Shown here piece by piece: positions 1-64,000 of a stretch of 64,000 nt of DNA (position 1 is its first letter; each line of letters starts with the position of its first letter). The DNA lies in contig JANYGI010000102.1 of assembly GCA_025362495.1 (NCBI GenBank), positions 1 to 64,000 of the forward strand, written 5' to 3'. Source of the DNA: Byssovorax sp. Lineage in GTDB: Bacteria > Myxococcota_A > Polyangia > Polyangiales > Polyangiaceae. The position numbers and the translations under genes were made by a program. The notes under the pieces are model-generated. The model was not told where the DNA came from. It made no database searches and saw nothing but the letters and a program-made list of their open reading frames with translations.

Positions 1-1
1 G

Positions 2-289
2 AAGAAGGTGGTGATCGACTTCGACGCCAAGGTCGCCGAGTTCGTGCGCACGCGGAAGGTCCACCCGTCGCAGGAGCTGGTGGTGCTGCCGAAGGGCGGC
101 GTGCGGATGACGATCATGATCGGCGATCTGACCGAGCTCGCGACCTGGGTGCTCGGCTTCGGCGAGACCGCCAAGGTGATCGAGCCGCCGGACCTCGTCG
201 ATCGCGTCACGCGCGAGCTGGAAGGCGCGCTCGCGCTCTACGGCAAGCGCCCGTTGCGCCCGACGAAGGTCGCTGCCGCCGAGGAATGA
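2..289 (+). CDS. WYL-domain transcriptional regulator, C-terminal end (5' end outside window)
   Basis: The open frame enters from the left edge, so only about 95 C-terminal residues are visible. They show the usual tail of WYL-family regulators: a beta-rich stretch with the HPSQ motif, then WVLGFGETAKVIEPP and a helix ending near ALALYG, which is the WCX dimerisation extension. The family binds DNA through an N-terminal winged helix, not visible here, and senses ligands through the WYL core. Codon use is GC-rich like the native chromosome. The next gene on the same strand, the OLD-type nuclease, begins 131 bases later. WYL proteins often regulate neighbouring defence genes, but that link is inference here. 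Confidence 0.8.
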   Translation, partial: KKVVIDFDAKVAEFVRTRKVHPSQELVVLPKGGVRMTIMIGDLTELATWVLGFGETAKVIEPPDLVDRVTRELEGALALYGKRPLRPTKVAAAEE

Positions 290-420
290 TCGATGACTCC
301 CGAGGCCTTCCGCCACGGCGCAGACGGCCCACGACGATCCGGGCGACGCACTCACGCCCCTACGCTGTTTTGCGTATTGAGTGATCGGGGGGGTGGCCTC
401 GTAGTTTGGGTCACCCACTC

Positions 421-2895
421 ATGCGATTGTCTCGAGTCATCATCAGGCGCTTCAAATCGATCGACGAGCTGGAGATCCAGATCCCGGAGAAGGACGACAG
501 CCGGCAAGGCTCCGCCGACTTCGTCTCCATCGTTGGCGAAAACAACGTTGGCAAGTCGACGATCATGGGAGCCATCCGTCTGGCATGCCCTGGTAGCACC
601 AAGCCGACGCTGGATCACTTCCCGAACCGCCGACTGGATCACGGTCCGATCGAGGTCGAGTTGGAGTTCAATCGCCTCACTGAAGCCGACAAGAAAGAGC
701 ACGCGATTCGCGCTCACGTCTTCGTGGAAGATGGTCTGGAGAAGTATCGCATCAAGAAGGTGTGGGAGACGGCCGCAGCCCCGAAACACTTTGCCTACAC
801 TCAGAACAATGCGCAGGACCAATTTCGCGATTCTCCCGGCGGACTGACGAAGCAAGCGCTTGAAAAGCTCGGTGACGCTGGGAAAGAAGTTATCAAGGCC
901 GCCGAGAGCGAGGAGGCGAAGGGAACGAGAATCACCAAGGACGCGCTGCTTCAGGCTGCTATCAGGATCAAGTCCTCACTGATCGAGAGGGTCGATCTGG
1001 ACCCTTGGTCCCCGAACCCTGGGGGGAATGCTTCGAACCTCGACACCGTGCTCCCGAAAGTGATCTACGTTGCCGCGCTTCGCGAGACGGGAGACGTGAC
1101 AGATGTGGGCAAGGCTCAATCTCCTGTTCGGAAGATCGTCGAGGCGCTCTTCGAGCAGCAGCTCTCGAAGCATGAGAAGGTCATCGTCTTCAGACGAGCT
1201 GCGGAAGAGCTCGGGCAGCTGTTCGACGTGGAGGGTAAACACAAGATCGTGGCTCACGTCGAGTCGAGGATCACTTCGAGGCTCAAGGAGCTGATCAATA
1301 TCAGTGCTGAGCTGCAATTTGAGGCTCCGGACGTCACGTCGGACCTCGCAAGTCAGACCGAGCTCTGGATTCGTCACGATGGCGTATTGACGAAACCCGA
1401 GCAGCAGGGGCATGGTGCGCAAAGGTCCATCGTGCTCGCTCTTCTTCAGCTGTATGCTGAGCAGTTGCTGAAGGGTGATGTGGTCGAGCGGTCCAGGACC
1501 CTGTTTCTCGTCGAAGAGCCCGAGATATACATGCATCCAGGCATGTGTCGGCGTATGCGAGATGCCCTGCTGAAGATTGCGCAAAGCGGAGTCGGGCAAG
1601 TTGTGTGCACGACGCACTCCCCGGTATTCCTCGATCTGGCTGATCGTCACGATGGCATCGTCATTGTGCGGAGAAGTGGCGGGGCGCCGTTCAGAACACA
1701 ACGTGTCGACGACGTCTTCAAGCAAGATGAAGAAGATCGTGAGCAACGAGCTCGGCTCCGTATGCTCTTGAGCTTCGACTCCGCAGCGAACGAGGTCTTC
1801 TTCGCGGACAGTGTATGCTTGGTCGAAGGGGATTGCGAGGTCGCGGCGATCGAGGCGACTGCCCGGAAGCTTCACGAGCTCAAGAAAATCGATTTGCCGG
1901 CATATCTCGTCGCGCGCAGATCTGTGGCCGTCGTCAATTGCAGGGGGAAGTGGACGATTCCCGCCTTCCAGACTGTTCTCAAGGCCTTCGGCATCCGATA
2001 CCGCGTGGTTCACGATGAAGACACGTCTGACGGGCCGCGTCGCGCCAACGACCAGATCGCGGGACTTTTGTCCGCCGACGACCAGCGACGAGTCCATGTC
2101 CCCGACTTCGAGCGGCACGTGTTCGATGAGCGCTGGACTCGCGACAAACCGTGGAAAGCCACGATCAAGATCCGGGATGCAAAGGACGTCGATCCTCGAC
2201 TGGTCGAGTTCTTCGAGTTTGTGCTCGGAAAAAAGATTGAACAGCTATGCCAGTCGGAGGACGACGCAAGAGCGGCTCAATCTCTTCCTCCGCCCGCGTC
2301 GCTGATTCCAAGACGGGACGGCCGAGCTGAGCTCAGGAAGCTCGATATCTCCAAAGAGGAGATCCAGAGGGCTCAAAAGCTGGAGCAAGTTTTCAGGATC
2401 GCCGCCGGACCGAGCTTCACGCCCGACGTCACCGATGGCGTCCAAGCGTATCGGGTCGCGAGTTCACACCTCAGCATCTTCGCTCGAATCAAGGGAGATT
2501 CGATGGCGGATACGCTCCTCGATGGCGATGTTGTCGCTCTGGAGAGGCTTGATAACGTTTACCTGGAGCCGGTGACCGATGAAGCTGCCAAGCGGCCCAA
2601 AAATTCATTCTGTGATCGCATCGAGCACATGGGAATCTATGTTCTGGCGATCAACGATGACATCGATCAACGGGCATATACCACGAAGCGTGTGCGAGTG
2701 CAGGAGTTCATCGGCGGCGGCTGGATTTGTCAAATCTATGCCGACAATCCAGACGCTGGATGGGGCGAACGTGGCCTGAAGGAGATTCGTCGGAGTGATC
2801 GGGTACACTTTGCCGCAAAAGTCGTCGGTCTCGTCAATCAGAACAATGATGCTGAGCCTGCCGAGCCAGAGATCGTGCCGATCGCAGACACTTGA
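421..2895 (+). CDS. OLD-family ATPase/TOPRIM nuclease fused to a C-terminal LexA-like S24 peptidase domain
   Basis: 824 residues. The N-terminal ABC-type ATPase has Walker A GENNVGKST at 39-47, a Walker B-like LFLVEEPEIYMHP near 360 and a following TTHSP switch. A TOPRIM nuclease domain follows, with LVEGDCE at 467-473 and the acidic HDED at 531-534, as in overcoming-lysogenization-defect proteins. After about residue 655 the protein changes to a LexA/UmuD-like S24 fold: GDSM with serine 694, a GIYVLAI strand, lysine 756 in TTKRVRV, then YADNPD and AAKVVGLV. An AAG triplet at 661-663 sits 31 residues before the serine, close to the LexA cleavage geometry. Start: the ATG at 421 is preferred to an in-frame TTG at 406; no clear ribosome site is seen. 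Third codon positions are AT-richer than in neighbours, suggesting transfer. Function as an anti-phage or DNA-damage nuclease is inferred from the family. Confidence 0.88.
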   Translation: MRLSRVIIRRFKSIDELEIQIPEKDDSRQGSADFVSIVGENNVGKSTIMGAIRLACPGSTKPTLDHFPNRRLDHGPIEVELEFNRLTEADKKEHAIRAHVFVEDGLEKYRIKKVWETAAAPKHFAYTQNNAQDQFRDSPGGLTKQALEKLGDAGKEVIKAAESEEAKGTRITKDALLQAAIRIKSSLIERVDLDPWSPNPGGNASNLDTVLPKVIYVAALRETGDVTDVGKAQSPVRKIVEALFEQQLSKHEKVIVFRRAAEELGQLFDVEGKHKIVAHVESRITSRLKELINISAELQFEAPDVTSDLASQTELWIRHDGVLTKPEQQGHGAQRSIVLALLQLYAEQLLKGDVVERSRTLFLVEEPEIYMHPGMCRRMRDALLKIAQSGVGQVVCTTHSPVFLDLADRHDGIVIVRRSGGAPFRTQRVDDVFKQDEEDREQRARLRMLLSFDSAANEVFFADSVCLVEGDCEVAAIEATARKLHELKKIDLPAYLVARRSVAVVNCRGKWTIPAFQTVLKAFGIRYRVVHDEDTSDGPRRANDQIAGLLSADDQRRVHVPDFERHVFDERWTRDKPWKATIKIRDAKDVDPRLVEFFEFVLGKKIEQLCQSEDDARAAQSLPPPASLIPRRDGRAELRKLDISKEEIQRAQKLEQVFRIAAGPSFTPDVTDGVQAYRVASSHLSIFARIKGDSMADTLLDGDVVALERLDNVYLEPVTDEAAKRPKNSFCDRIEHMGIYVLAINDDIDQRAYTTKRVRVQEFIGGGWICQIYADNPDAGWGERGLKEIRRSDRVHFAAKVVGLVNQNNDAEPAEPEIVPIADT

Positions 2896-3312
2896 CGGTC
2901 TTTCCATTTCAGCGACGGCACATGCCCATATCTTCCCTCGTCGACTGCGCCTTCTGCGGCGCCCTCTGATCCCCCATCCCGCCCGCCTCCGCGCCCCCCG
3001 GCCCTCTCGGGTGCAATAAATCACCCGGATCCGCCCCCGAAGTTACTCCAGAGTGTAGTCGATCATGCATTCGCGAGTGTGAATCGCCTAAAAAGTGTAA
3101 CTGATCACACAAATCCTAGCGCGCCGGAGCTCCCGAGCCTCCGACGGTCAATCTCCACGGCATCAGAAGAGCTCGCGCTGCCCGAGCGGCACGGCTTCGA
3201 TCTTGCTGTGACTGGTCCCGGTCGGTAGGGTTCGACGAGCAAGCAGGTCCAAGCCTACGTCAACGCCCCGATCTGCTCTTGCTGGAATTGCTCCGTTCCA
3301 GCCGCGAAACCC
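2896..3312. other. Gene-poor spacer in accessory region
   Basis: About 417 bases between the OLD nuclease and the next likely gene. No convincing coding frame was found. A minus-strand frame ending at 3163 exists, but its upper half lies opposite the better plus-strand reading from 3313. The only structure seen is the repeat cluster at 3041-3109. Confidence 0.5.
3041..3109. repeat. Cluster of AGTGT repeats; possible insertion-sequence end or operator
   Basis: Three related copies containing AGTGT begin at 3052, 3076 and 3094; the first and last extend to AGTGTA and are followed by TGATCA-like bases. The block is flanked by AGTTAC at 3041 and GTAACT at 3097, which are inverted copies. Read on the minus strand it begins TGTGATCAGTTACAC and holds three TACACT/CACACT repeats. 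A TG terminus followed by several internal repeats is the layout of IS21-type element ends, but no transposase is present in this window. It could equally be a regulator binding array. Confidence 0.35.
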
Positions 3313-3383
3313 ATGGGTGATCTCGAAGTACTTCTCGCGCAGCTCGAAGCTCATCGGGAGAAATTGTCTACCCCTGAGGGCGG

Positions 3384-4139
3384 ATGGCCGCTCACGGCGT
3401 TCAGCGAGGCTCTGGAGGGGCTCCCGTTGTTCCATCGTCTCGGCGAGCCGCTGCGGGATCCGCGACCGCACTCGCACAGTCCGAAATCAAGCTCGAGGTC
3501 GCGAAGGCGAAGTCGGGGCGCGCCAAGCTGGGGATTGATGGGTGCCTGTTTGCCTCCTTCGGCGTGGCCGGATACCGGGAGCCGCCTGTCGTTCTGGCGT
3601 TCGGACCAGCCGAGCTGTCCGGCACGGGGCGGATCTCTGTCCCGTGGGACAGTCGTGGCGCCGGCAAGACGCTCAACCTAGCGGATGACTCCCATGAAGC
3701 GTTGATTGCTGAGTACAGCTTGGTCGCTCCGTTCGACCAGGACTACCTCGCGTCGCATCTCGCAACTTCCTTTCAGGAATGGGAGCGGTTCCTGTCCGGT
3801 GGTCGCCCGAAGGAACCCGATCCGCGGGGCGTCCTCCACAAGGCCATCTCGGCGCCACAAGGCGAGGAAACCACCTGGCTCACGACGCCTGAAGCGCGCC
3901 TCGAGCAGGATCTTCTCCTTGGCGACCGGCTCCTGGCGGTGTTCGTCGACGCCGACTTCCCCTCCGGCACGAACGGCAACAAGGAATGGCGCCGTACTTT
4001 CGCTGTGCTCCAGCGCGTCGCCGCCAATCGAAAAGCGGAGTTCGTGTCCATCCGGCGTAGCCTTGGGGCGGTGGACTACCGGCACCACACTTCAGCGCTC
4101 GTGATGCGTCGAATGCGAGCGTCAGGGTATATTCTATGA
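3384..4139 (+). CDS. Unknown accessory protein, first gene of a coupled pair; N-terminus probably displaced by a frameshift
   Basis: No family was recognised. In the sequenced frame the protein is 251 residues, but its first 30 (Pro/Ala/Arg-rich) look non-native. A better N-terminus lies in another frame from the ATG at 3313 (MGDLEVLLAQLEAHREKL, then WPLTAFSEALEGLPLFHRLG) and would join this frame near 3460-3478. A single-base indel there, real or from sequencing, is the simplest explanation, giving about 275 residues. The remainder looks genuine, with features such as FGVAGYREPPVVLAFG, EYSLVAPFDQDYLASHL and LLAVFVDADFP. The stop overlaps the next ATG (ATGA at 4136-4139), so the two genes are translationally coupled. 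Confidence 0.6.
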   Translation: MAAHGVQRGSGGAPVVPSSRRAAAGSATALAQSEIKLEVAKAKSGRAKLGIDGCLFASFGVAGYREPPVVLAFGPAELSGTGRISVPWDSRGAGKTLNLADDSHEALIAEYSLVAPFDQDYLASHLATSFQEWERFLSGGRPKEPDPRGVLHKAISAPQGEETTWLTTPEARLEQDLLLGDRLLAVFVDADFPSGTNGNKEWRRTFAVLQRVAANRKAEFVSIRRSLGAVDYRHHTSALVMRRMRASGYIL

Positions 4140-5256
4140 AGTCCTATCCTGCCGTGGGTTGGAAGGTTGGCTATGTGAATCGCCATGATGCGGAGCACCC
4201 GGACCGGCGTCGTCCCGCTCGCGTGCTTCTCCAGCGCGAAGGAATGACAGGCTGGCTGCTCCCGGTGTCAGGCGATCACCTCCGCCTCTTCGGCTATGTG
4301 CTCCCCGAGGACACATTCGAAATCGAGCCCGAGAAATGGATTCGTTACGAGGGCTCCCCCGCCTGGGCCCTCGGAAAATCACCGGTCGTGACGACCACGA
4401 CCCCGCTCGCGCTCGAGTTCGTCGATCCGCTCGAAGCTACCCGGCGACGTCGCACCGAAGCCTCGGAGGCCATCCTCGCGGCTCTCGTGTCCTCCCGCAA
4501 CGAGAGCCTCCTCGACCGCGCGTCCGACCTCGAGCACGCGGATCGGATCCTGGATGGTAACCCCGTCTCCGTGGCGGCCCTCCTCGCCCTCGGCGCGGAG
4601 GAATCTTCGATGGGCGCGGCGGAGCTGGACTCGCCGGAGCGCCTCCGGGATCGGCTGATCACCGTCTCTCCCTCCGGGCTCGACAAGCTCCGGAAGGAAA
4701 TGCAGAAGCCAGGATTCGAGCTCGTTCGAGGCAATCGCAAGTTGCACGACTCGTTGCTGGCCGCGGCCTCCGGCGCGTTCTCCTCGACAACCTCCGTGAG
4801 CCCCGGCCAATGGGCAAATCTCCGCTCGACCACCCTCTGGAAATGGTGGCTCAGATCGAAAATGGCGGCGGAAAAAGCTCCGTTGCGCCGCATGGCAACG
4901 AGTCTGAAATTACCACTGAAAGATCTCGAAGCCCTGGCGCGCGGCGACGCGCCACCCCGCGCCGACGTCCTGGCCCGACTCCCATCAGTCACAAACGCAC
5001 TGGCGGAGGTCAGCGCTCATTTCGAGGCATCGCCGGATCTCACCTTTGGCTATCGTGGCGGGCGACGACGCGCGACGCGGTCGAGAACGAGTGGACCTCG
5101 GATCACGCCACCGCCACGTTGGAAGTCGGCGAGCTACCTGGAGAGCTGGATCCACTCGGACGGCCGCGCTCGGCCTTCTTCGACCGGCTGGTCTCCGAAG
5201 CGCCGCTCGAAGGTCTGCTCACGCCCCAGGCTGCGGCTGAGCTCAACGCGGCGTAA
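4136..5256 (+). CDS. Unknown accessory protein, second gene of the coupled pair, with an apparent internal frameshift
   Basis: No family was recognised. The start ATG overlaps the previous stop. The frame from 4136 reads as good protein (GWKVGYVNRHD, LLPVSGDHLRLFGYVLPED, then a helical middle) to about FEASPDLTF at 5045 and then turns into Arg/Ser-rich nonsense. Plausible coding resumes in other frames: AIVAGDDAR near 5049-5075, then DAVENEWTSDHATATLEVG to the TAA at 5254-5256. One or more indels between about 5040 and 5080 must be assumed to give one protein of roughly 373 residues. Whether this is decay, a sequencing error or programmed shifting cannot be told from sequence. As sequenced, the first frame would run to 5503 and overlap the next gene by about 200 bases, which argues against that reading. 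Confidence 0.55.
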
Positions 5257-5306
5257 CGCCGCGAAAATACCCTTTCAACCCATCCGCCGCTGTGTACTCT
5301 CCCGAA

Positions 5307-6149
5307 ATGGCAAAGAGCAAGTCAGGCAGCGCCCCGTCCAAGAAGTCCAAGGCCTCCGCGAAGCTCCCGCTGGACTTCGTCGAGAAATACCGCGTGCTCG
5401 CCGCGAAGCTCCCGGCCGACCGCGTGCAAGTATGCCGCGCCGACGTGCGGATAGCTGCCTACAACATCAAGCTCGGCGTCGAGTCTGTCTTCGGCTCCGG
5501 TGAGGACAAGCAAGAGCGCGAAGCAAAGACCAAGTCGATCGAGGAGCAGCTCCCCAAGCTCTCTTCCAAGAAGGCGCTCGAGCTGCCCGGTATCGCCCGT
5601 GCCCTCGTTCTCACGGCGCAGAAGGTCACACCGGTGGTGAGCACAGGTGAGATCGAAGCGAAGCTCGCCGTCGTCGCCGGCCTGCGCGAGCCGATCCTCA
5701 GCGCGGCGGAGCTCCTGGCTGGCAAGGGCTACCTGCCCACCTCCGACGTCGCCAAGATCCGCGCTGGCACCGGCAAGTTCGACCAGGCCAGCGACGGTGT
5801 CGCGCTCGTTCTCCTCTTCGCCAAGTACGCGGCGGAGGTGACGGGCAAACACCCGTTCACCGCAGAAGACTTCACGACGCTTCGTGAAGCGAGCGAGTGG
5901 CTGATGGACAGGTTGACCCCCGCAGGCGCGAAGAAGGCGCCCGCAGCGCGGCGCGACGAGGAGGATCTGCGCGACCGGTTCTGGACGTTGCTCGTCGAGC
6001 GCCACCCCGACCTGCGGGTGATGGGCTACGTGCTGTTCCAGGAAGACTTCGACACGAAGGTGCCGCGCTTGCAATCGCGCGTCGCCGGTGCGCGCGCCGG
6101 TGGCGAGGGCGAGAGCGGGCCCGCGGCGGCTCCGCCCACCGGAGGTTGA
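5307..6149 (+). CDS. Hypothetical protein, Lys/Ser-rich N-terminus, mostly helical
   Basis: 280 residues from the ATG at 5307; a GTG at 5292 would add five residues and is less likely. The N-terminus is a basic low-complexity stretch (KSKSGSAPSKKSKASAK), followed by a helical body with segments such as VRIAAYNIKLGVESVFGSG and DGVALVLLFAKYAAEV, and a Gly/Ala/Pro-rich tail. No catalytic motif, signal peptide or membrane segment was recognised. It sits between the frameshifted pair and xisH on the same strand. Codon bias is closer to the native chromosome than that of the OLD gene. Confidence 0.7.
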   Translation: MAKSKSGSAPSKKSKASAKLPLDFVEKYRVLAAKLPADRVQVCRADVRIAAYNIKLGVESVFGSGEDKQEREAKTKSIEEQLPKLSSKKALELPGIARALVLTAQKVTPVVSTGEIEAKLAVVAGLREPILSAAELLAGKGYLPTSDVAKIRAGTGKFDQASDGVALVLLFAKYAAEVTGKHPFTAEDFTTLREASEWLMDRLTPAGAKKAPAARRDEEDLRDRFWTLLVERHPDLRVMGYVLFQEDFDTKVPRLQSRVAGARAGGEGESGPAAAPPTGG

Positions 6150-6301
6150 GCCTGACCCGTCGCCAACCCTGAGCGTCCTCGCTCGCGGACGGCCGGCGGG
6201 CGTCGACGGTTCACGTTCGAGCCTTGCGCGGACGGTCAACCGCCGCGCCGCCGCCACGTACGACGGTCGACACGGCGGGGGCTGCGGCCTAGAAGGAACG
6301 C

Positions 6302-6718
6302 ATGCCCGCCCATGACCGGGACCATGACGCCGTCTGTGCCGCGCTCGTCGCCGACGGGTGGACCATCACCGGCGACCCGCTGCACCTGCGCTACGCAGGC
6401 GATGACCTGTACATCGACCTCGCCGCCGAGAGGCTAATCGCGGCCGAGAAGGGGCCTCAGCGCATCGCGGTGGAGATCAAGAGCTTCCGCGGCCCGTCAG
6501 AGCGCGCAGATCTCCACGTCGCCGTGGGGCAGTTCGTGGTGTACCGCGAAGTGCTTTCGGAAATGGACCCGCAGCGCGAGCTCTATCTTGCCGTCACCGA
6601 AGAGGTGCGCGCCGAGGTCTTCGAGTCGGGCGTCGCGCGGATGATCCTGACCCGACAGATCCGGCGGCTCGTTTCCTACGACCCCGCGAGAAAGGTGATC
6701 GTCCGATGGATCCCGTAG
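6302..6718 (+). CDS. xisH: XisH family protein (PD-(D/E)XK-like)
   Basis: 138 residues that follow the XisH family closely along their whole length: the N-terminal HDAVCAALVADGWTITGDP, the core DLYIDLAAERLIAAEK and the IAVEIKSF strand, ending in ARKVIVRWIP. Aspartate 39 and E58-x-K60 fit a restriction-endonuclease-like active site. XisH was named for a role in developmental excision of the cyanobacterial fdxN element together with XisF and XisI; its biochemical activity is not well defined. It overlaps xisI by 13 bases, so the two are coupled. No xisF-type recombinase is in the window, so element excision is not implied here. Confidence 0.88.
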   Translation: MPAHDRDHDAVCAALVADGWTITGDPLHLRYAGDDLYIDLAAERLIAAEKGPQRIAVEIKSFRGPSERADLHVAVGQFVVYREVLSEMDPQRELYLAVTEEVRAEVFESGVARMILTRQIRRLVSYDPARKVIVRWIP

Positions 6719-7041
6719 ACCGCTACCGAGACGCCGTCATGACCGTGCTCCGCCCGTGGGAGCAGCGTCCGGGCCCGCAGTCGACCCTCCGCTTCGAGGC
6801 CGTGTTCGACCGCGAGCACGATCACTACCTCGTGGTCGTCGTCGGCTGGGATGGCCCGCATCACGTCCACTCGACGCTCGTCCACATCGACGTGATCGAC
6901 GGCAAGCTGTGGATTCAGCACGACCAGACCGAGGAAGGCGTGGCGCCGGAGCTGGTCGCCGCGGGCGTCCCTCGCGATCGGATCGTGCTTGGATTCAAGT
7001 CCCCTGCTCGTCGCGCGGTCAGCGAATTCGCGGTGTCATGA
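6706..7041 (+). CDS. xisI: XisI family protein, partner of XisH
   Basis: 111 residues with the typical XisI pattern: N-terminal YRDAVMTVLRPW, central DHYLVVVVGWDGPHHVHST, then LVHIDVIDGKLWIQHDQTEEG and VAPELVAAGVPRDRIVLGFKSP. These residues define a small domain almost always found next to XisH. The ATG lies inside the end of xisH, so expression is coupled. The function outside cyanobacteria is unknown; the constant pairing suggests a complex or a toxin-antitoxin-like relation, which is inference. Confidence 0.88.
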   Translation: MDPVDRYRDAVMTVLRPWEQRPGPQSTLRFEAVFDREHDHYLVVVVGWDGPHHVHSTLVHIDVIDGKLWIQHDQTEEGVAPELVAAGVPRDRIVLGFKSPARRAVSEFAVS

Positions 7042-7155
7042 CGCCGCGACCACCGTCATCCGCATAGCTCGCCCGCTGACTCTGGCCAGGTGAGCTTTGC
7101 GGGGGGACGCCGCGCGCTGATCGCGCCGCAATTCCCCTCGCGATCGCGCCGCCTC

Positions 7156-8535
<1,380 letters not shown>

Positions 8536-8649
8536 GGAGGTGGCCCTGCGGTTCGGCGACGGGGTGGATGCACCCGTGCGGGTTTCTAGCGACCCGGGTC
8601 ACCCAGCACAACCCCGAAGCGCCCGATCGTGGTGAGCCCGGCAGACGCC

Positions 8650-8666
8650 ATGATCCGCGGGATCAT
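8650..8666. promoter_or_regulatory. 17-bp palindrome upstream of the kamA-type gene
   Basis: ATGATCC-gcg-GGATCAT is a perfect 7+3+7 inverted repeat about 115 bases upstream of the kamA start and downstream of the transglycosylase stop. It has the size of a dimeric repressor site but could be chance or part of a transcript hairpin. Confidence 0.3.
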
Positions 8667-8687
8667 CTGATGCGCTGCGTTGCGATC

Positions 8688-8707
8688 GCGCGCGGCATGC
8701 TGCGCGC
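8688..8707 (-). terminator. Near-palindrome just after the transglycosylase stop
   Basis: A 20-bp sequence, GCGCGCGGCATGCTGCGCGC, is self-complementary with one mismatch and lies 9 bases after the stop of the minus-strand lytic transglycosylase. No T run follows, so it could only be a weak or factor-assisted terminator. Confidence 0.3.
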
Positions 8708-8715
8708 TCGGCGCG

Positions 8716-9387
8716 TCAGAAGTTGGCGGACGCGGCGACGACGTCGGTGCTGGTGCGGTAACGCCGGTAGTACGTGAGAACGCGCGCGACATACGCCTGC
8801 GTCTCCTCGTAGGGCGGGATCCCCGCGTAGCGCACGACGGCGGCTTCGCCCGCGTTGTAGCCGGCGATCGTCAGCTCGAGATCGCCGTTGAACATGTTGG
8901 CGAGGACGCGCAGGTAGCGGGTGCCGCCGAAGATCGCCTCGCGCGGATCGAACGCGTCGCGCACCTGCATCCGCAGCGCCGTCGTCGGGATCATCTGCAT
9001 CAACCCGAGCGCGCCGGCCGGCGACACCGCGCGAGCGTCGTAGTCGCTCTCGCACTTGATGATCGCGCGGATGAGCTCTTCCGGGATTTGATAGAGGATC
9101 GCGGCCTGGCGGATCCACTCGGCGTAGCGGGTGAAGCGCTCCGAGGAGCCGTCGCTCGGCATGAACGGCGTCACCCCGGCGGCGCGCTTCGAGCCCGGGG
9201 ACGCCGCGGACTTGATATAAACCTGGAAGCGCGCGTCGCCCTTCGGCTTGTTGGCGAAGTGCACGACGCCCTCGGCGTCGGTGTACGTGAATATGTCCGC
9301 TGATGCGCGGCCGGGCAGCAGCCCGAGCGCGGCGAGTCCGGCCGCAGTTGCGAGCGCGCGGAGGCGTAAGGAGCGGAAGCGGGGCAT
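8716..9387 (-). CDS. Periplasmic lytic transglycosylase (SLT domain) with N-terminal DUF4124-like segment
   Basis: About 223 residues from the ATG at 9387; an in-frame ATG at 9408 is possible. A basic n-region (MPRFRSLRLRALATA) and hydrophobic core ending near GRASA make a Sec signal peptide. After it comes a DUF4124-type stretch (DIFTYTDAEGVVHFANKP), then the Slt fold: IPEELIRAIIKCESDYDARAVSP with the catalytic glutamate of the ES pair, ALGLMQMIP, and AGYNAGEAAV. It would cleave peptidoglycan glycan strands. It is divergent from the M1 peptidase gene, and the two share a 147-base spacer. Confidence 0.85.
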   Translation of the reverse strand: MPRFRSLRLRALATAAGLAALGLLPGRASADIFTYTDAEGVVHFANKPKGDARFQVYIKSAASPGSKRAAGVTPFMPSDGSSERFTRYAEWIRQAAILYQIPEELIRAIIKCESDYDARAVSPAGALGLMQMIPTTALRMQVRDAFDPREAIFGGTRYLRVLANMFNGDLELTIAGYNAGEAAVVRYAGIPPYEETQAYVARVLTYYRRYRTSTDVVAASANF

Positions 9388-9504
9388 CACGAAGGGGTAG
9401 CGAAGCATAGGATGCGGGTGGGGGTACAGGCAAACCCGTGCCGCAATTCCCGGCTCCCATGGTAAAAGCGGCGCCGCGCGGGGCAACGTGGGAGCGACCT
9501 TGCT

Positions 9505-9524
9505 CGATCACGGGCCCGCGATCG
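9505..9524. promoter_or_regulatory. 20-bp near-perfect palindrome between divergent genes
   Basis: CGATCACGGG followed by CCCGCGATCG is self-complementary with one mismatch. It ends at the first base of the GGGAG ribosome site of the M1 peptidase gene (9524-9528, 6 bases before the ATG at 9535). A protein bound here could control the peptidase and possibly the divergent transglycosylase. Confidence 0.35.
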
Positions 9525-9534
9525 GGAGCTTGAA

Positions 9535-11052
9535 ATGCGTAGTTTTCGTTTGATTTCGACGGTGGCTGTCCTCGGTATGGCGGCCACGAGCTTTCTGGCC
9601 TGCTCGGGCGGAGGCGGGACGGGGACCGGGACCGGCGGCGCCGCGACGACGACGGACACCTCGGCCTCGGCCAGCTCGACGTCGGCCGCGGGGACCGGCG
9701 GCGCGGGCGGCAGCGGCAGCGGCACCACCGCGGCCACCACCACCACCACCACGTCATCGTCGAGCGGCACCGGCGGCGGCGGCATGGTCGTGCCGGCCGG
9801 CGAGGACTTCACCCGCGACATCCTGACCACGGATCTCGAGCTCGATCTCACCGCGTTCACCGGCAAGGCCACCATCACGCTCGCGGCGTCGACCACGAGC
9901 AAGGCCGCCTCGTTCGAGATTGGCGATCTCGACATCACCAAGGTCAGCGACGATCAGGGCGCGCTCGACTTCGCGACGAAAGTGGGGCCCCATGGCCTCT
10001 TGCAGCTCGACGTCGGGGTGCCCACCGGCGCCACGCCCGCGAAGGTCATCGTCGAGTACACGTTCAAGAAGCACACGATGTTCGACGGGTGGATGCAGAC
10101 GGAGCAGCTCACGTTCCTCTGGCCGTATTTCTGCGGCAACCTCTACCCCTGCAAGTCGGATCCGGCCGACGGCGTCGCCTTCACGATGAAGGTCACCGGC
10201 GCCGCGGCGGGCATGACGGCGGTGTATCCGGCGAGCATTCCGGCCGACGCGCCCTCGTACATGCCGGCCATCGCCGTCGCCCAGTTCACCAAGCTCGACC
10301 TCGGCAAGACGACCAAAGGCACCCAGGTCAACGCCTGGTTCCTGCCCGGTCAAGACGCCGACGCGGCCGCCGGGACTGCCCACCTGAAGCAGGTCTTCGA
10401 CTTCTACGAGAAGACGTACGGCGACTACACCTTCGGCGCGACGGTCGGCAGCGTCTCGGCCAACTGGGGCCCCGGCGCCTACGGCGGCATGGAGCACCAC
10501 CCGTACTGGCACGTTGGCAAGGACGACTTCAAGAGCGAGGAAGTCCACGCCCACGAGGCCGCGCACGGGTGGTACGGCGACGGCGTCCGCATCGCCTGCT
10601 GGGAAGACTTCGTGCTCTCCGAAGGCAGCGCCACGTACCTCGCCGCGCGCTCGCTCGGGACGATGGGCGTCGATCTCTTCAAGGCGCCGGGGGGCTACGA
10701 GTGCCAGCTCAAGAACGTGTGTGATCCGGCCAAGGGCCAGAACACGATCGCCCTGCCCAGCACCTGCAACGTCATCGATATCCTCACCGATCCGCTGTGG
10801 TCCAACGTGCCGTACATGAAGGGCGCGTTCTTCTACCAGGCGGTCGCCAAGGCCATCGGCGTCGACGTGCTCGACAGCGCCTTTGCCGGCTTCTACAAGG
10901 CCAACGTCGGCAAGGCCGCCCACATGCAGGCGTTCATCGACTACATCAAGACCAAGACCGACGTCGCCGGCGCCAAGGCCGTGGACGATCTCGCGACGGC
11001 CTGGCTGAAGACGCTCGACTGCCCGGTCGACTACACGACGCTCTGCCCGTGA
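9535..11052 (+). CDS. M1-type zinc metallopeptidase lipoprotein
   Basis: 505 residues with a good GGGAG ribosome site. A lipoprotein signal ends in the lipobox FLAC-S near residue 23, followed by about 60 residues of Gly/Thr/Ser linker typical of Polyangiales lipoproteins. The gluzincin site is HEAAH at 340-344 with the third ligand E363 exactly 18 residues further, the M1 spacing; GGMEHHP just before resembles the GxMEN exopeptidase motif. The N-terminal beta domain (DLELDLTAFTGKATITL) also fits M1. Histidine replaces the usual asparagine of GxMEN, so aminopeptidase specificity is uncertain. It probably acts on the cell surface or in the periplasm. Confidence 0.82.
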   Translation: MRSFRLISTVAVLGMAATSFLACSGGGGTGTGTGGAATTTDTSASASSTSAAGTGGAGGSGSGTTAATTTTTTSSSSGTGGGGMVVPAGEDFTRDILTTDLELDLTAFTGKATITLAASTTSKAASFEIGDLDITKVSDDQGALDFATKVGPHGLLQLDVGVPTGATPAKVIVEYTFKKHTMFDGWMQTEQLTFLWPYFCGNLYPCKSDPADGVAFTMKVTGAAAGMTAVYPASIPADAPSYMPAIAVAQFTKLDLGKTTKGTQVNAWFLPGQDADAAAGTAHLKQVFDFYEKTYGDYTFGATVGSVSANWGPGAYGGMEHHPYWHVGKDDFKSEEVHAHEAAHGWYGDGVRIACWEDFVLSEGSATYLAARSLGTMGVDLFKAPGGYECQLKNVCDPAKGQNTIALPSTCNVIDILTDPLWSNVPYMKGAFFYQAVAKAIGVDVLDSAFAGFYKANVGKAAHMQAFIDYIKTKTDVAGAKAVDDLATAWLKTLDCPVDYTTLCP

Positions 11053-11090
11053 TCGCGCGCGAATAGGCCTACCCAGAGCCCCGGGCCTCC

Positions 11091-11119
11091 GCGTACGGTT
11101 CCATTCTCGAACCGTACGC
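11091..11119. terminator. Perfect 11-bp hairpin after the M1 peptidase gene
   Basis: GCGTACGGTTC (11091-11101) and GAACCGTACGC (11109-11119) form a perfect stem with a 7-base loop, 38 bases after the peptidase stop and 13 before the next ATG. No T run follows (TGGAGGTCC), so it may be a terminator of the factor-assisted kind or an operator for the downstream pair. Confidence 0.45.
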
Positions 11120-11132
11120 TGGAGGTCCGCTC

Positions 11133-11291
11133 ATGGCCTGGATCGCGCTCGTTGGGCCCGAAATCGAGGAGAACCTCAGCCTCCGCTACCTGTGCTCGTC
11201 GGTCGCGATCGGCAAGGGACAGCCCCTGACGGAGATCGGTGATCGCGTGGCGACACCGCTCCAGACGCAGCGGCTCGCGGTGGGCTCGTGA
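11133..11291 (+). pseudogene. Relic: N-terminal end of a cobalamin-binding radical SAM protein
   Basis: A 52-residue frame starts ATG with a GGAGG ribosome site at 11121. Its first 22 residues (ALVGPEIEENLSLRYL) match, from memory of the family, the start of B12-binding-domain radical SAM proteins; after that the sequence is unrelated. The stop overlaps the GTG start of the ROK kinase (GTGA at 11288-11291), so the remnant may now serve as a translated leader for that gene. The family call rests on a short stretch. Confidence 0.5.
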
Positions 11292-12211
11292 GCGCGCGAG
11301 GGAGATCGGGCCTCGTCGTCGGCGTCGATCTCGGCGGGACCAAGATCGAAGCCGTGCTGGCGGTCCGGGGACCGAAGGGCGCGCTCGAGGTGCTCGAGCG
11401 GACGCGGGTGCCGACTGGCGGCGACGACGGCTACGAAGGCGTGTTGAAGCGCGCAGAGGGCGTGATTCGCGCTCTGGCGCCGGGCGAGGAGATCGCCACG
11501 ATCCCGATCGGGATGGGGATGCCCGGCGGCACGATGCGCCGCTCTGGCCTCGTGAAGAACTGCAACCTGGTTTGCCTCAACGGCAGGCCGTTTCGCGCCG
11601 ATCTCGCGCGGGCCCTCGGCCGCGAGATCGGCTTCGAGAACGACGCCAACTGCTTCGCGCTGGCCGAGACAGTGCTCGGCGCGGCGGCCCCGTACCGCGA
11701 AGGCCTCGTGTTCGGCGTGATCCTGGGGACGGGCGTCGGCGGAGGCGTGGTGATCCACGGCGAGATCTGGAGCGGCGCTCAGGGCATCGCCGGCGAGTGG
11801 GGCCACCACGCGATCCGCTCCGACGGCGCCCTCGCGTGCTACTGCGGCAACACCGGCTGTCTCGAGCTCTACGCCAGCGGCCCCGCGGTGGAGCGCGACT
11901 ATCGCGAGCGGAGCGGACAGCACCTCTCGCTCGCCGAGATCGCCGCGAAACGAAGCACCGACGCGCACGCTGACGCCGCGATTCGAGGCCTGGTCGAGGC
12001 CTACGCCCGCGGCGTGGCCAACCTGATCGACATCCTCGATCCCGGCGCGATCGTGCTGGGAGGCGGGGTATCGAACCTCGATGTACTGTACGAGGAAGGG
12101 GCGCGCCGCGTGGCCGAGCTGGTCTTCAACGACGAGCTGACCACGCCGATCCTGCGCAACGCTCTCGGGGACTCGGCGGGGGTGCTGGGAGCAGCGTTGA
12201 TGGCGCGATGA
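11288..12211 (+). CDS. ROK family sugar kinase
   Basis: 307 residues from a GTG start overlapping the preceding stop. The N-terminal phosphate loop GVDLGGTKIEAVL, the central ENDANCFALAE with the general-base aspartate, ILGTGVGGGVV, and the zinc motif CYCGNTGCLE (C184, C186, C191) define a ROK kinase. Such enzymes phosphorylate glucose, fructose, mannose or N-acetylated hexosamines with ATP in the cytoplasm; the exact sugar is not evident. The C-terminal LDPGAIVLGGGVSN is also typical. It lacks the helix-turn-helix of ROK repressors, so a catalytic role is likely. Confidence 0.88.
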   Translation: MSARGRSGLVVGVDLGGTKIEAVLAVRGPKGALEVLERTRVPTGGDDGYEGVLKRAEGVIRALAPGEEIATIPIGMGMPGGTMRRSGLVKNCNLVCLNGRPFRADLARALGREIGFENDANCFALAETVLGAAAPYREGLVFGVILGTGVGGGVVIHGEIWSGAQGIAGEWGHHAIRSDGALACYCGNTGCLELYASGPAVERDYRERSGQHLSLAEIAAKRSTDAHADAAIRGLVEAYARGVANLIDILDPGAIVLGGGVSNLDVLYEEGARRVAELVFNDELTTPILRNALGDSAGVLGAALMAR

Positions 12212-12242
12212 ATGAGGGCAGGGGAGAAGAGCCGGAAGGCCC

Positions 12243-13229
12243 TTACCCCCAGAACACCTTTGGCAGGGCGTCGTGGTTCGCGAGGGTGAGCAGATCCATC
12301 GACAGGGCCACCGTCACGTGGACGAGGAAGCCCGAGTAGATGCTCTTGGTCTTCATCGAGAGCGAGCCGAGGGCGATGCCGGCCACCACGGCGCCGGCCG
12401 CCTCGAGGTAGGGCTTGCCGTAGTGGATCATGCAGTAAGGGACGATCATCGCGAAAATCGCCCCGGATCCCAGGCTATTCCGGAGGCCCGAGAGCCAGAA
12501 GCCGCGGAAGAAGATCTCGAGGGCGAAGAACTGCGCGAAGTACATGCACTCCCAGCAGATCAGATCGAACCACGAGCGAGAGGCCTTCTTGTAGAAGGGA
12601 TAGTAATTGGCGAAGTCGGGCGACTTCGAGACGATGTACACCGCCGGGAGCACCACCGCGAGGCAGAGCACGTAGATCCAGGCGTGCTTGAGGAACCCGC
12701 GGGTGCGCAGCCCCATGTCGAGGAGGCTGTCTTTACGGAAGAAGATCTTCCAGGCGATCATCGGGAAGGCCACGTAGCCGGAGCAGCGCGAGAAGGCCCA
12801 CCAGCCGTAGCCGTAGAGATCGTTGTACTTCTTCAGGTTGACGAGCGAGCCGAGCCCGCCCGGGTGAACGAGCTGATTGACCTCGATCTGCCGGAGCGCC
12901 GCCTTGATGTGCTCGTCGTAGAAATCGCGGCCGCCGTAGTACTCTTGCAGGGTGAGCACCAGCGCGGTGATCACGAACAGCACCGCAGGACGGTAGTTGT
13001 AGCTGCCCTCGGACAGGGTCTTCTTCTGGTGCTCGTGGGCGGTGACGTCGAGCTCGCGCCAGGTCTTGTGGAAGAAGAACCAGAGCACCGGCGCGAGCGC
13101 CAGGTAGGCGGCGATGGGGAAGAGGGCCTTTCCCAGCGTCATCGTCAGCGAAGGGCCCGCGTCGAGCGCGGCGGGCGCGGGGAAGGCCCCGGGCGCGAGG
13201 GCCCACAAGCAAGCTAGCATGGAGTGCAT
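12243..13229 (-). CDS. CPBP family intramembrane metalloprotease
   Basis: 328 residues with several membrane spans. The CPBP (CAAX protease/bacteriocin-processing) motifs are seen: FFALEIFFRGFWL (glutamate and arginine of motif 1, with a single acidic residue rather than the usual EE), PYCMIHYGKPYLEAAGAV (motif 2 histidine) and GFLVHVTVALSMDL (motif 3 histidine). These enzymes cleave substrates within the membrane. The gene starts 3 bases downstream of the gltX stop, so the pair is probably cotranscribed. The missing second glutamate leaves some doubt about activity. Confidence 0.75.
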   Translation of the reverse strand: MHSMLACLWALAPGAFPAPAALDAGPSLTMTLGKALFPIAAYLALAPVLWFFFHKTWRELDVTAHEHQKKTLSEGSYNYRPAVLFVITALVLTLQEYYGGRDFYDEHIKAALRQIEVNQLVHPGGLGSLVNLKKYNDLYGYGWWAFSRCSGYVAFPMIAWKIFFRKDSLLDMGLRTRGFLKHAWIYVLCLAVVLPAVYIVSKSPDFANYYPFYKKASRSWFDLICWECMYFAQFFALEIFFRGFWLSGLRNSLGSGAIFAMIVPYCMIHYGKPYLEAAGAVVAGIALGSLSMKTKSIYSGFLVHVTVALSMDLLTLANHDALPKVFWG

Positions 13230-13232
13230 CGC

Positions 13233-14690
13233 TCAGGCGCCCGCTGCCGCGACGAGGGCGATGGCGCGATCGAGGCGCGCGAGGACGACGTCCTTGCCCA
13301 GCACCGCGATGACCTCGAACAGGCCCGGTGACGCCGATCGACCGGTGATCGCCACCCGCGCGGCCTGCGCCACGTCCTTGAGCTCGAGGCCCTTTCCGGC
13401 GAGCCAGGCGACCACGTGCGCTTCGAGGGCGCTCGGCTCGAAGACCGGCGCCGACGCCAGCTCGGCGCGCAGGCCCGCGAGGTGAGAGGCCTTGTCGGCG
13501 ACGAGGAACTTCTTGGCGGCCTTGTCGTCGAGCACCGGGAGATCGCGGAAGAAGTAGTCGAGCGCGTCGGCGGCCTCGACGAACGTCTGGGCGCGCTCGC
13601 GCACCAGGGGGAGCGCCGCGAGGAGCTTCGCGCGGGGAGCATCGGTGAGGCCGCGCTGCGCGAGGAACGGCACCACGCCGTTGGCATAGGCCTCGTCGCT
13701 CGTCAGGTCGGGTCGCTTCAGGTGCTCGAAGATGATCGCCGCGAACTTCTTGGGATCGTATTTCCCATCGCCCTTGCCGCAGTGCTCCCAGTCGAACTTC
13801 TGGACGAGATCGGCCACCGAGAAGATCTCCTCGTCGCCGTGCGACCACCCGAATCGAACCAGGTAGTTGAGCAGGCCGCCCGCGGGGATCCCCTTCTCGC
13901 GGTACTCGCCGACGGCCACGGCGCCGTGCCGCTTCGAGAGCTTGGCGCCGTCGGGGCCGAGCATCATCGGCAGGTGCGCGAACTGGGGCAGAGTGGCCCC
14001 GAGCGCCTCGTAGAGCAGGATCTGGATCGGGGTGTTGATCATGTGATCACGCCCGCGGGCCACGAGGGTGATTCCCATCGTCACGTCGTCGACGACGGCG
14101 CCGAGGTTATAGAGGGGCACGCCGTCGGAGCGCATCAACACCGCATCTTGAAGGGCGCTGTTGGGCGTGGTCACCTCGCCGAAGACCAGATCGCGGTAGG
14201 TGACGGCGCCCGAGCTCGGCGCCCGCATCCGCAGCACCGAGGACCGGTCGCCGTTCGCGGGGAGCTTCTTGTCGCGGCAGGTGCCCGGGTAGCGGAACTG
14301 GGCCTTGGGGTCCTGCGCGGTGAGGGCCTTGCGCTGGGCGTCGAGCTCGTCCTTGGTGCAGTCGCAGCGGTACGCCGCGCCCGAGGCGATGAGCTTGTCC
14401 GCGTACTCGTGGTAGATCGGCAATCGGTCCATCTGCCGATAGGGGCCGTGGGGACCGCCGCTGTCGGGGCCCTCGTCCCACTCGAGGCCGAGCCAGCGCA
14501 TGTCGCGGAGGATGATCGCCTCGTTCTCGGGGGTGCTCCGCTCGCGGTCGGTGTCCTCGATCCGCAGGATGAAGGTGCCCCCCGTCTTGCGTGCCCAGAG
14601 CCAGTTGAACAGCGCTGTGCGGACACCGCCGATGTGGAGGTAGCCAGTCGGGGAGGGGGCGAAGCGGAGGCGGGGCTTGCCAGTGGACAT
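13233..14690 (-). CDS. gltX: Glutamyl-tRNA synthetase
   Basis: 485 residues, the usual length for class I GluRS. The HIGH-type motif is in SPTGYLHIGGVRTAL and the KMSKS-type motif is KLSKRHG. The catalytic domain also shows LRIEDTDRERS and RGRDHMINTPIQILLYEALG. It charges tRNA-Glu with glutamate. Whether it is discriminating, or also charges tRNA-Gln for later amidation by GatCAB, cannot be told. It stands at the head of a two-gene minus-strand unit with the CPBP protease. Confidence 0.95.
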   Translation of the reverse strand: MSTGKPRLRFAPSPTGYLHIGGVRTALFNWLWARKTGGTFILRIEDTDRERSTPENEAIILRDMRWLGLEWDEGPDSGGPHGPYRQMDRLPIYHEYADKLIASGAAYRCDCTKDELDAQRKALTAQDPKAQFRYPGTCRDKKLPANGDRSSVLRMRAPSSGAVTYRDLVFGEVTTPNSALQDAVLMRSDGVPLYNLGAVVDDVTMGITLVARGRDHMINTPIQILLYEALGATLPQFAHLPMMLGPDGAKLSKRHGAVAVGEYREKGIPAGGLLNYLVRFGWSHGDEEIFSVADLVQKFDWEHCGKGDGKYDPKKFAAIIFEHLKRPDLTSDEAYANGVVPFLAQRGLTDAPRAKLLAALPLVRERAQTFVEAADALDYFFRDLPVLDDKAAKKFLVADKASHLAGLRAELASAPVFEPSALEAHVVAWLAGKGLELKDVAQAARVAITGRSASPGLFEVIAVLGKDVVLARLDRAIALVAAAGA

Positions 14691-14821
14691 GGCGCGCCTC
14701 GTAGCACGGATCGGCGGGGAGAGGGCGATCCGGCGTGCCCCCGCGCGCCCGGGACGCTCGGCCGCGCTGACATCGTCCGGTCGGCCTATCTTTCTGCGCG
14801 GGATTCGCCGACCATTCGTCG

Positions 14822-15091
14822 ATGATGTCGACCACCGCGAGCCGCGCTCCGATCGCGGTGATGCTCGAAGACGGGGCGATCCGCGCGCGCTTGCTCGGAG
14901 GATCGCGGCTCCCGCCGGTGATCGAGCCCCTCGGCCGCGAGGGTCGTCCGGTGCCGGTGCTCACCTCCGACGCGGACAGGGTCTTCATCGCCTCGCAGAA
15001 GGGCGATGTGGTGGCGATCGACAACTTCGCGGTCTCGCACGGCCGCATGCCCTACCAGGGGCCGCGCGCCGTCGCCGTGGCCCGGGCATGA
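14822..15091 (+). pseudogene. Relic: C-terminal fragment of a TauD/TfdA-type dioxygenase
   Basis: An 89-residue frame whose last 35 residues (SQKGDVVAIDNFAVSHGRMPYQGP) look like the end of a 2-oxoglutarate/Fe(II) dioxygenase of the TauD/TfdA group, including the last iron-ligand histidine in HGR. The HxD half of the iron site and most of the fold are absent, and no longer frame leads into it. It ends 6 bases before the RCC1 lipoprotein start. It is either a gene remnant or a small expressed protein of unknown role. Confidence 0.5.
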
Positions 15092-15097
15092 GCGCAG

Positions 15098-16456
15098 ATG
15101 ACGACCTCGACCCGACTGACCACGTTCGGAGCGATGGTGTTCGCGGCGGTGCTGGTGAGCAGCTGCGGTGCGCGCACCAGCCTGCCGGCGCCGGAGAAGA
15201 AAGACGCCGGCGATCCCTGCGACGCCGTCGACTGCGATCCTCCGCCGACGCCCGGGTGCATCTCCACGACGACCCTGCGCACGCTCAGCCCGCCCGGGAT
15301 CTGCGAGGCCGGAGGGTGCCAGTACGCTCACGTCGATACGGAGTGTCCGGCCGGCTGCAAGGATGGAATGTGCAACCCGCCGACGGGCCGCGTCGTGGTC
15401 AGCGCGGGCAGCTTCGCGACCTGCGCGGTCACCTCGACCGGCGCGGCGAAATGCTGGGGATCGAACGCCGACGGCCGGCTCGGCAACGCCTCCGTGATTG
15501 GCAGCATCGGTACGCCGGTCGACGTCGATGGCCTGGTCGCCGACGTCCGCGCGGTGTCCGTCGGAGACCGGCACGCGTGCGCGGTCACCACGGCCGGCGC
15601 GGTGAAGTGCTGGGGCGCCGACGACTCCAATCAGCTCGCCGACGGCAACATGGGCGGTGGCCCGACGCCGGTGGCGATTCCGGGCCTCGCGGCCGGGATC
15701 CAGGCGATCTCTGCGGGCGGCAGCGAGACGTGCGGGATCACCGGCGCGGGAGGGGTGCAGTGCTGGGGCGGCAACCCGTGCGGCTGGGGCGATCCCAACT
15801 CCATGTCCGGCGGCGTGAGCCCGTTCAACCTCGCGGGGCGCTCTTCGGGCGTCACCGCGGTCTCGCTCGGGCGATACCATGTCTGCGCTGTCGCCGCCGG
15901 CGGGGAGGTCAAGTGCTGTGGCTCCAACGCGTTCGGCGAGCTCGGCACGATGAGCACAATCGGCAGCGCCGTCCCGCTCGGGGTGAGCGATTTTCTGTCG
16001 GGCGCCATCGCCGCTGCCGCGGGCTTCTCGGCGTCGTGCGCCGTCACCGCGGCCGGCGGCGTGAAATGCTGGGGCTCGAACCTCCATGGCCAGCTCGGCA
16101 ATGCCTCCACGCAGGACAGCCTCGTTCCCGGCGACGTCGAGGGCCTGTCCTCAGGGGCCGTGTCCGTCACCATTGGCCTCAATCACGCCTGCGTCCTCAC
16201 GACCGCGGGCGGAGTGAAGTGCTGGGGGTGGAACTTCTATGGCCAGCTCGGCAACGATCACACGGCCGACAGCTTCGCTGCCGTCGATGTCAAGGGCCTG
16301 ACCTCGGGCGTCGTCTCCGTCTCGGCGGGCGCCACGCACACCTGCGCCGTCACCATCAAGGGCGAGGTGAAGTGCTGGGGGTCGAACCTCTCCGGCGAGC
16401 TCGGCAACGACTCGTTCACCTCCAGCGACGTGCCGGTCAGCGTCGTGGGGCTGTGA
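15098..16456 (+). CDS. RCC1-repeat lipoprotein
   Basis: 452 residues. The signal peptide ends in the lipobox VSSC near residue 23. A Cys-rich spacer (about 40-100) precedes seven or so RCC1-type blades of about 50 residues, each with the pattern G..HTCAVT..G.VKCWGSN..GQLG (for instance SFATCAVT and AGATHTCAVT). RCC1 repeats build a beta-propeller. Such lipoproteins are abundant in myxobacteria and face the outer membrane or periplasm; partners are unknown. The regular CAVT...CWG pairs suggest a disulfide in most blades. Confidence 0.88.
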   Translation: MTTSTRLTTFGAMVFAAVLVSSCGARTSLPAPEKKDAGDPCDAVDCDPPPTPGCISTTTLRTLSPPGICEAGGCQYAHVDTECPAGCKDGMCNPPTGRVVVSAGSFATCAVTSTGAAKCWGSNADGRLGNASVIGSIGTPVDVDGLVADVRAVSVGDRHACAVTTAGAVKCWGADDSNQLADGNMGGGPTPVAIPGLAAGIQAISAGGSETCGITGAGGVQCWGGNPCGWGDPNSMSGGVSPFNLAGRSSGVTAVSLGRYHVCAVAAGGEVKCCGSNAFGELGTMSTIGSAVPLGVSDFLSGAIAAAAGFSASCAVTAAGGVKCWGSNLHGQLGNASTQDSLVPGDVEGLSSGAVSVTIGLNHACVLTTAGGVKCWGWNFYGQLGNDHTADSFAAVDVKGLTSGVVSVSAGATHTCAVTIKGEVKCWGSNLSGELGNDSFTSSDVPVSVVGL

Positions 16457-16613
16457 TCGAAGCGCGGCGCCGACCGCGCTGATCCCGCGACGGCGGCGCG
16501 CGACCCGCAGCCGGCCGACGCCGCGCTTGCGCGGACCCAGCCGGACCTGCTAGAAGGCCGCCTCCCCACTGCCGCGCGAGTCAGCTCGCGCACCCTCGAA
16601 AAGGAAGATCATC

Positions 16614-17087
16614 ATGAAGAGCCCCCTCGCGATCGTCAAAGAGAAGTTCGGCGACAAGTCCAAGCTGGTCGAGGCCGTGAAGGCCTTCGGCACCGAAGAG
16701 CTGTGGCTCGGCCGCACCAGCGCCGACAACGCGGGCGGCAAGGGCCGTGGCCTCGGCCACGTGTCGAACGCCAAGCTCGTCCGCCTCCACACCGTGTTCA
16801 CCGAGGTGAAGACCAAGTTCGGCACGCGCGCGGCGCTGATCGAGGCGATCCTCACCGCGCAGAAGCGCGGCAAGGACGGCGATCTGAAGAAGAAGCTCGA
16901 GACGTACCCCGTCCCGCGCCTCTTCGATCTCTACAAGAGCGTGTCCAAGGCCGCGAAGGCCTCGGAGCCCAAGGCCGCCAAGGCCGCCCCGAAGGCTGCT
17001 GCCGCGCCCGTCGCCGCCGCGCCCAAGGCTGCCGAGCCCAAGGCCGCTGCCGAGGCCCCGAAGGCTGCCAAGGCCGCCAAGAAGTAA
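16614..17087 (+). CDS. Small basic protein with histone H1-like Ala/Lys/Pro tail
   Basis: 157 residues with an AAGGAAG ribosome site. The first 110 form a compact, charged helical domain (SPLAIVKEKFGDKSKLVEAVKA, then RGLGHVSNAKLVRLHTVFTEVKTKFG). The last 45 are a KAAK/PKAA repeat like the C-terminal tails of histone H1 and bacterial histone-like proteins. Such tails bind DNA or RNA non-specifically. The N-terminal domain was not recognised. It is followed by a clear intrinsic terminator, so it is a single-gene unit. Confidence 0.75.
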   Translation: MKSPLAIVKEKFGDKSKLVEAVKAFGTEELWLGRTSADNAGGKGRGLGHVSNAKLVRLHTVFTEVKTKFGTRAALIEAILTAQKRGKDGDLKKKLETYPVPRLFDLYKSVSKAAKASEPKAAKAAPKAAAAPVAAAPKAAEPKAAAEAPKAAKAAKK

Positions 17088-17129
17088 GCGCGCTGCGCAG
17101 GGCGGCTTCCAGGCCGCCTCGCAAAAGAA

Positions 17130-17168
17130 AAGAGCCATGGGCACGAGGCCTGTGGCTCTTCTCTTTTT
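17130..17168 (+). terminator. Intrinsic terminator
   Basis: AAGAGCCA at 17130-17137 pairs with TGGCTCTT at 17153-17160, and CTCTTTTTGTC follows. It lies 43 bases after the stop of the basic protein. The A-rich left flank could let it also work for the convergent speA gene. Confidence 0.8.
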
Positions 17169-17222
17169 GTCTTCTGCCGGGGGTGGTCCATGGGGCGGAC
17201 TCGAGGTCCGCCCCATCCGGAC

Positions 17223-19223
17223 TCAGAAGCTCAGGTAGGTCTGGTCCTTCAAACCACGCTCGTAGTCGGCCAGGAGCCGCATCCCCTCGGTGGGGCGCAT
17301 CTTGTCCTGCTTGATCGCGATGTCGACCTGGGCCTTCACCTTGGCGACGAGATCGTGCGTGTCGTACTGGGTCATCCCCAGGACCTCGCCGATGGTGTTC
17401 CCGGCGATCGACTCCTCGAGATAATATCCGCTCTCCTCGTCATCATCGAGGAACACGTGGACCTCGTTGACGCGGCCAAAGAGGTTGTGGATGTCCCCCA
17501 TGATGTCCTGGTACGCGCCGGTCAGGAAGATGCCGAGATAGTAGGGCTCACCCTCCTTGATGTCGTGGAGCGCCAGCGTGTCCTTGACGTCGTTGATGTC
17601 GATGAACTTGCTGACCTTGCCGTCGGAGTCGCAGGTGATGTCGACCAGGGTGCTCTGCGACTGGGGCCGCTCGTCGAGCCGGTGAATCGGCACGATCGGG
17701 AACAGGGCGCCGAGGGCCCAGTGGTCGAGCAGCGACTGGAACACGGAGAAGTTGCAGATGTGCTGATCGGAGAGCTGATTGCGCAGATTGGCAATGTCCT
17801 CCGGCACCTCGCTCGGATCCATCGCGCTGGCGATCTTCTGCATCCGCGTGGCAATCTGCCAGAAGAGGGTCTCGGTCTTGGCCTTCACGTCGAGCGGCAG
17901 GAGCCCGAGCTCGAACATCTTCTGCGCCTCCTCCTTGCCCTGCACGAGGTCGTGCCAGCACTCGACGAGGTTGCGCTCGGCGAGGTTCTCCATGACGTAC
18001 ATCAGCTCCTTGATCAGCTTGTGATCCGGGGCTTCCAGCTCGGCCGGGGACATGGCCGTCTTCTCGATGGCGCCAAAGGCCTCGACCACCAGCACCGAGT
18101 GGTGAGCGACGATGGCGCGCCCCGACTCCGACACGATGTTCGGGTGAGGCACCTTCTCGTCGTCGCAGATGTCGGTGATGTTGTAGACGACGTCACGCGC
18201 GTACTCCTCGACCGAGTAGTTCATCGACGAGTGGAACGTCGATCGCGAGCCGTCGTAGTCGATGGCGAGGCCGCCGCCGACGTCGAGGTACTCGATCGGG
18301 TGGCCCATCTTGCGGAGCTTGGCGTAGTACCGCGTCGCCTCGCGCACGGCGCGCTTGATGATCAGGATGTCCGGCACCTGCGAGCCGATGTGAAAGTGGA
18401 GGAGCTTGAACGCCGAGCTCATCCCCGCTTCCTTCATGATCTGCGCGGCGAGGAGGATCTCGGCGGTGGAGAGGCCGAATTTGGCGTGCTCACCGGCCGA
18501 GTCGGCCCACTTGCCGGCGCCCTTGGCGACGAGGCGAACGCGGAGGCCGATCATCGGCTCGACGCCCATCTCCTTCGCGATGCGGGTGATCGCGCGGACC
18601 TCGGACACCTTCTCCGCGATGAGGATGACCTTCTTGCCGAGCTTGCGGCCGATCATCGCCGTGCGGATGTAGTTGTCGTCCTTGTAGCCGTTGCAGACGA
18701 TGAGCGAGTCGTTGTCGGTGTGGACCGAGAGGCCGGCGAAGATCTCGGGCTTGGACCCGACCTCGATCCCGTAGTGGTAGGGGCGCCCGGCCTCGAGGAT
18801 CTCTTCCACGACCTCGCGGAGCTGGTTGACCTTGATCGGGAACACGCCGCGGTAGGTGCCGCGAAACTTGTTGTCCGCGACCGCGGTCATGAACGCTTCG
18901 TTCAGCGCTCGCACGCGGTGGTGGAGGAGATCCTGAAAGCGGATCAAGAGCGGAGTGTGCAGCCCCTGCTCGCGCGCGGCCGCGACGACCTCGCGGATCG
19001 AGATCTTCTGCCCGCGCTCCTGGAGCGGGGCGATCGTGAGACTGCCGGCGGCGTTGACGTCGAAGTACCCGTTGCCCCATCGATCGATGAGGTAGAGCTC
19101 TTTCGCGTCTTCGGTGGTCCAGTCGTCCGTGGAGGCCTCGCTCGGAGAGGCATTCGTGGGCCCGATCTTGAAGGAGCCCTCCGTCGTGGTGTCGACGGGC
19201 GGGCTTGCGATCTCGGCTTTCAA
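17223..19223 (-). CDS. speA: Biosynthetic arginine decarboxylase
   Basis: 666 residues, matching the family. The enzyme makes agmatine from arginine for polyamine synthesis using PLP. Visible features: the PLP lysine in GVFPIKVNQ, HFHIGSQ, EYLDVGGGLAIDYDG, NIVSESGRAIVAHHSVLV and the C-terminal TGAYQDIMGDIHNLFG with the DDDEESGYYLEE loop. Start choice: no ATG exists. The TTG at 19223 has a GGAGG site 11 bases upstream and gives a natural N-terminus (M)KAEIASPP; the longer TTG at 19295 would add Arg-rich sequence. Confidence 0.93.
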   Translation of the reverse strand: MKAEIASPPVDTTTEGSFKIGPTNASPSEASTDDWTTEDAKELYLIDRWGNGYFDVNAAGSLTIAPLQERGQKISIREVVAAAREQGLHTPLLIRFQDLLHHRVRALNEAFMTAVADNKFRGTYRGVFPIKVNQLREVVEEILEAGRPYHYGIEVGSKPEIFAGLSVHTDNDSLIVCNGYKDDNYIRTAMIGRKLGKKVILIAEKVSEVRAITRIAKEMGVEPMIGLRVRLVAKGAGKWADSAGEHAKFGLSTAEILLAAQIMKEAGMSSAFKLLHFHIGSQVPDILIIKRAVREATRYYAKLRKMGHPIEYLDVGGGLAIDYDGSRSTFHSSMNYSVEEYARDVVYNITDICDDEKVPHPNIVSESGRAIVAHHSVLVVEAFGAIEKTAMSPAELEAPDHKLIKELMYVMENLAERNLVECWHDLVQGKEEAQKMFELGLLPLDVKAKTETLFWQIATRMQKIASAMDPSEVPEDIANLRNQLSDQHICNFSVFQSLLDHWALGALFPIVPIHRLDERPQSQSTLVDITCDSDGKVSKFIDINDVKDTLALHDIKEGEPYYLGIFLTGAYQDIMGDIHNLFGRVNEVHVFLDDDEESGYYLEESIAGNTIGEVLGMTQYDTHDLVAKVKAQVDIAIKQDKMRPTEGMRLLADYERGLKDQTYLSF

Positions 19224-19349
19224 TTTCTGTGAATCCTCCAAACGCAGGTGAGACGTACGCCGGGGGCGCCGCGCGCATCGCGGTGAATACGCCAAGCGTG
19301 CCGCTCCTTCAAGTGCCGCCGGGGCGTCGGGCCGACTATAGTCGCGGCC

Positions 19350-20039
19350 GTGCGCCGGACGCCCTCCTGGGTCATGCAGGCCCTGCTCATCGCCAGGAAG
19401 GATCTCGCCATCGAGATCGCCACCGGCGAGATCGTTACGACCAGCGCGTTCTTCGCGGTGCTGGTGGTCGTGATCGCCTCGCTGGCGTTCTACGCGGGCC
19501 CCGAATCGAAGGTCTCGGTGGCGCCCGGCGTGATCTGGGTGGCGGTGGCCTTCGCGGCGGTGCTCTCGCTCAGCCGCACCTGGCAGCGCGAGCGCGAGGA
19601 GGGGGCGCTCTCGGGCCTGCTGGTCACGCCGACGGCCCGGAGCGCCATTTTTGCGGGAAAAGCCCTGGGAATGGCGGTGTTCATCACCCTGGTCGAGATC
19701 GTCGTCGTCCCGGTGACGGCGCTGTTCTTCAACGTCGATCTGGTGGCGATGGGCCCGGGGATCGCCATGTTCTGCCTCGCCGCGACGCCGGGCATCGCCG
19801 CCGTGGGGACGCTCTTCGGCGTGATGACGGTGCGGACGCGGGCGCGCGATCTGGTGCTCGCGAGCGTGCTCTTCCCGCTGCTGGCGCCGACGCTGCTCTC
19901 GGCCGTGGCCGGCACGCGCGAGCTCTTCAACGGCGTCCCGATCGCCGGCCTGGTGGACTACCTGGAGCTGATGGGCGTGTTCGCGTTCGTCTTCACGGCG
20001 GGCGGCCTCTGGATGTTCGAGATCCTCATCGAGGGCTGA
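19350..20039 (+). CDS. ccmB: Heme exporter CcmB family membrane protein
   Basis: 229 residues from the GTG at 19350; an ATG at 19374 gives 221 residues and is equally plausible. Six hydrophobic segments and the N-terminal ARKDLAIEIATGEIVTT match CcmB, the membrane subunit of the CcmAB transporter in cytochrome c maturation. The EREEGALSGLLVTPTARSAIFAGKA loop is typical. No ccmA, ccmC or other maturation gene is adjacent. It is divergent from speA across 126 bases, and its 3' end overlaps the convergent oxidoreductase gene by 14 bases. Confidence 0.8.
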   Translation: MRRTPSWVMQALLIARKDLAIEIATGEIVTTSAFFAVLVVVIASLAFYAGPESKVSVAPGVIWVAVAFAAVLSLSRTWQREREEGALSGLLVTPTARSAIFAGKALGMAVFITLVEIVVVPVTALFFNVDLVAMGPGIAMFCLAATPGIAAVGTLFGVMTVRTRARDLVLASVLFPLLAPTLLSAVAGTRELFNGVPIAGLVDYLELMGVFAFVFTAGGLWMFEILIEG

Positions 20040-21282
20040 GAGCGGAGAGCAGGCTCTCGGCGACGGTCTCGGCCTCGGCGCGGATCACCCAGGGATTGAA
20101 GGGGGTTCCGGTGCATTCGCCCGCGGCCCACGTCGTCTCGCCGAGGCGCCCGCCCTCGCCCGTGACGACCGCGTAGCCGCCCGCAGGATCGAAGCGCGTC
20201 GTCGCGCCGGCCTGCTCGGCGAGCTCGAACGTCGGCGCGCCGCGGAGCGCGAGGGCCACGGCCCCGACGTCGGCCTTGCGCGTCGTCTTGCCGTCACGGA
20301 CCTCGAGCGTCTTCACGCCGGCCGTCCCGTGCGCGGCGATGACGTCGGCCGCGGCGAAGCGCAGCGAGGCGTGCTCCGCCAGCGCGGAGACGACCTCGTC
20401 GGCCCAGAACCCGTCGCCGACGATGGCCACCGGCCCGTCGGGCATGATCCCCGCGTGGAGGACGCGAGCGAGCGCCCGAGCCGAGAAAATCCCTGGCAAA
20501 TCGTTGTTGGGCACCGCGAGCACGCCGTCGTGCGCGCCGGTTGTGAAGACCGTGGCGCGCGCGCGGACGACGATCGCGCCCGCGGGCGCCGCGACGAGCA
20601 GATCGCCAAAAAAGTACCCCGCGGCGACGCTGGTCGTGTGGATCTCGACGCCGTCCATCGGGTACGCCGCGAGCGTCTCGGCGAGGTGCGTCGGCGCCGC
20701 GAGGAGCGAGCCGCCGATCGTGATGCCGTCGTCGACGAGCACGACGGTGAAGCCCGCGGCCGCGGCGCGCGAGGCGATCACGATCCCCGCGAGCCCCGCG
20801 CCGACGACGGCGACGTCGAACTCGATCCGCCGCGCCGGCTTGACGGCGAGGACCTCGCTTGGCAGCCGCCCGAGGCCGGCCACCTTGCGCGCGAAGGTCT
20901 GCATCACGTCGGAGAGGCCGGGGATGCCCGCCATCAGGTGGTGATGATCGATCCCCTGCGCGAAGAACCAGTCCGTCACGCGCATCAGATCGGCCTTGCG
21001 CGAGCCGATCACGTTCTGCGAGACGACGACCTCGCCGCCCTGCGCGGGCTTCTGGCACGTCATCACGTTGGGGACGCCGTCGACGCGCGCGAGGCAGCCG
21101 TCGCAGCCGCCGCGCAGGCAGCTCGGCCCTCGCGGGCGGTGGAGCTTGGGACTCCGCGCGAGGATCGTCTTGTCGTCACCGAGCAAGGCGAGCGCGATCG
21201 GCTCGCCGCGCTCGGCCGAGATCGTCTCGCCGTCGAGGGTGAACGTGACCGGATCGCGGAGGGCGCGGGGCCGTCGAAACAT
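20026..21282 (-). CDS. 2Fe-2S/FAD-dependent oxidoreductase (sarcosine oxidase alpha N-terminal type)
   Basis: 418 residues from the ATG at 21282. The N-terminal 90 residues are a ferredoxin-like domain with the cluster CLRGGCDGCLARVDGVPNVMTC. A Rossmann FAD domain follows (VAVVGAGLAGIVIASRAA, then VPNNDLPGIFSARALARVL and AIVGDGFWADEVVSAL). This order matches the N-terminal half of heterotetrameric sarcosine oxidase alpha subunits and of the small enzymes that oxidise opines or make cyanide. The C-terminal aminomethyltransferase half is absent. The substrate is unknown. It is divergent from the 21430 operon. Confidence 0.78.
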   Translation of the reverse strand: MFRRPRALRDPVTFTLDGETISAERGEPIALALLGDDKTILARSPKLHRPRGPSCLRGGCDGCLARVDGVPNVMTCQKPAQGGEVVVSQNVIGSRKADLMRVTDWFFAQGIDHHHLMAGIPGLSDVMQTFARKVAGLGRLPSEVLAVKPARRIEFDVAVVGAGLAGIVIASRAAAAGFTVVLVDDGITIGGSLLAAPTHLAETLAAYPMDGVEIHTTSVAAGYFFGDLLVAAPAGAIVVRARATVFTTGAHDGVLAVPNNDLPGIFSARALARVLHAGIMPDGPVAIVGDGFWADEVVSALAEHASLRFAAADVIAAHGTAGVKTLEVRDGKTTRKADVGAVALALRGAPTFELAEQAGATTRFDPAGGYAVVTGEGGRLGETTWAAGECTGTPFNPWVIRAEAETVAESLLSALSPR

Positions 21283-21429
21283 CGCCGGGACGCTACCAGA
21301 ACCGCCGACGCGCGGGTGGTCGGGCCCGCTCGTCGCGGCGCCGAAAGCGGCGTCATTCACCCCGCGTCCTCCACGGGGTGAGCTTTTCCTCCGCGGTACG
21401 TCGGGCCCTTGGGCTATCGTGCCGGGTTG

Positions 21430-22047
21430 ATGCGGCTCGGGATCCTCGGTCCGGCGTACGACGATCTCGTGGGGTTGGCCCGCGCGGCGCAGTATCTCGT
21501 CGACGACGCGCAGGCGGACAAGGTCATCTACCTCGGCGACGACGGCGCGCTCGAGCGCGTGGTGATCGGCTGGGCGCAGGAGCTCGTCGGCGCCGATCCG
21601 CGCGAGGAGGCCCTGTTCGAACGCGCCGCCGCGCGCTGCGCCAAGGCCACGCCCGCGGAGATCGATCGCTTCGTCGAGGGCGAGCGCGCGCGGCTGCGGC
21701 TGAAGGTGTTCGTCAGCCTCCCGAGCGGCACCTCGCGCAGCATCGAGATCCTCGACGGGCGCGTGGCGATCTTCCTCCACGACAAGGCCTCGCTCGACGA
21801 AGAGGACATCGCCGCGGCGTCGCTCCTCGTCTTCGGCAAGTCCGCCGAGCCCTTGATCCGTCGCGTGGGCGCGCGGGTCTTCGTCTCGCCGGGGCCCATC
21901 GGCGGCGCCGGCGGGAGCGCGGTGCTCGACGACGGCGCGGGCGCCGTGCGCATCGAGATCCTCGACGGCTCCGGCGCGGTGATGGCCCACGATCTCTTCG
22001 GTACCCCGGCCGGCGCGGGGAAGATGCGGGTCCAGGGTGGCGGCTGA
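21430..22047 (+). CDS. Hypothetical protein, metallophosphoesterase-like N-terminus
   Basis: 205 residues from the ATG at 21430. The start MRLGILGPAYDDLVGLARAAQYL followed by ADKVIYLGDDGALERV resembles calcineurin-like phosphoesterases, but the first metal motif is GPAYDD where active enzymes have DxH, so catalysis is doubtful. The second half is beta-rich (IEILDGRVAIFLHDK, VGARVFVSPGPIGG). It is the first gene of a tight operon: its stop overlaps nadD by 11 bases, and nadD overlaps the next gene. Confidence 0.6.
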   Translation: MRLGILGPAYDDLVGLARAAQYLVDDAQADKVIYLGDDGALERVVIGWAQELVGADPREEALFERAAARCAKATPAEIDRFVEGERARLRLKVFVSLPSGTSRSIEILDGRVAIFLHDKASLDEEDIAAASLLVFGKSAEPLIRRVGARVFVSPGPIGGAGGSAVLDDGAGAVRIEILDGSGAVMAHDLFGTPAGAGKMRVQGGG

Positions 22048-22651
22048 ATCGTCGGAGCCGCAGCGGATCGCGATCTTCGGGGGGAGCTTCAACCCGCCGC
22101 ACGTCGCGCACGTGCTCGCGGTCGTGTACGCGCTCTCCACGGCGCCGATCGACGGCGTCCTCGTCGTGCCGGTGTTCCATCACCCGTTCGCGAAAGAGCT
22201 CGCCTCGTTCGAGGAGCGCCTCGCGATGTGCGAGCGCGCCCTCGGGTGGATCCCGCGCGTGGTGGTGTCGCCCGTGGAGCGCGATCTCGGCGGCGCGAGC
22301 CTGACGCTGCGCACGGTCGAGCACCTCGCCGCCGCGCACCCCGACTGGTCGCTGCGCCTGCTGATCGGCTCCGACGTGCTCGGCGATCTGCCGAAGTGGC
22401 ACCGCTTCGATCGCATCGCGGCCATGGCTCCGCCGCTGGTCCTCGGGCGCGTCGGCGTCGTCCCACCACCGCCCGGCGACGGGCCGATCTCGATCCCCGC
22501 GGCGCCGCTGCCGGTGCTGCCGCGCGTGTCGAGCACCGAGATCCGCGCCGCGCTGGCCGCGGGCGATCTCGACGCCGTGCGCGCCCGCGTGCCGGCGTCG
22601 GTGCTCGACTACATCGAGGCGCACCGCCTCTACCGGAGAGCCGACTCATGA
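22037..22651 (+). CDS. nadD: Nicotinate-nucleotide adenylyltransferase
   Basis: 204 residues from a GTG start. The nucleotidyltransferase signature is IAIFGGSFNPPHVAHVL, followed by LVVPVFHHPFAKELASFEERLAMC; the second signature appears as LPRVSSTEIRAALAAGD. The enzyme joins nicotinate mononucleotide to AMP from ATP in NAD synthesis. It overlaps genes on both sides (11 bases upstream, an ATGA downstream). A NAD synthase-like gene lies separately at 33610. Confidence 0.92.
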   Translation: MAAESSEPQRIAIFGGSFNPPHVAHVLAVVYALSTAPIDGVLVVPVFHHPFAKELASFEERLAMCERALGWIPRVVVSPVERDLGGASLTLRTVEHLAAAHPDWSLRLLIGSDVLGDLPKWHRFDRIAAMAPPLVLGRVGVVPPPPGDGPISIPAAPLPVLPRVSSTEIRAALAAGDLDAVRARVPASVLDYIEAHRLYRRADS

Positions 22652-23481
22652 GCGACGTGTTCATCTTCGGCGCGGGCAAGGTCGGCGCGGGCCTGGCGCG
22701 AGCCCTGCGCGCGGCCGGCGATCATGTGACGCTGAGGCCGCAGCGCAAGGGCCTCCCCACGCGGCGGATCGAGGCTGATCTGGTGATCGTGGCCGTGCGT
22801 GATCGCGACATCGCCGACGTCGCCGAGGCCCTGGTGAGCGGCGCGCTCGTCGGGCATCGCAAGGTCGCCGTCGTGCACTGCGCGGGCGCCCTCGGCCCCG
22901 AGGCGCTGGCGGCCGCGCGCGGGCCGAACGTCGCCGTCGCGCAGATGCACCCGATGATCTCGTTCGCGTCGAAGGAGCGGACGCCGGAGCTCGCGCGCGG
23001 ACAGCTCCACGTCGACGGCGATCCGGCCGCCGTGCGTGCGGCGCGCGCCCTCGGGAAGCGGCTCGGGATGACGCCGCGCACGATCCCGGGGCTCGATCGC
23101 GTCGCGTACCACGCCGCCGCGGGCCTGGTCGCGAACGGCGCGGCCGCGCTCGCCGCCGGCGGCGTCGAGCTGCTCGGCAAGGCCGGGATCGACGCCGCGA
23201 CCGCCGCGGCGATGCTCGGTCCGCTCCTGCGCAGCGTCGCCGAGAACGTCGAGCGCCTCGGCCTCCCCGAGGCGCTCACGGGCCCGGTTCGTCGCGGCGA
23301 CGCGGCGGGTGTCGGCAAGCACCTCGACACGCTGGCGCGGCTCTCCCCACGCCTCCTGCCGATCTACATCGCCGCTGCGCGCACCCAGCTCCCACTGGCG
23401 CGCGAGCTCGCCGAGGCGCCGCCGTCCTCGTTCGAGGAAATCGAAGCGCAGCTCGGACGTCGCGATCCAGTCGAGCGATAG
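22648..23481 (+). CDS. Rossmann-like and DUF2520 domain protein
   Basis: 277 residues, with the ATG overlapping the nadD stop. The N-terminal dinucleotide fold has VFIFGAGKVGAGLARALRAAG and then ADLVIVAVRDRDI; the C-terminal helical half (from about 125) contains the HPMISFAS turn, DRVAYHAAAGLVANGA and a helical bundle typical of DUF2520. The layout is like ketopantoate or pyrroline-carboxylate reductases, so an NADP-dependent reductase is likely, with unknown substrate. Confidence 0.82.
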   Translation: MSDVFIFGAGKVGAGLARALRAAGDHVTLRPQRKGLPTRRIEADLVIVAVRDRDIADVAEALVSGALVGHRKVAVVHCAGALGPEALAAARGPNVAVAQMHPMISFASKERTPELARGQLHVDGDPAAVRAARALGKRLGMTPRTIPGLDRVAYHAAAGLVANGAAALAAGGVELLGKAGIDAATAAAMLGPLLRSVAENVERLGLPEALTGPVRRGDAAGVGKHLDTLARLSPRLLPIYIAAARTQLPLARELAEAPPSSFEEIEAQLGRRDPVER

Positions 23482-23609
23482 ATCACCGCTGCTGCTGGAA
23501 ACAGATTGCTGCTTTCGTGGGGCGATTTGCGCCATGGCGATTGCGGGTTCGACGACGCGGCCTGTACTCTCGAGATGCTTTGCTGAACGCCGCGCTTCAG
23601 TCTCCGTGG

Positions 23610-26600
23610 ATGGTCGAGCAAACGGGACGTGCGTCTCGTGCTCCCGGCGCCTCGCATCGAAGCTCCGGTCTGGCCGAGGTCGACGCGATCGCGCGTGATG
23701 GAGCGGCGCGCGGCGTCGTGTTCGTTCACGGCGGGCGCTCGGTCCTCGAAGCGATCGGGCACCACATCGAGCGGCGCGCGCGGGCGCTCGGCCGCGACGT
23801 GGTGATGATCGACGGCCTCGTGACCGACGATCCGTGGCGCGAGCTCGCCGCTCGCTGCGGCGCCGGCGCGACGACGGATCCACGCGTGGCCTCGGCGGCG
23901 ATCCTCGCCTCGACCCGCGTCGTGGTGATCCTCGACGGCGCGAAGACGTGCTGGGGCGACGCGATCGTCGACGATCTCGCGCGCCACGATGGCGTGGCGC
24001 CGCTGATCTTCGTCCTCGGCGCGACGGGCTCGTTCGAGGGCATCGATGGCCTCGAAGGCCGGATGATCGAGGCCTCCGCCGCCGCGTCGATCGAAGAGCT
24101 GCGTCTGTTCTGGGACGCGATCGCCCACGACGCCGAGCGGCAGCTCCCGCCCGGCCTGACGCGCCTCGACGCCCTCGACGGCTGGTGGGCCGCAGCGCGC
24201 GCGACACCGCTCGAGCACCGCGCGACGCCGGGGCCCATCGGCGACGCCGCCCGCCGGATGCTCGCGCGCCTGGTGCTGTCGCAGCGAAGCTGGCCGGTGG
24301 CCGAGGTGCTTCGCTTCGGCTCGGTCGACGCCCGCGACGAGCTCTTCGCCGGCGCGCACCTCGACGACACCGGCGCGCGCCTGGCCGCGCGGACGACCTC
24401 GACGAGCAACGTAGCGTGGGACGCCGCCGACGCCGCGGTGGTCGCCGACGCCCTCGATCGGTCCCCGGATCCGTGGGCCGCCGCGCGCGCCAGCGAGCTG
24501 TGGATCCTCGCGGGCGACGCCGATCGCGCCGAAGCCTCCGCGGTGCGCGCGCTCGGCACCTTCGTCGATCCGTCGGCGCGCTCCGATTTCTGGCGCCGCT
24601 GGGAGGTCTCGCTGCTCGCGCTCAGCCCGGCCGAGTCCGCGCCGCGCTTCCTGCGCTGCGCCGAGCTCGCTCTGCGCGCCGGCGATCTCGACCGCGCCTG
24701 CGATTTCGCGACGCGCCCCTCCCCGCTGGGCGACGCGTTCGACGCGCTCCTCACGCGCGGCCGCGTCTACGTCGGCAAGGGCGACATCATCACGGGCGAG
24801 TTCGCGCTCGGCCTCGCGCTCGAGCGCGCCCCCGACGCCGCCCACCGCGCCCGCGCTGCCGTCGAGATGGCCGAGGTCCGCCTCCTCGCCGGCGACCTCG
24901 CCGGGGCGCGTCGCTTCGCCGAGGCCGGCCTCGCCGACGCGGGCGAGCTCGGGACGAAGCTGCAAGCTCGCAACGTCATCGGCAAGCTGCTGCTCGCCGA
25001 CGCCGCCTACGACGACGCCGAGGTCCACTTCGCGCGCGACGCGTGCGAAGCGTCGCTGCTCGGCGATCTGATGTCCGAGCTGCGCGCCCGCCTCAACCGC
25101 GCGATCGCGCTGCTCTCGAGCGGCCGGCTGCACGAGGCGCGCAGCATGCTGATGGCCGTGCTCGAAGAAGGTGAAAAGCGCGGCGAAATCCGCGCTGTCG
25201 CCTTCGCGCTCAGCAACCTCGCGACCATCGCGACGCTGCAGCGCGACTACGTCGAGGCCCTCCGCCTCAGCGAACGGGTGCTCGTCGTGCGCCGCCGCAT
25301 CGGCGACAAGCTCTCGCTGGCCTTGCTGATCACCAACCTCGCGTATCTCCGCCTCCGCATCGGCCAGGTCGCCGAGGCCGAGCAGGCGCTCCGCTTCGGC
25401 CGCCAGGCGTGCGGCCCGGGCATGCCGGCGTCCCGCGCGGCGCACTTCGCGCTCGTCGCCGCGCGCATTCACCTCGCCCGCGGCAACACCCTCGAAGCGA
25501 TGACCGAGCTCAACGCGGCCGTCGCCGGGGCGCGATCGTCGCGCGACGGCAACAAGCTCTCCGAGTGCTACCGCGTCGAGGCCCGCATCGCGCTCGAGAA
25601 CGGCGATCTCGGCCGCATCGCCGGGGCGATCGCCAGGGCCCGCGAAGAGGCCGCATCGTCGCCTGCGCACGCCGAGATCGCGCTGCTCGAAGCCATGCGC
25701 GCCCGCGCCGCCGGTGAGCCGTACACGTCGCTCGCGCGCGAAGCCCTCGAGCTGTCCCGCGTCGCCGAGGACACCGAGCTCGCCACCGAAGCGCACCTCT
25801 TGCTGCACCACGCGGCCGAGGCCTGCGGCGACGCCCGCGCCTCGCGTCAGCACCTCGAAGGCGCGCTCGCGCTGCGCAACCGCATCGCCACCGACCTCCC
25901 CGAAAACATGCGTCGGAGCTTCTTCGCCCGCCGCGAGATCCGCGAGCTGTGCGTCCTCGAAGCGGCGGCCGAGCGTCGCGCCGAGGCGACGCGCGCCGAG
26001 AACGACGCTGGTCCGCTGTCCGCGGACGGCCCGCGCGTCACGCTGCGCTCGGGCTTGCTCGCGTCGGCCGCGGGCCGCGACGGCGCGCCGAGCCTCGGCA
26101 CGTCGCCCGGATCTCGTCGAATGGTGGGCCGCGACCCGGCGATCGTCGCGCTGTTGAACGCCGTGCAGAAGGTCGGTCCCAGCGACGCGACGGTCCTGGT
26201 TCGCGGCGAGAGCGGCACCGGCAAAGAGCTCGTGGCCGAGGCGATCCACGAAGCGAGCTCGCGTCGCAACGGCCCGCTCGTGAAGGTCAACTGCGCCGCG
26301 CTCGTCGAGACGCTGCTCCTTTCGGAGCTCTTCGGCCACGAAAAGGGCTCGTTCACGGGCGCCTCGGCGCGCAAGCGCGGTCGCTTCGAGATGGCCGAAG
26401 GCGGCACGCTCTTCCTCGACGAGATCGGTGACATCTCGCCCACGACGCAGGTCGCGCTGCTCCGCGTCCTCCAGGAGAAAACGTTCGAGCGCGTCGGCGG
26501 CGTCAGCCCGATCCACGCGAACGTGCGGATCATCTGCGCCACGCACCGCGATTTGAAGGCTCTCGTCGCGCGCGGCGAGTTCCGCGAGGACCTGTACTAC

Positions 26601-27248
26601 CGCCTCCGCGGTGTCGTCCTCGAGGTGCCCGCGCTCCGGAGCCGCCTCGGCGATCTCGCGGCGATCTCCGTCGCGATCCTCGGCCGGATCGCGACGGAGC
26701 GCGGCGCGTCGGCGCTCCGCCTCGCGCCGTCAGCGCTCGAAGGTCTCGCACGCCACTCGTGGCCCGGTAACATCCGCGAACTCGAGAACGCGCTCCGCGC
26801 CGCCGCCCTCTTCGCCGAGGGCGACGCGATCGAGCTCGCCGACTTCACCAGCAATGTCGAGGGTCTTCGCGGCATCGAACCTCTGCCTTCGCGGGCTGCG
26901 TCGTCGCCGCCGTCACTCTCTGGCACGATGGATGCTTTCGAGTTCGTCGCCGTGCCCTTGGCGTCAGTGAATGAACACCCCAGCGAGGGAACCCCTCTGG
27001 CTGCGTCGTCGTCCCCGACGGATGTGGCCTACGCTCACGTGCGCGGCGGCGTCAGCCTCAGCGACATGAAGCGTCAAATCGAGCGAGATTGCATCGCCCG
27101 CGCTCTCGCGGAGAGCGGCGGGAACATCACCAAGGCCGCGGGGCTTCTGGGGATGAAACGGCCGCGACTGTCGCAGTTGGTCAAGCAGTACGGCTTCGGA
27201 GTTGACGCCTTCGGGGCGGATGCTGAGTCGGAGGAGATCGAATCATGA
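23610..27248 (+). CDS. Sigma-54-dependent transcriptional activator with long TPR-like sensor region
   Basis: About 1212 residues from the ATG at 23610; the frame is open from 23517, so a longer start is possible. Residues 1-840 are mostly helical repeats of TPR type (SNLATIATLQRDYVEALRLSER, NLAYLRLRIGQVAEAEQAL). The AAA+ domain follows with Walker A GESGTGKE at 866-873, the sigma-54 contact loop as GSFTGA (Ala to Ser), Walker B GGTLFLDEIGD and WPGNIRELENAL. A Fis-type helix-turn-helix ends the protein (GGNITKAAGLLGMKRPRLSQL). There is no receiver domain, so the TPR region probably senses proteins. Its stop overlaps the next gene. Confidence 0.88.
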   Translation: MVEQTGRASRAPGASHRSSGLAEVDAIARDGAARGVVFVHGGRSVLEAIGHHIERRARALGRDVVMIDGLVTDDPWRELAARCGAGATTDPRVASAAILASTRVVVILDGAKTCWGDAIVDDLARHDGVAPLIFVLGATGSFEGIDGLEGRMIEASAAASIEELRLFWDAIAHDAERQLPPGLTRLDALDGWWAAARATPLEHRATPGPIGDAARRMLARLVLSQRSWPVAEVLRFGSVDARDELFAGAHLDDTGARLAARTTSTSNVAWDAADAAVVADALDRSPDPWAAARASELWILAGDADRAEASAVRALGTFVDPSARSDFWRRWEVSLLALSPAESAPRFLRCAELALRAGDLDRACDFATRPSPLGDAFDALLTRGRVYVGKGDIITGEFALGLALERAPDAAHRARAAVEMAEVRLLAGDLAGARRFAEAGLADAGELGTKLQARNVIGKLLLADAAYDDAEVHFARDACEASLLGDLMSELRARLNRAIALLSSGRLHEARSMLMAVLEEGEKRGEIRAVAFALSNLATIATLQRDYVEALRLSERVLVVRRRIGDKLSLALLITNLAYLRLRIGQVAEAEQALRFGRQACGPGMPASRAAHFALVAARIHLARGNTLEAMTELNAAVAGARSSRDGNKLSECYRVEARIALENGDLGRIAGAIARAREEAASSPAHAEIALLEAMRARAAGEPYTSLAREALELSRVAEDTELATEAHLLLHHAAEACGDARASRQHLEGALALRNRIATDLPENMRRSFFARREIRELCVLEAAAERRAEATRAENDAGPLSADGPRVTLRSGLLASAAGRDGAPSLGTSPGSRRMVGRDPAIVALLNAVQKVGPSDATVLVRGESGTGKELVAEAIHEASSRRNGPLVKVNCAALVETLLLSELFGHEKGSFTGASARKRGRFEMAEGGTLFLDEIGDISPTTQVALLRVLQEKTFERVGGVSPIHANVRIICATHRDLKALVARGEFREDLYYRLRGVVLEVPALRSRLGDLAAISVAILGRIATERGASALRLAPSALEGLARHSWPGNIRELENALRAAALFAEGDAIELADFTSNVEGLRGIEPLPSRAASSPPSLSGTMDAFEFVAVPLASVNEHPSEGTPLAASSSPTDVAYAHVRGGVSLSDMKRQIERDCIARALAESGGNITKAAGLLGMKRPRLSQLVKQYGFGVDAFGADAESEEIES

Positions 27249-27610
27249 GCGGCGGAACCTCAACGCTCTGGCGCACGTCGCTGTGCGGCGTGGCGATGGC
27301 CCTGGCAGTGTTCGGCACGGGCTGCGCTGTCGATACTGGCGAACCGGACGAAGAAGACGTGGTCGCCGTTCAGTCGGGCGTGACGATCAGCCCTCCGAGC
27401 GTCGGCGGTGGTCTCAAGACTCCGAGCGGCCCGCTGACCAACCCGCTCGCGAAGTCGTCCGCCGACGCGAAGTCGCCCGCGGGCTCGCTCGACGAGGTCG
27501 CGGAGCCCGAGCCCGAGCCGTGGCACCCCAACGGGCGCGGCTCGTCCGACGATCCCGACAACGTCACCGTGAGCACGACGCCAGGGCGCCCGGACGATCA
27601 TCACAAGTAG
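27245..27610 (+). CDS. Small lipoprotein, acidic and Pro/Ser-rich
   Basis: 121 residues with the ATG overlapping the activator stop (ATGA), so the two are translationally coupled. The signal peptide ends with the lipobox VFGTGC near residue 27. The mature part is disordered: acidic (EPDEEDVV), Pro/Ser/Gly-rich, and ending in Asp/His/Lys. No domain was recognised. Coupling to a cytoplasmic regulator is unusual and suggests a linked envelope signal, which is inference. Confidence 0.7.
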   Translation: MSGGTSTLWRTSLCGVAMALAVFGTGCAVDTGEPDEEDVVAVQSGVTISPPSVGGGLKTPSGPLTNPLAKSSADAKSPAGSLDEVAEPEPEPWHPNGRGSSDDPDNVTVSTTPGRPDDHHK

Positions 27611-27631
27611 CACCCCCTATCCGGGGCACAG

Positions 27632-29188
27632 ATGGCCTCTCCTGAAGCCTCGCTCGGCCTCGACGTCACGGTCGAGGCTTGGGCCGTATCCGGCGTGACC
27701 GCGCTCCCAGCCCGCATTTCGGCCCCGATCGACGCGATCGCCCCCGCGCGTTCGGGCGCTCGCTCCAGCTTTCCGAGCGCCGATCGCCACGAGAGCGGGC
27801 ACCTCGATCACTTCGTCGTCGGCAAGCGCCTCGGCGTCGGCGGGATGGGCGCCGTGTACTTCGCGCACGACGCGTCGCTCGATCGCGCCGTCGCCATCAA
27901 GATCCTCCCCGACGAGCTGGCCCTCAAGGCCGAGGCCCACGAGCGCTTCATCCGCGAAGCGCAGGCGCAGGCTCGCGTCAGCTCGCCCAACGTCGTCCAG
28001 ATTTACTTCATCGGCCGCGTGCCTGGAGAGTCGCTCGCCACGCCGATCCCCGGGGCCGCGAGCGCGGGGCCGGGCTCGCTCTACTTCGCGATGGAGCTCG
28101 CGCCGGGCGGCTCGCTCGAGGCCAGTCTCGATCGCGGCGAGCACCTCGATCCCGATCTCGGGCGTCGCCAGATGATCCACGTCGCGCGCGGCCTCCGCGA
28201 TGCCTACGCCGAGGGGATCGTCCACCGCGACATCAAGCCGGGCAACCTCCTCCTCGGGCGCGATGGCGCGGTGAAAATAGCGGATTTCGGCCTCGCCAAG
28301 CCGCGTGATCCCAACCTCGATCTGACCCGCGACGGCGCCGTGCTGGGCACGCCGCTCTACATGGCGCCCGAGCAAGCAATGGGCGAGCCGCTCGATCATC
28401 GCGCGGACATGTACGCCCTCGGCGCGACGTTCTTCCACCTGCTCACGGGGAGCCCGCCGTTTGACGCGCCCAACGCCGTCGCGATGATCTCCAAGCACCT
28501 CACCGCGAAGACGCCGCGCGTGCGCGAGCGCGTCGCCGCGGTGCCGCTCCGCCTCGCGGCGATCGTCGAGCGGCTGATGGCCAAGGATCGCGCGCAGCGC
28601 TACGCGACCTACGACGATCTCCTCGCGGCGCTCGACGCCGCAGCGCCCGAGCGGATCGAGCACGCCGGCTTCTGGACGCGCGGGGCCGCGGCCGGCATCG
28701 ACCTCGTGCTCGCGTCGCTGCTGATCGGCGCGCTCGGCGCCTTCGGCCTCGTCGTGTACATCGCGGCGATCGCCGTCGCGCACGGGCTCTACGGGCAGAC
28801 GCTCGGCAAGTACCTCCTCCGCATCGAGGTGCAGCGCCTCGACGGAGGGCGCCTCGGCGTCCCGCGGGCGCTCGCCCGCACGCTCGCGAGCCTGTGGCTC
28901 CCGTTCCTCGTCGCGCTCCTGATCCTGCTCACGCAGGGGCTGCGCGCGCTCCAGGGCAACGTCGTCCGCCTCGCCAAGATCGACAGCTTCCGCGAGCTGA
29001 TCGTCCCGATCATCGGCAGCTACGCCGTGCTCACGCTGCTCTACGTCGCGGGCTTCGTGATCGCCGCGTTCCACCGGCAAAAACGCGGCACGCACGACAT
29101 GATCGCCGGCACGCACGTCGTCTACCGCCTCGGCCCCAAGCAGGGCGGCGCCCCGCGCTCCACCGCGACGCCACGCCGCGCCGGTTGA
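27632..29188 (+). CDS. Ser/Thr protein kinase fused to a C-terminal RDD membrane domain
   Basis: 518 residues. The kinase domain lies at about 55-335: glycine loop GKRLGVGGMGAVY, catalytic lysine in VAIKIL, HRDIKPGNLLL and ADFGLAK, all intact. From about 345 a membrane region follows with RGAAAGIDLVLASLLIGAL, YGQTLGKYLLRIEV and GTHDMIAGTHVV, the pattern of RDD proteins (three membrane segments). An insertion of about 15 residues (SLATPIPGAASAGPG) lies between kinase strands 4 and 5. The kinase faces the cytoplasm; RDD domains are of uncertain function. It follows the small lipoprotein by 21 bases. Confidence 0.9.
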   Translation: MASPEASLGLDVTVEAWAVSGVTALPARISAPIDAIAPARSGARSSFPSADRHESGHLDHFVVGKRLGVGGMGAVYFAHDASLDRAVAIKILPDELALKAEAHERFIREAQAQARVSSPNVVQIYFIGRVPGESLATPIPGAASAGPGSLYFAMELAPGGSLEASLDRGEHLDPDLGRRQMIHVARGLRDAYAEGIVHRDIKPGNLLLGRDGAVKIADFGLAKPRDPNLDLTRDGAVLGTPLYMAPEQAMGEPLDHRADMYALGATFFHLLTGSPPFDAPNAVAMISKHLTAKTPRVRERVAAVPLRLAAIVERLMAKDRAQRYATYDDLLAALDAAAPERIEHAGFWTRGAAAGIDLVLASLLIGALGAFGLVVYIAAIAVAHGLYGQTLGKYLLRIEVQRLDGGRLGVPRALARTLASLWLPFLVALLILLTQGLRALQGNVVRLAKIDSFRELIVPIIGSYAVLTLLYVAGFVIAAFHRQKRGTHDMIAGTHVVYRLGPKQGGAPRSTATPRRAG

Positions 29189-29226
29189 CGTCGGCGTTCG
29201 GGATCGCTTCGGCTACTCTGCCCGCG

Positions 29227-31380
29227 ATGCCGGTCACCGACATACGAACGCCGGCGATCGTCGGGTGCGGCGTGATCGCCCTCGTCATCGCCGCGTCGAC
29301 GCTGCTGCGCGGCCGGGTCCGCACGGTCCACCTGCTCTTCGCGGCCTTCGCGGCCGACATCGGCTTCTGGTACCTCTCGCAGTCGCTCTTCTTCAGCTTC
29401 CCGACCGACACGCGCGTCTGGCAGACGGCGGTCGCGCTCCTCGCGGTGCTGCTGCCGGTGATCGCGCTCTCGTTCTTCGAGGCGATGATCCCGCACGAGG
29501 CCGAGCGCCGGCCGCGCCTGCGTCGCGTCGCCGGGGTGCTCACCGTGCCGATGGTCGCGCTGGTGCTCATCCCGCTCCAGAGCTCGATCGTCCGCGTCTC
29601 GGTCTTCCTCTACGTCTTCGCCATGCTCACGGCGGGGCTCTACACGCTGGGGCAGCGCGGCGCGCAGAGCGCCTCGCGGGCCACGCAGCGGCGCGTGCGC
29701 TTCCTCGTCGTGATCGGCGCGGCGGCGGGGCTCTTCACCGTGATCGACTTCGCCTGGTTCCTGATGCTCTCGAACCGGCTCCCGCCCATCGGCGCGGCGC
29801 TGTCGGTGGTGTTCATCTTCGTGCTCGCCCAGGCGCTGCGGCACGAGCGGCTGCTCGACGTGTCCGAGCTCCTCGCCAAGCTCCTCGTCGCCACCGGCCT
29901 CGCGTTCTTGCTCGCGCTGATTTTCTACCTGCTCTCTGAAGTGCTCTTCAAGCAGTTCGAGACGACGTACCTCAACGCGCTCCTGGCGATCCTGGTGATC
30001 TTCGTCTTCGATCCGCTGCGCGAGCTGGTCGAGCAGTGGATCCAGCGGATCTTCTTCCGCGATCGTTTCGACCTCGAATCCTCGATTGGTTTGCTCCGTC
30101 GGCGCCTCGTTCACATCCTCGAGATCGAGGAGCTCGGCGGCTCGGTCGTCGCGGCGCTCGAGCAGTCGCGGCGGATGACGGGCGCGGGGCTCTACGTCCG
30201 CGATCAGGACGGCACCGGCTTCGATCGCCTCGCCGGCCTCGGCCCGCGCGTGCCCGAGCGCATCGAGGTCGCCACGGCGCGCGCGCTGCTCGATCGCCTC
30301 GATCTCGGGCCCCTCGCGCTCGAAGAGGTGGAGCGCGAAGCCCGGGATCACAAGGCCCGCGGCGAGCGCGTCCCGGCCTCCGACGAGGCGGTGCTCGCGG
30401 CGGCGGCGGTCCTCGGCGCGCTCCATCGCGGCGTCGTCGTCGGCGTCCGCGACGAGGCGCGTGATCTCATCGCCCTGCTCGTCCTCTGCGACGATCGCGT
30501 GCGCGACGCCTTCTCCCCGGAGGAGGTCGCCCTCATCGGCAGCCTCGCCGCGCCCATCGGCGTGGTGATCGAGAACTCGCGCGTCTACGGGCAGATGAAG
30601 GAGCGCGATCGCCTCGCCGTGCTCGGGCAGATGGCGGCCGGCCTCGCCCACGAGATCAGAAACCCGCTCGGCGCGATCAAGGGTGCGGCGCAGCTCCTCG
30701 CCGATCCCTCGGCCGACGTCGTCCTCGACGCCGCCTCGCGCGAGTTCCTCGGCATCATCCTCGAAGAGGTCGACCGCCTCGATCGCGTCGTCGGCTCGGT
30801 CCTCGATCTCGCGCGCCCCGATCAGCAGGCCGTGGTGCCGACCGACGTCAACGCTGTGGTACGTCGTACCCTCCAGGTGCTCTCGGCCGAGCCTGGCAGC
30901 GAGGATCTCCGCATCGACGTCATCCTCGATCCCGCTCTCCCGCGCGTGGCCATCGACGCCGAGCAGCTCCGTCAGGTGCTGATGAACCTGGTCCGCAACG
31001 CCTCGCAGGCGATGGGGGGGCGCGGCAAGATCGCCGTCTCCTCGCGCGTGCGCCTCGGCCGCGGCACCCGCTCGGGCGGCCCCGCGTCGGAGGAGGCCTT
31101 CGTCGAGCTCAACGTCGCCGACAACGGGCCTGGCATCTCGCAGAAGGTGCTCGAGAACCTCTTCATGCCGTTCTTCACCACCAAGGAGAAGGGCACCGGC
31201 CTCGGCCTCGCCATCAGCCAGCGCATCGTGCAGGGCGCGGGCGGCCGGATCGAGGTGCGCTCGTACGAGGGCAAAGGCAGCACGTTCGCGGTGATCTTTC
31301 CGGCCGTGATGGACGCCCTCGGGACGCCGACGCCGGGGACAGTGGCGGCCGTGGCCGATACCCCCTCTGCCGGCCGCTGA
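29227..31380 (+). CDS. Membrane sensor histidine kinase with GAF-like domain
   Basis: 717 residues from the ATG at 29227. The N-terminus has eight or so hydrophobic segments (about 1-270), as in 7TM-type histidine kinases; the GAF-like part spans about 290-450; the phosphoacceptor H475 is in GLAHEIRNPLGAIKGAAQLL; the ATPase has NLVRNASQAM, ADNGPGI and FFTTKEKGTGLGLAIS. No receiver domain or partner regulator is adjacent, so the target is unknown. It starts 38 bases after the kinase-RDD gene and may share its transcript. Confidence 0.9.
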   Translation: MPVTDIRTPAIVGCGVIALVIAASTLLRGRVRTVHLLFAAFAADIGFWYLSQSLFFSFPTDTRVWQTAVALLAVLLPVIALSFFEAMIPHEAERRPRLRRVAGVLTVPMVALVLIPLQSSIVRVSVFLYVFAMLTAGLYTLGQRGAQSASRATQRRVRFLVVIGAAAGLFTVIDFAWFLMLSNRLPPIGAALSVVFIFVLAQALRHERLLDVSELLAKLLVATGLAFLLALIFYLLSEVLFKQFETTYLNALLAILVIFVFDPLRELVEQWIQRIFFRDRFDLESSIGLLRRRLVHILEIEELGGSVVAALEQSRRMTGAGLYVRDQDGTGFDRLAGLGPRVPERIEVATARALLDRLDLGPLALEEVEREARDHKARGERVPASDEAVLAAAAVLGALHRGVVVGVRDEARDLIALLVLCDDRVRDAFSPEEVALIGSLAAPIGVVIENSRVYGQMKERDRLAVLGQMAAGLAHEIRNPLGAIKGAAQLLADPSADVVLDAASREFLGIILEEVDRLDRVVGSVLDLARPDQQAVVPTDVNAVVRRTLQVLSAEPGSEDLRIDVILDPALPRVAIDAEQLRQVLMNLVRNASQAMGGRGKIAVSSRVRLGRGTRSGGPASEEAFVELNVADNGPGISQKVLENLFMPFFTTKEKGTGLGLAISQRIVQGAGGRIEVRSYEGKGSTFAVIFPAVMDALGTPTPGTVAAVADTPSAGR

Positions 31381-31410
31381 CTGGCAGTCTTCGCGCTGTT
31401 CGCCCTGGTT

Positions 31411-32637
31411 TCAGGGGATCTTCGTGAAGTCGATGGTGCCTTGCCAGATATCGGTGGTGTCGAACATGCCGAAGGCCCAGCCCTCGTCCTTGTCGACGTC
31501 ACCGGAGTACCACGTGACGAGCGAGCGATTGGCGTCGATGGTCGCGACCCCCGCGTACGAGGTGTCGCCCGCGCTCGGGATCTCGCCGATCTCGTCCGCC
31601 GTGAGCGCGCCGGCCTCGAGATCGCCCTTGATCTCGAAGAGGGCAGTGCGCTTGCGATCGTTCGCGCCGAGGTGCTTCCGGGCGACGACGAAGAGCCGCT
31701 GGTCGTGGAAGAAGCTCACCGGCCCGTCGAGGCGCTGATCGCCGATCTCGGTCGGGCAATCGAAGGCCGTGTACGGCGCGTCGGCGCGGCAGACCTTGGT
31801 GCGATGGCGGCCCTGATCGCCGAGCAGCTCGGCGTCCGTGCCATCCATCCGCACGAGGGCGAGGAGCTTGCCCGAGGGCAGGAACGTCAGCTCGGTCTCG
31901 AGCGGGGTATCGGCGGAGACGGCGTAGATCGTCGAGCCCTTCGTCCAGGCCTTCCCGTCGGGCGACGAGAACAGCGCCACGCTTTTGTCCCCGTCCTCGT
32001 AGGCGGCCGAATAGAAGATGCCTTTGCTCTCCTTGATCCGCCAGAGGCTCCACGTCGCCGGGGCGATCGCCGCGAGAGCGCCCCAGGTCGTCCCGTCGGT
32101 CGAGGTCGTGAGCATGGCTATCGTGTCCACGTTGGAGTCCCGCGTGCTCATCACGGGCAGTCGCGTCAGCGTCTTGATGTGGAGAGCGTCGCCGACCACG
32201 TAGAAGTGCGGATCGCGGATGTCACGATCGATGGGGGCGGGGATCACCGCCGTCTCCTCGAACGTGACGCCGGAGTCCTTCGAGCGATAGACGTGCAGAG
32301 CGCTGTTCGGACCGAGGATCTGGCTCTGCGCGGTGCGATGAACCAGGTAGATTGCGCCCTTCCACGTGACGAGATCGGTGTTCTCGTTGTGGCGGCAGAT
32401 GCCTTTGCGGCAATCGTCGTTCTCGGCTGTCCCGCCGCTGACGAGGATCCGCGCGTCCGACATCCACGCGGGGAGCGCGACGCCTCCGCCTCCGCCTCCG
32501 CCTCCGCCTCCACCGCCGGTGCCGCCGCCGGTGGTCGCCGCCTCTCCGGTCTCGCCGCCTCCTCCGCAGCCGGCCGCGAGGGCGAGCACGGCAGTCAGGG
32601 GTAACGTGAACGCGGCGAGGAGCGGGTGCTGGCGCAT
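31411..32637 (-). CDS. Sialidase-fold lipoprotein with poly-glycine linker
   Basis: 408 residues from the ATG at 32637. The lipobox LAAGC lies near residue 24, followed by a Gly/Thr linker that includes 12 consecutive glycines. The rest reads as a six-bladed propeller of the sialidase/BNR kind: Asp-box-like SKDSGVTFEETAV, SPDGKAWTKG and TSTDGTTWGAL, with RDIRDPHFYVVGD. The catalytic arginine triad and acid of true sialidases cannot be assigned with confidence, so a glycan-binding or unknown hydrolase role is possible. It is convergent with the histidine kinase. Confidence 0.72.
   Translation of the reverse strand: MRQHPLLAAFTLPLTAVLALAAGCGGGGETGEAATTGGGTGGGGGGGGGGGGVALPAWMSDARILVSGGTAENDDCRKGICRHNENTDLVTWKGAIYLVHRTAQSQILGPNSALHVYRSKDSGVTFEETAVIPAPIDRDIRDPHFYVVGDALHIKTLTRLPVMSTRDSNVDTIAMLTTSTDGTTWGALAAIAPATWSLWRIKESKGIFYSAAYEDGDKSVALFSSPDGKAWTKGSTIYAVSADTPLETELTFLPSGKLLALVRMDGTDAELLGDQGRHRTKVCRADAPYTAFDCPTEIGDQRLDGPVSFFHDQRLFVVARKHLGANDRKRTALFEIKGDLEAGALTADEIGEIPSAGDTSYAGVATIDANRSLVTWYSGDVDKDEGWAFGMFDTTDIWQGTIDFTKIP
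32481..32510. repeat. Hexanucleotide tandem repeat (CGCCTC x5) inside the sialidase-fold gene
   Basis: Five perfect copies of CGCCTC encode Gly-Gly pairs in the poly-glycine linker. Because the unit is 6 bases, copy-number change would lengthen or shorten the linker without breaking the frame. Confidence 0.85.
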
Positions 32638-32902
32638 GACGCGGAGTGTATCGAGGGATCGCCGTCCCGACCACTTCGCTCGACGTTCGCGCAGGTCGAA
32701 AGCGTGCCGATCGGTCGCACGCGAACGATTTTTCGCCAGCGCGACTTGACCGCTGACACGGCGCGTCATATAGAGGTTGGGCCAGCGACGCTGCGGACAT
32801 CCGCGAGGCGTCGACTGCGTAAAGCCACCATGGCTCGGGCCTCGCGCGCATCCGGCGCGCGACGCGGGGGCCGGGTTCCATCGAGTCGAAGGAGCAGAGA
32901 TC

Positions 32903-33271
32903 ATGAGCAAGCACAAGCACGTCGACGCCGCTGCGCACGCAAACCAGGCTTCCGAGGCGTCGCCGCCCGAGGCGTCTCGGGCCGAGATCGTCAACCATGC
33001 TACGGTCGCGGCCCCCGCGGCGACCGTAGCCCCCACCGCCGCTGCGGCCCCCGCTGTGGACGCGGCGCCGGCTGGTGCTGCGACCCCGGCGGCCACGGCG
33101 GCGCGCGTGGCGAGCTCGCTCTACGACGTCGGCGTCACCTGGGCGCAGATGGGCATTGGCCTGGGGAAGACGGCCCTCGAGAGCCTCGCCCGCGCCCTCG
33201 ATCGCACGGCGAAGCTGCTCGGTGATCTGCAGACCCAGATCAAGGTCAACGCCGAGAAGCCCTCGGCCTGA
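32903..33271 (+). CDS. Small Ala-rich protein, hypothetical
   Basis: 122 residues with a strong GAAGGAG ribosome site 8 bases before the ATG. The first 70 residues are His/Ala/Pro-rich and look disordered. The last 50 form an amphipathic helix (SSLYDVGVTWAQMGIGLGKTALESLARALDRTAKLLGDLQ), somewhat like phasins or polymer-surface proteins, but similarity was not established. No signal peptide or catalytic motif was found. Confidence 0.6.
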   Translation: MSKHKHVDAAAHANQASEASPPEASRAEIVNHATVAAPAATVAPTAAAAPAVDAAPAGAATPAATAARVASSLYDVGVTWAQMGIGLGKTALESLARALDRTAKLLGDLQTQIKVNAEKPSA

Positions 33272-33609
33272 AGCCGTCTCGCGGTCTCGTGGCCTCGTGG
33301 CCAGAGCCGAGGCCCGCGGGGGAGGGGAAGAAGCGGGGGAGTCTGGCGCGCTTCGCAGCGTGCCTGTACGGCCGAAGAGCGCCTGTTCAGCCTCGAACGA
33401 AGGCGGTCCAGACACGGTGCTTCAATTCGACCGTACGGGGCGAATGCGGCGTTTTGCCCGGCGATTCCGCGGCGTCTCGAAAATACTACCGTGCGTCGCC
33501 CCCCCTCCGCGCCCGGATGGGCCTGCCCGGCATCGGACCCCACCGACCGGTGGTGATCGTCGCGCGTCAATCGTGCTCGCGACCTCACCCGGCGGGGAGG
33601 TTTCCGTTC
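33272..33609. other. Non-coding spacer upstream of the NAD synthase-like gene
   Basis: 338 bases with no convincing gene. It contains a short tandem CTCGTGGC-CTCGTGGC at about 33287-33302 and a patch richer in A/T near 33478-33490. It presumably carries the promoter of the five-gene set that starts at 33610, but no consensus promoter could be assigned. Confidence 0.5.
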
Positions 33610-34638
33610 ATGGGTGACACGCGCTTTGGCCCCAGTGTGCTCGCGATCGACGCGCCGGCGGAGGCGTGTCGTATCGCCCGCGCCGTGGAATCCCAGGTGC
33701 TCGCGCGGCTGCACCGGCGCGGGCTCGTCGTCGGTGTCTCGGGCGGCGTCGACAGCGCCGTCGTCGTCGCTCTCGCGGCGCTGGCGGTCGGCGGGGCGCG
33801 GGTCCTCGCGCTGCTCATGCCGGAGCGCGACTCGTCGCCCGAGTCGCTCGCGCTCGGCAAGATGATGGCGGCGCGGCTCGGCCTCGCGACCGAGATCGTC
33901 GATCTCGGCCCGAGCCTCGAGGCCTCGGGCTGCTACGCCGAGCAGACCGCGGCGATCCGCACCGTCTTCCCCGAGTACGGCGACGGCTGGAAATCCAAGG
34001 TCGTGCTGCCCCCGCTCGTCGACGGCGACCGGCTCAACGTCTTCTCGCTCGTCGTCGAGTCGCCGACCGGCGAGACGCGGCGCTCGCGCTTGCCCGTCGA
34101 CGCGTTCCGTCGCCTCGTCGCGGCGACGAACATGAAGCAGCGGACGCGCAAGCAGATCGAGTACTTCCACGCCGATCGCTTGGGCTTCGCCGTCGCCGGG
34201 ACGCCCAATCGCCTGGAGTACGATCAGGGCTTCTTCGTCAAGAACGGGGACGGCGCGGCGGACGTGAAGCCGATCGCGCACCTCTACAAGACCCAGGTCT
34301 ACGCGCTGGCCGAGCACCTCGAGGTGCCCCTCGCGATCCGCTCGCGGCCGCCCACGACCGACACGTACTCGCTCGCGCAGACGCAGGACGAGTTCTACTT
34401 CGCGCTCCCGTACCCGGCGATGGACCTCTGCCTCTGGGGCAAGAACCACGGGACCGATCCGGCCGAGGTCGGCGCCGCGCTCGGGATGACTCGCGAGGCC
34501 GTCGCCGCCGTCTACCGCGACATCGATCGCAAGCGCCGCGCGACGCGCTACCTCCACGAGCGCCCGCTCCTCGTCGATCCGGTGCAAGAGATCGAGCGCG
34601 AGCTCGACCTCGGCCTCGAACACGCCGGGAGGCCCTGA
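33610..34638 (+). CDS. nadE: NAD synthase-like N-type ATP pyrophosphatase
   Basis: 342 residues from the ATG at 33610. The PP-loop is VVGVSGGVDSAVVVALAAL, followed by LMPERDSSPESLALGKMMA and, in the C-terminal half, GTPNRLEYDQGFFVKNGDGAADVKPIAHLYKTQVY, matching NAD synthases. There is no glutaminase domain, so ammonia would have to come from elsewhere. It is longer than most ammonia-type NadE (about 270), with an insertion near 130-180. It stands 2 bases before an AsnB-like gene in a biosynthetic set, so it may amidate a special metabolite rather than make NAD; this is inference. Confidence 0.75.
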   Translation: MGDTRFGPSVLAIDAPAEACRIARAVESQVLARLHRRGLVVGVSGGVDSAVVVALAALAVGGARVLALLMPERDSSPESLALGKMMAARLGLATEIVDLGPSLEASGCYAEQTAAIRTVFPEYGDGWKSKVVLPPLVDGDRLNVFSLVVESPTGETRRSRLPVDAFRRLVAATNMKQRTRKQIEYFHADRLGFAVAGTPNRLEYDQGFFVKNGDGAADVKPIAHLYKTQVYALAEHLEVPLAIRSRPPTTDTYSLAQTQDEFYFALPYPAMDLCLWGKNHGTDPAEVGAALGMTREAVAAVYRDIDRKRRATRYLHERPLLVDPVQEIERELDLGLEHAGRP

Positions 34639-34640
34639 GC

Positions 34641-36635
34641 ATGTGCGGCATCGCGGGCATCCTGAGCCTCGCCGCCGGGCCGCCGCCGGCGATCGACGAG
34701 CTCTCGCGCATGATCGGCGCGCTCCGTCATCGCGGCCCCGACGACCTCGGGATCTACCGCGATGCCCACGTCGGGCTCGCTCACGCGCGCCTGTCGATCA
34801 TCGATCGCGAGGGCGGCAAGCAGCCGCTCTCGGACCCGAGCGGCCAGATCTGGGTCAGCTACAACGGTGAGATCTACAACCACGCCGAGCTGCGAACGGA
34901 GCTCGAATCGAAGGGGTTTTCGTTCCGCACGCGCAGCGACACCGAGGTGCTCGTCGTGGCGTACCGCGCCTGGGGCGACGCCTGCGTCGAGCGCTTCGAG
35001 GGGCAGTTCGCCTTCGCGCTGTGGGACGCCCCGGCGCGGCGGCTCCTCCTGGCGCGCGATCGCTTCGGCGTGCGCCCGCTCCACGTCGCGCACGTCGGAG
35101 GCCGCCTCGCGTTCGCGTCGGAGGCCAAGGCCCTGTTCCAGCTCGACGGCGTGACGCGCGCCCTCGATCCCGAGGGCCTCGCGCAAGTCTTCACCTTCTG
35201 GACGCCGCTCGCGCCGCGCACTGCATTTGAAGGCATTTCCGAGATCCGGCCCGGCCACCTCGCGGTGATCACGCCGGGGGGCGAGCTCTGCGAGCGCGCC
35301 TGGTGGGATCCCACGTTCCCGGCGCGTCACCGCGAGGGCGCGCGCAAGGTGCGCATCGAGGACAGCGAGGCTCAGCTCGAAGAGGCCCTGGTGCGATCGG
35401 TGTCGACCCGGTGGCGCAACGCCGACGTGCCCGTCGGCTGTTACCTCTCGGGCGGGCTCGACTCGTCCGTCGTCGCGGCGCTCACCCGGCGCGTCCACGC
35501 CGGCGAGCTGCGCACGTTCTCGATCCGCTTCGAGGATCCGTCGCTCGACGAGGGCCCGTTCCAGCGCGCCATGGTGGAGCGGCTCGAGACGCAGCACGAC
35601 GAGATCTTCGTCGCGCGCGGCGACGTGGCCCGGGCCTTCCCCGCGGTGATCCAGCACGTCGAGCGGCCGATCCTGCGGGCCGGCCCGGCGCCGCTGTTCC
35701 TGCTCTCGCGCGCGGTGCGCGACGCGGGGATCAAGGTGGTGCTCACCGGCGAGGGCGCCGACGAGGTGCTCGCCGGCTACGACATCTTCCGCGAGGCCAA
35801 GGTCCGCGCGTTCGTGGCGCGCCAGCCAGGCTCCCCGCGGCGCGCGCTGCTCTTCGATCGGCTCTACCCGTGGCTCGCGCGCGGGCCGCGCGAGGCCCAC
35901 GAGATGGCGACGCGCTTCTTCACGCGCGACGCCGATCCGAGCGCGCCGCTGTTCTCGCATTTGCCGCGATTTCGAGCCGCGGCGGCCCTGATGCGGCTCT
36001 TCGCTCCGGCGCTGCGGGCGCGCCTCTCCGGCGTCGATCCGATGGCCGAGCTCTCCGCCTCGCTGCCGCCGGCGTTCGCCTCGTTCGGTCCGCTCGCGCA
36101 GGCGCAGTACCTGGAGATGCGGACGCTGCTCTCGGGCTACCTGCTCTCGGCCCAGGGCGACCGCGCGAGCCTCGCCCACTCGGTCGAGGGCCGCTTCCCG
36201 TTCCTCGACACGGGCGTCGTCGCCGCCGCGGCGCGCATGCCCGAGTCCCACAAGCTCCACGTGCTCGACGAGAAGCACGTGCTCAAGCGCGTCGCCGCGA
36301 GCCTCGTGCCTCGCTCGATCCTGGAGCGGCCGAAGCAGCCTTACCGCGCGCCCGACGCGGCGAGCTTCTTCGGCCCGGACGCGCCGGACTACGTCGGCGA
36401 TCTGCTCTCCGATACGGCGCTGCGCGAGGCCGGGCTCTTCGATCCCGGCGGCGTCGCGCGCCTCGTGGCGAAGTGCCGCGAGGGGCTGCGCGGTGGCCCG
36501 CTCGGCAACGCCGACAACATGGCCTTCGTCGGCGTGCTCTCGGCGCAGCTCGTCTGGCACGAGCTCTGTCGGACCGCGCCGCGGCGAGGTCCGCCGCTCG
36601 AGATCCGCGTCGTCGATCGCTGCGGCTCCACGTGA
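34641..36635 (+). CDS. asnB: Asparagine synthetase-like, glutamine-hydrolysing
   Basis: 664 residues. Cys2 in MCGIAG is the glutaminase nucleophile; the Ntn domain continues with RHRGPDD and SYNGEIYNHAELR. The synthetase half has the PP-loop CYLSGGLDSSVVAAL, then SIRFEDPSLDEGPFQ and TGEGADEVLAGYD. These enzymes transfer ammonia to an adenylated carboxylate. In this context (AMP ligase, carrier protein and acyltransferase follow) it probably amidates a cluster metabolite, as related proteins do in surface-sugar and exosortase-associated loci; true asparagine synthesis is not excluded. Confidence 0.88.
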   Translation: MCGIAGILSLAAGPPPAIDELSRMIGALRHRGPDDLGIYRDAHVGLAHARLSIIDREGGKQPLSDPSGQIWVSYNGEIYNHAELRTELESKGFSFRTRSDTEVLVVAYRAWGDACVERFEGQFAFALWDAPARRLLLARDRFGVRPLHVAHVGGRLAFASEAKALFQLDGVTRALDPEGLAQVFTFWTPLAPRTAFEGISEIRPGHLAVITPGGELCERAWWDPTFPARHREGARKVRIEDSEAQLEEALVRSVSTRWRNADVPVGCYLSGGLDSSVVAALTRRVHAGELRTFSIRFEDPSLDEGPFQRAMVERLETQHDEIFVARGDVARAFPAVIQHVERPILRAGPAPLFLLSRAVRDAGIKVVLTGEGADEVLAGYDIFREAKVRAFVARQPGSPRRALLFDRLYPWLARGPREAHEMATRFFTRDADPSAPLFSHLPRFRAAAALMRLFAPALRARLSGVDPMAELSASLPPAFASFGPLAQAQYLEMRTLLSGYLLSAQGDRASLAHSVEGRFPFLDTGVVAAAARMPESHKLHVLDEKHVLKRVAASLVPRSILERPKQPYRAPDAASFFGPDAPDYVGDLLSDTALREAGLFDPGGVARLVAKCREGLRGGPLGNADNMAFVGVLSAQLVWHELCRTAPRRGPPLEIRVVDRCGST

Positions 36636-36652
36636 ACAGGGGAGGGGAAAGC

Positions 36653-38182
36653 ATGCTGCTCCAGGGGTTTCTCGAGGAGAGCGCGCGGCGCTCCGGAGAC
36701 AAGGTCGCGCTCGTCCAGGGCTCGAACCGGCTCACGTTCGCCGAGATCGATCAGCGCGCCGAGCAGCTCGCCCGCGCGCTCGCCCGCCGCGGCGTGCGCC
36801 GGGGCGATCGCGTCGCCATCCTCGGCGAGGCGCGCGTCGAGACGGTGATCGCGGTGTGGGCGGCGCTGAAGGCGTCGGCGGTCTTCATGGTCGTGAGCCG
36901 CGACGTGAAAGAGGACAAGCTCGCGTACATCCTCCGCGACTCGGGCGCGCGCGCGCTGATCACCTCGGCGCGCCTCGCTCCCCTCTGCGCGGCGGCGTCC
37001 GCGAAGGCCACCGATCTCGCGGTGATGATCACCCACGGCGGCGATCCGCCGCGCCTCCCGGGCGGCTTCTCGGATCGCTGGGACGAGGCCCTCGCGCGCG
37101 ACGACGAGGCCCCGGCCCGCGTGCCCTGCATCGATCAGGATCTGGCCTCGATCATCTACACGTCGGGCAGCACGGGCGAGCCCAAGGGCGTGATGCTGAC
37201 CCACGCCAACATGCTCGCCGCGGCCGCGAGCATCACCTCGTACCTCGGCCTGCGCGACGACGACGTGATCCTCGACGCGCTGCCGCTGGCCTTCGACTAC
37301 GGCCTCTACCAGGTGCTGATGGCGGCGCGCGTGGGCGCGACGGTCGTCCTCGAAGAGGGCTTCGCGTTCCCCTCCGCGGTGCTCGAGTCGGTCGAGCGGG
37401 AGGGCGTGACGGTGTTCCCGGGCGTGCCGACGATGTTCGCCATTCTGCTTCAAATGAAGGAGATGGCGCACGATCTCGGGCGGGTGCGGCTCGTCACCAA
37501 CACCGCGGCGGCGCTGCCTCCGTCGCACCTCGACGCGCTCCGCCGCATCTTCCCCGCGGCCGAGCTCTTCTCGATGTACGGCCTCACCGAGTGCAAGCGC
37601 TGCACGTACCTGCCGCCCGCGGATCTCGCGCGCAAGCCGGGCTCGGTGGGGCTGGCGATCCCCAACACCGAGCTCTGGATCGAGGACCCGACCGGCAAGC
37701 ACCTCGGCCCCGGCGAGGTCGGCGAGCTGGTGATCCGCGGCGCGACGGTGATGCGCGGCTACTGGCGCAAGCCCGAGGCGACGGCCGTGCGGCTGCGGCC
37801 CGGGCCCATCCCCGGCGAGAGCGTGCTCCACACCGGCGACCTCTGCCGCCTCGACGACGAGGGCTACCTCTACTTCGTCGCGCGCATGGACGACGTGATC
37901 AAATCGCGCGGCGAGAAGGTCGCGCCGCGCGAGGTCGAGGACGTGCTCTACGCGCTCCCGGGCGTGCGCGAGGCCGCGGTGATCGGCGTCCCCGATCCGA
38001 TCCTCGGCGAGGCCGTGAAGGCCTTCGTCGTGGTCGATCCCGCGCTCGGCTACGGCGAGGGCGATGTCATCGCTCACTGCCGCGCGCGGCTCGAGCCCTT
38101 CATGGTCCCGAAGCACGTCGAGCTCTGCGAGGCGCTGCCGAAGACCGACACTGGCAAAATCAAGAAGAGCGGCCTCCGCTGA
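36653..38182 (+). CDS. AMP-dependent acyl/aminoacyl ligase
   Basis: 509 residues with a GGAGGGGA ribosome site. Adenylation motifs are intact: YTSGSTGEPKGVMLTH (P-loop), FSMYGLTECKR, VLHTGDLCRLDDEGYLYFVAR and the C-terminal lysine in TGKIKKS. It lacks a fused carrier domain; the free acyl carrier protein gene follows after 20 bases, so it probably loads a carboxylic acid onto that protein. The substrate is unknown. It resembles ligases of exosortase-associated and polyketide/peptide loci. Confidence 0.88.
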   Translation: MLLQGFLEESARRSGDKVALVQGSNRLTFAEIDQRAEQLARALARRGVRRGDRVAILGEARVETVIAVWAALKASAVFMVVSRDVKEDKLAYILRDSGARALITSARLAPLCAAASAKATDLAVMITHGGDPPRLPGGFSDRWDEALARDDEAPARVPCIDQDLASIIYTSGSTGEPKGVMLTHANMLAAAASITSYLGLRDDDVILDALPLAFDYGLYQVLMAARVGATVVLEEGFAFPSAVLESVEREGVTVFPGVPTMFAILLQMKEMAHDLGRVRLVTNTAAALPPSHLDALRRIFPAAELFSMYGLTECKRCTYLPPADLARKPGSVGLAIPNTELWIEDPTGKHLGPGEVGELVIRGATVMRGYWRKPEATAVRLRPGPIPGESVLHTGDLCRLDDEGYLYFVARMDDVIKSRGEKVAPREVEDVLYALPGVREAAVIGVPDPILGEAVKAFVVVDPALGYGEGDVIAHCRARLEPFMVPKHVELCEALPKTDTGKIKKSGLR

Positions 38183-38202
38183 GGGCCGCTGAGGGAGATG
38201 CG

Positions 38203-38523
38203 ATGAGCCCGATCATTCTCGACTGCGTCCGGTCGTTCGTCGTCGAAGCGTTCTACGCTCCGGCCGATCTCCCCGACGACGCCTCGCTGCTCGACACCGG
38301 CACGATGGACTCCACCGGCGTGCTGGAGCTGATCGTCTTCCTCGAGAAGCGCTGGGGGATCACCGTCGGTGATCGCGAGATCCACCCCGACTACTTCGAC
38401 TCGATCCGCCGGATCACGGCCTTCGTCGAGGCGAAGATCGCCGATCGCTGCGAGCCCGTCGCCTCGCCGCGATCGCGCGACTCGGCGGCCCCGTCGTCGC
38501 CCTCGCCGGTCGGGGGCCTGTGA
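38203..38523 (+). CDS. Acyl carrier protein
   Basis: 106 residues. The four-helix carrier fold is seen, with the phosphopantetheine serine S37 in GTMDSTGVLELIVFLEKRWG, then VGDREIHPDYFDSIRRITAFVEAKI. The last 25 residues are a Pro/Ser-rich tail not needed for the fold. It presumably receives the acyl group from the adjacent ligase. The stop overlaps the next GTG start (GTGA). Confidence 0.85.
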   Translation: MSPIILDCVRSFVVEAFYAPADLPDDASLLDTGTMDSTGVLELIVFLEKRWGITVGDREIHPDYFDSIRRITAFVEAKIADRCEPVASPRSRDSAAPSSPSPVGGL

Positions 38524-39638
38524 GTCGCGTTCGCCCCTTCCGCGCCGAGGATCTCCCCGCGGTCGGGGCGCTGTGGCTCCGCGCATTCCAGCGCCCGGGG
38601 ACGCCCTCGGGCGTGCAGCGCTACTTCCGCGAGGTCTTCCTCGATCACCGGCTCGCGAGCGACGCGCCGGCCTCGCTCGTCCACGAAGACGAGGACGGAG
38701 CCGTCGTGGGGTTCGTCGGCGGCATCCCGCGGCGGATGCTCTTCCGCGGCAGGCCGATCCGCGCCGTCGTCGCCACGCAGCTCATGGTCGATCCCGGCCG
38801 CCGCCGCGGCCTCGCGGCCTTCGATCTCCTGCGCGCGCTCTTCGCGGGGCCGCAAGAGCTGACGTTCTGCGACGGCGCCAACGAGCGCTCGCAGACCGTG
38901 TGGCAGCGCAGCGGCGGCGAGATCGTGCCGCTCTACAGCCTCACGTTTTTGCGCGTGCTCCGCCCCGCGGGCTACCTGCGGCAGCGCGTCGCCCGCGCTG
39001 GACGCGATCGCGTCGCCCGCGTCGCGGCGCCGCTCTGCCGCGCCGCCGACGCGATCGCGGGGAGCCTCACGGGGCTCGATCGCGCGGCGGCCATCGGCGT
39101 CCCGCTCGGTCGACCCCGGACGCGCCTCGTCAACGAAGATCTCTCGTGCTCCGCGGCCCGCGCGATCCTCGACGACACCGTCCCCGCCCCGAGCCTGCGC
39201 GCGAGCTACGACGACGCGTCGCTCGCGTGGCTGCTCGATCAGGCGGCGCGAACCCGCGGCCATGGCCTGCTTCGACAGCGCCTCTGCCGCGACGCATCCG
39301 GCGAGGCGGTGGGCTACTACGTGTACTACGCGAGGCCTGGCAGCGTGGCTCAGCTGCTCCAGATCGGTGGGAAATCAAAGGTGATCGGCGACGTCCTCGG
39401 CAGCCTCTTCGCCGACGCCTACGCCGCGGGATCGGTCGCCGTGGCCGGCCAGATCGAGCCGCGCTGGCTCCGCGAGATCGACGACGCGCACGCGACGTTC
39501 AGCTGCCCCAGCCTCGGCGTCCTCGTGCACGCCAGGGATCGCGAGATCACCGCCGCGCTGCATCGCGGAGACTCGCTCCTCTCGCGCCTCGACGGCGAGT
39601 GGTGGCTGCGCTTCGCCGCCGATCCGCTGGTCGACTGA
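38520..39638 (+). CDS. GNAT-superfamily acyltransferase
   Basis: 372 residues from a GTG overlapping the carrier-protein stop. The N-terminal half is a GNAT fold (VRPFRAEDLPAVGALWLRAF, then AVVATQLMVDPGRRRGLAAFDLLRALF with the acyl-CoA or carrier pyrophosphate loop RRRGLA). The C-terminal half repeats a related fold more loosely (GEAVGYYVYYARPGSVAQLLQIGG). It probably transfers an acyl group made by the ligase/carrier pair to an amine or hydroxyl; the acceptor is unknown. Confidence 0.78.
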   Translation: MSRVRPFRAEDLPAVGALWLRAFQRPGTPSGVQRYFREVFLDHRLASDAPASLVHEDEDGAVVGFVGGIPRRMLFRGRPIRAVVATQLMVDPGRRRGLAAFDLLRALFAGPQELTFCDGANERSQTVWQRSGGEIVPLYSLTFLRVLRPAGYLRQRVARAGRDRVARVAAPLCRAADAIAGSLTGLDRAAAIGVPLGRPRTRLVNEDLSCSAARAILDDTVPAPSLRASYDDASLAWLLDQAARTRGHGLLRQRLCRDASGEAVGYYVYYARPGSVAQLLQIGGKSKVIGDVLGSLFADAYAAGSVAVAGQIEPRWLREIDDAHATFSCPSLGVLVHARDREITAALHRGDSLLSRLDGEWWLRFAADPLVD

Positions 39639-40136
39639 GCATCGGTCGTCGGTCGTCCGTCGTGCGCTCCGGTCCAGGGTCAGACCCGCGAGTCGCGCCG
39701 GCGCGCGCGTGGCCGCGACAAGCGCGGGAATGTCGCGGTGGCCGCCGACCGATGCGATCGCTGCGGCGCAATTCCCTGATTGGTCGCCCGCCGCCCCGTT
39801 TCGCCCGCCGGAATGTCGCGACGGCGACCGACGAGCTCGGACGCCGGTTCAAAAAGTCGCGGCGACGTCTCCCGCCGGAAGTTCGACGACGCTTTTTCCC
39901 CGGGAAATTCTTCGGCCGCGGAAATGATCGGGGAAAGTCTCGCGGGTAGCCGCGCGCCAAATTGCGACGGCGCAAAATCCGTGTCGGTCACCGACATCCC
40001 GAAAAGCGCGACGCAATTCTCGTCATCGTCGCCGTTCCGACGCGGAGCACCGCGCAAACCGTCCGTCGGTCACCGCGACGAGCTTCCCGCCGCCTCTGGC
40101 TTGCAGACGGTGACCGAGCCCTCTTATCCTCCGCGC
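39639..40136. other. Long non-coding spacer rich in short repeated motifs
   Basis: 498 bases with no credible gene, although a frame stays open through it. It holds a CGGTCACCG-type palindrome series (39985-40116) and three AATTGCGNCG-like sites (reverse at about 39764 and 40008, forward at about 39960). Its composition is more A/T-patchy (AAATT, AAAA) than the flanks, as in regulatory DNA. Confidence 0.6.
39985..40116. promoter_or_regulatory. Three CGGTSACCG palindromes at 82- and 41-base spacing
   Basis: CGGTCACCG occurs at 39985-39993 (extended to TGTCGGTCACCGACA) and 40067-40075, and CGGTGACCG at 40108-40116. Start-to-start distances are 82 and 41 bases, exactly 2:1 and close to four helical turns per unit. 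The last copy ends 20 bases before the ATG at 40137. This looks like an operator array for a dimeric regulator. Confidence 0.5.
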
Positions 40137-41042
40137 ATGCCTGTTTCTCTCATCTCTCCGCTGGCAACCTTCGGTGAGCTACTCGACGAGAACTCGTTCT
40201 CGCTCGGCGAGCTTCACTCCCACCCGCTCGCCGCCGTCTTCGCGCCGCAATTCGACGCCTTCCAGATCAAGTGGTTCGCCGCCAACGCGGCGCGCGCGGC
40301 CCTCGTGATCGCGCTCGGCAAGGCCAACGGCACCCTGTCCGCGACCGACGACGCGATCGACGACTTCCTCGATCTCCTCGACCGCACGCTGTTGATAGTC
40401 ACCAAGAACGATCGCCGCGCTCCGCAGTACGTCTTCTACTTCGGCACGGCACCGGTCCACGTGCTGAAGCAGCCCATCCACGGAGAGGAGCTGGCCACGG
40501 TCGGCGGCTTCGTTCCCTCGCTCCAGGCTTCGCCCCACCCGACCCTTGCGGTCCTCGCGCCCGTGCTCGTCACCCTGGTCGCCAAGGCCGACGCGGCGAT
40601 AGCGCAGCATCTCGCGGCTGATCAAGCGCTCAAGGACTTCGATATGCTCGGCGGGAAGAAGGCGCTGATCGACGGTGACAACGTCCTCCGGCAAACGGTG
40701 TACGGCCAGCTCGCGGCGATCCCCCACGCGAACCCCACGGCGATGCTGCCTGGAAACTTCGCCGATCGCTTCTTCCGTCACGAGGCGCGTCGGGGCGTCG
40801 CCGCGCTCAGAAATCCCAAGGACGTTCAAGCCAAGCTCGACGGCCACAAGAAGAAGATGGAAGCCGCGCAGAAGCACCTCGACAGCCTCGCCGCCAGGGC
40901 CGCGCAGAAGGCCGCGGACAAGAAGGTCGCGCTGGAGGCCGCCGCCGCCGTGGAGCAAGGGAAGAAGGACAAGAAGGCCGCCGACGACAAGCTCAAAGAG
41001 CTCGAGAAGGCGGCGAAGGCCGCGAAGCAGAAGAGCAAGTGA
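40137..41042 (+). CDS. Hypothetical protein with C-terminal Lys/Ala coiled coil
   Basis: 301 residues from the ATG at 40137; the frame is open further upstream, but that part covers the repeat-rich spacer. The first 210 residues are a helical domain of unknown family (FDAFQIKWFAANAARAALVIALGKANG, QYVFYFGTAPVHVLKQPIHGEEL). From about 225 there is a long Lys/Ala coiled coil (AKLDGHKKKMEAAQKHLDSL onward to the end). No signal peptide. It is followed by a hairpin terminator and has an elaborate upstream region, so it is a single, probably regulated gene. Confidence 0.7.
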   Translation: MPVSLISPLATFGELLDENSFSLGELHSHPLAAVFAPQFDAFQIKWFAANAARAALVIALGKANGTLSATDDAIDDFLDLLDRTLLIVTKNDRRAPQYVFYFGTAPVHVLKQPIHGEELATVGGFVPSLQASPHPTLAVLAPVLVTLVAKADAAIAQHLAADQALKDFDMLGGKKALIDGDNVLRQTVYGQLAAIPHANPTAMLPGNFADRFFRHEARRGVAALRNPKDVQAKLDGHKKKMEAAQKHLDSLAARAAQKAADKKVALEAAAAVEQGKKDKKAADDKLKELEKAAKAAKQKSK

Positions 41043-41069
41043 GCCGCGGCGCGCCTGCGCTGTGAACGG

Positions 41070-41109
41070 GAGCGCGATCCGGGAGCCTCACGGACCGCGC
41101 TCTTTACTT
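41070..41109 (+). terminator. Probable intrinsic terminator
   Basis: GAGCGCGATCCG (41070-41081) pairs with CGGACCGCGCTC (41091-41102) with one mismatch and a 9-base loop; TTTACTT follows. It lies 28 bases after the stop of the coiled-coil protein gene. Confidence 0.65.
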
Positions 41110-41244
41110 CGGATCGATACGCTGAAAGAGACTGTCTCGGAGCTGACCGCGAGGGCGCGGGGAGCGCAAGGGGGCCAGAAATTCAAGAGTCGGCGTCGAG
41201 GTGATCACGGCCCCGAGCGTGGTTCGCAAACCCAGGCAAGCGAG

Positions 41245-43185
41245 TCATCCTTCGCGGTTGGGCGTCACCCGCGCCGCGCTATCGACGCCCAGCTCGAGGA
41301 CACCACCATCGAGGGACGCACCGGTCTCAGCGACGATTGCGTCCCACGCCGGGACGCCGCGCCCGGCGAGAGGGCCGGCCAGATCGAAAGCGCGGCGGGC
41401 CTCCGCCAGGGCATCTTCGTCGCCAGTCTCAGCGAGGCGTCGCGCGAGCTCGCGGCGCGCTTCGACCGCGAGGACACGCGCGATGAAGTCCTCGGCCGTG
41501 TCGCCGAGCAGCTCGACGGCGCGCTGCACGAGCTTACGAGCGATGCCGACGGGATCGGCTGGAGCCGGATCGACGATCGCGTGAGCGAGATCGATGGCCA
41601 CGGAGGCGCGGTGGAGAGAGCGGCGATCGAGGCCAGTCCGGCTCCACTCGGCCAGGTGGTTTTGCGCGCGCGTGAACCACATGAGGGCGCCTTCCGGGTT
41701 CTGGCCCTCTGCCTGGAGCAGCCCGGACGCGAACGCGTGAAACGCGGACACGCGGGCCGACATTTCCGGCTGCTTGGTATGCTCGAATGCGGGGTGGCGT
41801 CGGCTCAGCAGGAGGACCGCGCGGGATCGGTTTCCGCGTGCCAGATCCACAAGCGCCGTCAGGGTGTCGGTGCGAAGCGTAGAGGCGATCTCGTCGGCGG
41901 ACCAATCGGGATCCGATCCGTTTGAGGATGGGGATCCCAACGCGACGGTGGCGCGTTGCAGACGGCCTGTGAGGAAAGAGAGATCCGCGCGGATGAGCCG
42001 GACGTTATCGTCCTCGATGGGATGCACGTCATCATCTTCCGTGGAGAGTGTCGCGGTTCGTTTCCTCGCGGAAGCGATCTCGCCGCGCTCGACCCACTCG
42101 AGAACACGAGATTGCTCTTCCTCGATCCGATTGGCAGTTTTCGTGCGTTGCGCACCGATGGACTCTGCGGCGCGGAGGCGACCAGAGCACCAATGCACGT
42201 ACGCCTCGGCCTGGAGGAGTACATCCTTCCACGCTCTCGGGAAGTACGCCGAGCCAATCATGCCATCACACAGGGTCAGGGCCTCCGCTGTGCGGTCCTC
42301 TGCGGCGAGCACGACGAGTAGCGCCGCAGAGGCACGCCACAGATTCTCTGTGTTGGGATAGACGTGGGTCGACGCAAGCACCTCCTGGAGCATGCGCCCC
42401 GCGTCGCTGAAGTCCCTCTGCGCGAGCGCGTGCTCAGCGCTGCGCAGCGCGCGTTGGATCAGAGTCGCGTTGTCCGGAGCGAGCCGACCCCGGAACGCTG
42501 GTTCTGCAGTGATATCCGCGACGTCGGCGTCGAGAACTATGCCTTTCATCCACGGTCTCACCAGCAGATCGCCGCCGAATAGCGCGAGCGGAGGAACTGC
42601 GCGATACCAGCCGAGCACCTTTCGCCCCTGCGCGGGACTCACGTAGAGTGGTGTTCCGGGAGCGGTCATTGACTCGAAGCCCGAAGTCTCCTCTTCGATT
42701 GTGTACTCACCACTCCGGATCGACCACACGTCGGGCGCGGCGGTGGCGAACAAGCGCTGGAGCGACTCTGGCAGCACCACCAGGACTTCCCCGCGAAGCT
42801 GCTGAAGAGCGTTGCGCTTCTCGTTCCACAGCGCGAAGAACCTCCCCCACGTGTCGGTATCGGCCTGGGTGGCGCGGGAGGCGTCGACCACGTGCACCAC
42901 GCCGTGCCCGGTTCGCTCTGCCGACGGCGACAGCAGCGGAATCAGGATCTGGAAGCCGAGATCGCTATCCGAGAGGGCCGCGTTGCTTCCGCGGCCCTCG
43001 TAAGGGTCGAGCCGGACCAGCTCCACAGGGCTCTTGCGCAGGCGAGGTAGCTCGTCTTCGAGCGCGCGCAGGAGCTGATCGGCCGCCCGCGGGCTCGCAC
43101 AATAGGCCAGGAAGAGATGGAATCTTCGCGAGAGCGCGAGCGCGCGCAGGAGCCGCGAGCGGTCATCGCCCGCGGCGGCGTTCAT
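41245..43185 (-). CDS. Unknown protein with helical TPR-like repeats, coupled to a P-loop ATPase
   Basis: 646 residues from the ATG at 43185, which overlaps the stop of the upstream ATPase (ATGA). The first 190 residues form an alpha/beta domain (RFHLFLAYCASPRAADQLLRAL, GHGVVHVVDASRATQADTD, LRGEVLVVLPESLQRLF) that looks like a P-loop or receptor fold without a Walker A. The rest is helical repeats of TPR type (RSAEHALAQRDFSDAGRMLQE, LTLCDGMIGSAYFPRAWKDVLLQAEAYVHW). No catalytic residues were recognised. It may be the sensor or effector of a two-protein module. Confidence 0.72.
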   Translation of the reverse strand: MNAAAGDDRSRLLRALALSRRFHLFLAYCASPRAADQLLRALEDELPRLRKSPVELVRLDPYEGRGSNAALSDSDLGFQILIPLLSPSAERTGHGVVHVVDASRATQADTDTWGRFFALWNEKRNALQQLRGEVLVVLPESLQRLFATAAPDVWSIRSGEYTIEEETSGFESMTAPGTPLYVSPAQGRKVLGWYRAVPPLALFGGDLLVRPWMKGIVLDADVADITAEPAFRGRLAPDNATLIQRALRSAEHALAQRDFSDAGRMLQEVLASTHVYPNTENLWRASAALLVVLAAEDRTAEALTLCDGMIGSAYFPRAWKDVLLQAEAYVHWCSGRLRAAESIGAQRTKTANRIEEEQSRVLEWVERGEIASARKRTATLSTEDDDVHPIEDDNVRLIRADLSFLTGRLQRATVALGSPSSNGSDPDWSADEIASTLRTDTLTALVDLARGNRSRAVLLLSRRHPAFEHTKQPEMSARVSAFHAFASGLLQAEGQNPEGALMWFTRAQNHLAEWSRTGLDRRSLHRASVAIDLAHAIVDPAPADPVGIARKLVQRAVELLGDTAEDFIARVLAVEARRELARRLAETGDEDALAEARRAFDLAGPLAGRGVPAWDAIVAETGASLDGGVLELGVDSAARVTPNREG

Positions 43186-44525
43186 CCGCCCTTCCGCGAA
43201 GAGGGCACCTTGGTGTCCACAGCGTCGAGCTCGGCTTCCGCCAGCTCCTTCATACCAGCCACAGCGGGGTGAACATCCAGCCATTCCTCGTCGTTCAGGT
43301 AGCGCAGGATGACGTTGTTCTGGAGGAACAGATCGGCCGCCTCGCGCTCGTGGTCGTCCTTCGGAATCAGCCTCTTGGTGCGATTCACCGCCGCGAGCAA
43401 GGGGATCGCTCCGCTGTCGTAGACGATGCCACGATAGGTGTTACCGGCGCGGTGGAGCTCGCGTTCCAGGGTCTCCGCGGACACCGGAAATGTCTCGAGC
43501 TCGAGCAGCATCTGGAGCACCCGAACGATCTCGCGCGGATATCCGCCGGTCCAGAGCGCGATTGCTCGCAGTCGATCGTGAGCTGCGTCCTTGCCGAAGA
43601 TTTCGCCGAGGCCCGTGGAATCAAGGCGTTTGCCCACGAGATCGGCGATGACCTCGACGCCGGGAGCGTGGAGCATGCCTTGCGCGTCCCGGACCTTGAT
43701 CATTGGCAAGAAGGCCACGGGATCGGTCATCCGCCGCGCCAGGGCGGGAGGGATGGTGTAGAGCACATGCACGGGGAGCTGAAGATACGGCGCGCCGGTC
43801 CCGAACACGCGCTCGGCGCTGTCGAGCACCTGCTTCCACGTGAGGCTCGATCCGCGGAGCTTCTCCAGCGAGTCGAAGAGGACGACAATCCCGGAGCGCC
43901 CGGTCTTCTTCGCCCGCCACTCCAGCTCGCGCAGCTCGTCGTGTACGAAGCGCACGAACGTGCCGAGGTGCCGCGCGACGGTCTCGCGGACGCGGTGCCG
44001 GAATGTGGGGTTCGTCTTCAGGTTCAGGTCGACGCTCGCCTTCGCGCCGACGTCGATGCCTGCGGACATCTTGCCGATCTCGACGTCGGTATTCGACAGC
44101 CAGGCCCAGAGTCGCGTGGCAGGGCCATCTTTTAGCGCGTCGGCGCCGTCCCCGCCCTCCGCGGCGAGGATGGCGCGCTCGGTGTGGAGCAGGACCAGCG
44201 CGAGCACGTCGGAGACGTCGATCTCGGCCGTGAGATCGAGCACGTCGTCGGCGTCGATGAGGACCGTGAGGAGGTTGCGCTTCGCCGGATCGGAGAGGCG
44301 GGCGTTCAGGCGGCGGATCTCGGTGCTCTTGCCCGTGCCGCGGAGGCCGGTGAAGAGCTGGCACACCGGCGTCTTCGAGAGCTCGATCTGCCGCGCGAGC
44401 TTGTTCGTCCAGTTCGTCCCCCGCACGCCGCGCAGATCGATGTCGATGTTCCGAGCGTCCCCGGGCGGGAGCGCCTCGTCCGGATTGCAGCGGTTGTAGA
44501 GTTCCTGAAGGCGCTCGAAGTCCAT
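43182..44525 (-). CDS. P-loop ATPase, STAND/AAA-like, first gene of a two-gene module
   Basis: 447 residues from the ATG at 44525; the frame is open further upstream but loses protein character. The N-terminal YNRCNPDEALPPGDARNIDID is followed by Walker A GLRGTGKST at 60-68, an IDADDVLDL strand, and Walker B as GIVVLFDSLEKLRG near 230. Then come TIPPALARR and WTGGYPREIVRVLQMLL, which resemble sensor and winged-helix parts of STAND ATPases. I recognise this as a widespread but uncharacterised ATPase type in cyanobacteria and myxobacteria, from memory. It is translationally coupled to the TPR protein. Confidence 0.75.
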   Translation of the reverse strand: MDFERLQELYNRCNPDEALPPGDARNIDIDLRGVRGTNWTNKLARQIELSKTPVCQLFTGLRGTGKSTEIRRLNARLSDPAKRNLLTVLIDADDVLDLTAEIDVSDVLALVLLHTERAILAAEGGDGADALKDGPATRLWAWLSNTDVEIGKMSAGIDVGAKASVDLNLKTNPTFRHRVRETVARHLGTFVRFVHDELRELEWRAKKTGRSGIVVLFDSLEKLRGSSLTWKQVLDSAERVFGTGAPYLQLPVHVLYTIPPALARRMTDPVAFLPMIKVRDAQGMLHAPGVEVIADLVGKRLDSTGLGEIFGKDAAHDRLRAIALWTGGYPREIVRVLQMLLELETFPVSAETLERELHRAGNTYRGIVYDSGAIPLLAAVNRTKRLIPKDDHEREAADLFLQNNVILRYLNDEEWLDVHPAVAGMKELAEAELDAVDTKVPSSRKGG

Positions 44526-44641
44526 TGCGGCGAGCCTAGCTCGCGGCGCGGTGCGCGTCAGCAATACGACGAAACATGGAGGTAGCGGATCCCCGCGACC
44601 CGCCTCCTGCCGTGCTCGCCGGTCTCGTACGTTCTTCGGAG

Positions 44642-44667
44642 CGTCAGCGTCCACGTCGACGCTGACG
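44642..44667. promoter_or_regulatory. Perfect 10-bp inverted repeat upstream of the ATPase/TPR pair
   Basis: CGTCAGCGTC (44642-44651) and GACGCTGACG (44658-44667) form a perfect stem with a 6-base loop. It lies 34 bases after the stop of the 44701 gene and 117 bases upstream of the ATPase start, all on the minus strand. It could be a terminator of the former (no T run) or an operator of the latter. Confidence 0.45.
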
Positions 44668-44700
44668 ATCACATCACCGTCCCGACCCGCGCGCCCCGGC

Positions 44701-45066
44701 CTAGTTCAGCGATCCCGGATCGACCTTCGCGCTCGCCTCTTCCTCGCCGCCGAAGATCGCGTCCCAGTTCGATCGATACGCCGCCGTCGCCACCTGCGCC
44801 GGGCCCGACAGGCTGCGCGCGGCGCCGCCCTGCACTTGCTCCTTCGACACCAGGACCTCGACGTCGAAGATCTGCTCGTGATCCGCGCGCGGCGAGAGCT
44901 TGACCATCTCGCCGGTGAGGGGCTTGCCCTCCTGCACCGGCCGGATCTCGCCGACCTCGATCACGCCCTCGCGCTTGCGGATCACGCGGAAGCCGTCGCC
45001 CGACTCGGCCTTGCTGTGGACGAACACCACATCGTCTTTGCGACCAGGCTCGCCGTCGCTGCTCAT
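44701..45066 (-). CDS. Hypothetical protein, small, acidic
   Basis: 121 residues. The sequence reads as a small beta domain (KDDVVFVHSKAESGDGFRVIRKREGVIEVGEIRPV, then MVKLSPRADHEQIFDVEVLVS) with a charged tail. No signal peptide or known motif. It is divergent from the PilZ-AMIN gene with 170 bases between starts and is probably a single-gene unit. Confidence 0.65.
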   Translation of the reverse strand: MSSDGEPGRKDDVVFVHSKAESGDGFRVIRKREGVIEVGEIRPVQEGKPLTGEMVKLSPRADHEQIFDVEVLVSKEQVQGGAARSLSGPAQVATAAYRSNWDAIFGGEEEASAKVDPGSLN

Positions 45067-45236
45067 CGATCCAGCATGTCACGGCGCGGGGCCCCGACGC
45101 CAGCCGAGGCCCGCGCGCACCCCGCGCGCAAAACTTGGCCGAGCGTCGCGGGTCGCCGTACTGGCTCGGAGGCGAGGGCCTGCCGCGCGCGGCCTTTCCC
45201 ACGGGTCCAGGGCCCGCCGATTCCGGAGGATGAGCT

Positions 45237-47138
45237 ATGAGTGATCGAGGCGCAGAGGAAGCCGGCACCACCGGCGCGGATGGCCAGGAGCGGCGAGCAG
45301 GCGAGGGCAAGCGCGTCCACTTCGAGGCGCTGGTCGCGGTCGGCGAGATGGTCGGCGGCGGCTTCGAGGCCGAGTCGATCGACGTCTCTCCCGAGGGCAT
45401 GCGCCTGCGGACGGCGTTCCTCCCGGCGGTCGGCGACAAGCTCGTGTGCCGCTTCGACGGCATGGGCGCCGAGGTCGTCGCCGAGGGCGAGGTGATCTGG
45501 AAGAACCAGGAGGCTCGCGGGGGCGAGTTCGGCCTGCGCTTCGTCGACATGGATCCCGACACCGCCGAGGCGGTGCGCGCGATGTGCGGCTCGCTCGGCA
45601 GCGAAGAGGAAGAGGCCCCCGCTCCCGAGGCGCCGCAGGTGCCCCGCGGCGCGCGCGTGCGCCTCCACATCGAGGGCCTCGGCTCGCCGATGAAGGCCCG
45701 CGTTCGCGAGGCCGCCGCGAAGGAGCTGGAGGTCGGATCGAACCTGGAGTTCCTCAAGGTCGGCCGCTCGCTCGAGCTCGAGGACGTCGATCAGGGCAAG
45801 CGTCGCGAGGCGACCATCGCTCACGTGAAGGTCGACATCGATCCCGCGACCAACGTGCCGCAGCTCGTGGTCTCGCTCCGCTACGACAGGGAGCCGAGCG
45901 CCGAGGCCACGGCGAGCGCGCCCAGGCACAGGGCCGAGCGCAGCGAGAAGAGCGACAAGCGCGTGAGCGCGCGCCCGCCGTCGGCCCCCTCGACGCGCCG
46001 CGCGTCGGAGACGCTGGCCTCGGAGAAGAGCGAGAAGGCCGCCGACGCGTCGAGCGCCGACGAGGTCGACAGCGACGGTGACGAGAGCGACGCGCCGCCC
46101 GGCGTCGGAGCGCGCGCCGCGAAGGCGGGGCGCGCGGTGGCCGGCAAGGTCGGGCCGGCGATCGCCGGGGTCTCGGCGCGCGCGAAGACCGCGCTCGGCG
46201 GCATCCTCGCGGCCGTGCAGAAGAAGCGGATCGAGCGCGCCGAGACGGCCAAGGCCGACGCCCCGCGCCGCACCACCGCGCCCGCGCCCGGCGGATCGCT
46301 GAAGTCCGAAGGCCGTCGCCTCGTGCGTGACGACGGCGAAGAAGAGAGCAACGACGACGCGCCGCCGCCGGCGATGCGTGGCCCGCGCCGCGCCGCCGTC
46401 GGAGCCGCGATGGGCCTGATCCTGGTGCTGGCGATCTTCGGCGTCAGCCGCGCGATGACCTCGCACGGAACGACGGCCGCGAGCGTCGACGGCGCCTCGA
46501 CCGCGGCGCCGGCGCTGCCCTCGGGCCAGCCCTCGGCGGCCCCGGCTGCGCTCGCCGCGAACGGCGCCCCCGGCGCGACGCCGACGGCCAACGTGCCGCT
46601 GTTCGGCGCGACGCCGCTCTCGACGACCGAGCCGGTGCCTGCGCCCTCGAGCTCCGCGCTCGCGGCCGCTCTGCCCGCGGCGCCGGGCGCAGCCGACGCG
46701 GCCGACGGCGAGGACGACGGCGCCCCCGCTGCGGCCGGCGACGGCAAGAGCGGCGCTCCGCTGAAGGAGTGGGGCCAGGGCACCGTGACGCACCCGGTGA
46801 CCTTGAAGCTCAAGATGGATGGCCCGATCGAGCGCATCAACGGTGCCGCCGGCGCGATGGGATTCACCATCTCGCTCCCGGATCGCCGGAGCGTGTCGGC
46901 GACGACGGACCTCGCGCGCAAGGACAAGCGCCTCTCGTCCGTGAACGTGGTCAATACGTCCCACGGCGCCGAGGTGACCCTGCAATTCAAGGACGGCGTG
47001 CCGCCCTACCTCGCCAAGGTGAAGGGAGATCGCCTGGAGATCGCCCTCGGCAGCGAGCACGGCAGCAAGAAGGTCGCCAAGAAGAAGCACGACGGCGACA
47101 AGGCCAAGCCCAAGACCAAGAAGAAGCACGCCAAGTGA
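45237..47138 (+). CDS. PilZ-domain protein with transmembrane helix and periplasmic AMIN domain
   Basis: 633 residues. PilZ at about 22-120: the RRAGEGKRVHF start (the classical RxxxR is shifted) and the DVSPEG motif (D/NxSxxG) fit c-di-GMP binding. A second, degenerate PilZ-like part spans about 140-220. A charged, Ala/Ser-rich linker leads to one membrane helix near 385-405 (GAAMGLILVLAIFGVS). After another Ala/Pro linker the C-terminal 100 residues are AMIN-like (VTHPVTLKLKMDGPIERI, AEVTLQFKDGVPPYLAKVKGDRLEI), the fold that binds peptidoglycan in PilQ and AmiC. The order predicts a cytoplasmic PilZ and a periplasmic AMIN joined across the inner membrane. Confidence 0.82.
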   Translation: MSDRGAEEAGTTGADGQERRAGEGKRVHFEALVAVGEMVGGGFEAESIDVSPEGMRLRTAFLPAVGDKLVCRFDGMGAEVVAEGEVIWKNQEARGGEFGLRFVDMDPDTAEAVRAMCGSLGSEEEEAPAPEAPQVPRGARVRLHIEGLGSPMKARVREAAAKELEVGSNLEFLKVGRSLELEDVDQGKRREATIAHVKVDIDPATNVPQLVVSLRYDREPSAEATASAPRHRAERSEKSDKRVSARPPSAPSTRRASETLASEKSEKAADASSADEVDSDGDESDAPPGVGARAAKAGRAVAGKVGPAIAGVSARAKTALGGILAAVQKKRIERAETAKADAPRRTTAPAPGGSLKSEGRRLVRDDGEEESNDDAPPPAMRGPRRAAVGAAMGLILVLAIFGVSRAMTSHGTTAASVDGASTAAPALPSGQPSAAPAALAANGAPGATPTANVPLFGATPLSTTEPVPAPSSSALAAALPAAPGAADAADGEDDGAPAAAGDGKSGAPLKEWGQGTVTHPVTLKLKMDGPIERINGAAGAMGFTISLPDRRSVSATTDLARKDKRLSSVNVVNTSHGAEVTLQFKDGVPPYLAKVKGDRLEIALGSEHGSKKVAKKKHDGDKAKPKTKKKHAK

Positions 47139-47187
47139 ACGGCTGACGCTTCCGCCGGGGAAGATGCCAGTCGAAGCCTGCGCGAAT

Positions 47188-47221
47188 CGCCCTCTCCGCC
47201 TGCCGGAGGGGGCGTTTCTGT
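47188..47221. terminator. Hairpin between convergent genes, probable terminator
   Basis: CGCCCTCTCCG (47188-47198) pairs with CGGAGGGGGCG (47204-47214) through a 5-base loop with one G-T pair; TTTCTGTT follows. It lies 49 bases after the PilZ-AMIN stop and before the convergent lipoprotein. Confidence 0.7.
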
Positions 47222-47257
47222 TCTGGAGGAGCGAAGTCCGGGGCGGGTCGTCAGCCC

Positions 47258-48421
47258 TCAAAGCTCCTTCTCGCGGGCGATCGTCCCGTCCACTCCTGAC
47301 GACCAGTACACGTAGCCTTGCCCCACGGCGAGGCCGCTCGTGTCCGTCGCGGTGCCGATGGCGACAGGCGTCGTCGCCCCGGCGGCGAGGCCCTTCACGG
47401 GGCGCGGCATGCCCATCGTGGCGTCTTCCACCCAGTAAACCCCCTTCGCCGTCGGCGTCAGGAAATGGGGATTGGCATTCACGACCACGTCCGTCGGCTG
47501 CGCGCCGCCGGCGATCGGCACGGAGCGGATCGTCCCGGCGAGCGCGTAATAGAGCAGGCCATTCGCGACGCCACCGAGCTCGGCGCCCGGCGACATCGTC
47601 GCCAGCGTGTTGACCTTGGCGCCGTCGAGGCTGACGCTACGAACGGCGTTGATCTTCGACTCGGTCCAGTAGATCCCCGAGGCGTCGGCGGCGATCGTGG
47701 TGGGCGTCCAGATGCCGTAAATCAAGGTCGATCCCACCCGGGCGATGCTGCCTCCGGCCGAGTCGCCCCAGTAGGCGACACCGTTCAACGACGTCAACGC
47801 CGTCACGCTCGGGGTGGCCGCGAGGTCGGTGACGGCGCCGCCGGCCTTGGGGATCTTGCGGATCGCGCCGGTGGGATCGGGCGCGACGGCCACGTACACG
47901 TCGCTCACGCCGAGGGCGAGGCCGCGAAAATCGGCGGGCAGCACCGCCGCGGCGGCGAGCGTCGTCACGCCGGTGCCGTCGAGCGCGGCCTTCTTCACGT
48001 CGCCGGTGATCGCGTCGGACCAGTAGAGGCCGCTCGCGTCGACGGCGAGGCTCACCGGGTGTCCGGCCGCGGCGACGATGACGCCGACCGGCCCCGCGCC
48101 GCCCGTGCCCGAGCTCGCGGAGCTGGAGGCGCTGACGGAGCTTCCCGCGCTCGCGGTGGTCGAGGCGCTCGTCGAGGATCCTCCCGCGCCTCCCGCGCTC
48201 GCGGTGCTCGTCGAGGATCCGCTGGATCCGCCGTTTCCCGAGGACGATCCGCCGGTGCCGCTCGCGCTCGACGTGGTCGCGTCGCCGCTCGATGACGCGC
48301 TGGTGCTCGGGGTGGTCGGACCGCCGCAGCCGGCGATCCAGGCGGCTACCAGCCCTGCGCCGACACCTGCAGCAGTACGAGCCATGCGAACCGGACGCCG
48401 TCGAGGGATGAAAAGCTCCAT
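47258..48421 (-). CDS. Lipoprotein with Gly/Ser/Thr linker and propeller-like repeats
   Basis: 387 residues from the ATG at 48421; an ATG at 48385 is also possible. Arg-rich n-region, hydrophobic core and lipobox WIAGC, then about 75 residues of Gly/Ser/Thr linker. The remainder has repeated units of the kind SLAVDASGLYWSDAITGDVKKAALDG and TIAADASGIYWTESKINAVRSVSLDG, which fit a beta-propeller with YW(S/T) motifs like LDL-receptor YWTD repeats. Such proteins are common in Polyangiales; function unknown, location probably the outer membrane. Confidence 0.8.
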   Translation of the reverse strand: MELFIPRRRPVRMARTAAGVGAGLVAAWIAGCGGPTTPSTSASSSGDATTSSASGTGGSSSGNGGSSGSSTSTASAGGAGGSSTSASTTASAGSSVSASSSASSGTGGAGPVGVIVAAAGHPVSLAVDASGLYWSDAITGDVKKAALDGTGVTTLAAAAVLPADFRGLALGVSDVYVAVAPDPTGAIRKIPKAGGAVTDLAATPSVTALTSLNGVAYWGDSAGGSIARVGSTLIYGIWTPTTIAADASGIYWTESKINAVRSVSLDGAKVNTLATMSPGAELGGVANGLLYYALAGTIRSVPIAGGAQPTDVVVNANPHFLTPTAKGVYWVEDATMGMPRPVKGLAAGATTPVAIGTATDTSGLAVGQGYVYWSSGVDGTIAREKEL

Positions 48422-48475
48422 CGGCCCAGGGTAGTCGATCTCCCGCAATTCTGTCCGCGGGCCGCAGAACCGGGT

Positions 48476-49339
48476 ATGAGCCGCGCCATGTCGCCAGTCA
48501 CGGAAGCGGGCCTCACCGCGCTGCGGGAGCTCCGGCGGAACCTCCGCAGCGCGAAGGGGATCGCCATGTTCGTCCTCTTCTTCGTGGGCGGAGCGATCCC
48601 CAGCGTCGGGCAAATCCTCCTCGGCCAGGTCGTCGATACGAAGACGATGATGGCGAAGCCGCTCGCAGAGCGACAGGACGTGTTCGAGGATTTCCTCCTC
48701 CGGGTGGGGTACGACGCGGTCACGGCCAAGCACGTCTCGAAGTGCCCGCCCGAGCTGTTCACCTACCTCCTCAAGGGCGCGCTGATCTTCTTGCCCTGGA
48801 TGATCGTGCTGATCGGGTTCGATCTGATCGCCGGGGAAATCCAGCACCGCAGCATCCGTTACATCGCCGGGCGCGCGCGGCGATCGGCGATCGTCGCGGG
48901 CAAGGCGCTCGGGGTGTGGGGCGTCGTCGCGGTGATGACCCTGGTGCTCGACGTCACGGTCTGCACGGTGATGCTGATCAAGAGCGATTATCCCGCGGAC
49001 CTCGTGCTCTCGTGGGGCTCGCGGATCTGGGTCTTCACCGTCGCGGCCGGCGCCGCCTACGTCGGGCTGGTCACGCTGGTGAGCTCGCTCTTCCGCACGC
49101 CGATCGTGGCGCTCTTCGTCGGCATGGCGCTGATGTTCGCGGTGCTGCTCACGGGCTGGATCTTCGGGCACTTCGAGGCGACCGAGACGGTGGCCTGGGC
49201 CTTCCCCTCGGCCTACGAGTCGAAGCTTCTCGTGTCGGCCAACCCGCTGCACGTGCTCGGCGGCGTGGCCGCGCTGATCGGTTGGGGCGCGGCGATGGTG
49301 GCCGGCGCAGCCGGGATCGTCAGCCGGAGGGACATCTGA
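48476..49339 (+). CDS. ABC-2 type exporter permease
   Basis: 287 residues with six hydrophobic segments. The pattern LKGALIFLPWMIVLIGFDLIAGEIQHRSIRYI followed by GRARRSAIVAGKALG is typical of ABC-2 permeases of the NosY kind. The ATG at 48476 is used; 48488 is also possible. The stop overlaps the ATG of the ATPase gene (TGATG at 49337), so the two make one transporter. A multidrug, lipid or protein-assembly role cannot be told apart. Confidence 0.82.
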   Translation: MSRAMSPVTEAGLTALRELRRNLRSAKGIAMFVLFFVGGAIPSVGQILLGQVVDTKTMMAKPLAERQDVFEDFLLRVGYDAVTAKHVSKCPPELFTYLLKGALIFLPWMIVLIGFDLIAGEIQHRSIRYIAGRARRSAIVAGKALGVWGVVAVMTLVLDVTVCTVMLIKSDYPADLVLSWGSRIWVFTVAAGAAYVGLVTLVSSLFRTPIVALFVGMALMFAVLLTGWIFGHFEATETVAWAFPSAYESKLLVSANPLHVLGGVAALIGWGAAMVAGAAGIVSRRDI

Positions 49340-50364
49340 TGGATACCGAAGACAAGGCCCCGACGTCGTCGGGAGCGCCCGTGGTCGCGGCCGAAAAGAG
49401 CGCGAGCGCCGCGCCGAAATCGCGATCGAACATCCGGAGCGGGAAGCCGCCGGCCATCGATCTGCGCGGGGTGATCAAGAAGTTCGGATCGGTCGCCGCC
49501 GTCAACGACGTGACCTTCGAGATCCCGGACGGCTGCGTCTTCGGCCTGATCGGCCCGAACGGCGCCGGCAAGACGACGACGTTCTCGATGCTCGCGGGCT
49601 ACCTGCGACCGACGAGCGGCGAGATCTACGTGCTCGATCGATCGCCCGACGCCGTCGACGCGCTCAAGGGCAAGGTCGGCGTGCTCCCGCAAGACGCGCT
49701 CTTGCCCGCGAACGAGCCCGTCGGTGAGTTCATGGTGTACCTCGGCCGCCTCCAGGGGATGTCGTACGACGAGGCGAAGAAATCGGCCGAGTCGGTCCTC
49801 GCCGAGGTCGAGGGGCTCGATTGGTGGAAGACGCGCTGCGGGGCGCTCTCGCACGGCATGGCCAAGCGCGTCGGGCTCGCGCAGGCGCTCCTCGGCAACC
49901 CGCGGGTGGTGCTCCTCGACGAGCCGACGGCGGGCCTCGATCCGCGGATCGCCTACGGCGTGCGGCAAACGGTGAAGTCGCGCAAGGGCCGCTGCACGCT
50001 CGTGATCTCCAGCCACAACCTCCAGGAGCTGGAGGAGATCTGCGACTACGCGGCGATCCTCGACCACGGCCAGCTCGTGGCCCACGGGACGATGGCGGAG
50101 CTCACGGCGACGTCGTCGGAGATCCGGATCGAGCTCGCGGGCGGGCCGATCCCCATCGACGCGGTCCGCGTCGTCGAGGGCGTCAAGGCCGTGAGCTTCG
50201 ACAAGGCCTCGCGCGAGCTGGCGATCACCTTCGATCGCAACGTCGCCGACGCCGAGGAGATGATCAAGCGCGCGACCTACGTGCTCTATCAGGGGCACGC
50301 GCGGATCAGCGGGATCAGCAAGGGCCGCGGCCTCGAGCAGCGCGTGATGGAGCTGACGGACTAG
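49339..50364 (+). CDS. ABC transporter ATP-binding protein
   Basis: 341 residues. A disordered N-terminal 30 residues, then the ATPase: FGLIGPNGAGKTTTFSMLAG (Walker A), LSHGMAKRVGLAQAL (signature LSHGM in place of LSGGQ), VVLLDEPTAGLDP (Walker B) and ISSHNLQELEEI (switch histidine). The C-terminal domain (SEIRIELAGGPI onward) is like those of ABC-2 exporters. It pairs with the overlapping permease gene upstream. Confidence 0.9.
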   Translation: MDTEDKAPTSSGAPVVAAEKSASAAPKSRSNIRSGKPPAIDLRGVIKKFGSVAAVNDVTFEIPDGCVFGLIGPNGAGKTTTFSMLAGYLRPTSGEIYVLDRSPDAVDALKGKVGVLPQDALLPANEPVGEFMVYLGRLQGMSYDEAKKSAESVLAEVEGLDWWKTRCGALSHGMAKRVGLAQALLGNPRVVLLDEPTAGLDPRIAYGVRQTVKSRKGRCTLVISSHNLQELEEICDYAAILDHGQLVAHGTMAELTATSSEIRIELAGGPIPIDAVRVVEGVKAVSFDKASRELAITFDRNVADAEEMIKRATYVLYQGHARISGISKGRGLEQRVMELTD

Positions 50365-50464
50365 CGATCTGCGCGTACCTCCGGGGATCGCAGCGTGGAA
50401 ATTGTGAAACGAGGGTGACCGGGCGAGGGTGCTTGCGCCCGGAGAGCCGGCCGGAGAGTGGCAA

Positions 50465-51751
50465 TCAGCCGACGGGGGGAGGGACGCTCCATTCGCCGCT
50501 CTCGGAGGAGCGAGGGGCGCTGTCGTCGGCGGCGCTGCCGAAGAACTCGGCGATCTCGTGGCGGCGGGCCTCGGCGTCGGCGCGGCCGAGATCGATGAGC
50601 TTCTGGGCGAAAGAGCCGTCGAAGAGCAGGTAGCTCGCGAGATCGGACTCGGTCGCTTCGCCGACGTCGACGAGCTGCAAGAGGCGCTTGGTGAGGGCGT
50701 TGCCGCGGACGGCGCCGCTGCGCATGTGGCTCGCGGCGAGGCGGCCAATGTCCTGGCTCGGGCGCACGACGAGGGATTTCACGCGGCGGTAGGGGAGATC
50801 GCCGCGCGCGATGACTGCCTTGTTCACGGTAGGGAGGAAGCCCGGTCCATACGAGCTCTCGCCGTCCTCGATCATGCGGTTGACGCGGGTGAGGACCTCG
50901 TAATCGCTCTGCACGTGGTCGAGGAGGAAGGCGTTGAGGACCTTGCCGAGGACCATGGCCGCGCCCGGCGGCCGGGCGTCTTCGCCGCCGCTCTCGATGC
51001 CGCTGACCTCGCGCGAGAGGCCGATGGCGAACACGTGCGTGGCGCCGAGGCGAATGGCGGGGGCGATCGGCGTGTTCTGGCGGACGCCGCCATCCATGAA
51101 GAGCTCGCGGCCGATGCGCACGGGCGGGAAGAGGATGGGGATCGCGGCGGAGGCGAGCGCGTGGAGCGGGCCGATGATCGAGCCGCGGATCACGGTGCGC
51201 GGCGGCGCCGTGGTGGGCAGCGTGCCGTCGGGACCGGTCTGCATGAAGATGACGGTGCGGCCCGAGCTGACCTCGGTGGCGGAGACGCTGAGGGCGCTGA
51301 GGTGCCCGTGGCGCAGCGTGCGGGCGATCGCGCGCCAGGGGATCTCGCGCTCGATGAGCTGGGTCATCGGCGTGACGTCGAACACGCCCGCCGTCGCCGC
51401 GCCGCCGCCGAGGACGACGCGGTGGAGGCCGAGCGCCTGGCGCATGCCGAAGCCGAGGACGCGGCCGAGATCGAGCTCGGTCCACAGATCGACGAGGCGG
51501 CGGATCCCGACGGTGGCGTCGGCGAGGTGGGCCGCGAGGAAGCAGGCGTTGATCGCGCCGACCGAGGTGCCGCAGAGGATGTCGAAGCGCGGGGCCGCCC
51601 CGCGGACGCGGGCGTAGCCGTCGAGAACGTAGGAGAGGACGCCGACCTCGTAGGCGCCGCGCGCGCCGCCGCCGGAGAGGATGACGGCGACCTTCTTGCG
51701 GTGGCCGTCGGGGCCGAGCAGAACGCCTTTTTTCTGCGGGGAAGGGATCAT
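50465..51751 (-). CDS. Patatin-like phospholipase
   Basis: 428 residues from the ATG at 51751. The oxyanion motif GGGARG is at 27-32, the nucleophile elbow GTSVG at 61-65 (Ser63), and the second dyad member is in FMDGGVRQNTP near 218. Such enzymes cleave acyl chains from phospholipids. The C-terminal 150 residues are helical and charged (DIGRLAASHMRSGAVRGN). It lies 2 bases downstream of the giant kinase gene on the same strand, so the two are almost certainly cotranscribed and it may be the kinase's target or effector; this is inference. Confidence 0.9.
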   Translation of the reverse strand: MIPSPQKKGVLLGPDGHRKKVAVILSGGGARGAYEVGVLSYVLDGYARVRGAAPRFDILCGTSVGAINACFLAAHLADATVGIRRLVDLWTELDLGRVLGFGMRQALGLHRVVLGGGAATAGVFDVTPMTQLIEREIPWRAIARTLRHGHLSALSVSATEVSSGRTVIFMQTGPDGTLPTTAPPRTVIRGSIIGPLHALASAAIPILFPPVRIGRELFMDGGVRQNTPIAPAIRLGATHVFAIGLSREVSGIESGGEDARPPGAAMVLGKVLNAFLLDHVQSDYEVLTRVNRMIEDGESSYGPGFLPTVNKAVIARGDLPYRRVKSLVVRPSQDIGRLAASHMRSGAVRGNALTKRLLQLVDVGEATESDLASYLLFDGSFAQKLIDLGRADAEARRHEIAEFFGSAADDSAPRSSESGEWSVPPPVG

Positions 51752-51753
51752 TT

Positions 51754-54700
51754 CTACGGTCTCGATCGCGGGCCGGGGGGGACGGAGGGAGGGCGCCCCG
51801 ATGCGCTCGTCGGGCCGCGTCCGGGGCTCTCGCGGAGATCGAAGACGTGGGTCTCCACGCCGCTCGCCTGGGCCGCGGCGAGGATGCGCTCGACGATGGG
51901 CCTTCGCAAGAACAAGGCGGCGAGGCGCGGGTCGCGGACGTAGCCGCGGACCTTGCGCACGTGACCGACCGCGCGGGTGCTGGCCTCGCGCGCGCTCGTC
52001 GGCGCGCCGCGGCGGAACGCTTCGCAGGTGAGCGCGCGGACCTCGAGGCCGTACTCCGAGGCGACGGCCTCGACCGTGCCGAGCGCGGTGCGCGCGAGGA
52101 GGACGCCGGAGTGGACCTCGCCCGCGGCGACGCGCGCGACGGCCTCGATCGCCGTCGCGTACGCGTGGTAGCTGACGAGGCCCTGCGACTCGGTGAGCCG
52201 GCGGGCCTCGGCCGCGTGGGCCACGGCGGATTTCGAGTCGCCGGCGCTGTGCGCGAGCAGGGCGCGGACGATGCGCTCGTGGGCGAGATCGTAGACGCTG
52301 CCAGTGACGGCGATGAGCGCGCCGGCGTCGCCCGCGAGCGTGTGCGCCGCGTCGACGTCGCCCGCTTCGAGCAGGATGCCGGCCGTGCAGAGCAGCGTGT
52401 CCGCGCGCGAGTCCTGGTCGCCGTAGCGCTCGTGCGCGTCGCGGGCGCGCTTGAGGTAGGCGAGGCCGCGCTGGGTGTCGCCGAGGCGCGCGTAGGCCTG
52501 GCCGATGTTGCTGAGCGTCTTGGCGATCTGGAAGCGGCCGCCGATGGCGAGATCGATCGACACCGACGAGAGGCCGACGGCGATGGCGTCCTCGAAGCGC
52601 TCGAGCACGAACATGGCGTACGCGAGCGAGTTCTTGGCGCGGGCCTCGGCGCGGCGGGCGCCGACGGAGCGGAACACCGCGATGGCCTCGGCGTAGGCCT
52701 CGACGGCCTCGTTGACGCGGCCGCCGTAGCGCAGGAGCACGCCCTTGGCGCGGAGCACCTCGGCCCGCGCGCGCGCCGCGAGGCCGCCGGAGCTGGCCAC
52801 CTGGAGGGCGCGCTCGACGGCGTCGATGGCGCCGGGGATGTCGCCGAGCTCGCGGAGGATCTCGCTCAGGATCGTCAGCGCCTCGACCTCGAGCGCCGGC
52901 TTCTTCGCGATGCGGGTGACCTCGCAGGCCCGCTGGGCGACGGGGAGCCCGCGCACCAGGTAGCCCTCGTCCAGATCGAGCGCCGCGGTGCGCACGAGCG
53001 CGAGCGCCGCCCAGCGCGCCTGGCCGCTCTCGCGCGCGAGGCGGCGGAGCGCGGTGAGGTGGCTGCGTCGCTCGCGGCGGCGACCCTGGTGGCGGTAGAT
53101 CGACTCCAGCGACTCGTGGGCGAGCATCCGCCGCGAGTCCGACGCCGGCAGCAGCGTGAGCGCGCGCTGGTAGTAGCGCTGCGCGAGCGGCGCCTGGTGG
53201 CCGTTGCGCGCGGCGTTCGCCGCCTCGATGTAGAGCTCGGCCGCGGCGGACGGGTCCTCGCCGCGGGCGAGGTGGCGCGCGACGATGGCCGCCGAGAGGC
53301 CGTGCGCGAGCGCGGTGGTCGAGAGGTGCTCGCCGAGGCGCCGGTGCATGCGGACGCGGCTGGGCGCGTCGAGCGCGAGGTAGGCCACGTCGCGCGCGAG
53401 CGGGTAGCGAAAGTCGACCGAGCCCGTCTTGCGTTCGCACACGCCGCGCGCGCAGAGCCGCGTCACCGCCTCGTCGTCGGCGAGCCGCGCGAGAGCGATC
53501 AGATCGTTCTCGACGAGCGGGCCTCCCGCGACCGCGAGCCAGTCGACGATGTCGTGCTCGGCCGGGGGCAGCTCGCGCAGTCGATCGCCGATGATCTGCT
53601 CGAGCGTCGAGGGGAGCGGCTCGTTGCCGCCTCCCGGGCGCTCGTGCCTGACGAGGGCCATGCGCCCGCGCGACGACGGGCCGCTGTCGCCGTCGCCCTC
53701 GGCGGCGAGCTCGACGATCTCGAGGGTGCCGCGCTCGAGCAACGCGTCGATCATCTCGAGCAGGAAGAACGGGTTGCCGGCCACGCGCGGGACCAGCTCG
53801 CGGCACACCGCCGCGACGCCCTGGCGCACGCCGAGGCGCGCCTCCACGAGGCGCATCTGCTCGTCGGCGCTGAGCCCGCGGAGCTCGATGCGCACCAGGC
53901 CCTCGAGGAACGGCGCGACGCGCTCGTCGGGGCGCGTCACCAGGAGCACCAGGATCGGCCGCGCCTCCTTGCGCTTGAGCAGGTCTTGCAAGACCTCGAG
54001 GCTGGGGCGATCCGCCCACTGCAGGCCGTCGATCACGAGCACCAGCGGCGCCATGCGCGCGAGGTTCCCGAGCAGGGCGCGCACGCCGAGCAGGACGATG
54101 TCGCGGCGGTAGCTGACGGCGTCCTCGTCGCCGTGATCGAGCTGCTTGCCCGTGACGAGCTCGGCGAGGCGGGCGACGATCCGGGGCGCGTGCGTCGAGC
54201 GCGCCGAGCCGCCGAGCAGCTCGCGCAGCCGGACTGACGCGTCGTCGATCGAGCTCTCGGGGCCGAGGCCCGTCACGTTGCGCAGGAGATCCGACACCGT
54301 CGCGAGGGGCAGCTCGCTCTGCACGGGCGAGCACTCGATCTCGACGACGCGCGCCTCGGCCGGGAGCTCCGACGTGAAGGCCTTCACGAGCGCCGTCTTG
54401 CCGATCCCCATCTCGCCCACGATGGCGCGCGCGTGGAGCTCGCCGCGCACCGACAGGTCGGGCGGGATCAGCGACGACGTCGGCGGGATCGTCGGCTGCG
54501 CGGTGATGAGCGGCATCGGCGGCGCGCTGGCGATCCCTGCGGCGCTCAGCGTCGGCGGCGCGATCGATCGTCGCGGCGGCGGCGCGTCGGCCTCGGTGAA
54601 CACCGGAGGCATCGCCAGCGCGGGGCTGCCGACCTCGAAGCCACGGGCGCGCGCCTCGCCGTCGTACCCGGGGTTGACGGCGCGGTGGAAGGCCGCGGAG

Positions 54701-56427
54701 AGATCCGCCTTCTCGGCGTCGCGCCCCACGAGATCGTTGGGCGCGAGCACCAGCTCGTCCTGCTGCTCTTCACGCGTGAGCGGCCGCTCGAGCGCGTAGA
54801 GCCGCATCTGCCGGGGGGCGTCGCGCGACGGCACGCCGACGAGGGTGATCGCCGGCGCGTCGCCCCAGCGAAAGTCGCGGCGCACGAGGCGGTACACGCC
54901 GCCGGCGACCCACGTCTTGTTGAACGGCGTCGCGTGGCCGACCTGGTCGGCGAGCGAGTTCGCCGGCTCCTGCAGCGCGTGGTGCACGAGGTGCCCCTGC
55001 GGATCACGCTCGCCGGTCGCGATCCCGCGCACGATCCCGATCGAGGCGTGGAGCTTGACGGGGAAATCTTCCGACGCGCCGGCGAGCGCTTCGTGCGCGT
55101 CGACCGCGAGCCACGCCGCGTCGGCGGCCGCGCGCGACGGGTTGTCGAGCAGCCCGACGATCGCCCGCGCCGAGACGCCGGGGTGCGGCCGGCCGGGCTG
55201 CGAGCTCACCGGCCCGCCGTCCCACGACCACACCGCGTGGCGCTTGTAGGCGATGTTGTCGAGGATCTCGCGGATCGACGCGCCGGAGCGCTTCCCCAGC
55301 AGCGGCCCCTGCGCCTCCTCGAGATCTTCCACGCCTTGCAGGCGCAGCGTCACCACGGCCACGTGCCGCACCTCGCGCCGCGCCGCCGACGATCGCTGCG
55401 CCGTCCCGGCCTCGCCGCCGTGCTCCGCCGTGCGCGCCAGGGGCACCGCGGCCATCGTCTGCGGCTGCGCCTCCTTCAGCCCGTCGGTCACCGACGGCCG
55501 CTGATCGCGCCCCAGCAGGTGCATCAGCGTCGCCTCGACCGAGCCGTTGTCGACGAGCTCTTGCTTGGCGAGGAGCGCGCGCGCGATGGCCCCCGCGAGA
55601 TCGCGCGCCGTCTGGTAGCGATCGGCCGCGACGGGCGCCATCGCCCGCATCACCAGCGCCTCGATCTCCGGCGGCAGATCCGGCAGGTACGTCGACGGCG
55701 GCTCGAACGCGCTCTGCTGCACGGCCTTCAGCAGCGCGTCGTCGTCGAGCTTCCCGTAGGGCGATCGCAGCGTGAGCATCTCGTAGAACACCACGCCGAG
55801 CGCGTAGATGTCGCTCCGCCGATCGACGCGCTCGCCCCGCGCTTGCTCGGGCGACATGTACCCGAATTTCCCCTTCAAAACGCCTGTTTCCTCGCGGAAC
55901 AGGTTGGCGGTGGCGATGCCGAAGTCGGCGATTTTCACCACGCCCTCGTGGGACAGCAGGATGTTCTGCGGCGAGACGTCGCGGTGCACGATCGCCAGCG
56001 GCACGCCGCCCTCGTCCTTGCGCTCGTGCGCGTAGTGCAGCCCGCGCGCGGCCTCGGAGACGATGAACGCCGCGGTGAGCGGCGGGATCTTCGCGCCCTT
56101 CTGCTTGGCCGCGTTCATCAGCTTGCCGAGGTCGAAGCCCTCGACGTACTCCATCGACAGCAGCAGCCCCTCGTCGCCGTGGTCCGAGAACTCGTAGACC
56201 TGGACGATGTTGGGGTGGTTCAGCCGCGTCGCGAGCTGCGCCTCCTCGACGAACATCGAGCGGAAGCGCCGCGACGTCACGTGCGCGGGGAGGATCCGCT
56301 TGACGACGAGGAGCTTGTACGTGCCCTCGGCGCCGCGCTTCTTGGCGAGGAAGACCTCGGCCATGCCGCCCGCCCCGAGGCGGTGAAGGATCTCGAATTC
56401 AGCGAGCTGCGACGGAGGTTTGGCCAT
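51754..56427 (-). CDS. Giant Ser/Thr kinase with degenerate cyclase-like domain, AAA ATPase and TPR region
   Basis: 1557 residues from the ATG at 56427. The kinase is intact at 1-290 (GAGGMAEVFLAKK, lysine 43, HRDVSPQN from 148, ADFGIATA, GYMSPEQARGE). At about 350-555 lies a fold like a class III nucleotide cyclase (VAVVTLRLQGVEDL, LHASIGIVRGIATGERDPQG), but the metal aspartates are missing, so it is probably inactive. The AAA/STAND ATPase has Walker A GEMGIGKT near 670, then VLVIDGLQWADRPSLEVLQ. From about 950 to the end there are TPR repeats. The architecture is a known myxobacterial type. Stimulus and targets are unknown; the patatin follows by 2 bases. Confidence 0.88.
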   Translation of the reverse strand: MAKPPSQLAEFEILHRLGAGGMAEVFLAKKRGAEGTYKLLVVKRILPAHVTSRRFRSMFVEEAQLATRLNHPNIVQVYEFSDHGDEGLLLSMEYVEGFDLGKLMNAAKQKGAKIPPLTAAFIVSEAARGLHYAHERKDEGGVPLAIVHRDVSPQNILLSHEGVVKIADFGIATANLFREETGVLKGKFGYMSPEQARGERVDRRSDIYALGVVFYEMLTLRSPYGKLDDDALLKAVQQSAFEPPSTYLPDLPPEIEALVMRAMAPVAADRYQTARDLAGAIARALLAKQELVDNGSVEATLMHLLGRDQRPSVTDGLKEAQPQTMAAVPLARTAEHGGEAGTAQRSSAARREVRHVAVVTLRLQGVEDLEEAQGPLLGKRSGASIREILDNIAYKRHAVWSWDGGPVSSQPGRPHPGVSARAIVGLLDNPSRAAADAAWLAVDAHEALAGASEDFPVKLHASIGIVRGIATGERDPQGHLVHHALQEPANSLADQVGHATPFNKTWVAGGVYRLVRRDFRWGDAPAITLVGVPSRDAPRQMRLYALERPLTREEQQDELVLAPNDLVGRDAEKADLSAAFHRAVNPGYDGEARARGFEVGSPALAMPPVFTEADAPPPRRSIAPPTLSAAGIASAPPMPLITAQPTIPPTSSLIPPDLSVRGELHARAIVGEMGIGKTALVKAFTSELPAEARVVEIECSPVQSELPLATVSDLLRNVTGLGPESSIDDASVRLRELLGGSARSTHAPRIVARLAELVTGKQLDHGDEDAVSYRRDIVLLGVRALLGNLARMAPLVLVIDGLQWADRPSLEVLQDLLKRKEARPILVLLVTRPDERVAPFLEGLVRIELRGLSADEQMRLVEARLGVRQGVAAVCRELVPRVAGNPFFLLEMIDALLERGTLEIVELAAEGDGDSGPSSRGRMALVRHERPGGGNEPLPSTLEQIIGDRLRELPPAEHDIVDWLAVAGGPLVENDLIALARLADDEAVTRLCARGVCERKTGSVDFRYPLARDVAYLALDAPSRVRMHRRLGEHLSTTALAHGLSAAIVARHLARGEDPSAAAELYIEAANAARNGHQAPLAQRYYQRALTLLPASDSRRMLAHESLESIYRHQGRRRERRSHLTALRRLARESGQARWAALALVRTAALDLDEGYLVRGLPVAQRACEVTRIAKKPALEVEALTILSEILRELGDIPGAIDAVERALQVASSGGLAARARAEVLRAKGVLLRYGGRVNEAVEAYAEAIAVFRSVGARRAEARAKNSLAYAMFVLERFEDAIAVGLSSVSIDLAIGGRFQIAKTLSNIGQAYARLGDTQRGLAYLKRARDAHERYGDQDSRADTLLCTAGILLEAGDVDAAHTLAGDAGALIAVTGSVYDLAHERIVRALLAHSAGDSKSAVAHAAEARRLTESQGLVSYHAYATAIEAVARVAAGEVHSGVLLARTALGTVEAVASEYGLEVRALTCEAFRRGAPTSAREASTRAVGHVRKVRGYVRDPRLAALFLRRPIVERILAAAQASGVETHVFDLRESPGRGPTSASGRPPSVPPGPRSRP

Positions 56428-56532
56428 GGAGGGAGCGAGCGCGGCGCCGGTCGCCCGCCGCGGTGACGCGGACGCGGGGCGATGTCGGGGGCTTCCATGG
56501 TAGCGTCCCGCCTCGCCTTTCGGGAGAACAGC

Positions 56533-57759
56533 ATGCACTCGAGACCCTCGCGCCCGGCCCGTGAAGGGGGCCTCCTCCGCCTCCTCGTGATCTCGGCGTC
56601 GTTCGCCGCGACGATCGCTCCTGCCGGGATCGCGCTGGCGCAGGGCGCGCCGCCGCCCGCGAAGCCGCCGACGCTGGGCGCGCCGCCCCCGAAGGCGCCC
56701 GACATGGAGCTCGATCTCGACGCGCCGAAAGCGCCCGAGAAAAAAGAAGAGGCTCCGCCGCTCCCCCCGACCGAGGCCGGCGCCTGGGGCGTCGGTGGCA
56801 AGGACGAAGAGGGCCATTTCGCGCCGGGAAAACAGAAGAAAAAGGTCGACGAAGACGAGGACAAGGGCCCCAGGGTCCTCGGCTCGCCGGGCGCGGCGGG
56901 CATCGACATGGTCGTCGGGTTCGGGGGGATGCACGACATCACCAAGGGCGGTGACCTCACCAAGTTCACCGTGCTCTCTCTGGTGTTCGGCGCGCAGTAC
57001 CGCTTCGGCGAGTCGTTCACGCTCGGCGCGCGCTTTCCCTACTCCACCGGCAGCATCCAGGGGCCCGCGAACGGCACCGGCGACGACTACAACACCTTCG
57101 CGGTCGGCAACCTCGAGGTGAGCGGGCGCTACGCCATCGCGCTCACCCGCCGGCTCACGCTGCCGATCGATCTCGCGGTCTACTTGCCCACGGCGTCGGG
57201 CGATCTCTTCGCCGACGCCGGCGACCAGGGCGCGGTCTACCAGTACCTCGTCAACCAGGCCGCCGCCTACTCGCGCGGCTTCGAGGACAACCCCCTCTTC
57301 GCTTCGAAGCGCTTCGGGATCCGCGTCGGCGGCGGTGTCGCGTACGACAAGAACCAGATCCACGTCGAGGGGCACACGCGCCTCGACATCATGGGCAAGA
57401 CGGGCGGCAACCTGCCGAGCGGCACCCTCGCGTTGCACACGCCCAGCACCACCTGGCTCACCGGCGCGTCGTTCTCGTACGACTTCTTCGACGGCAAGCT
57501 CACCCCCGGTCTGCGGGCGTGGCTCGCCGTGACGACGCTCCCCGTGTACGCCCCGACGCGCGACGACTCCGGCGCGCAGTTCGTCCTCGAGCCCAGCGTG
57601 TACAGCCGCTTCCCGCACAACGCGCCGGGCTCGCTCGCTCTCCGCGGTGGCCTCGGCTACGTGATCCCGATAGCGGGCACGCTCGGCGGCGGCCAGGGCG
57701 GCGCGACCGAGAGCACATCGACGGGTGGACTCCGCGTCCACGCCGAATTCCAGTTCTGA
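56533..57759 (+). CDS. Secreted or outer-membrane beta-barrel-like protein
   Basis: 408 residues from the ATG at 56533, which has a GGGAG ribosome site 6 bases upstream; an ATG at 56482 lacks one. The signal peptide ends IALA-Q near residue 36, then a Pro/Ala/Lys/Glu-rich linker (about 37-115), then a region of alternating strands (GAQYRFGESFTLGARFPYSTGS, VGNLEVSGRYAIALTRRLTLPIDLAVYLPTASG) ending in an aromatic residue (EFQF), as in outer-membrane barrels. No family name could be given. It is divergent from the giant kinase gene. Confidence 0.72.
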   Translation: MHSRPSRPAREGGLLRLLVISASFAATIAPAGIALAQGAPPPAKPPTLGAPPPKAPDMELDLDAPKAPEKKEEAPPLPPTEAGAWGVGGKDEEGHFAPGKQKKKVDEDEDKGPRVLGSPGAAGIDMVVGFGGMHDITKGGDLTKFTVLSLVFGAQYRFGESFTLGARFPYSTGSIQGPANGTGDDYNTFAVGNLEVSGRYAIALTRRLTLPIDLAVYLPTASGDLFADAGDQGAVYQYLVNQAAAYSRGFEDNPLFASKRFGIRVGGGVAYDKNQIHVEGHTRLDIMGKTGGNLPSGTLALHTPSTTWLTGASFSYDFFDGKLTPGLRAWLAVTTLPVYAPTRDDSGAQFVLEPSVYSRFPHNAPGSLALRGGLGYVIPIAGTLGGGQGGATESTSTGGLRVHAEFQF

Positions 57760-57915
57760 TCCCGGACTCCCCCGCTCCAGCCTGAAACCCCGAGAAAACA
57801 GGGAGCAAACCGCACCGGGTTTCTCCTTACCGCCCTTTCCGGGGGCCCCGTCCGAGCTTATCCAAGAGGTCCTCTCCGCGCGTTGTGGCCGGGGAACGGA
57901 GGACGTGGATCGGAC

Positions 57916-59730
<1,815 letters not shown>

Positions 59731-59820
59731 CCGCGCCGCGAACGAGCGAGCCAGTCGGACCCGGTCGCTGCGATATCCCCTCTGGCGGCGCCGCCGGCAA
59801 AGGCGGCGCGCGAGCCGCCC

Positions 59821-60846
59821 TCACCAGGCGCCGTCGATGCTCTTGATCATGTCGTAGGGATAGCCGAGCTCCGGCGCGCTCGCGGCGTCGAGGCGGGCCA
59901 TCGCCTCGACCGAGAGCGTGAGATCGGCGGCGCCGAGGTTCTCGTCGAGCTGCGCCACCGTCGTCGCGCCGAAGATCACCGACGAGACCACCGGCCGCGC
60001 CAGCAGCCACGCGAGGGCCACCTGGCTCGGCGTCTTGCCGATCTCCTCGGCCACGGCGACGAGCGCCTCGACGATCGTCCAGTTGCGGTCGGTGTCGAAG
60101 CCCTTGTAGCGCTCTTTCCACTGCGCGAGCCGCGAGCCCTCGGGCGGCGCCTGGCCGCGGCGGTATTTCCCGGTGAGCAGGCCCGACGCGAGCGGCGACC
60201 AAGGCAGCACGCCGAGGCCGAACCTGTAGCAGAGCGGGAGGTGCTCGCGCTCCAGCGCGCGGGTGGCGAGGCTGTACTGCGCCTGGAGCGTGACGAAGCG
60301 ATCGAGGCTGCGTTTGTCGGCGTTCCAGAGCGATTCCATCAGCCGGTAGGCCGCGTAGTTCGAGGCGCCGAAGTAGACGATCTTGCCGGCGCGCGCGGCG
60401 TCGTCGAGGGCGCGCGCGAGCTCTTCCTCGGGCGTGCGGAGGTCTTGCATGTGGATCTGGTAGAGATCGATGCGGTCGGTGCCGAGCCGCGTCAGGCTCG
60501 CGTCGATCGCCCGGGTGATCCGCATCCGCGAGGTGCCGGTCCCGTTGGGCCCCGGCGCCATGCGAAAGCGCCCCTTGGTGGCGACGACCACCTTGTCGCG
60601 GGCCTTGCGCTCGGCGATCCAGGCGCCGAATACCCGCTCGGACAGGCCGTCTTGCCCGTATACATCGGCCGTGTCGACGAAGTTTATCCCGGCCTCGAGG
60701 GCGCGGTCGAGCATGGCAAAGCTCTCTTTTTCGTCGGAGCCGACCTTGTGCATCATCGACTTTTCGTCGGCCTCGCCGAAGGTCATGGCGCCGAGGCAGA
60801 GAACCGATACTTGAGTGCCAGTCGTACCCAGTTGACGATATCGCAT
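59821..60846 (-). CDS. Aldo/keto reductase
   Basis: 341 residues from the ATG at 60846. The catalytic tetrad can be read: Asp and Tyr in FVDTADVYG, Lys in VVATKGRF and His in LYQIHMQD. NADPH site residues occur in GASNYAAYRLM and SSVIFGATTVAQLDENLGA. It is of the AKR type found in MocA and YajO relatives and reduces aldehydes or ketones; substrate unknown. It is convergent with ftsH across 90 bases that contain a GC-rich hairpin. Confidence 0.9.
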   Translation of the reverse strand: MRYRQLGTTGTQVSVLCLGAMTFGEADEKSMMHKVGSDEKESFAMLDRALEAGINFVDTADVYGQDGLSERVFGAWIAERKARDKVVVATKGRFRMAPGPNGTGTSRMRITRAIDASLTRLGTDRIDLYQIHMQDLRTPEEELARALDDAARAGKIVYFGASNYAAYRLMESLWNADKRSLDRFVTLQAQYSLATRALEREHLPLCYRFGLGVLPWSPLASGLLTGKYRRGQAPPEGSRLAQWKERYKGFDTDRNWTIVEALVAVAEEIGKTPSQVALAWLLARPVVSSVIFGATTVAQLDENLGAADLTLSVEAMARLDAASAPELGYPYDMIKSIDGAW

Positions 60847-60917
60847 GGCGCGCACTCTACACGAGGAGTGCGCGCCGTCGCGAGGCGCGCTTCGTGTCGA
60901 CCCCACGACGCCGCGGC

Positions 60918-61988
60918 TCAGGGGGAATTGCGCCGGCCCAGCAGGTACACCGCGACGCAGCTCTCGTCGCTGCCGATGCTGCACGCGCGCTGGTGGAGGC
61001 GCGTCGACGTCGCGTCGGGCAGGCCCGCGCGCTCCGAGAGCAGCGCTGCCTCGCGGCACACACCGGGCGAGTCGAGGTAGTCGTGCTCGCAGCGCTCCGC
61101 CTCGACGTCGGCGAGGATCGCCGGATTGCGCGCGAGGCCGTGGCCGATCGCCACGAGCTCGGCCGTCGCGACGAGGAGCACGCCGCGGCGGATCGCGCGC
61201 CGCAGCGTGGCCTCGGCGCGATCGGGATCGCCCAGCGCCTGGGCCATCACGCGCCCACCGCCGCGGTACGCGGCGCCCGGATCGGCGCGCGTCGCCACGT
61301 CCTCGCCCAGGCCGAAATCCACGCTCGTCGTCGGGCCCTCGTCGAGGTCGAGCTCGGCGCGGATCCGCTTCATTCTCCGCGCCGCGACGAGATCTGCGAT
61401 CAGGATCGCCAGCCCCACCGCGCCCGCGAGCGCGGCCACGAAGAGCGCGTCGCGCGGCGGGCGGAGCGGCGCCTGCGTCGTCGACATCCAGTCGGGGAGC
61501 GTGAGCGCGGCGAGGATCACCGCGCCCAGCGCCACGACCGCGACGACGGCGCGCTGCTCGGCGCGGGCCACGATCGAGCCCGGCCGGGCCTCGTCGGCGC
61601 GGCGCTGCGCGGCGATCACCAGCAGGCACGCGGGCAGGAGCGCGGCGGCAGCCAGCGCGCCCTCGGGCGCCCCGAGCCAGGGCACGGTCGGCCCCACCAG
61701 CGCGGCGAGGATCATCCCCGCCGCGAGGCCCGCGGCGAGCACGACGGCGACCACGCGCCAGAGCCGCGGCTCCGGCATCATCCACTCTTCGGCGGGCCGC
61801 GAGGGCCCGAGGAGCGCGCCCGCGACGAAGCCGACCAGCGCGATCGCCGCGACGGCGAGGTGCGATCGCGGCTCGATCGCGCCGCCGTCGAAGCGGCCTT
61901 TGACGACATCCCGGAAGAGCCACCCCGCGGCGCCCCCGAGCGCGGCGAAGGGCACGGCGAGGGGCGGAAAGCGGCGCGGCGACGTCAT
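60918..61988 (-). CDS. Hypothetical membrane protein
   Basis: 356 residues with about seven hydrophobic segments in the first 210 (AVPFAALGGAAGWLF, VAAIALVGFVAGALLG, VVAVVLAAGLAAGMILAALVG and others) and a soluble C-terminal 140 residues with seven cysteine-poor helices and a final four-cysteine part (CEHDYLDSPGVC, ACSIGSDESC). No motif was recognised. It follows the aldo/keto reductase head-to-tail on the same strand, 71 bases upstream of it. Confidence 0.65.
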   Translation of the reverse strand: MTSPRRFPPLAVPFAALGGAAGWLFRDVVKGRFDGGAIEPRSHLAVAAIALVGFVAGALLGPSRPAEEWMMPEPRLWRVVAVVLAAGLAAGMILAALVGPTVPWLGAPEGALAAAALLPACLLVIAAQRRADEARPGSIVARAEQRAVVAVVALGAVILAALTLPDWMSTTQAPLRPPRDALFVAALAGAVGLAILIADLVAARRMKRIRAELDLDEGPTTSVDFGLGEDVATRADPGAAYRGGGRVMAQALGDPDRAEATLRRAIRRGVLLVATAELVAIGHGLARNPAILADVEAERCEHDYLDSPGVCREAALLSERAGLPDATSTRLHQRACSIGSDESCVAVYLLGRRNSP

Positions 61989-62031
61989 CCGGGTGAGAAC
62001 GCGACAGCCGGCGCTCGCATTCGTTCCCGTC

Positions 62032-63054
62032 TCAACCTCCGCGCGTGTGCATCTCGAGGTGAGGGTCTTTCTTGAGGGCGGACACGGGGATCAAGACCTC
62101 GCGATTCGCGGCGTGAAGGCGCTCTTCCGCGCCTCGATCCGCCCGCCCGCGCCACGCCGTCGTCAGGAGCGCCGCGAGCTCGTCGCCGCTCTTTCCGTCG
62201 CGGAGCGGGCCGCGCAGATCGAGGCCCGCGCGCGCGTAGAGGCACTGGAGCCACATGCCGTCGGCGGTGATCCGCCCGCGATCACACGCCCCGCAGAAGG
62301 GCTCGGTGGTCGAGGCGATGATCCCGAACGTCGTCCCGTCGGCCAGCTCCCAGCGCTCGGCCGGGGCCGATCCGCGCCCGCCGAGCGGCTTCACCTCGCC
62401 GAAGCGCGCCGCGATCGCCGCGAGGATCGCCGCGCGCGAGGTGACCTTCTCCTCCGACCAGCGGGTCGCGCCGCCGACGTCCATGTACTCGATGAAGCGC
62501 ACTTCCGCCTTCATTTCGCGGCCAAACGCGACGAGATCGCCGATCTCGTCGTCGTTGTCGCCGCGGAGCACGACAGTGTCGATCTTGATCCCGACGAAGC
62601 CGACGCTCCGCGCGGCCTCGATCCCCGCGAGCACCTGCGGGAGGGCGTCGCGCCCCGCGAGCGCGCGGAAGCGATCGGCCTTGAGCGTGTCGAGGCTGAC
62701 GGTGAGCCGCCCGAGCCCGGCGGCGTGGAGATCGGCCGCGCGATCGGCGAGGAGCACGCCGTTGGTGGTGAGCGCGAGCTCGCGGATCCCGGCGACGCCG
62801 GCGAGCATCTCGACGAGCACCGGCAGCTCGGCGCGCTGCAAAGGCTCGCCCCCGGTGAGCCGGACCTTCTCGACGCCGAGGCCCGCGAACACCCGCGCCA
62901 GCGCGACGATCTCCTCGAACGAGAGCAGCGAGGCCCGCGGGAGCCACACGTACTCTTTCTCGGGCATGCAGTAGGTGCAGCGGAGATTGCAGCGATCCGT
63001 GACGGAGATGCGCAGGCTCCCGAGCGGGCGGCCGAGGCGATCGACGAGCGTCAC
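62032..63054 (-). CDS. moaA: GTP 3',8-cyclase MoaA
   Basis: 340 residues. The N-terminal radical SAM cluster is in TDRCNLRCTYCMPEKEY, followed by VRLTGGEPLQRAELP and LTTNGVLL; the C-terminal cluster has FCGACDRGRITADGMWLQC (CxxC-13-C). The terminal pair is GG, as required for the MoaA active site. It makes 3',8-cyclo-GTP in molybdopterin synthesis. It lies 21 bases after a CMD-family gene, and moaD is divergent at 63677. Confidence 0.94.
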   Translation of the reverse strand: MTLVDRLGRPLGSLRISVTDRCNLRCTYCMPEKEYVWLPRASLLSFEEIVALARVFAGLGVEKVRLTGGEPLQRAELPVLVEMLAGVAGIRELALTTNGVLLADRAADLHAAGLGRLTVSLDTLKADRFRALAGRDALPQVLAGIEAARSVGFVGIKIDTVVLRGDNDDEIGDLVAFGREMKAEVRFIEYMDVGGATRWSEEKVTSRAAILAAIAARFGEVKPLGGRGSAPAERWELADGTTFGIIASTTEPFCGACDRGRITADGMWLQCLYARAGLDLRGPLRDGKSGDELAALLTTAWRGRADRGAEERLHAANREVLIPVSALKKDPHLEMHTRGG

Positions 63055-63075
63055 GGGTACCTCTTCGTCATGCGA

Positions 63076-63408
63076 TCACGGCTGCTCGGGCGGCGGGCCG
63101 AGCAGCTCGCGCAGCCACGAGTGAATGGCGACCGTGGAGGGAAATCCGAGCGTCCCCGCCGCGAGCGAGACGACCTGGGCGAGCTCGGCCGTGGTGATCC
63201 CCATCGCCAGCGCCTTGCGCGCGCCGCTGCGGATCGCGCCCTCGCGCATCGCGCCGATGGCGATCCCGATCTTGATCAAGCGGACCGTCTTCGCGTCGAG
63301 CGGGCCCTCGCTGCCCGCGGCGTTGACCGCGTCCCAGGCCTTGCCCAGGGCGGGATAGCGCTCGATGAAATCTTCGTACCCCTTCGGCGGTTTCGGCGTC
63401 GCGGACAT
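63076..63408 (-). CDS. Carboxymuconolactone decarboxylase-family protein without the CxxC pair
   Basis: 110 residues from the ATG at 63408. The CMD/AhpD helical fold is seen: DAKTVRLIKIGIAIGAMREGAIRSGARKALAMGITTAELAQVVSLAAG. The CxxC of AhpD peroxidases is absent, so a reductase role is unlikely; decarboxylase-like relatives also lack it. It is the first gene of a unit with moaA. Confidence 0.75.
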   Translation of the reverse strand: MSATPKPPKGYEDFIERYPALGKAWDAVNAAGSEGPLDAKTVRLIKIGIAIGAMREGAIRSGARKALAMGITTAELAQVVSLAAGTLGFPSTVAIHSWLRELLGPPPEQP

Positions 63409-63544
63409 CGCTCCCTCGGTCTCGAGATCGACGCCGACCTTAGCACGTCGAGGCGTCGCGGCGCCGCATGGGTCCGCTCGCTCCCGGTCGGCGGTGCTAG
63501 GGCGCCGATCAGCTTGAAATGCCAAAAAAAAGACCGGAAATTTA

Positions 63545-63628
63545 ACAGGGGGGCGAGGAGACGGCGAGGTGAGAGGAAGATTGGGAAGGATTTTCCCTCG
63601 GGTCTCCCGGTCCTCCTCGCCTCCCTGT
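63545..63628. repeat. Long imperfect inverted repeat in the moaA/moaD divergent spacer
   Basis: ACAGGGGGGCGAGGAGAC at 63545-63562 matches the reverse complement of 63611-63628 at about 15 of 18 positions. Between the arms lies a smaller GGGAA...TTCCC hairpin (about 63583-63596), and an A/T-rich patch (CCAAAAAAAAGACCGGAAATTT) precedes it. It lies 48 bases upstream of moaD and may be a leader structure or operator. Confidence 0.5.
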
Positions 63629-63676
63629 GAATTCTCCGACTCTTCAACCTGTTCGGTGCTCTAGGCTCGCGCGGCC

Positions 63677-63928
63677 ATGGAGCACACCGTGAAGATGCTG
63701 GCCTTCGCCGGGGCGCGCGACGTGCTCGGCGCCGGCGAGATCGCCTTTCCGCTCGCCGCGCCGTGCACGGCCGCCGAGCTGCTCGCCGCCGTCTGCGCGC
63801 GGTGGCCAGCCCTCGAGCCGTACCGTCGCTCGATCCGCGTCGCCGTCAACGGCACCTACGCCGCGTGGGAAGATCCGGTGGCCTGGGGCGACGAGGTCGC
63901 GTTGATCCCGCCCGTCGCCGGCGGCTGA
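63677..63928 (+). CDS. moaD: Molybdopterin synthase small subunit MoaD
   Basis: 83 residues of ubiquitin fold: VKMLAFAGARDVLGAGEIAFPL, then AVNGTYAAWEDPVAWGDEVALIPPVAGG with the terminal Gly-Gly that carries the thiocarboxylate. With MoaE it inserts sulfur into cyclic pyranopterin. moaE would be expected next; the next frame starts at 63971. Confidence 0.9.
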   Translation: MEHTVKMLAFAGARDVLGAGEIAFPLAAPCTAAELLAAVCARWPALEPYRRSIRVAVNGTYAAWEDPVAWGDEVALIPPVAGG

Positions 63929-63970
63929 CTATCGCGTTTACGGGCCGGATCTGCGAATCTCGCCGGTTCG

Positions 63971-64000
63971 ATGATCAAGAAGCTCGACCTCGCCCCCAAG
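63971..64000 (+). CDS. Start of an unknown gene, cut by the window edge
   Basis: A frame begins at the ATG at 63971 (MIKKLDLAPK) 42 bases after moaD and runs off the window. Ten residues are too few for any assignment. Confidence 0.35.
   Translation, partial: MIKKLDLAPK

Follow-up and report, generated by a model that had tools for sequence, protein, structure and literature searches.

Can a nuclease of the OLD family carry its own switch? The question is raised by a single open frame of 824 codons (421-2895, plus strand) in the window, by which we mean the whole stretch of 64,000 nucleotides of Byssovorax sp. DNA that was analysed. The original prediction read the encoded protein (P0001, 824 aa) as an OLD nuclease continued into a LexA-like S24 peptidase domain; the frame is indeed open over its full length, and the same architecture is found in a second genome (G366). 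Judged from its sequence, P0001 has a class-1-like OLD nuclease in residues 1 to ~610 and, after it, an S24 domain in residues ~654-806. Its features are as follows.

421..2895 (+): OLD-S24 fusion gene, 824 aa; an open frame whose G366 homologue has the same MRLS start and domain order
421..1629 (+): ABC-type ATPase domain, residues 1-403 (Pfam AAA_15, 3.8e-25)
535..558 (+): Walker A motif GENNVGKS with K45, aligned with K37 of P2 Old
1513..1515 (+): E365 at the Walker B position, aligned with D299 of P2 Old
1798..2022 (+): TOPRIM nuclease domain, residues 460-534 (OLD-like_TOPRIM, PF20469, 5.2e-14), with E469, E473, D532 and D534 aligned with E398, E402, D453 and D455 of P2 Old
2023..2250 (+): remaining OLD C-terminus, residues 535-610, with PDFE (D562, E564) and DKPWKA (K576), common to the Exiguobacterium pE73 OLD
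2251..2379 (+): poorly conserved linker, residues 611-653; 6 of 42 residues (611-652) identical to G366
2380..2838 (+): predicted S24 domain, residues 654-806 (Pfam S24, below cut-off here and above it in the homologue; PHROG match in the homologue; threaded model)
2404..2409 (+): A662-G663, candidate site of self-cleavage, matching the LexA Ala-Gly in alignments; A717-G718 in the homologue
2500..2502 (+): S694, nucleophile predicted from alignments (GDSM)
2548..2631 (+): segment 710-737 between the serine and lysine strands, longer than its LexA counterpart in alignments and present in the homologue too
2686..2688 (+): K756, general base predicted from alignments (TTKRV)

A class-1-like OLD nuclease with a C-terminal extension

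Profile searches, which the original prediction had proposed for both halves, gave a clear answer for the OLD half through the AAA_15 and PF20469 matches. Among PADLOC models, the Old family matched P0001 best (2.7e-72, 242 bits), ahead of AriA (104 bits), the best GajA model (95 bits) and AriAB (48 bits), and its best PDB match was the OLD-family nuclease 6p74 (2.6e-19), the class 1 OLD of Thermus scotoductus (PMC10568477). In an alignment with P2 Old (catalytic residues as given in PMC7049728), P0001 has both the ATPase motifs of class 1 OLD proteins (K45, E365, H372 in the D-loop and H399 in the H-loop) and their TOPRIM metal A residues (E469, D532 and D534), which bears out the Walker A, Walker B and TOPRIM residues originally claimed; T. 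scotoductus OLD has a glutamate, E276, at the Walker B position (PMC7049728). For metal B, E473 aligns with P2 Old, and the later pair and the K/R were misaligned by MAFFT; by eye, we propose D562/E564 and K576 for these positions.

The original comparison was with the partner-controlled nucleases of Gabija, PARIS and retrons. Gabija GajA, PARIS AriA/AriB and the retron Eco8 effector do share the OLD-type ATPase and TOPRIM domains with the fusion. Yet their control lies with a partner gene or RNA, whereas the fusion has a candidate control domain in the same chain and gives lower scores on their profiles: it matches Old best rather than the AriA/AriB models of PARIS, and it falls under the cut-off of the retron Eco8 effector (class 3 OLD) model, NCBIfam NF038234 (30.3 bits against 250). 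In Gabija (class 2 OLD) the helicase gene gajB lies directly downstream, whereas neither a Pfam scan of the eight frames downstream of the fusion, as far as 9486, nor a PADLOC scan of three of these matched a helicase; upstream, the contig holds only 420 bases. No reverse transcriptase was found among the scanned neighbours. Class 1 OLD proteins are single genes (PMC10568477), and since the nuclease is nearest to these stand-alone enzymes (P2 Old and 6p74 share its ATPase and TOPRIM domains and its ATPase and metal A residues), the comparison with the partner-controlled systems applies less. The nuclease-S24 fusion itself is real and recurrent.

The class 1 OLD chain ends with the TOPRIM domain, whereas P0001 continues for about 210 further C-terminal residues that include the S24 domain. 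Where the nuclease ends can be read from an OLD protein of the Exiguobacterium alkaliphilum plasmid pE73 (WP_211781055.1, 643 aa), which is 34% identical to P0001 over residues 1-604, shares its PxFE...DKPW tail, has no S24 domain and ends just beyond the segment matching P0001 ~610, where the linker of P0001 begins. A fragment 1-662 of P0001 would therefore contain the entire OLD, to which cleavage at 662 would leave about 50 residues attached as a tail.

No S24 gene was seen in a 14 kb stretch around the pE73 OLD gene. Pfam likewise found no S24 domain in three OLD-only relatives (L011, L012, L013), and our own profiles found no separate S24 gene near the OLD genes of L011-L017, L022, L198 and the viral contig L024, the best other score being 5.2 bits (E 0.68). 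The same run recovered the G366 fusion; a general S24 profile found it at only 10.5 bits (E 0.017) and is therefore not very sensitive to diverged domains. With no separate S24 gene beside its OLD relatives, the link between the two domains gets no support from an unfused pair.

Recurrence and genomic surroundings of the fusion

The homologue in G366, a genome of the same class and another family, is a protein of 881 aa (P0002) that is 47% identical to P0001 over residues 197-805 (E 7.4e-150), a match that spans the junction, and 44% identical over the alignment; both are stop-free frames with the same MRLS start and the same domain order. A search for other proteins with this order had been suggested at the outset, together with the concern that the fusion might be a rare assembly artefact; a second genome with the same joined gene means that it is not. 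As far as the sequences tell, the fusion is inherited or transferred as one unit.

It was found in two genomes, the window's own and G366. With the whole protein as query, seven of 39 relatives matched at E <= 0.001 (the own genome and six short OLD matches), as did three of 377 genomes of the phylum at E <= 1e-20 (own, G366 and G039, the last matching 26-535), two of 288 genomes of the class (G366 and G514, the latter matching 30-534), one of six in the family of G366 (G366) and two of 108 in that of the window (own and G514). With the C-terminal part, three of six chosen sequences matched (own, G366 and the OLD tail of pE73), and one genome each among 302 of the phylum (own), 14 (G366) and 110 (own); these samples overlap, and the larger groups were sampled rather than fully covered. 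The C-terminal part matched none of 398 and none of 247 genomes in two other phyla, where, without a known positive, an empty answer shows nothing. A scan of genome contigs gave six OLD relatives among 24 stretches, none matching past residue 591; the G366 locus was not among its matches, a sign of limited sensitivity. Among viral contigs, 228 stretches matched the pattern of the S24 part and none was a relative, and the whole protein found none either, with one OLD-only relative (L024) among 72 stretches. In plasmids and phages the S24 part matched only the pE73 OLD tail, apart from chance-level matches such as a Vibrio phage repressor (E 7), and no plasmid (96 records) or phage (8 records) record covered 80% of the whole-protein query.

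Both copies look acquired. The GC content of the fusion gene is 57.5% against 69.6% for the window, with no lower stretch of its length in the window (step of 10 bases), and the G366 copy, at 46% against 59% over a 20 kb stretch, is again the lowest; about 5.6 kb downstream of that copy is a gene for a serine recombinase. When the 524 frames of the window were compared with the 173 of the G366 stretch, the fusion was the only close match; the remaining matches were a window frame near 62-63 kb, 27% identical to a radical-SAM-like frame (L021:11860-12843), and two short frames.

WYL regulators often adjoin defence genes, and window positions 2-289 encode the WCX C-terminal end of one (9.7e-17), cut by the contig start. 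At third positions its GC is 0.94, and that of the fusion gene 0.68, so we do not count it in the system. Upstream of the fusion gene, palindromes and promoters gave nothing usable.

Several neighbouring genes are recorded here as observations in their own right. At 3313-5503 the window has frames that match no family and have a GC of 0.72 at third positions, of which 3313-3681 and 3384-4139 may, by eye, be one gene split by a frameshift. Adjoining xisH and xisI genes, known from cyanobacterial excision elements, lie at 6302-7041 (Pfam, 9.5e-45 and 1.6e-36). Upstream of the G366 fusion, and not adjacent to it, is a gene with two HTH_3 repeats (L021:5088-5627, minus strand; PADLOC RmrA 6e-14, CapH 6e-12), and near the fusion a P-loop ATPase (L021:3250-4473, minus strand), with weak similarity to mad8 from the MADS defence system (2e-5), stands in an operon-like run with two genes without a family match.

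The S24 domain and its candidate cleavage site

The C-terminal half had been described as a complete S24 domain. The predicted catalytic pair is there, S694 and K756 in P0001 and, by alignment, S749 and K810 in the homologue, but completeness is not backed by P0001's own Pfam score: the match is weak (0.012, residues 683-712, 15.7 bits in the whole protein), and the C-terminal part alone reaches 19.5 bits, under the Peptidase_S24 cut-off of 23.3. The homologue lies above it (26.4 bits as a whole protein, 31.7 for the part alone), and its S24 domain matches the PHROG repressor family phrog_4 (8e-8) over residues 715-835, from the cleavage site on, and a CI-like family (5.7e-6). With an S24 profile of our own, the cut-out domains of P0002 (14.7 bits) and P0001 (11.3 bits) took ranks 1-2 against 4524 decoys, which include the window frame holding P0001 itself (8.3 bits); whole P0001 scored 8.4 bits, below one shuffled decoy (8.7). 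The window's genome has a second S24-matching protein of 100 aa (L031:1420-1722, minus strand), 0.2 bits over the Pfam cut-off.

What the first reading had missed is a candidate cleavage site. P0001 has an Ala-Gly pair, A662-G663, within FRIAAGP, and the homologue has A717-G718 within FGISAGP; alignments with LexA, UmuD and cI and with 25 viral S24 proteins place the fusion's Ala-Gly on the known cleavage site, at which the aligned S24 rows mostly read Ala-Gly (Cys-Gly in UmuD). In hhalign, the two fusion domains matched five known proteins (LexA, UmuD, cI) with AG on AG and GDSM on GDSM (E 2.5e-4), at a probability of 43% and with the aligned part stopping before the lysine. A two-domain profile run against the PDB returned no LexA, giving two unrelated weak matches, and BLASTP of P0001 and P0002 against the LexA proteins of their hosts gave nothing meaningful. 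The order of motifs in the fusion, Ala-Gly (or Cys-Gly) site, serine, lysine, is that of LexA, UmuD and lambda cI. In those proteins the partner is a DNA-binding domain or a short arm, whereas here it is a nuclease, and the segment between serine and lysine is longer.

Conservation between the two fusions is concentrated at these points. The S24 parts are identical at 66 of 151 positions, with A, G, S and K all kept. Around the site (658-667) 5 of 10 residues are identical, compared with 9 of 67 flanking ones (p 0.015), around the serine (690-704) 11 of 15 and around the lysine (752-760) 5 of 9. A wider block around the site (653-664, 7 of 12) gives a smaller p; it was picked after the alignment had been inspected and is not relied on.

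Structure prediction against LexA and UmuD, proposed originally as a check, gave a divided result. The single-sequence model of the S24 domain (pLDDT 33) was unusable and was discarded. A model with 24 viral S24 proteins as alignment rows reached pLDDT 67.6 and pTM 0.65, with low confidence in the stretch directly after the cleavage site, and was nearest to LexA 1jhh (Z 9.7, rmsd 3.3, 102 aligned), lambda cI with RecA 8gmu (9.5) and UmuD' 1ay9 (8.7); after the S24 chains came signal peptidases of the related S26 fold (Z 6.2 and below) and the first unrelated fold (3.8), in a ranking of 991 chains, all from Foldseek's own list, in which a Z under ~8 may reflect a mere common arrangement. Foldseek itself placed cI and LexA on top (E 0.066 and 0.14, TM about 0.35), with no E under 0.001. 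As S24 rows were fed in, the model is a threading result: the sequence fits onto the S24 fold, which is less than showing that it adopts this fold independently.

Self-cleavage as a possible control of the nuclease

Given that the fusion recurs with the S24 catalytic pair and the site kept, the evidence is best read as one protein combining a nuclease with its self-cleaving switch, and from the sequence the S24 domain probably is such a switch. Our overall view, which stays somewhat short of even confidence, is that it controls an immune nuclease, more likely by releasing than by destroying it, and that the SOS response probably sets it off. In the uncleaved protein, the S24 domain at the TOPRIM end would restrain the nuclease. 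A RecA filament on single-stranded DNA, arising from damage or phage attack, would be the signal for S694 and K756 to break the A662-G663 bond. This would free a fragment 1-662, similar in size to a stand-alone OLD, which could then attack DNA ends of phage or cell. The protein would thus be an inactive precursor whose own S24 domain sets an immune nuclease free, with RecA filaments as the likely trigger and no repressor or transcription step before DNA destruction, an account that we put forward, taken whole, with reserve.

RecA as the trigger is, by analogy, only a little short of an even call. Each host has its own LexA, which makes it likely that SOS signalling is available. The formation of RecA filaments prompts self-cleavage in LexA-type S24 proteins; one of them, IrvR, cleaves itself without RecA, via N-terminal dimerisation (PMC7101444). 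T. scotoductus OLD is a dimer (PMC10568477), and therefore either a RecA route or an IrvR-like dimerisation route is possible.

That cleavage switches the nuclease on is tentative, and the opposite direction, though unlikely, has evidence behind it. The full-length nuclease might be active, and self-cleavage during the SOS response might expose a C-terminal ...FRIAA to ClpXP, sparing the host's broken DNA. T. scotoductus OLD, a class 1 enzyme, is an active nuclease without an activator, which counts against an on switch, and P2 Old kills recBC hosts (PMC7049728). LexA-like proteins have buried ClpXP C-degrons adjoining the cleavage site (PMC5742171), which favours an off switch, and ClpX eliminates LexA's N-terminal part and also targets that of CI (PMC10584840). 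The new end of P0001, RIAA, occurs identically in the LexA of its host, which reads GRIAAG and so has RIAAG in common with the P0001 site. However, the homologue would end in GISA, and its host's LexA reads GRVAAG, so the degron is not clearly kept. With the RIAA end absent from the homologue and the freed part a whole OLD, we lean towards release; it is a lean and not a result.

S24 domains dimerise, and it is rather unlikely, but conceivable, that the domain has lost its peptidase and serves in dimerisation or in docking on RecA or DNA. The weak profile scores and the longer serine-lysine segment point to such drift, but the serine, the lysine and the Ala-Gly site are kept in both proteins, and conservation is higher around the site than in the flanks. 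Under certain conditions UmuD and LexA are capable of cleavage in trans, and the domain might cleave another protein, a repressor or a phage protein, with the nuclease merely as its partner; the kept cis site speaks against this, as does the lack of a shared gene close to both fusions among the 524 and 173 frames compared, and we regard it as very improbable. A read-through, an assembly join or a false S24 match, for which one could cite the sub-threshold S24 match of P0001, the window's position at the contig start (C218:1) and the mere two cases, is rejected as having next to no likelihood, since G366 carries the same fusion, stop-free as in the window and 47% identical across the junction, and the contig runs to 222,707 bases.

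The original prediction knew of no description of this fusion, and we found none in the literature, a search of open-licence papers only and hence not proof; by term search, S24 or LexA is not mentioned in the OLD review PMC10568477 or in PMC12839542, PMC10853773 and PMC5512222, nor OLD in PMC3765255. The OLD nuclease is known; the built-in S24 domain is what is new. The targets of known S24 switches are repressors or a polymerase subunit, and an S24 domain joined to a nuclease would couple the SOS signal to the effector in one step. Whether the bacterial class 1 proteins alone defend broadly against phages is an outstanding question (PMC10568477). A self-cleaving version would provide a direct handle on how class 1 OLD proteins are restrained, because single changes, S694A or G663D, should lock it.
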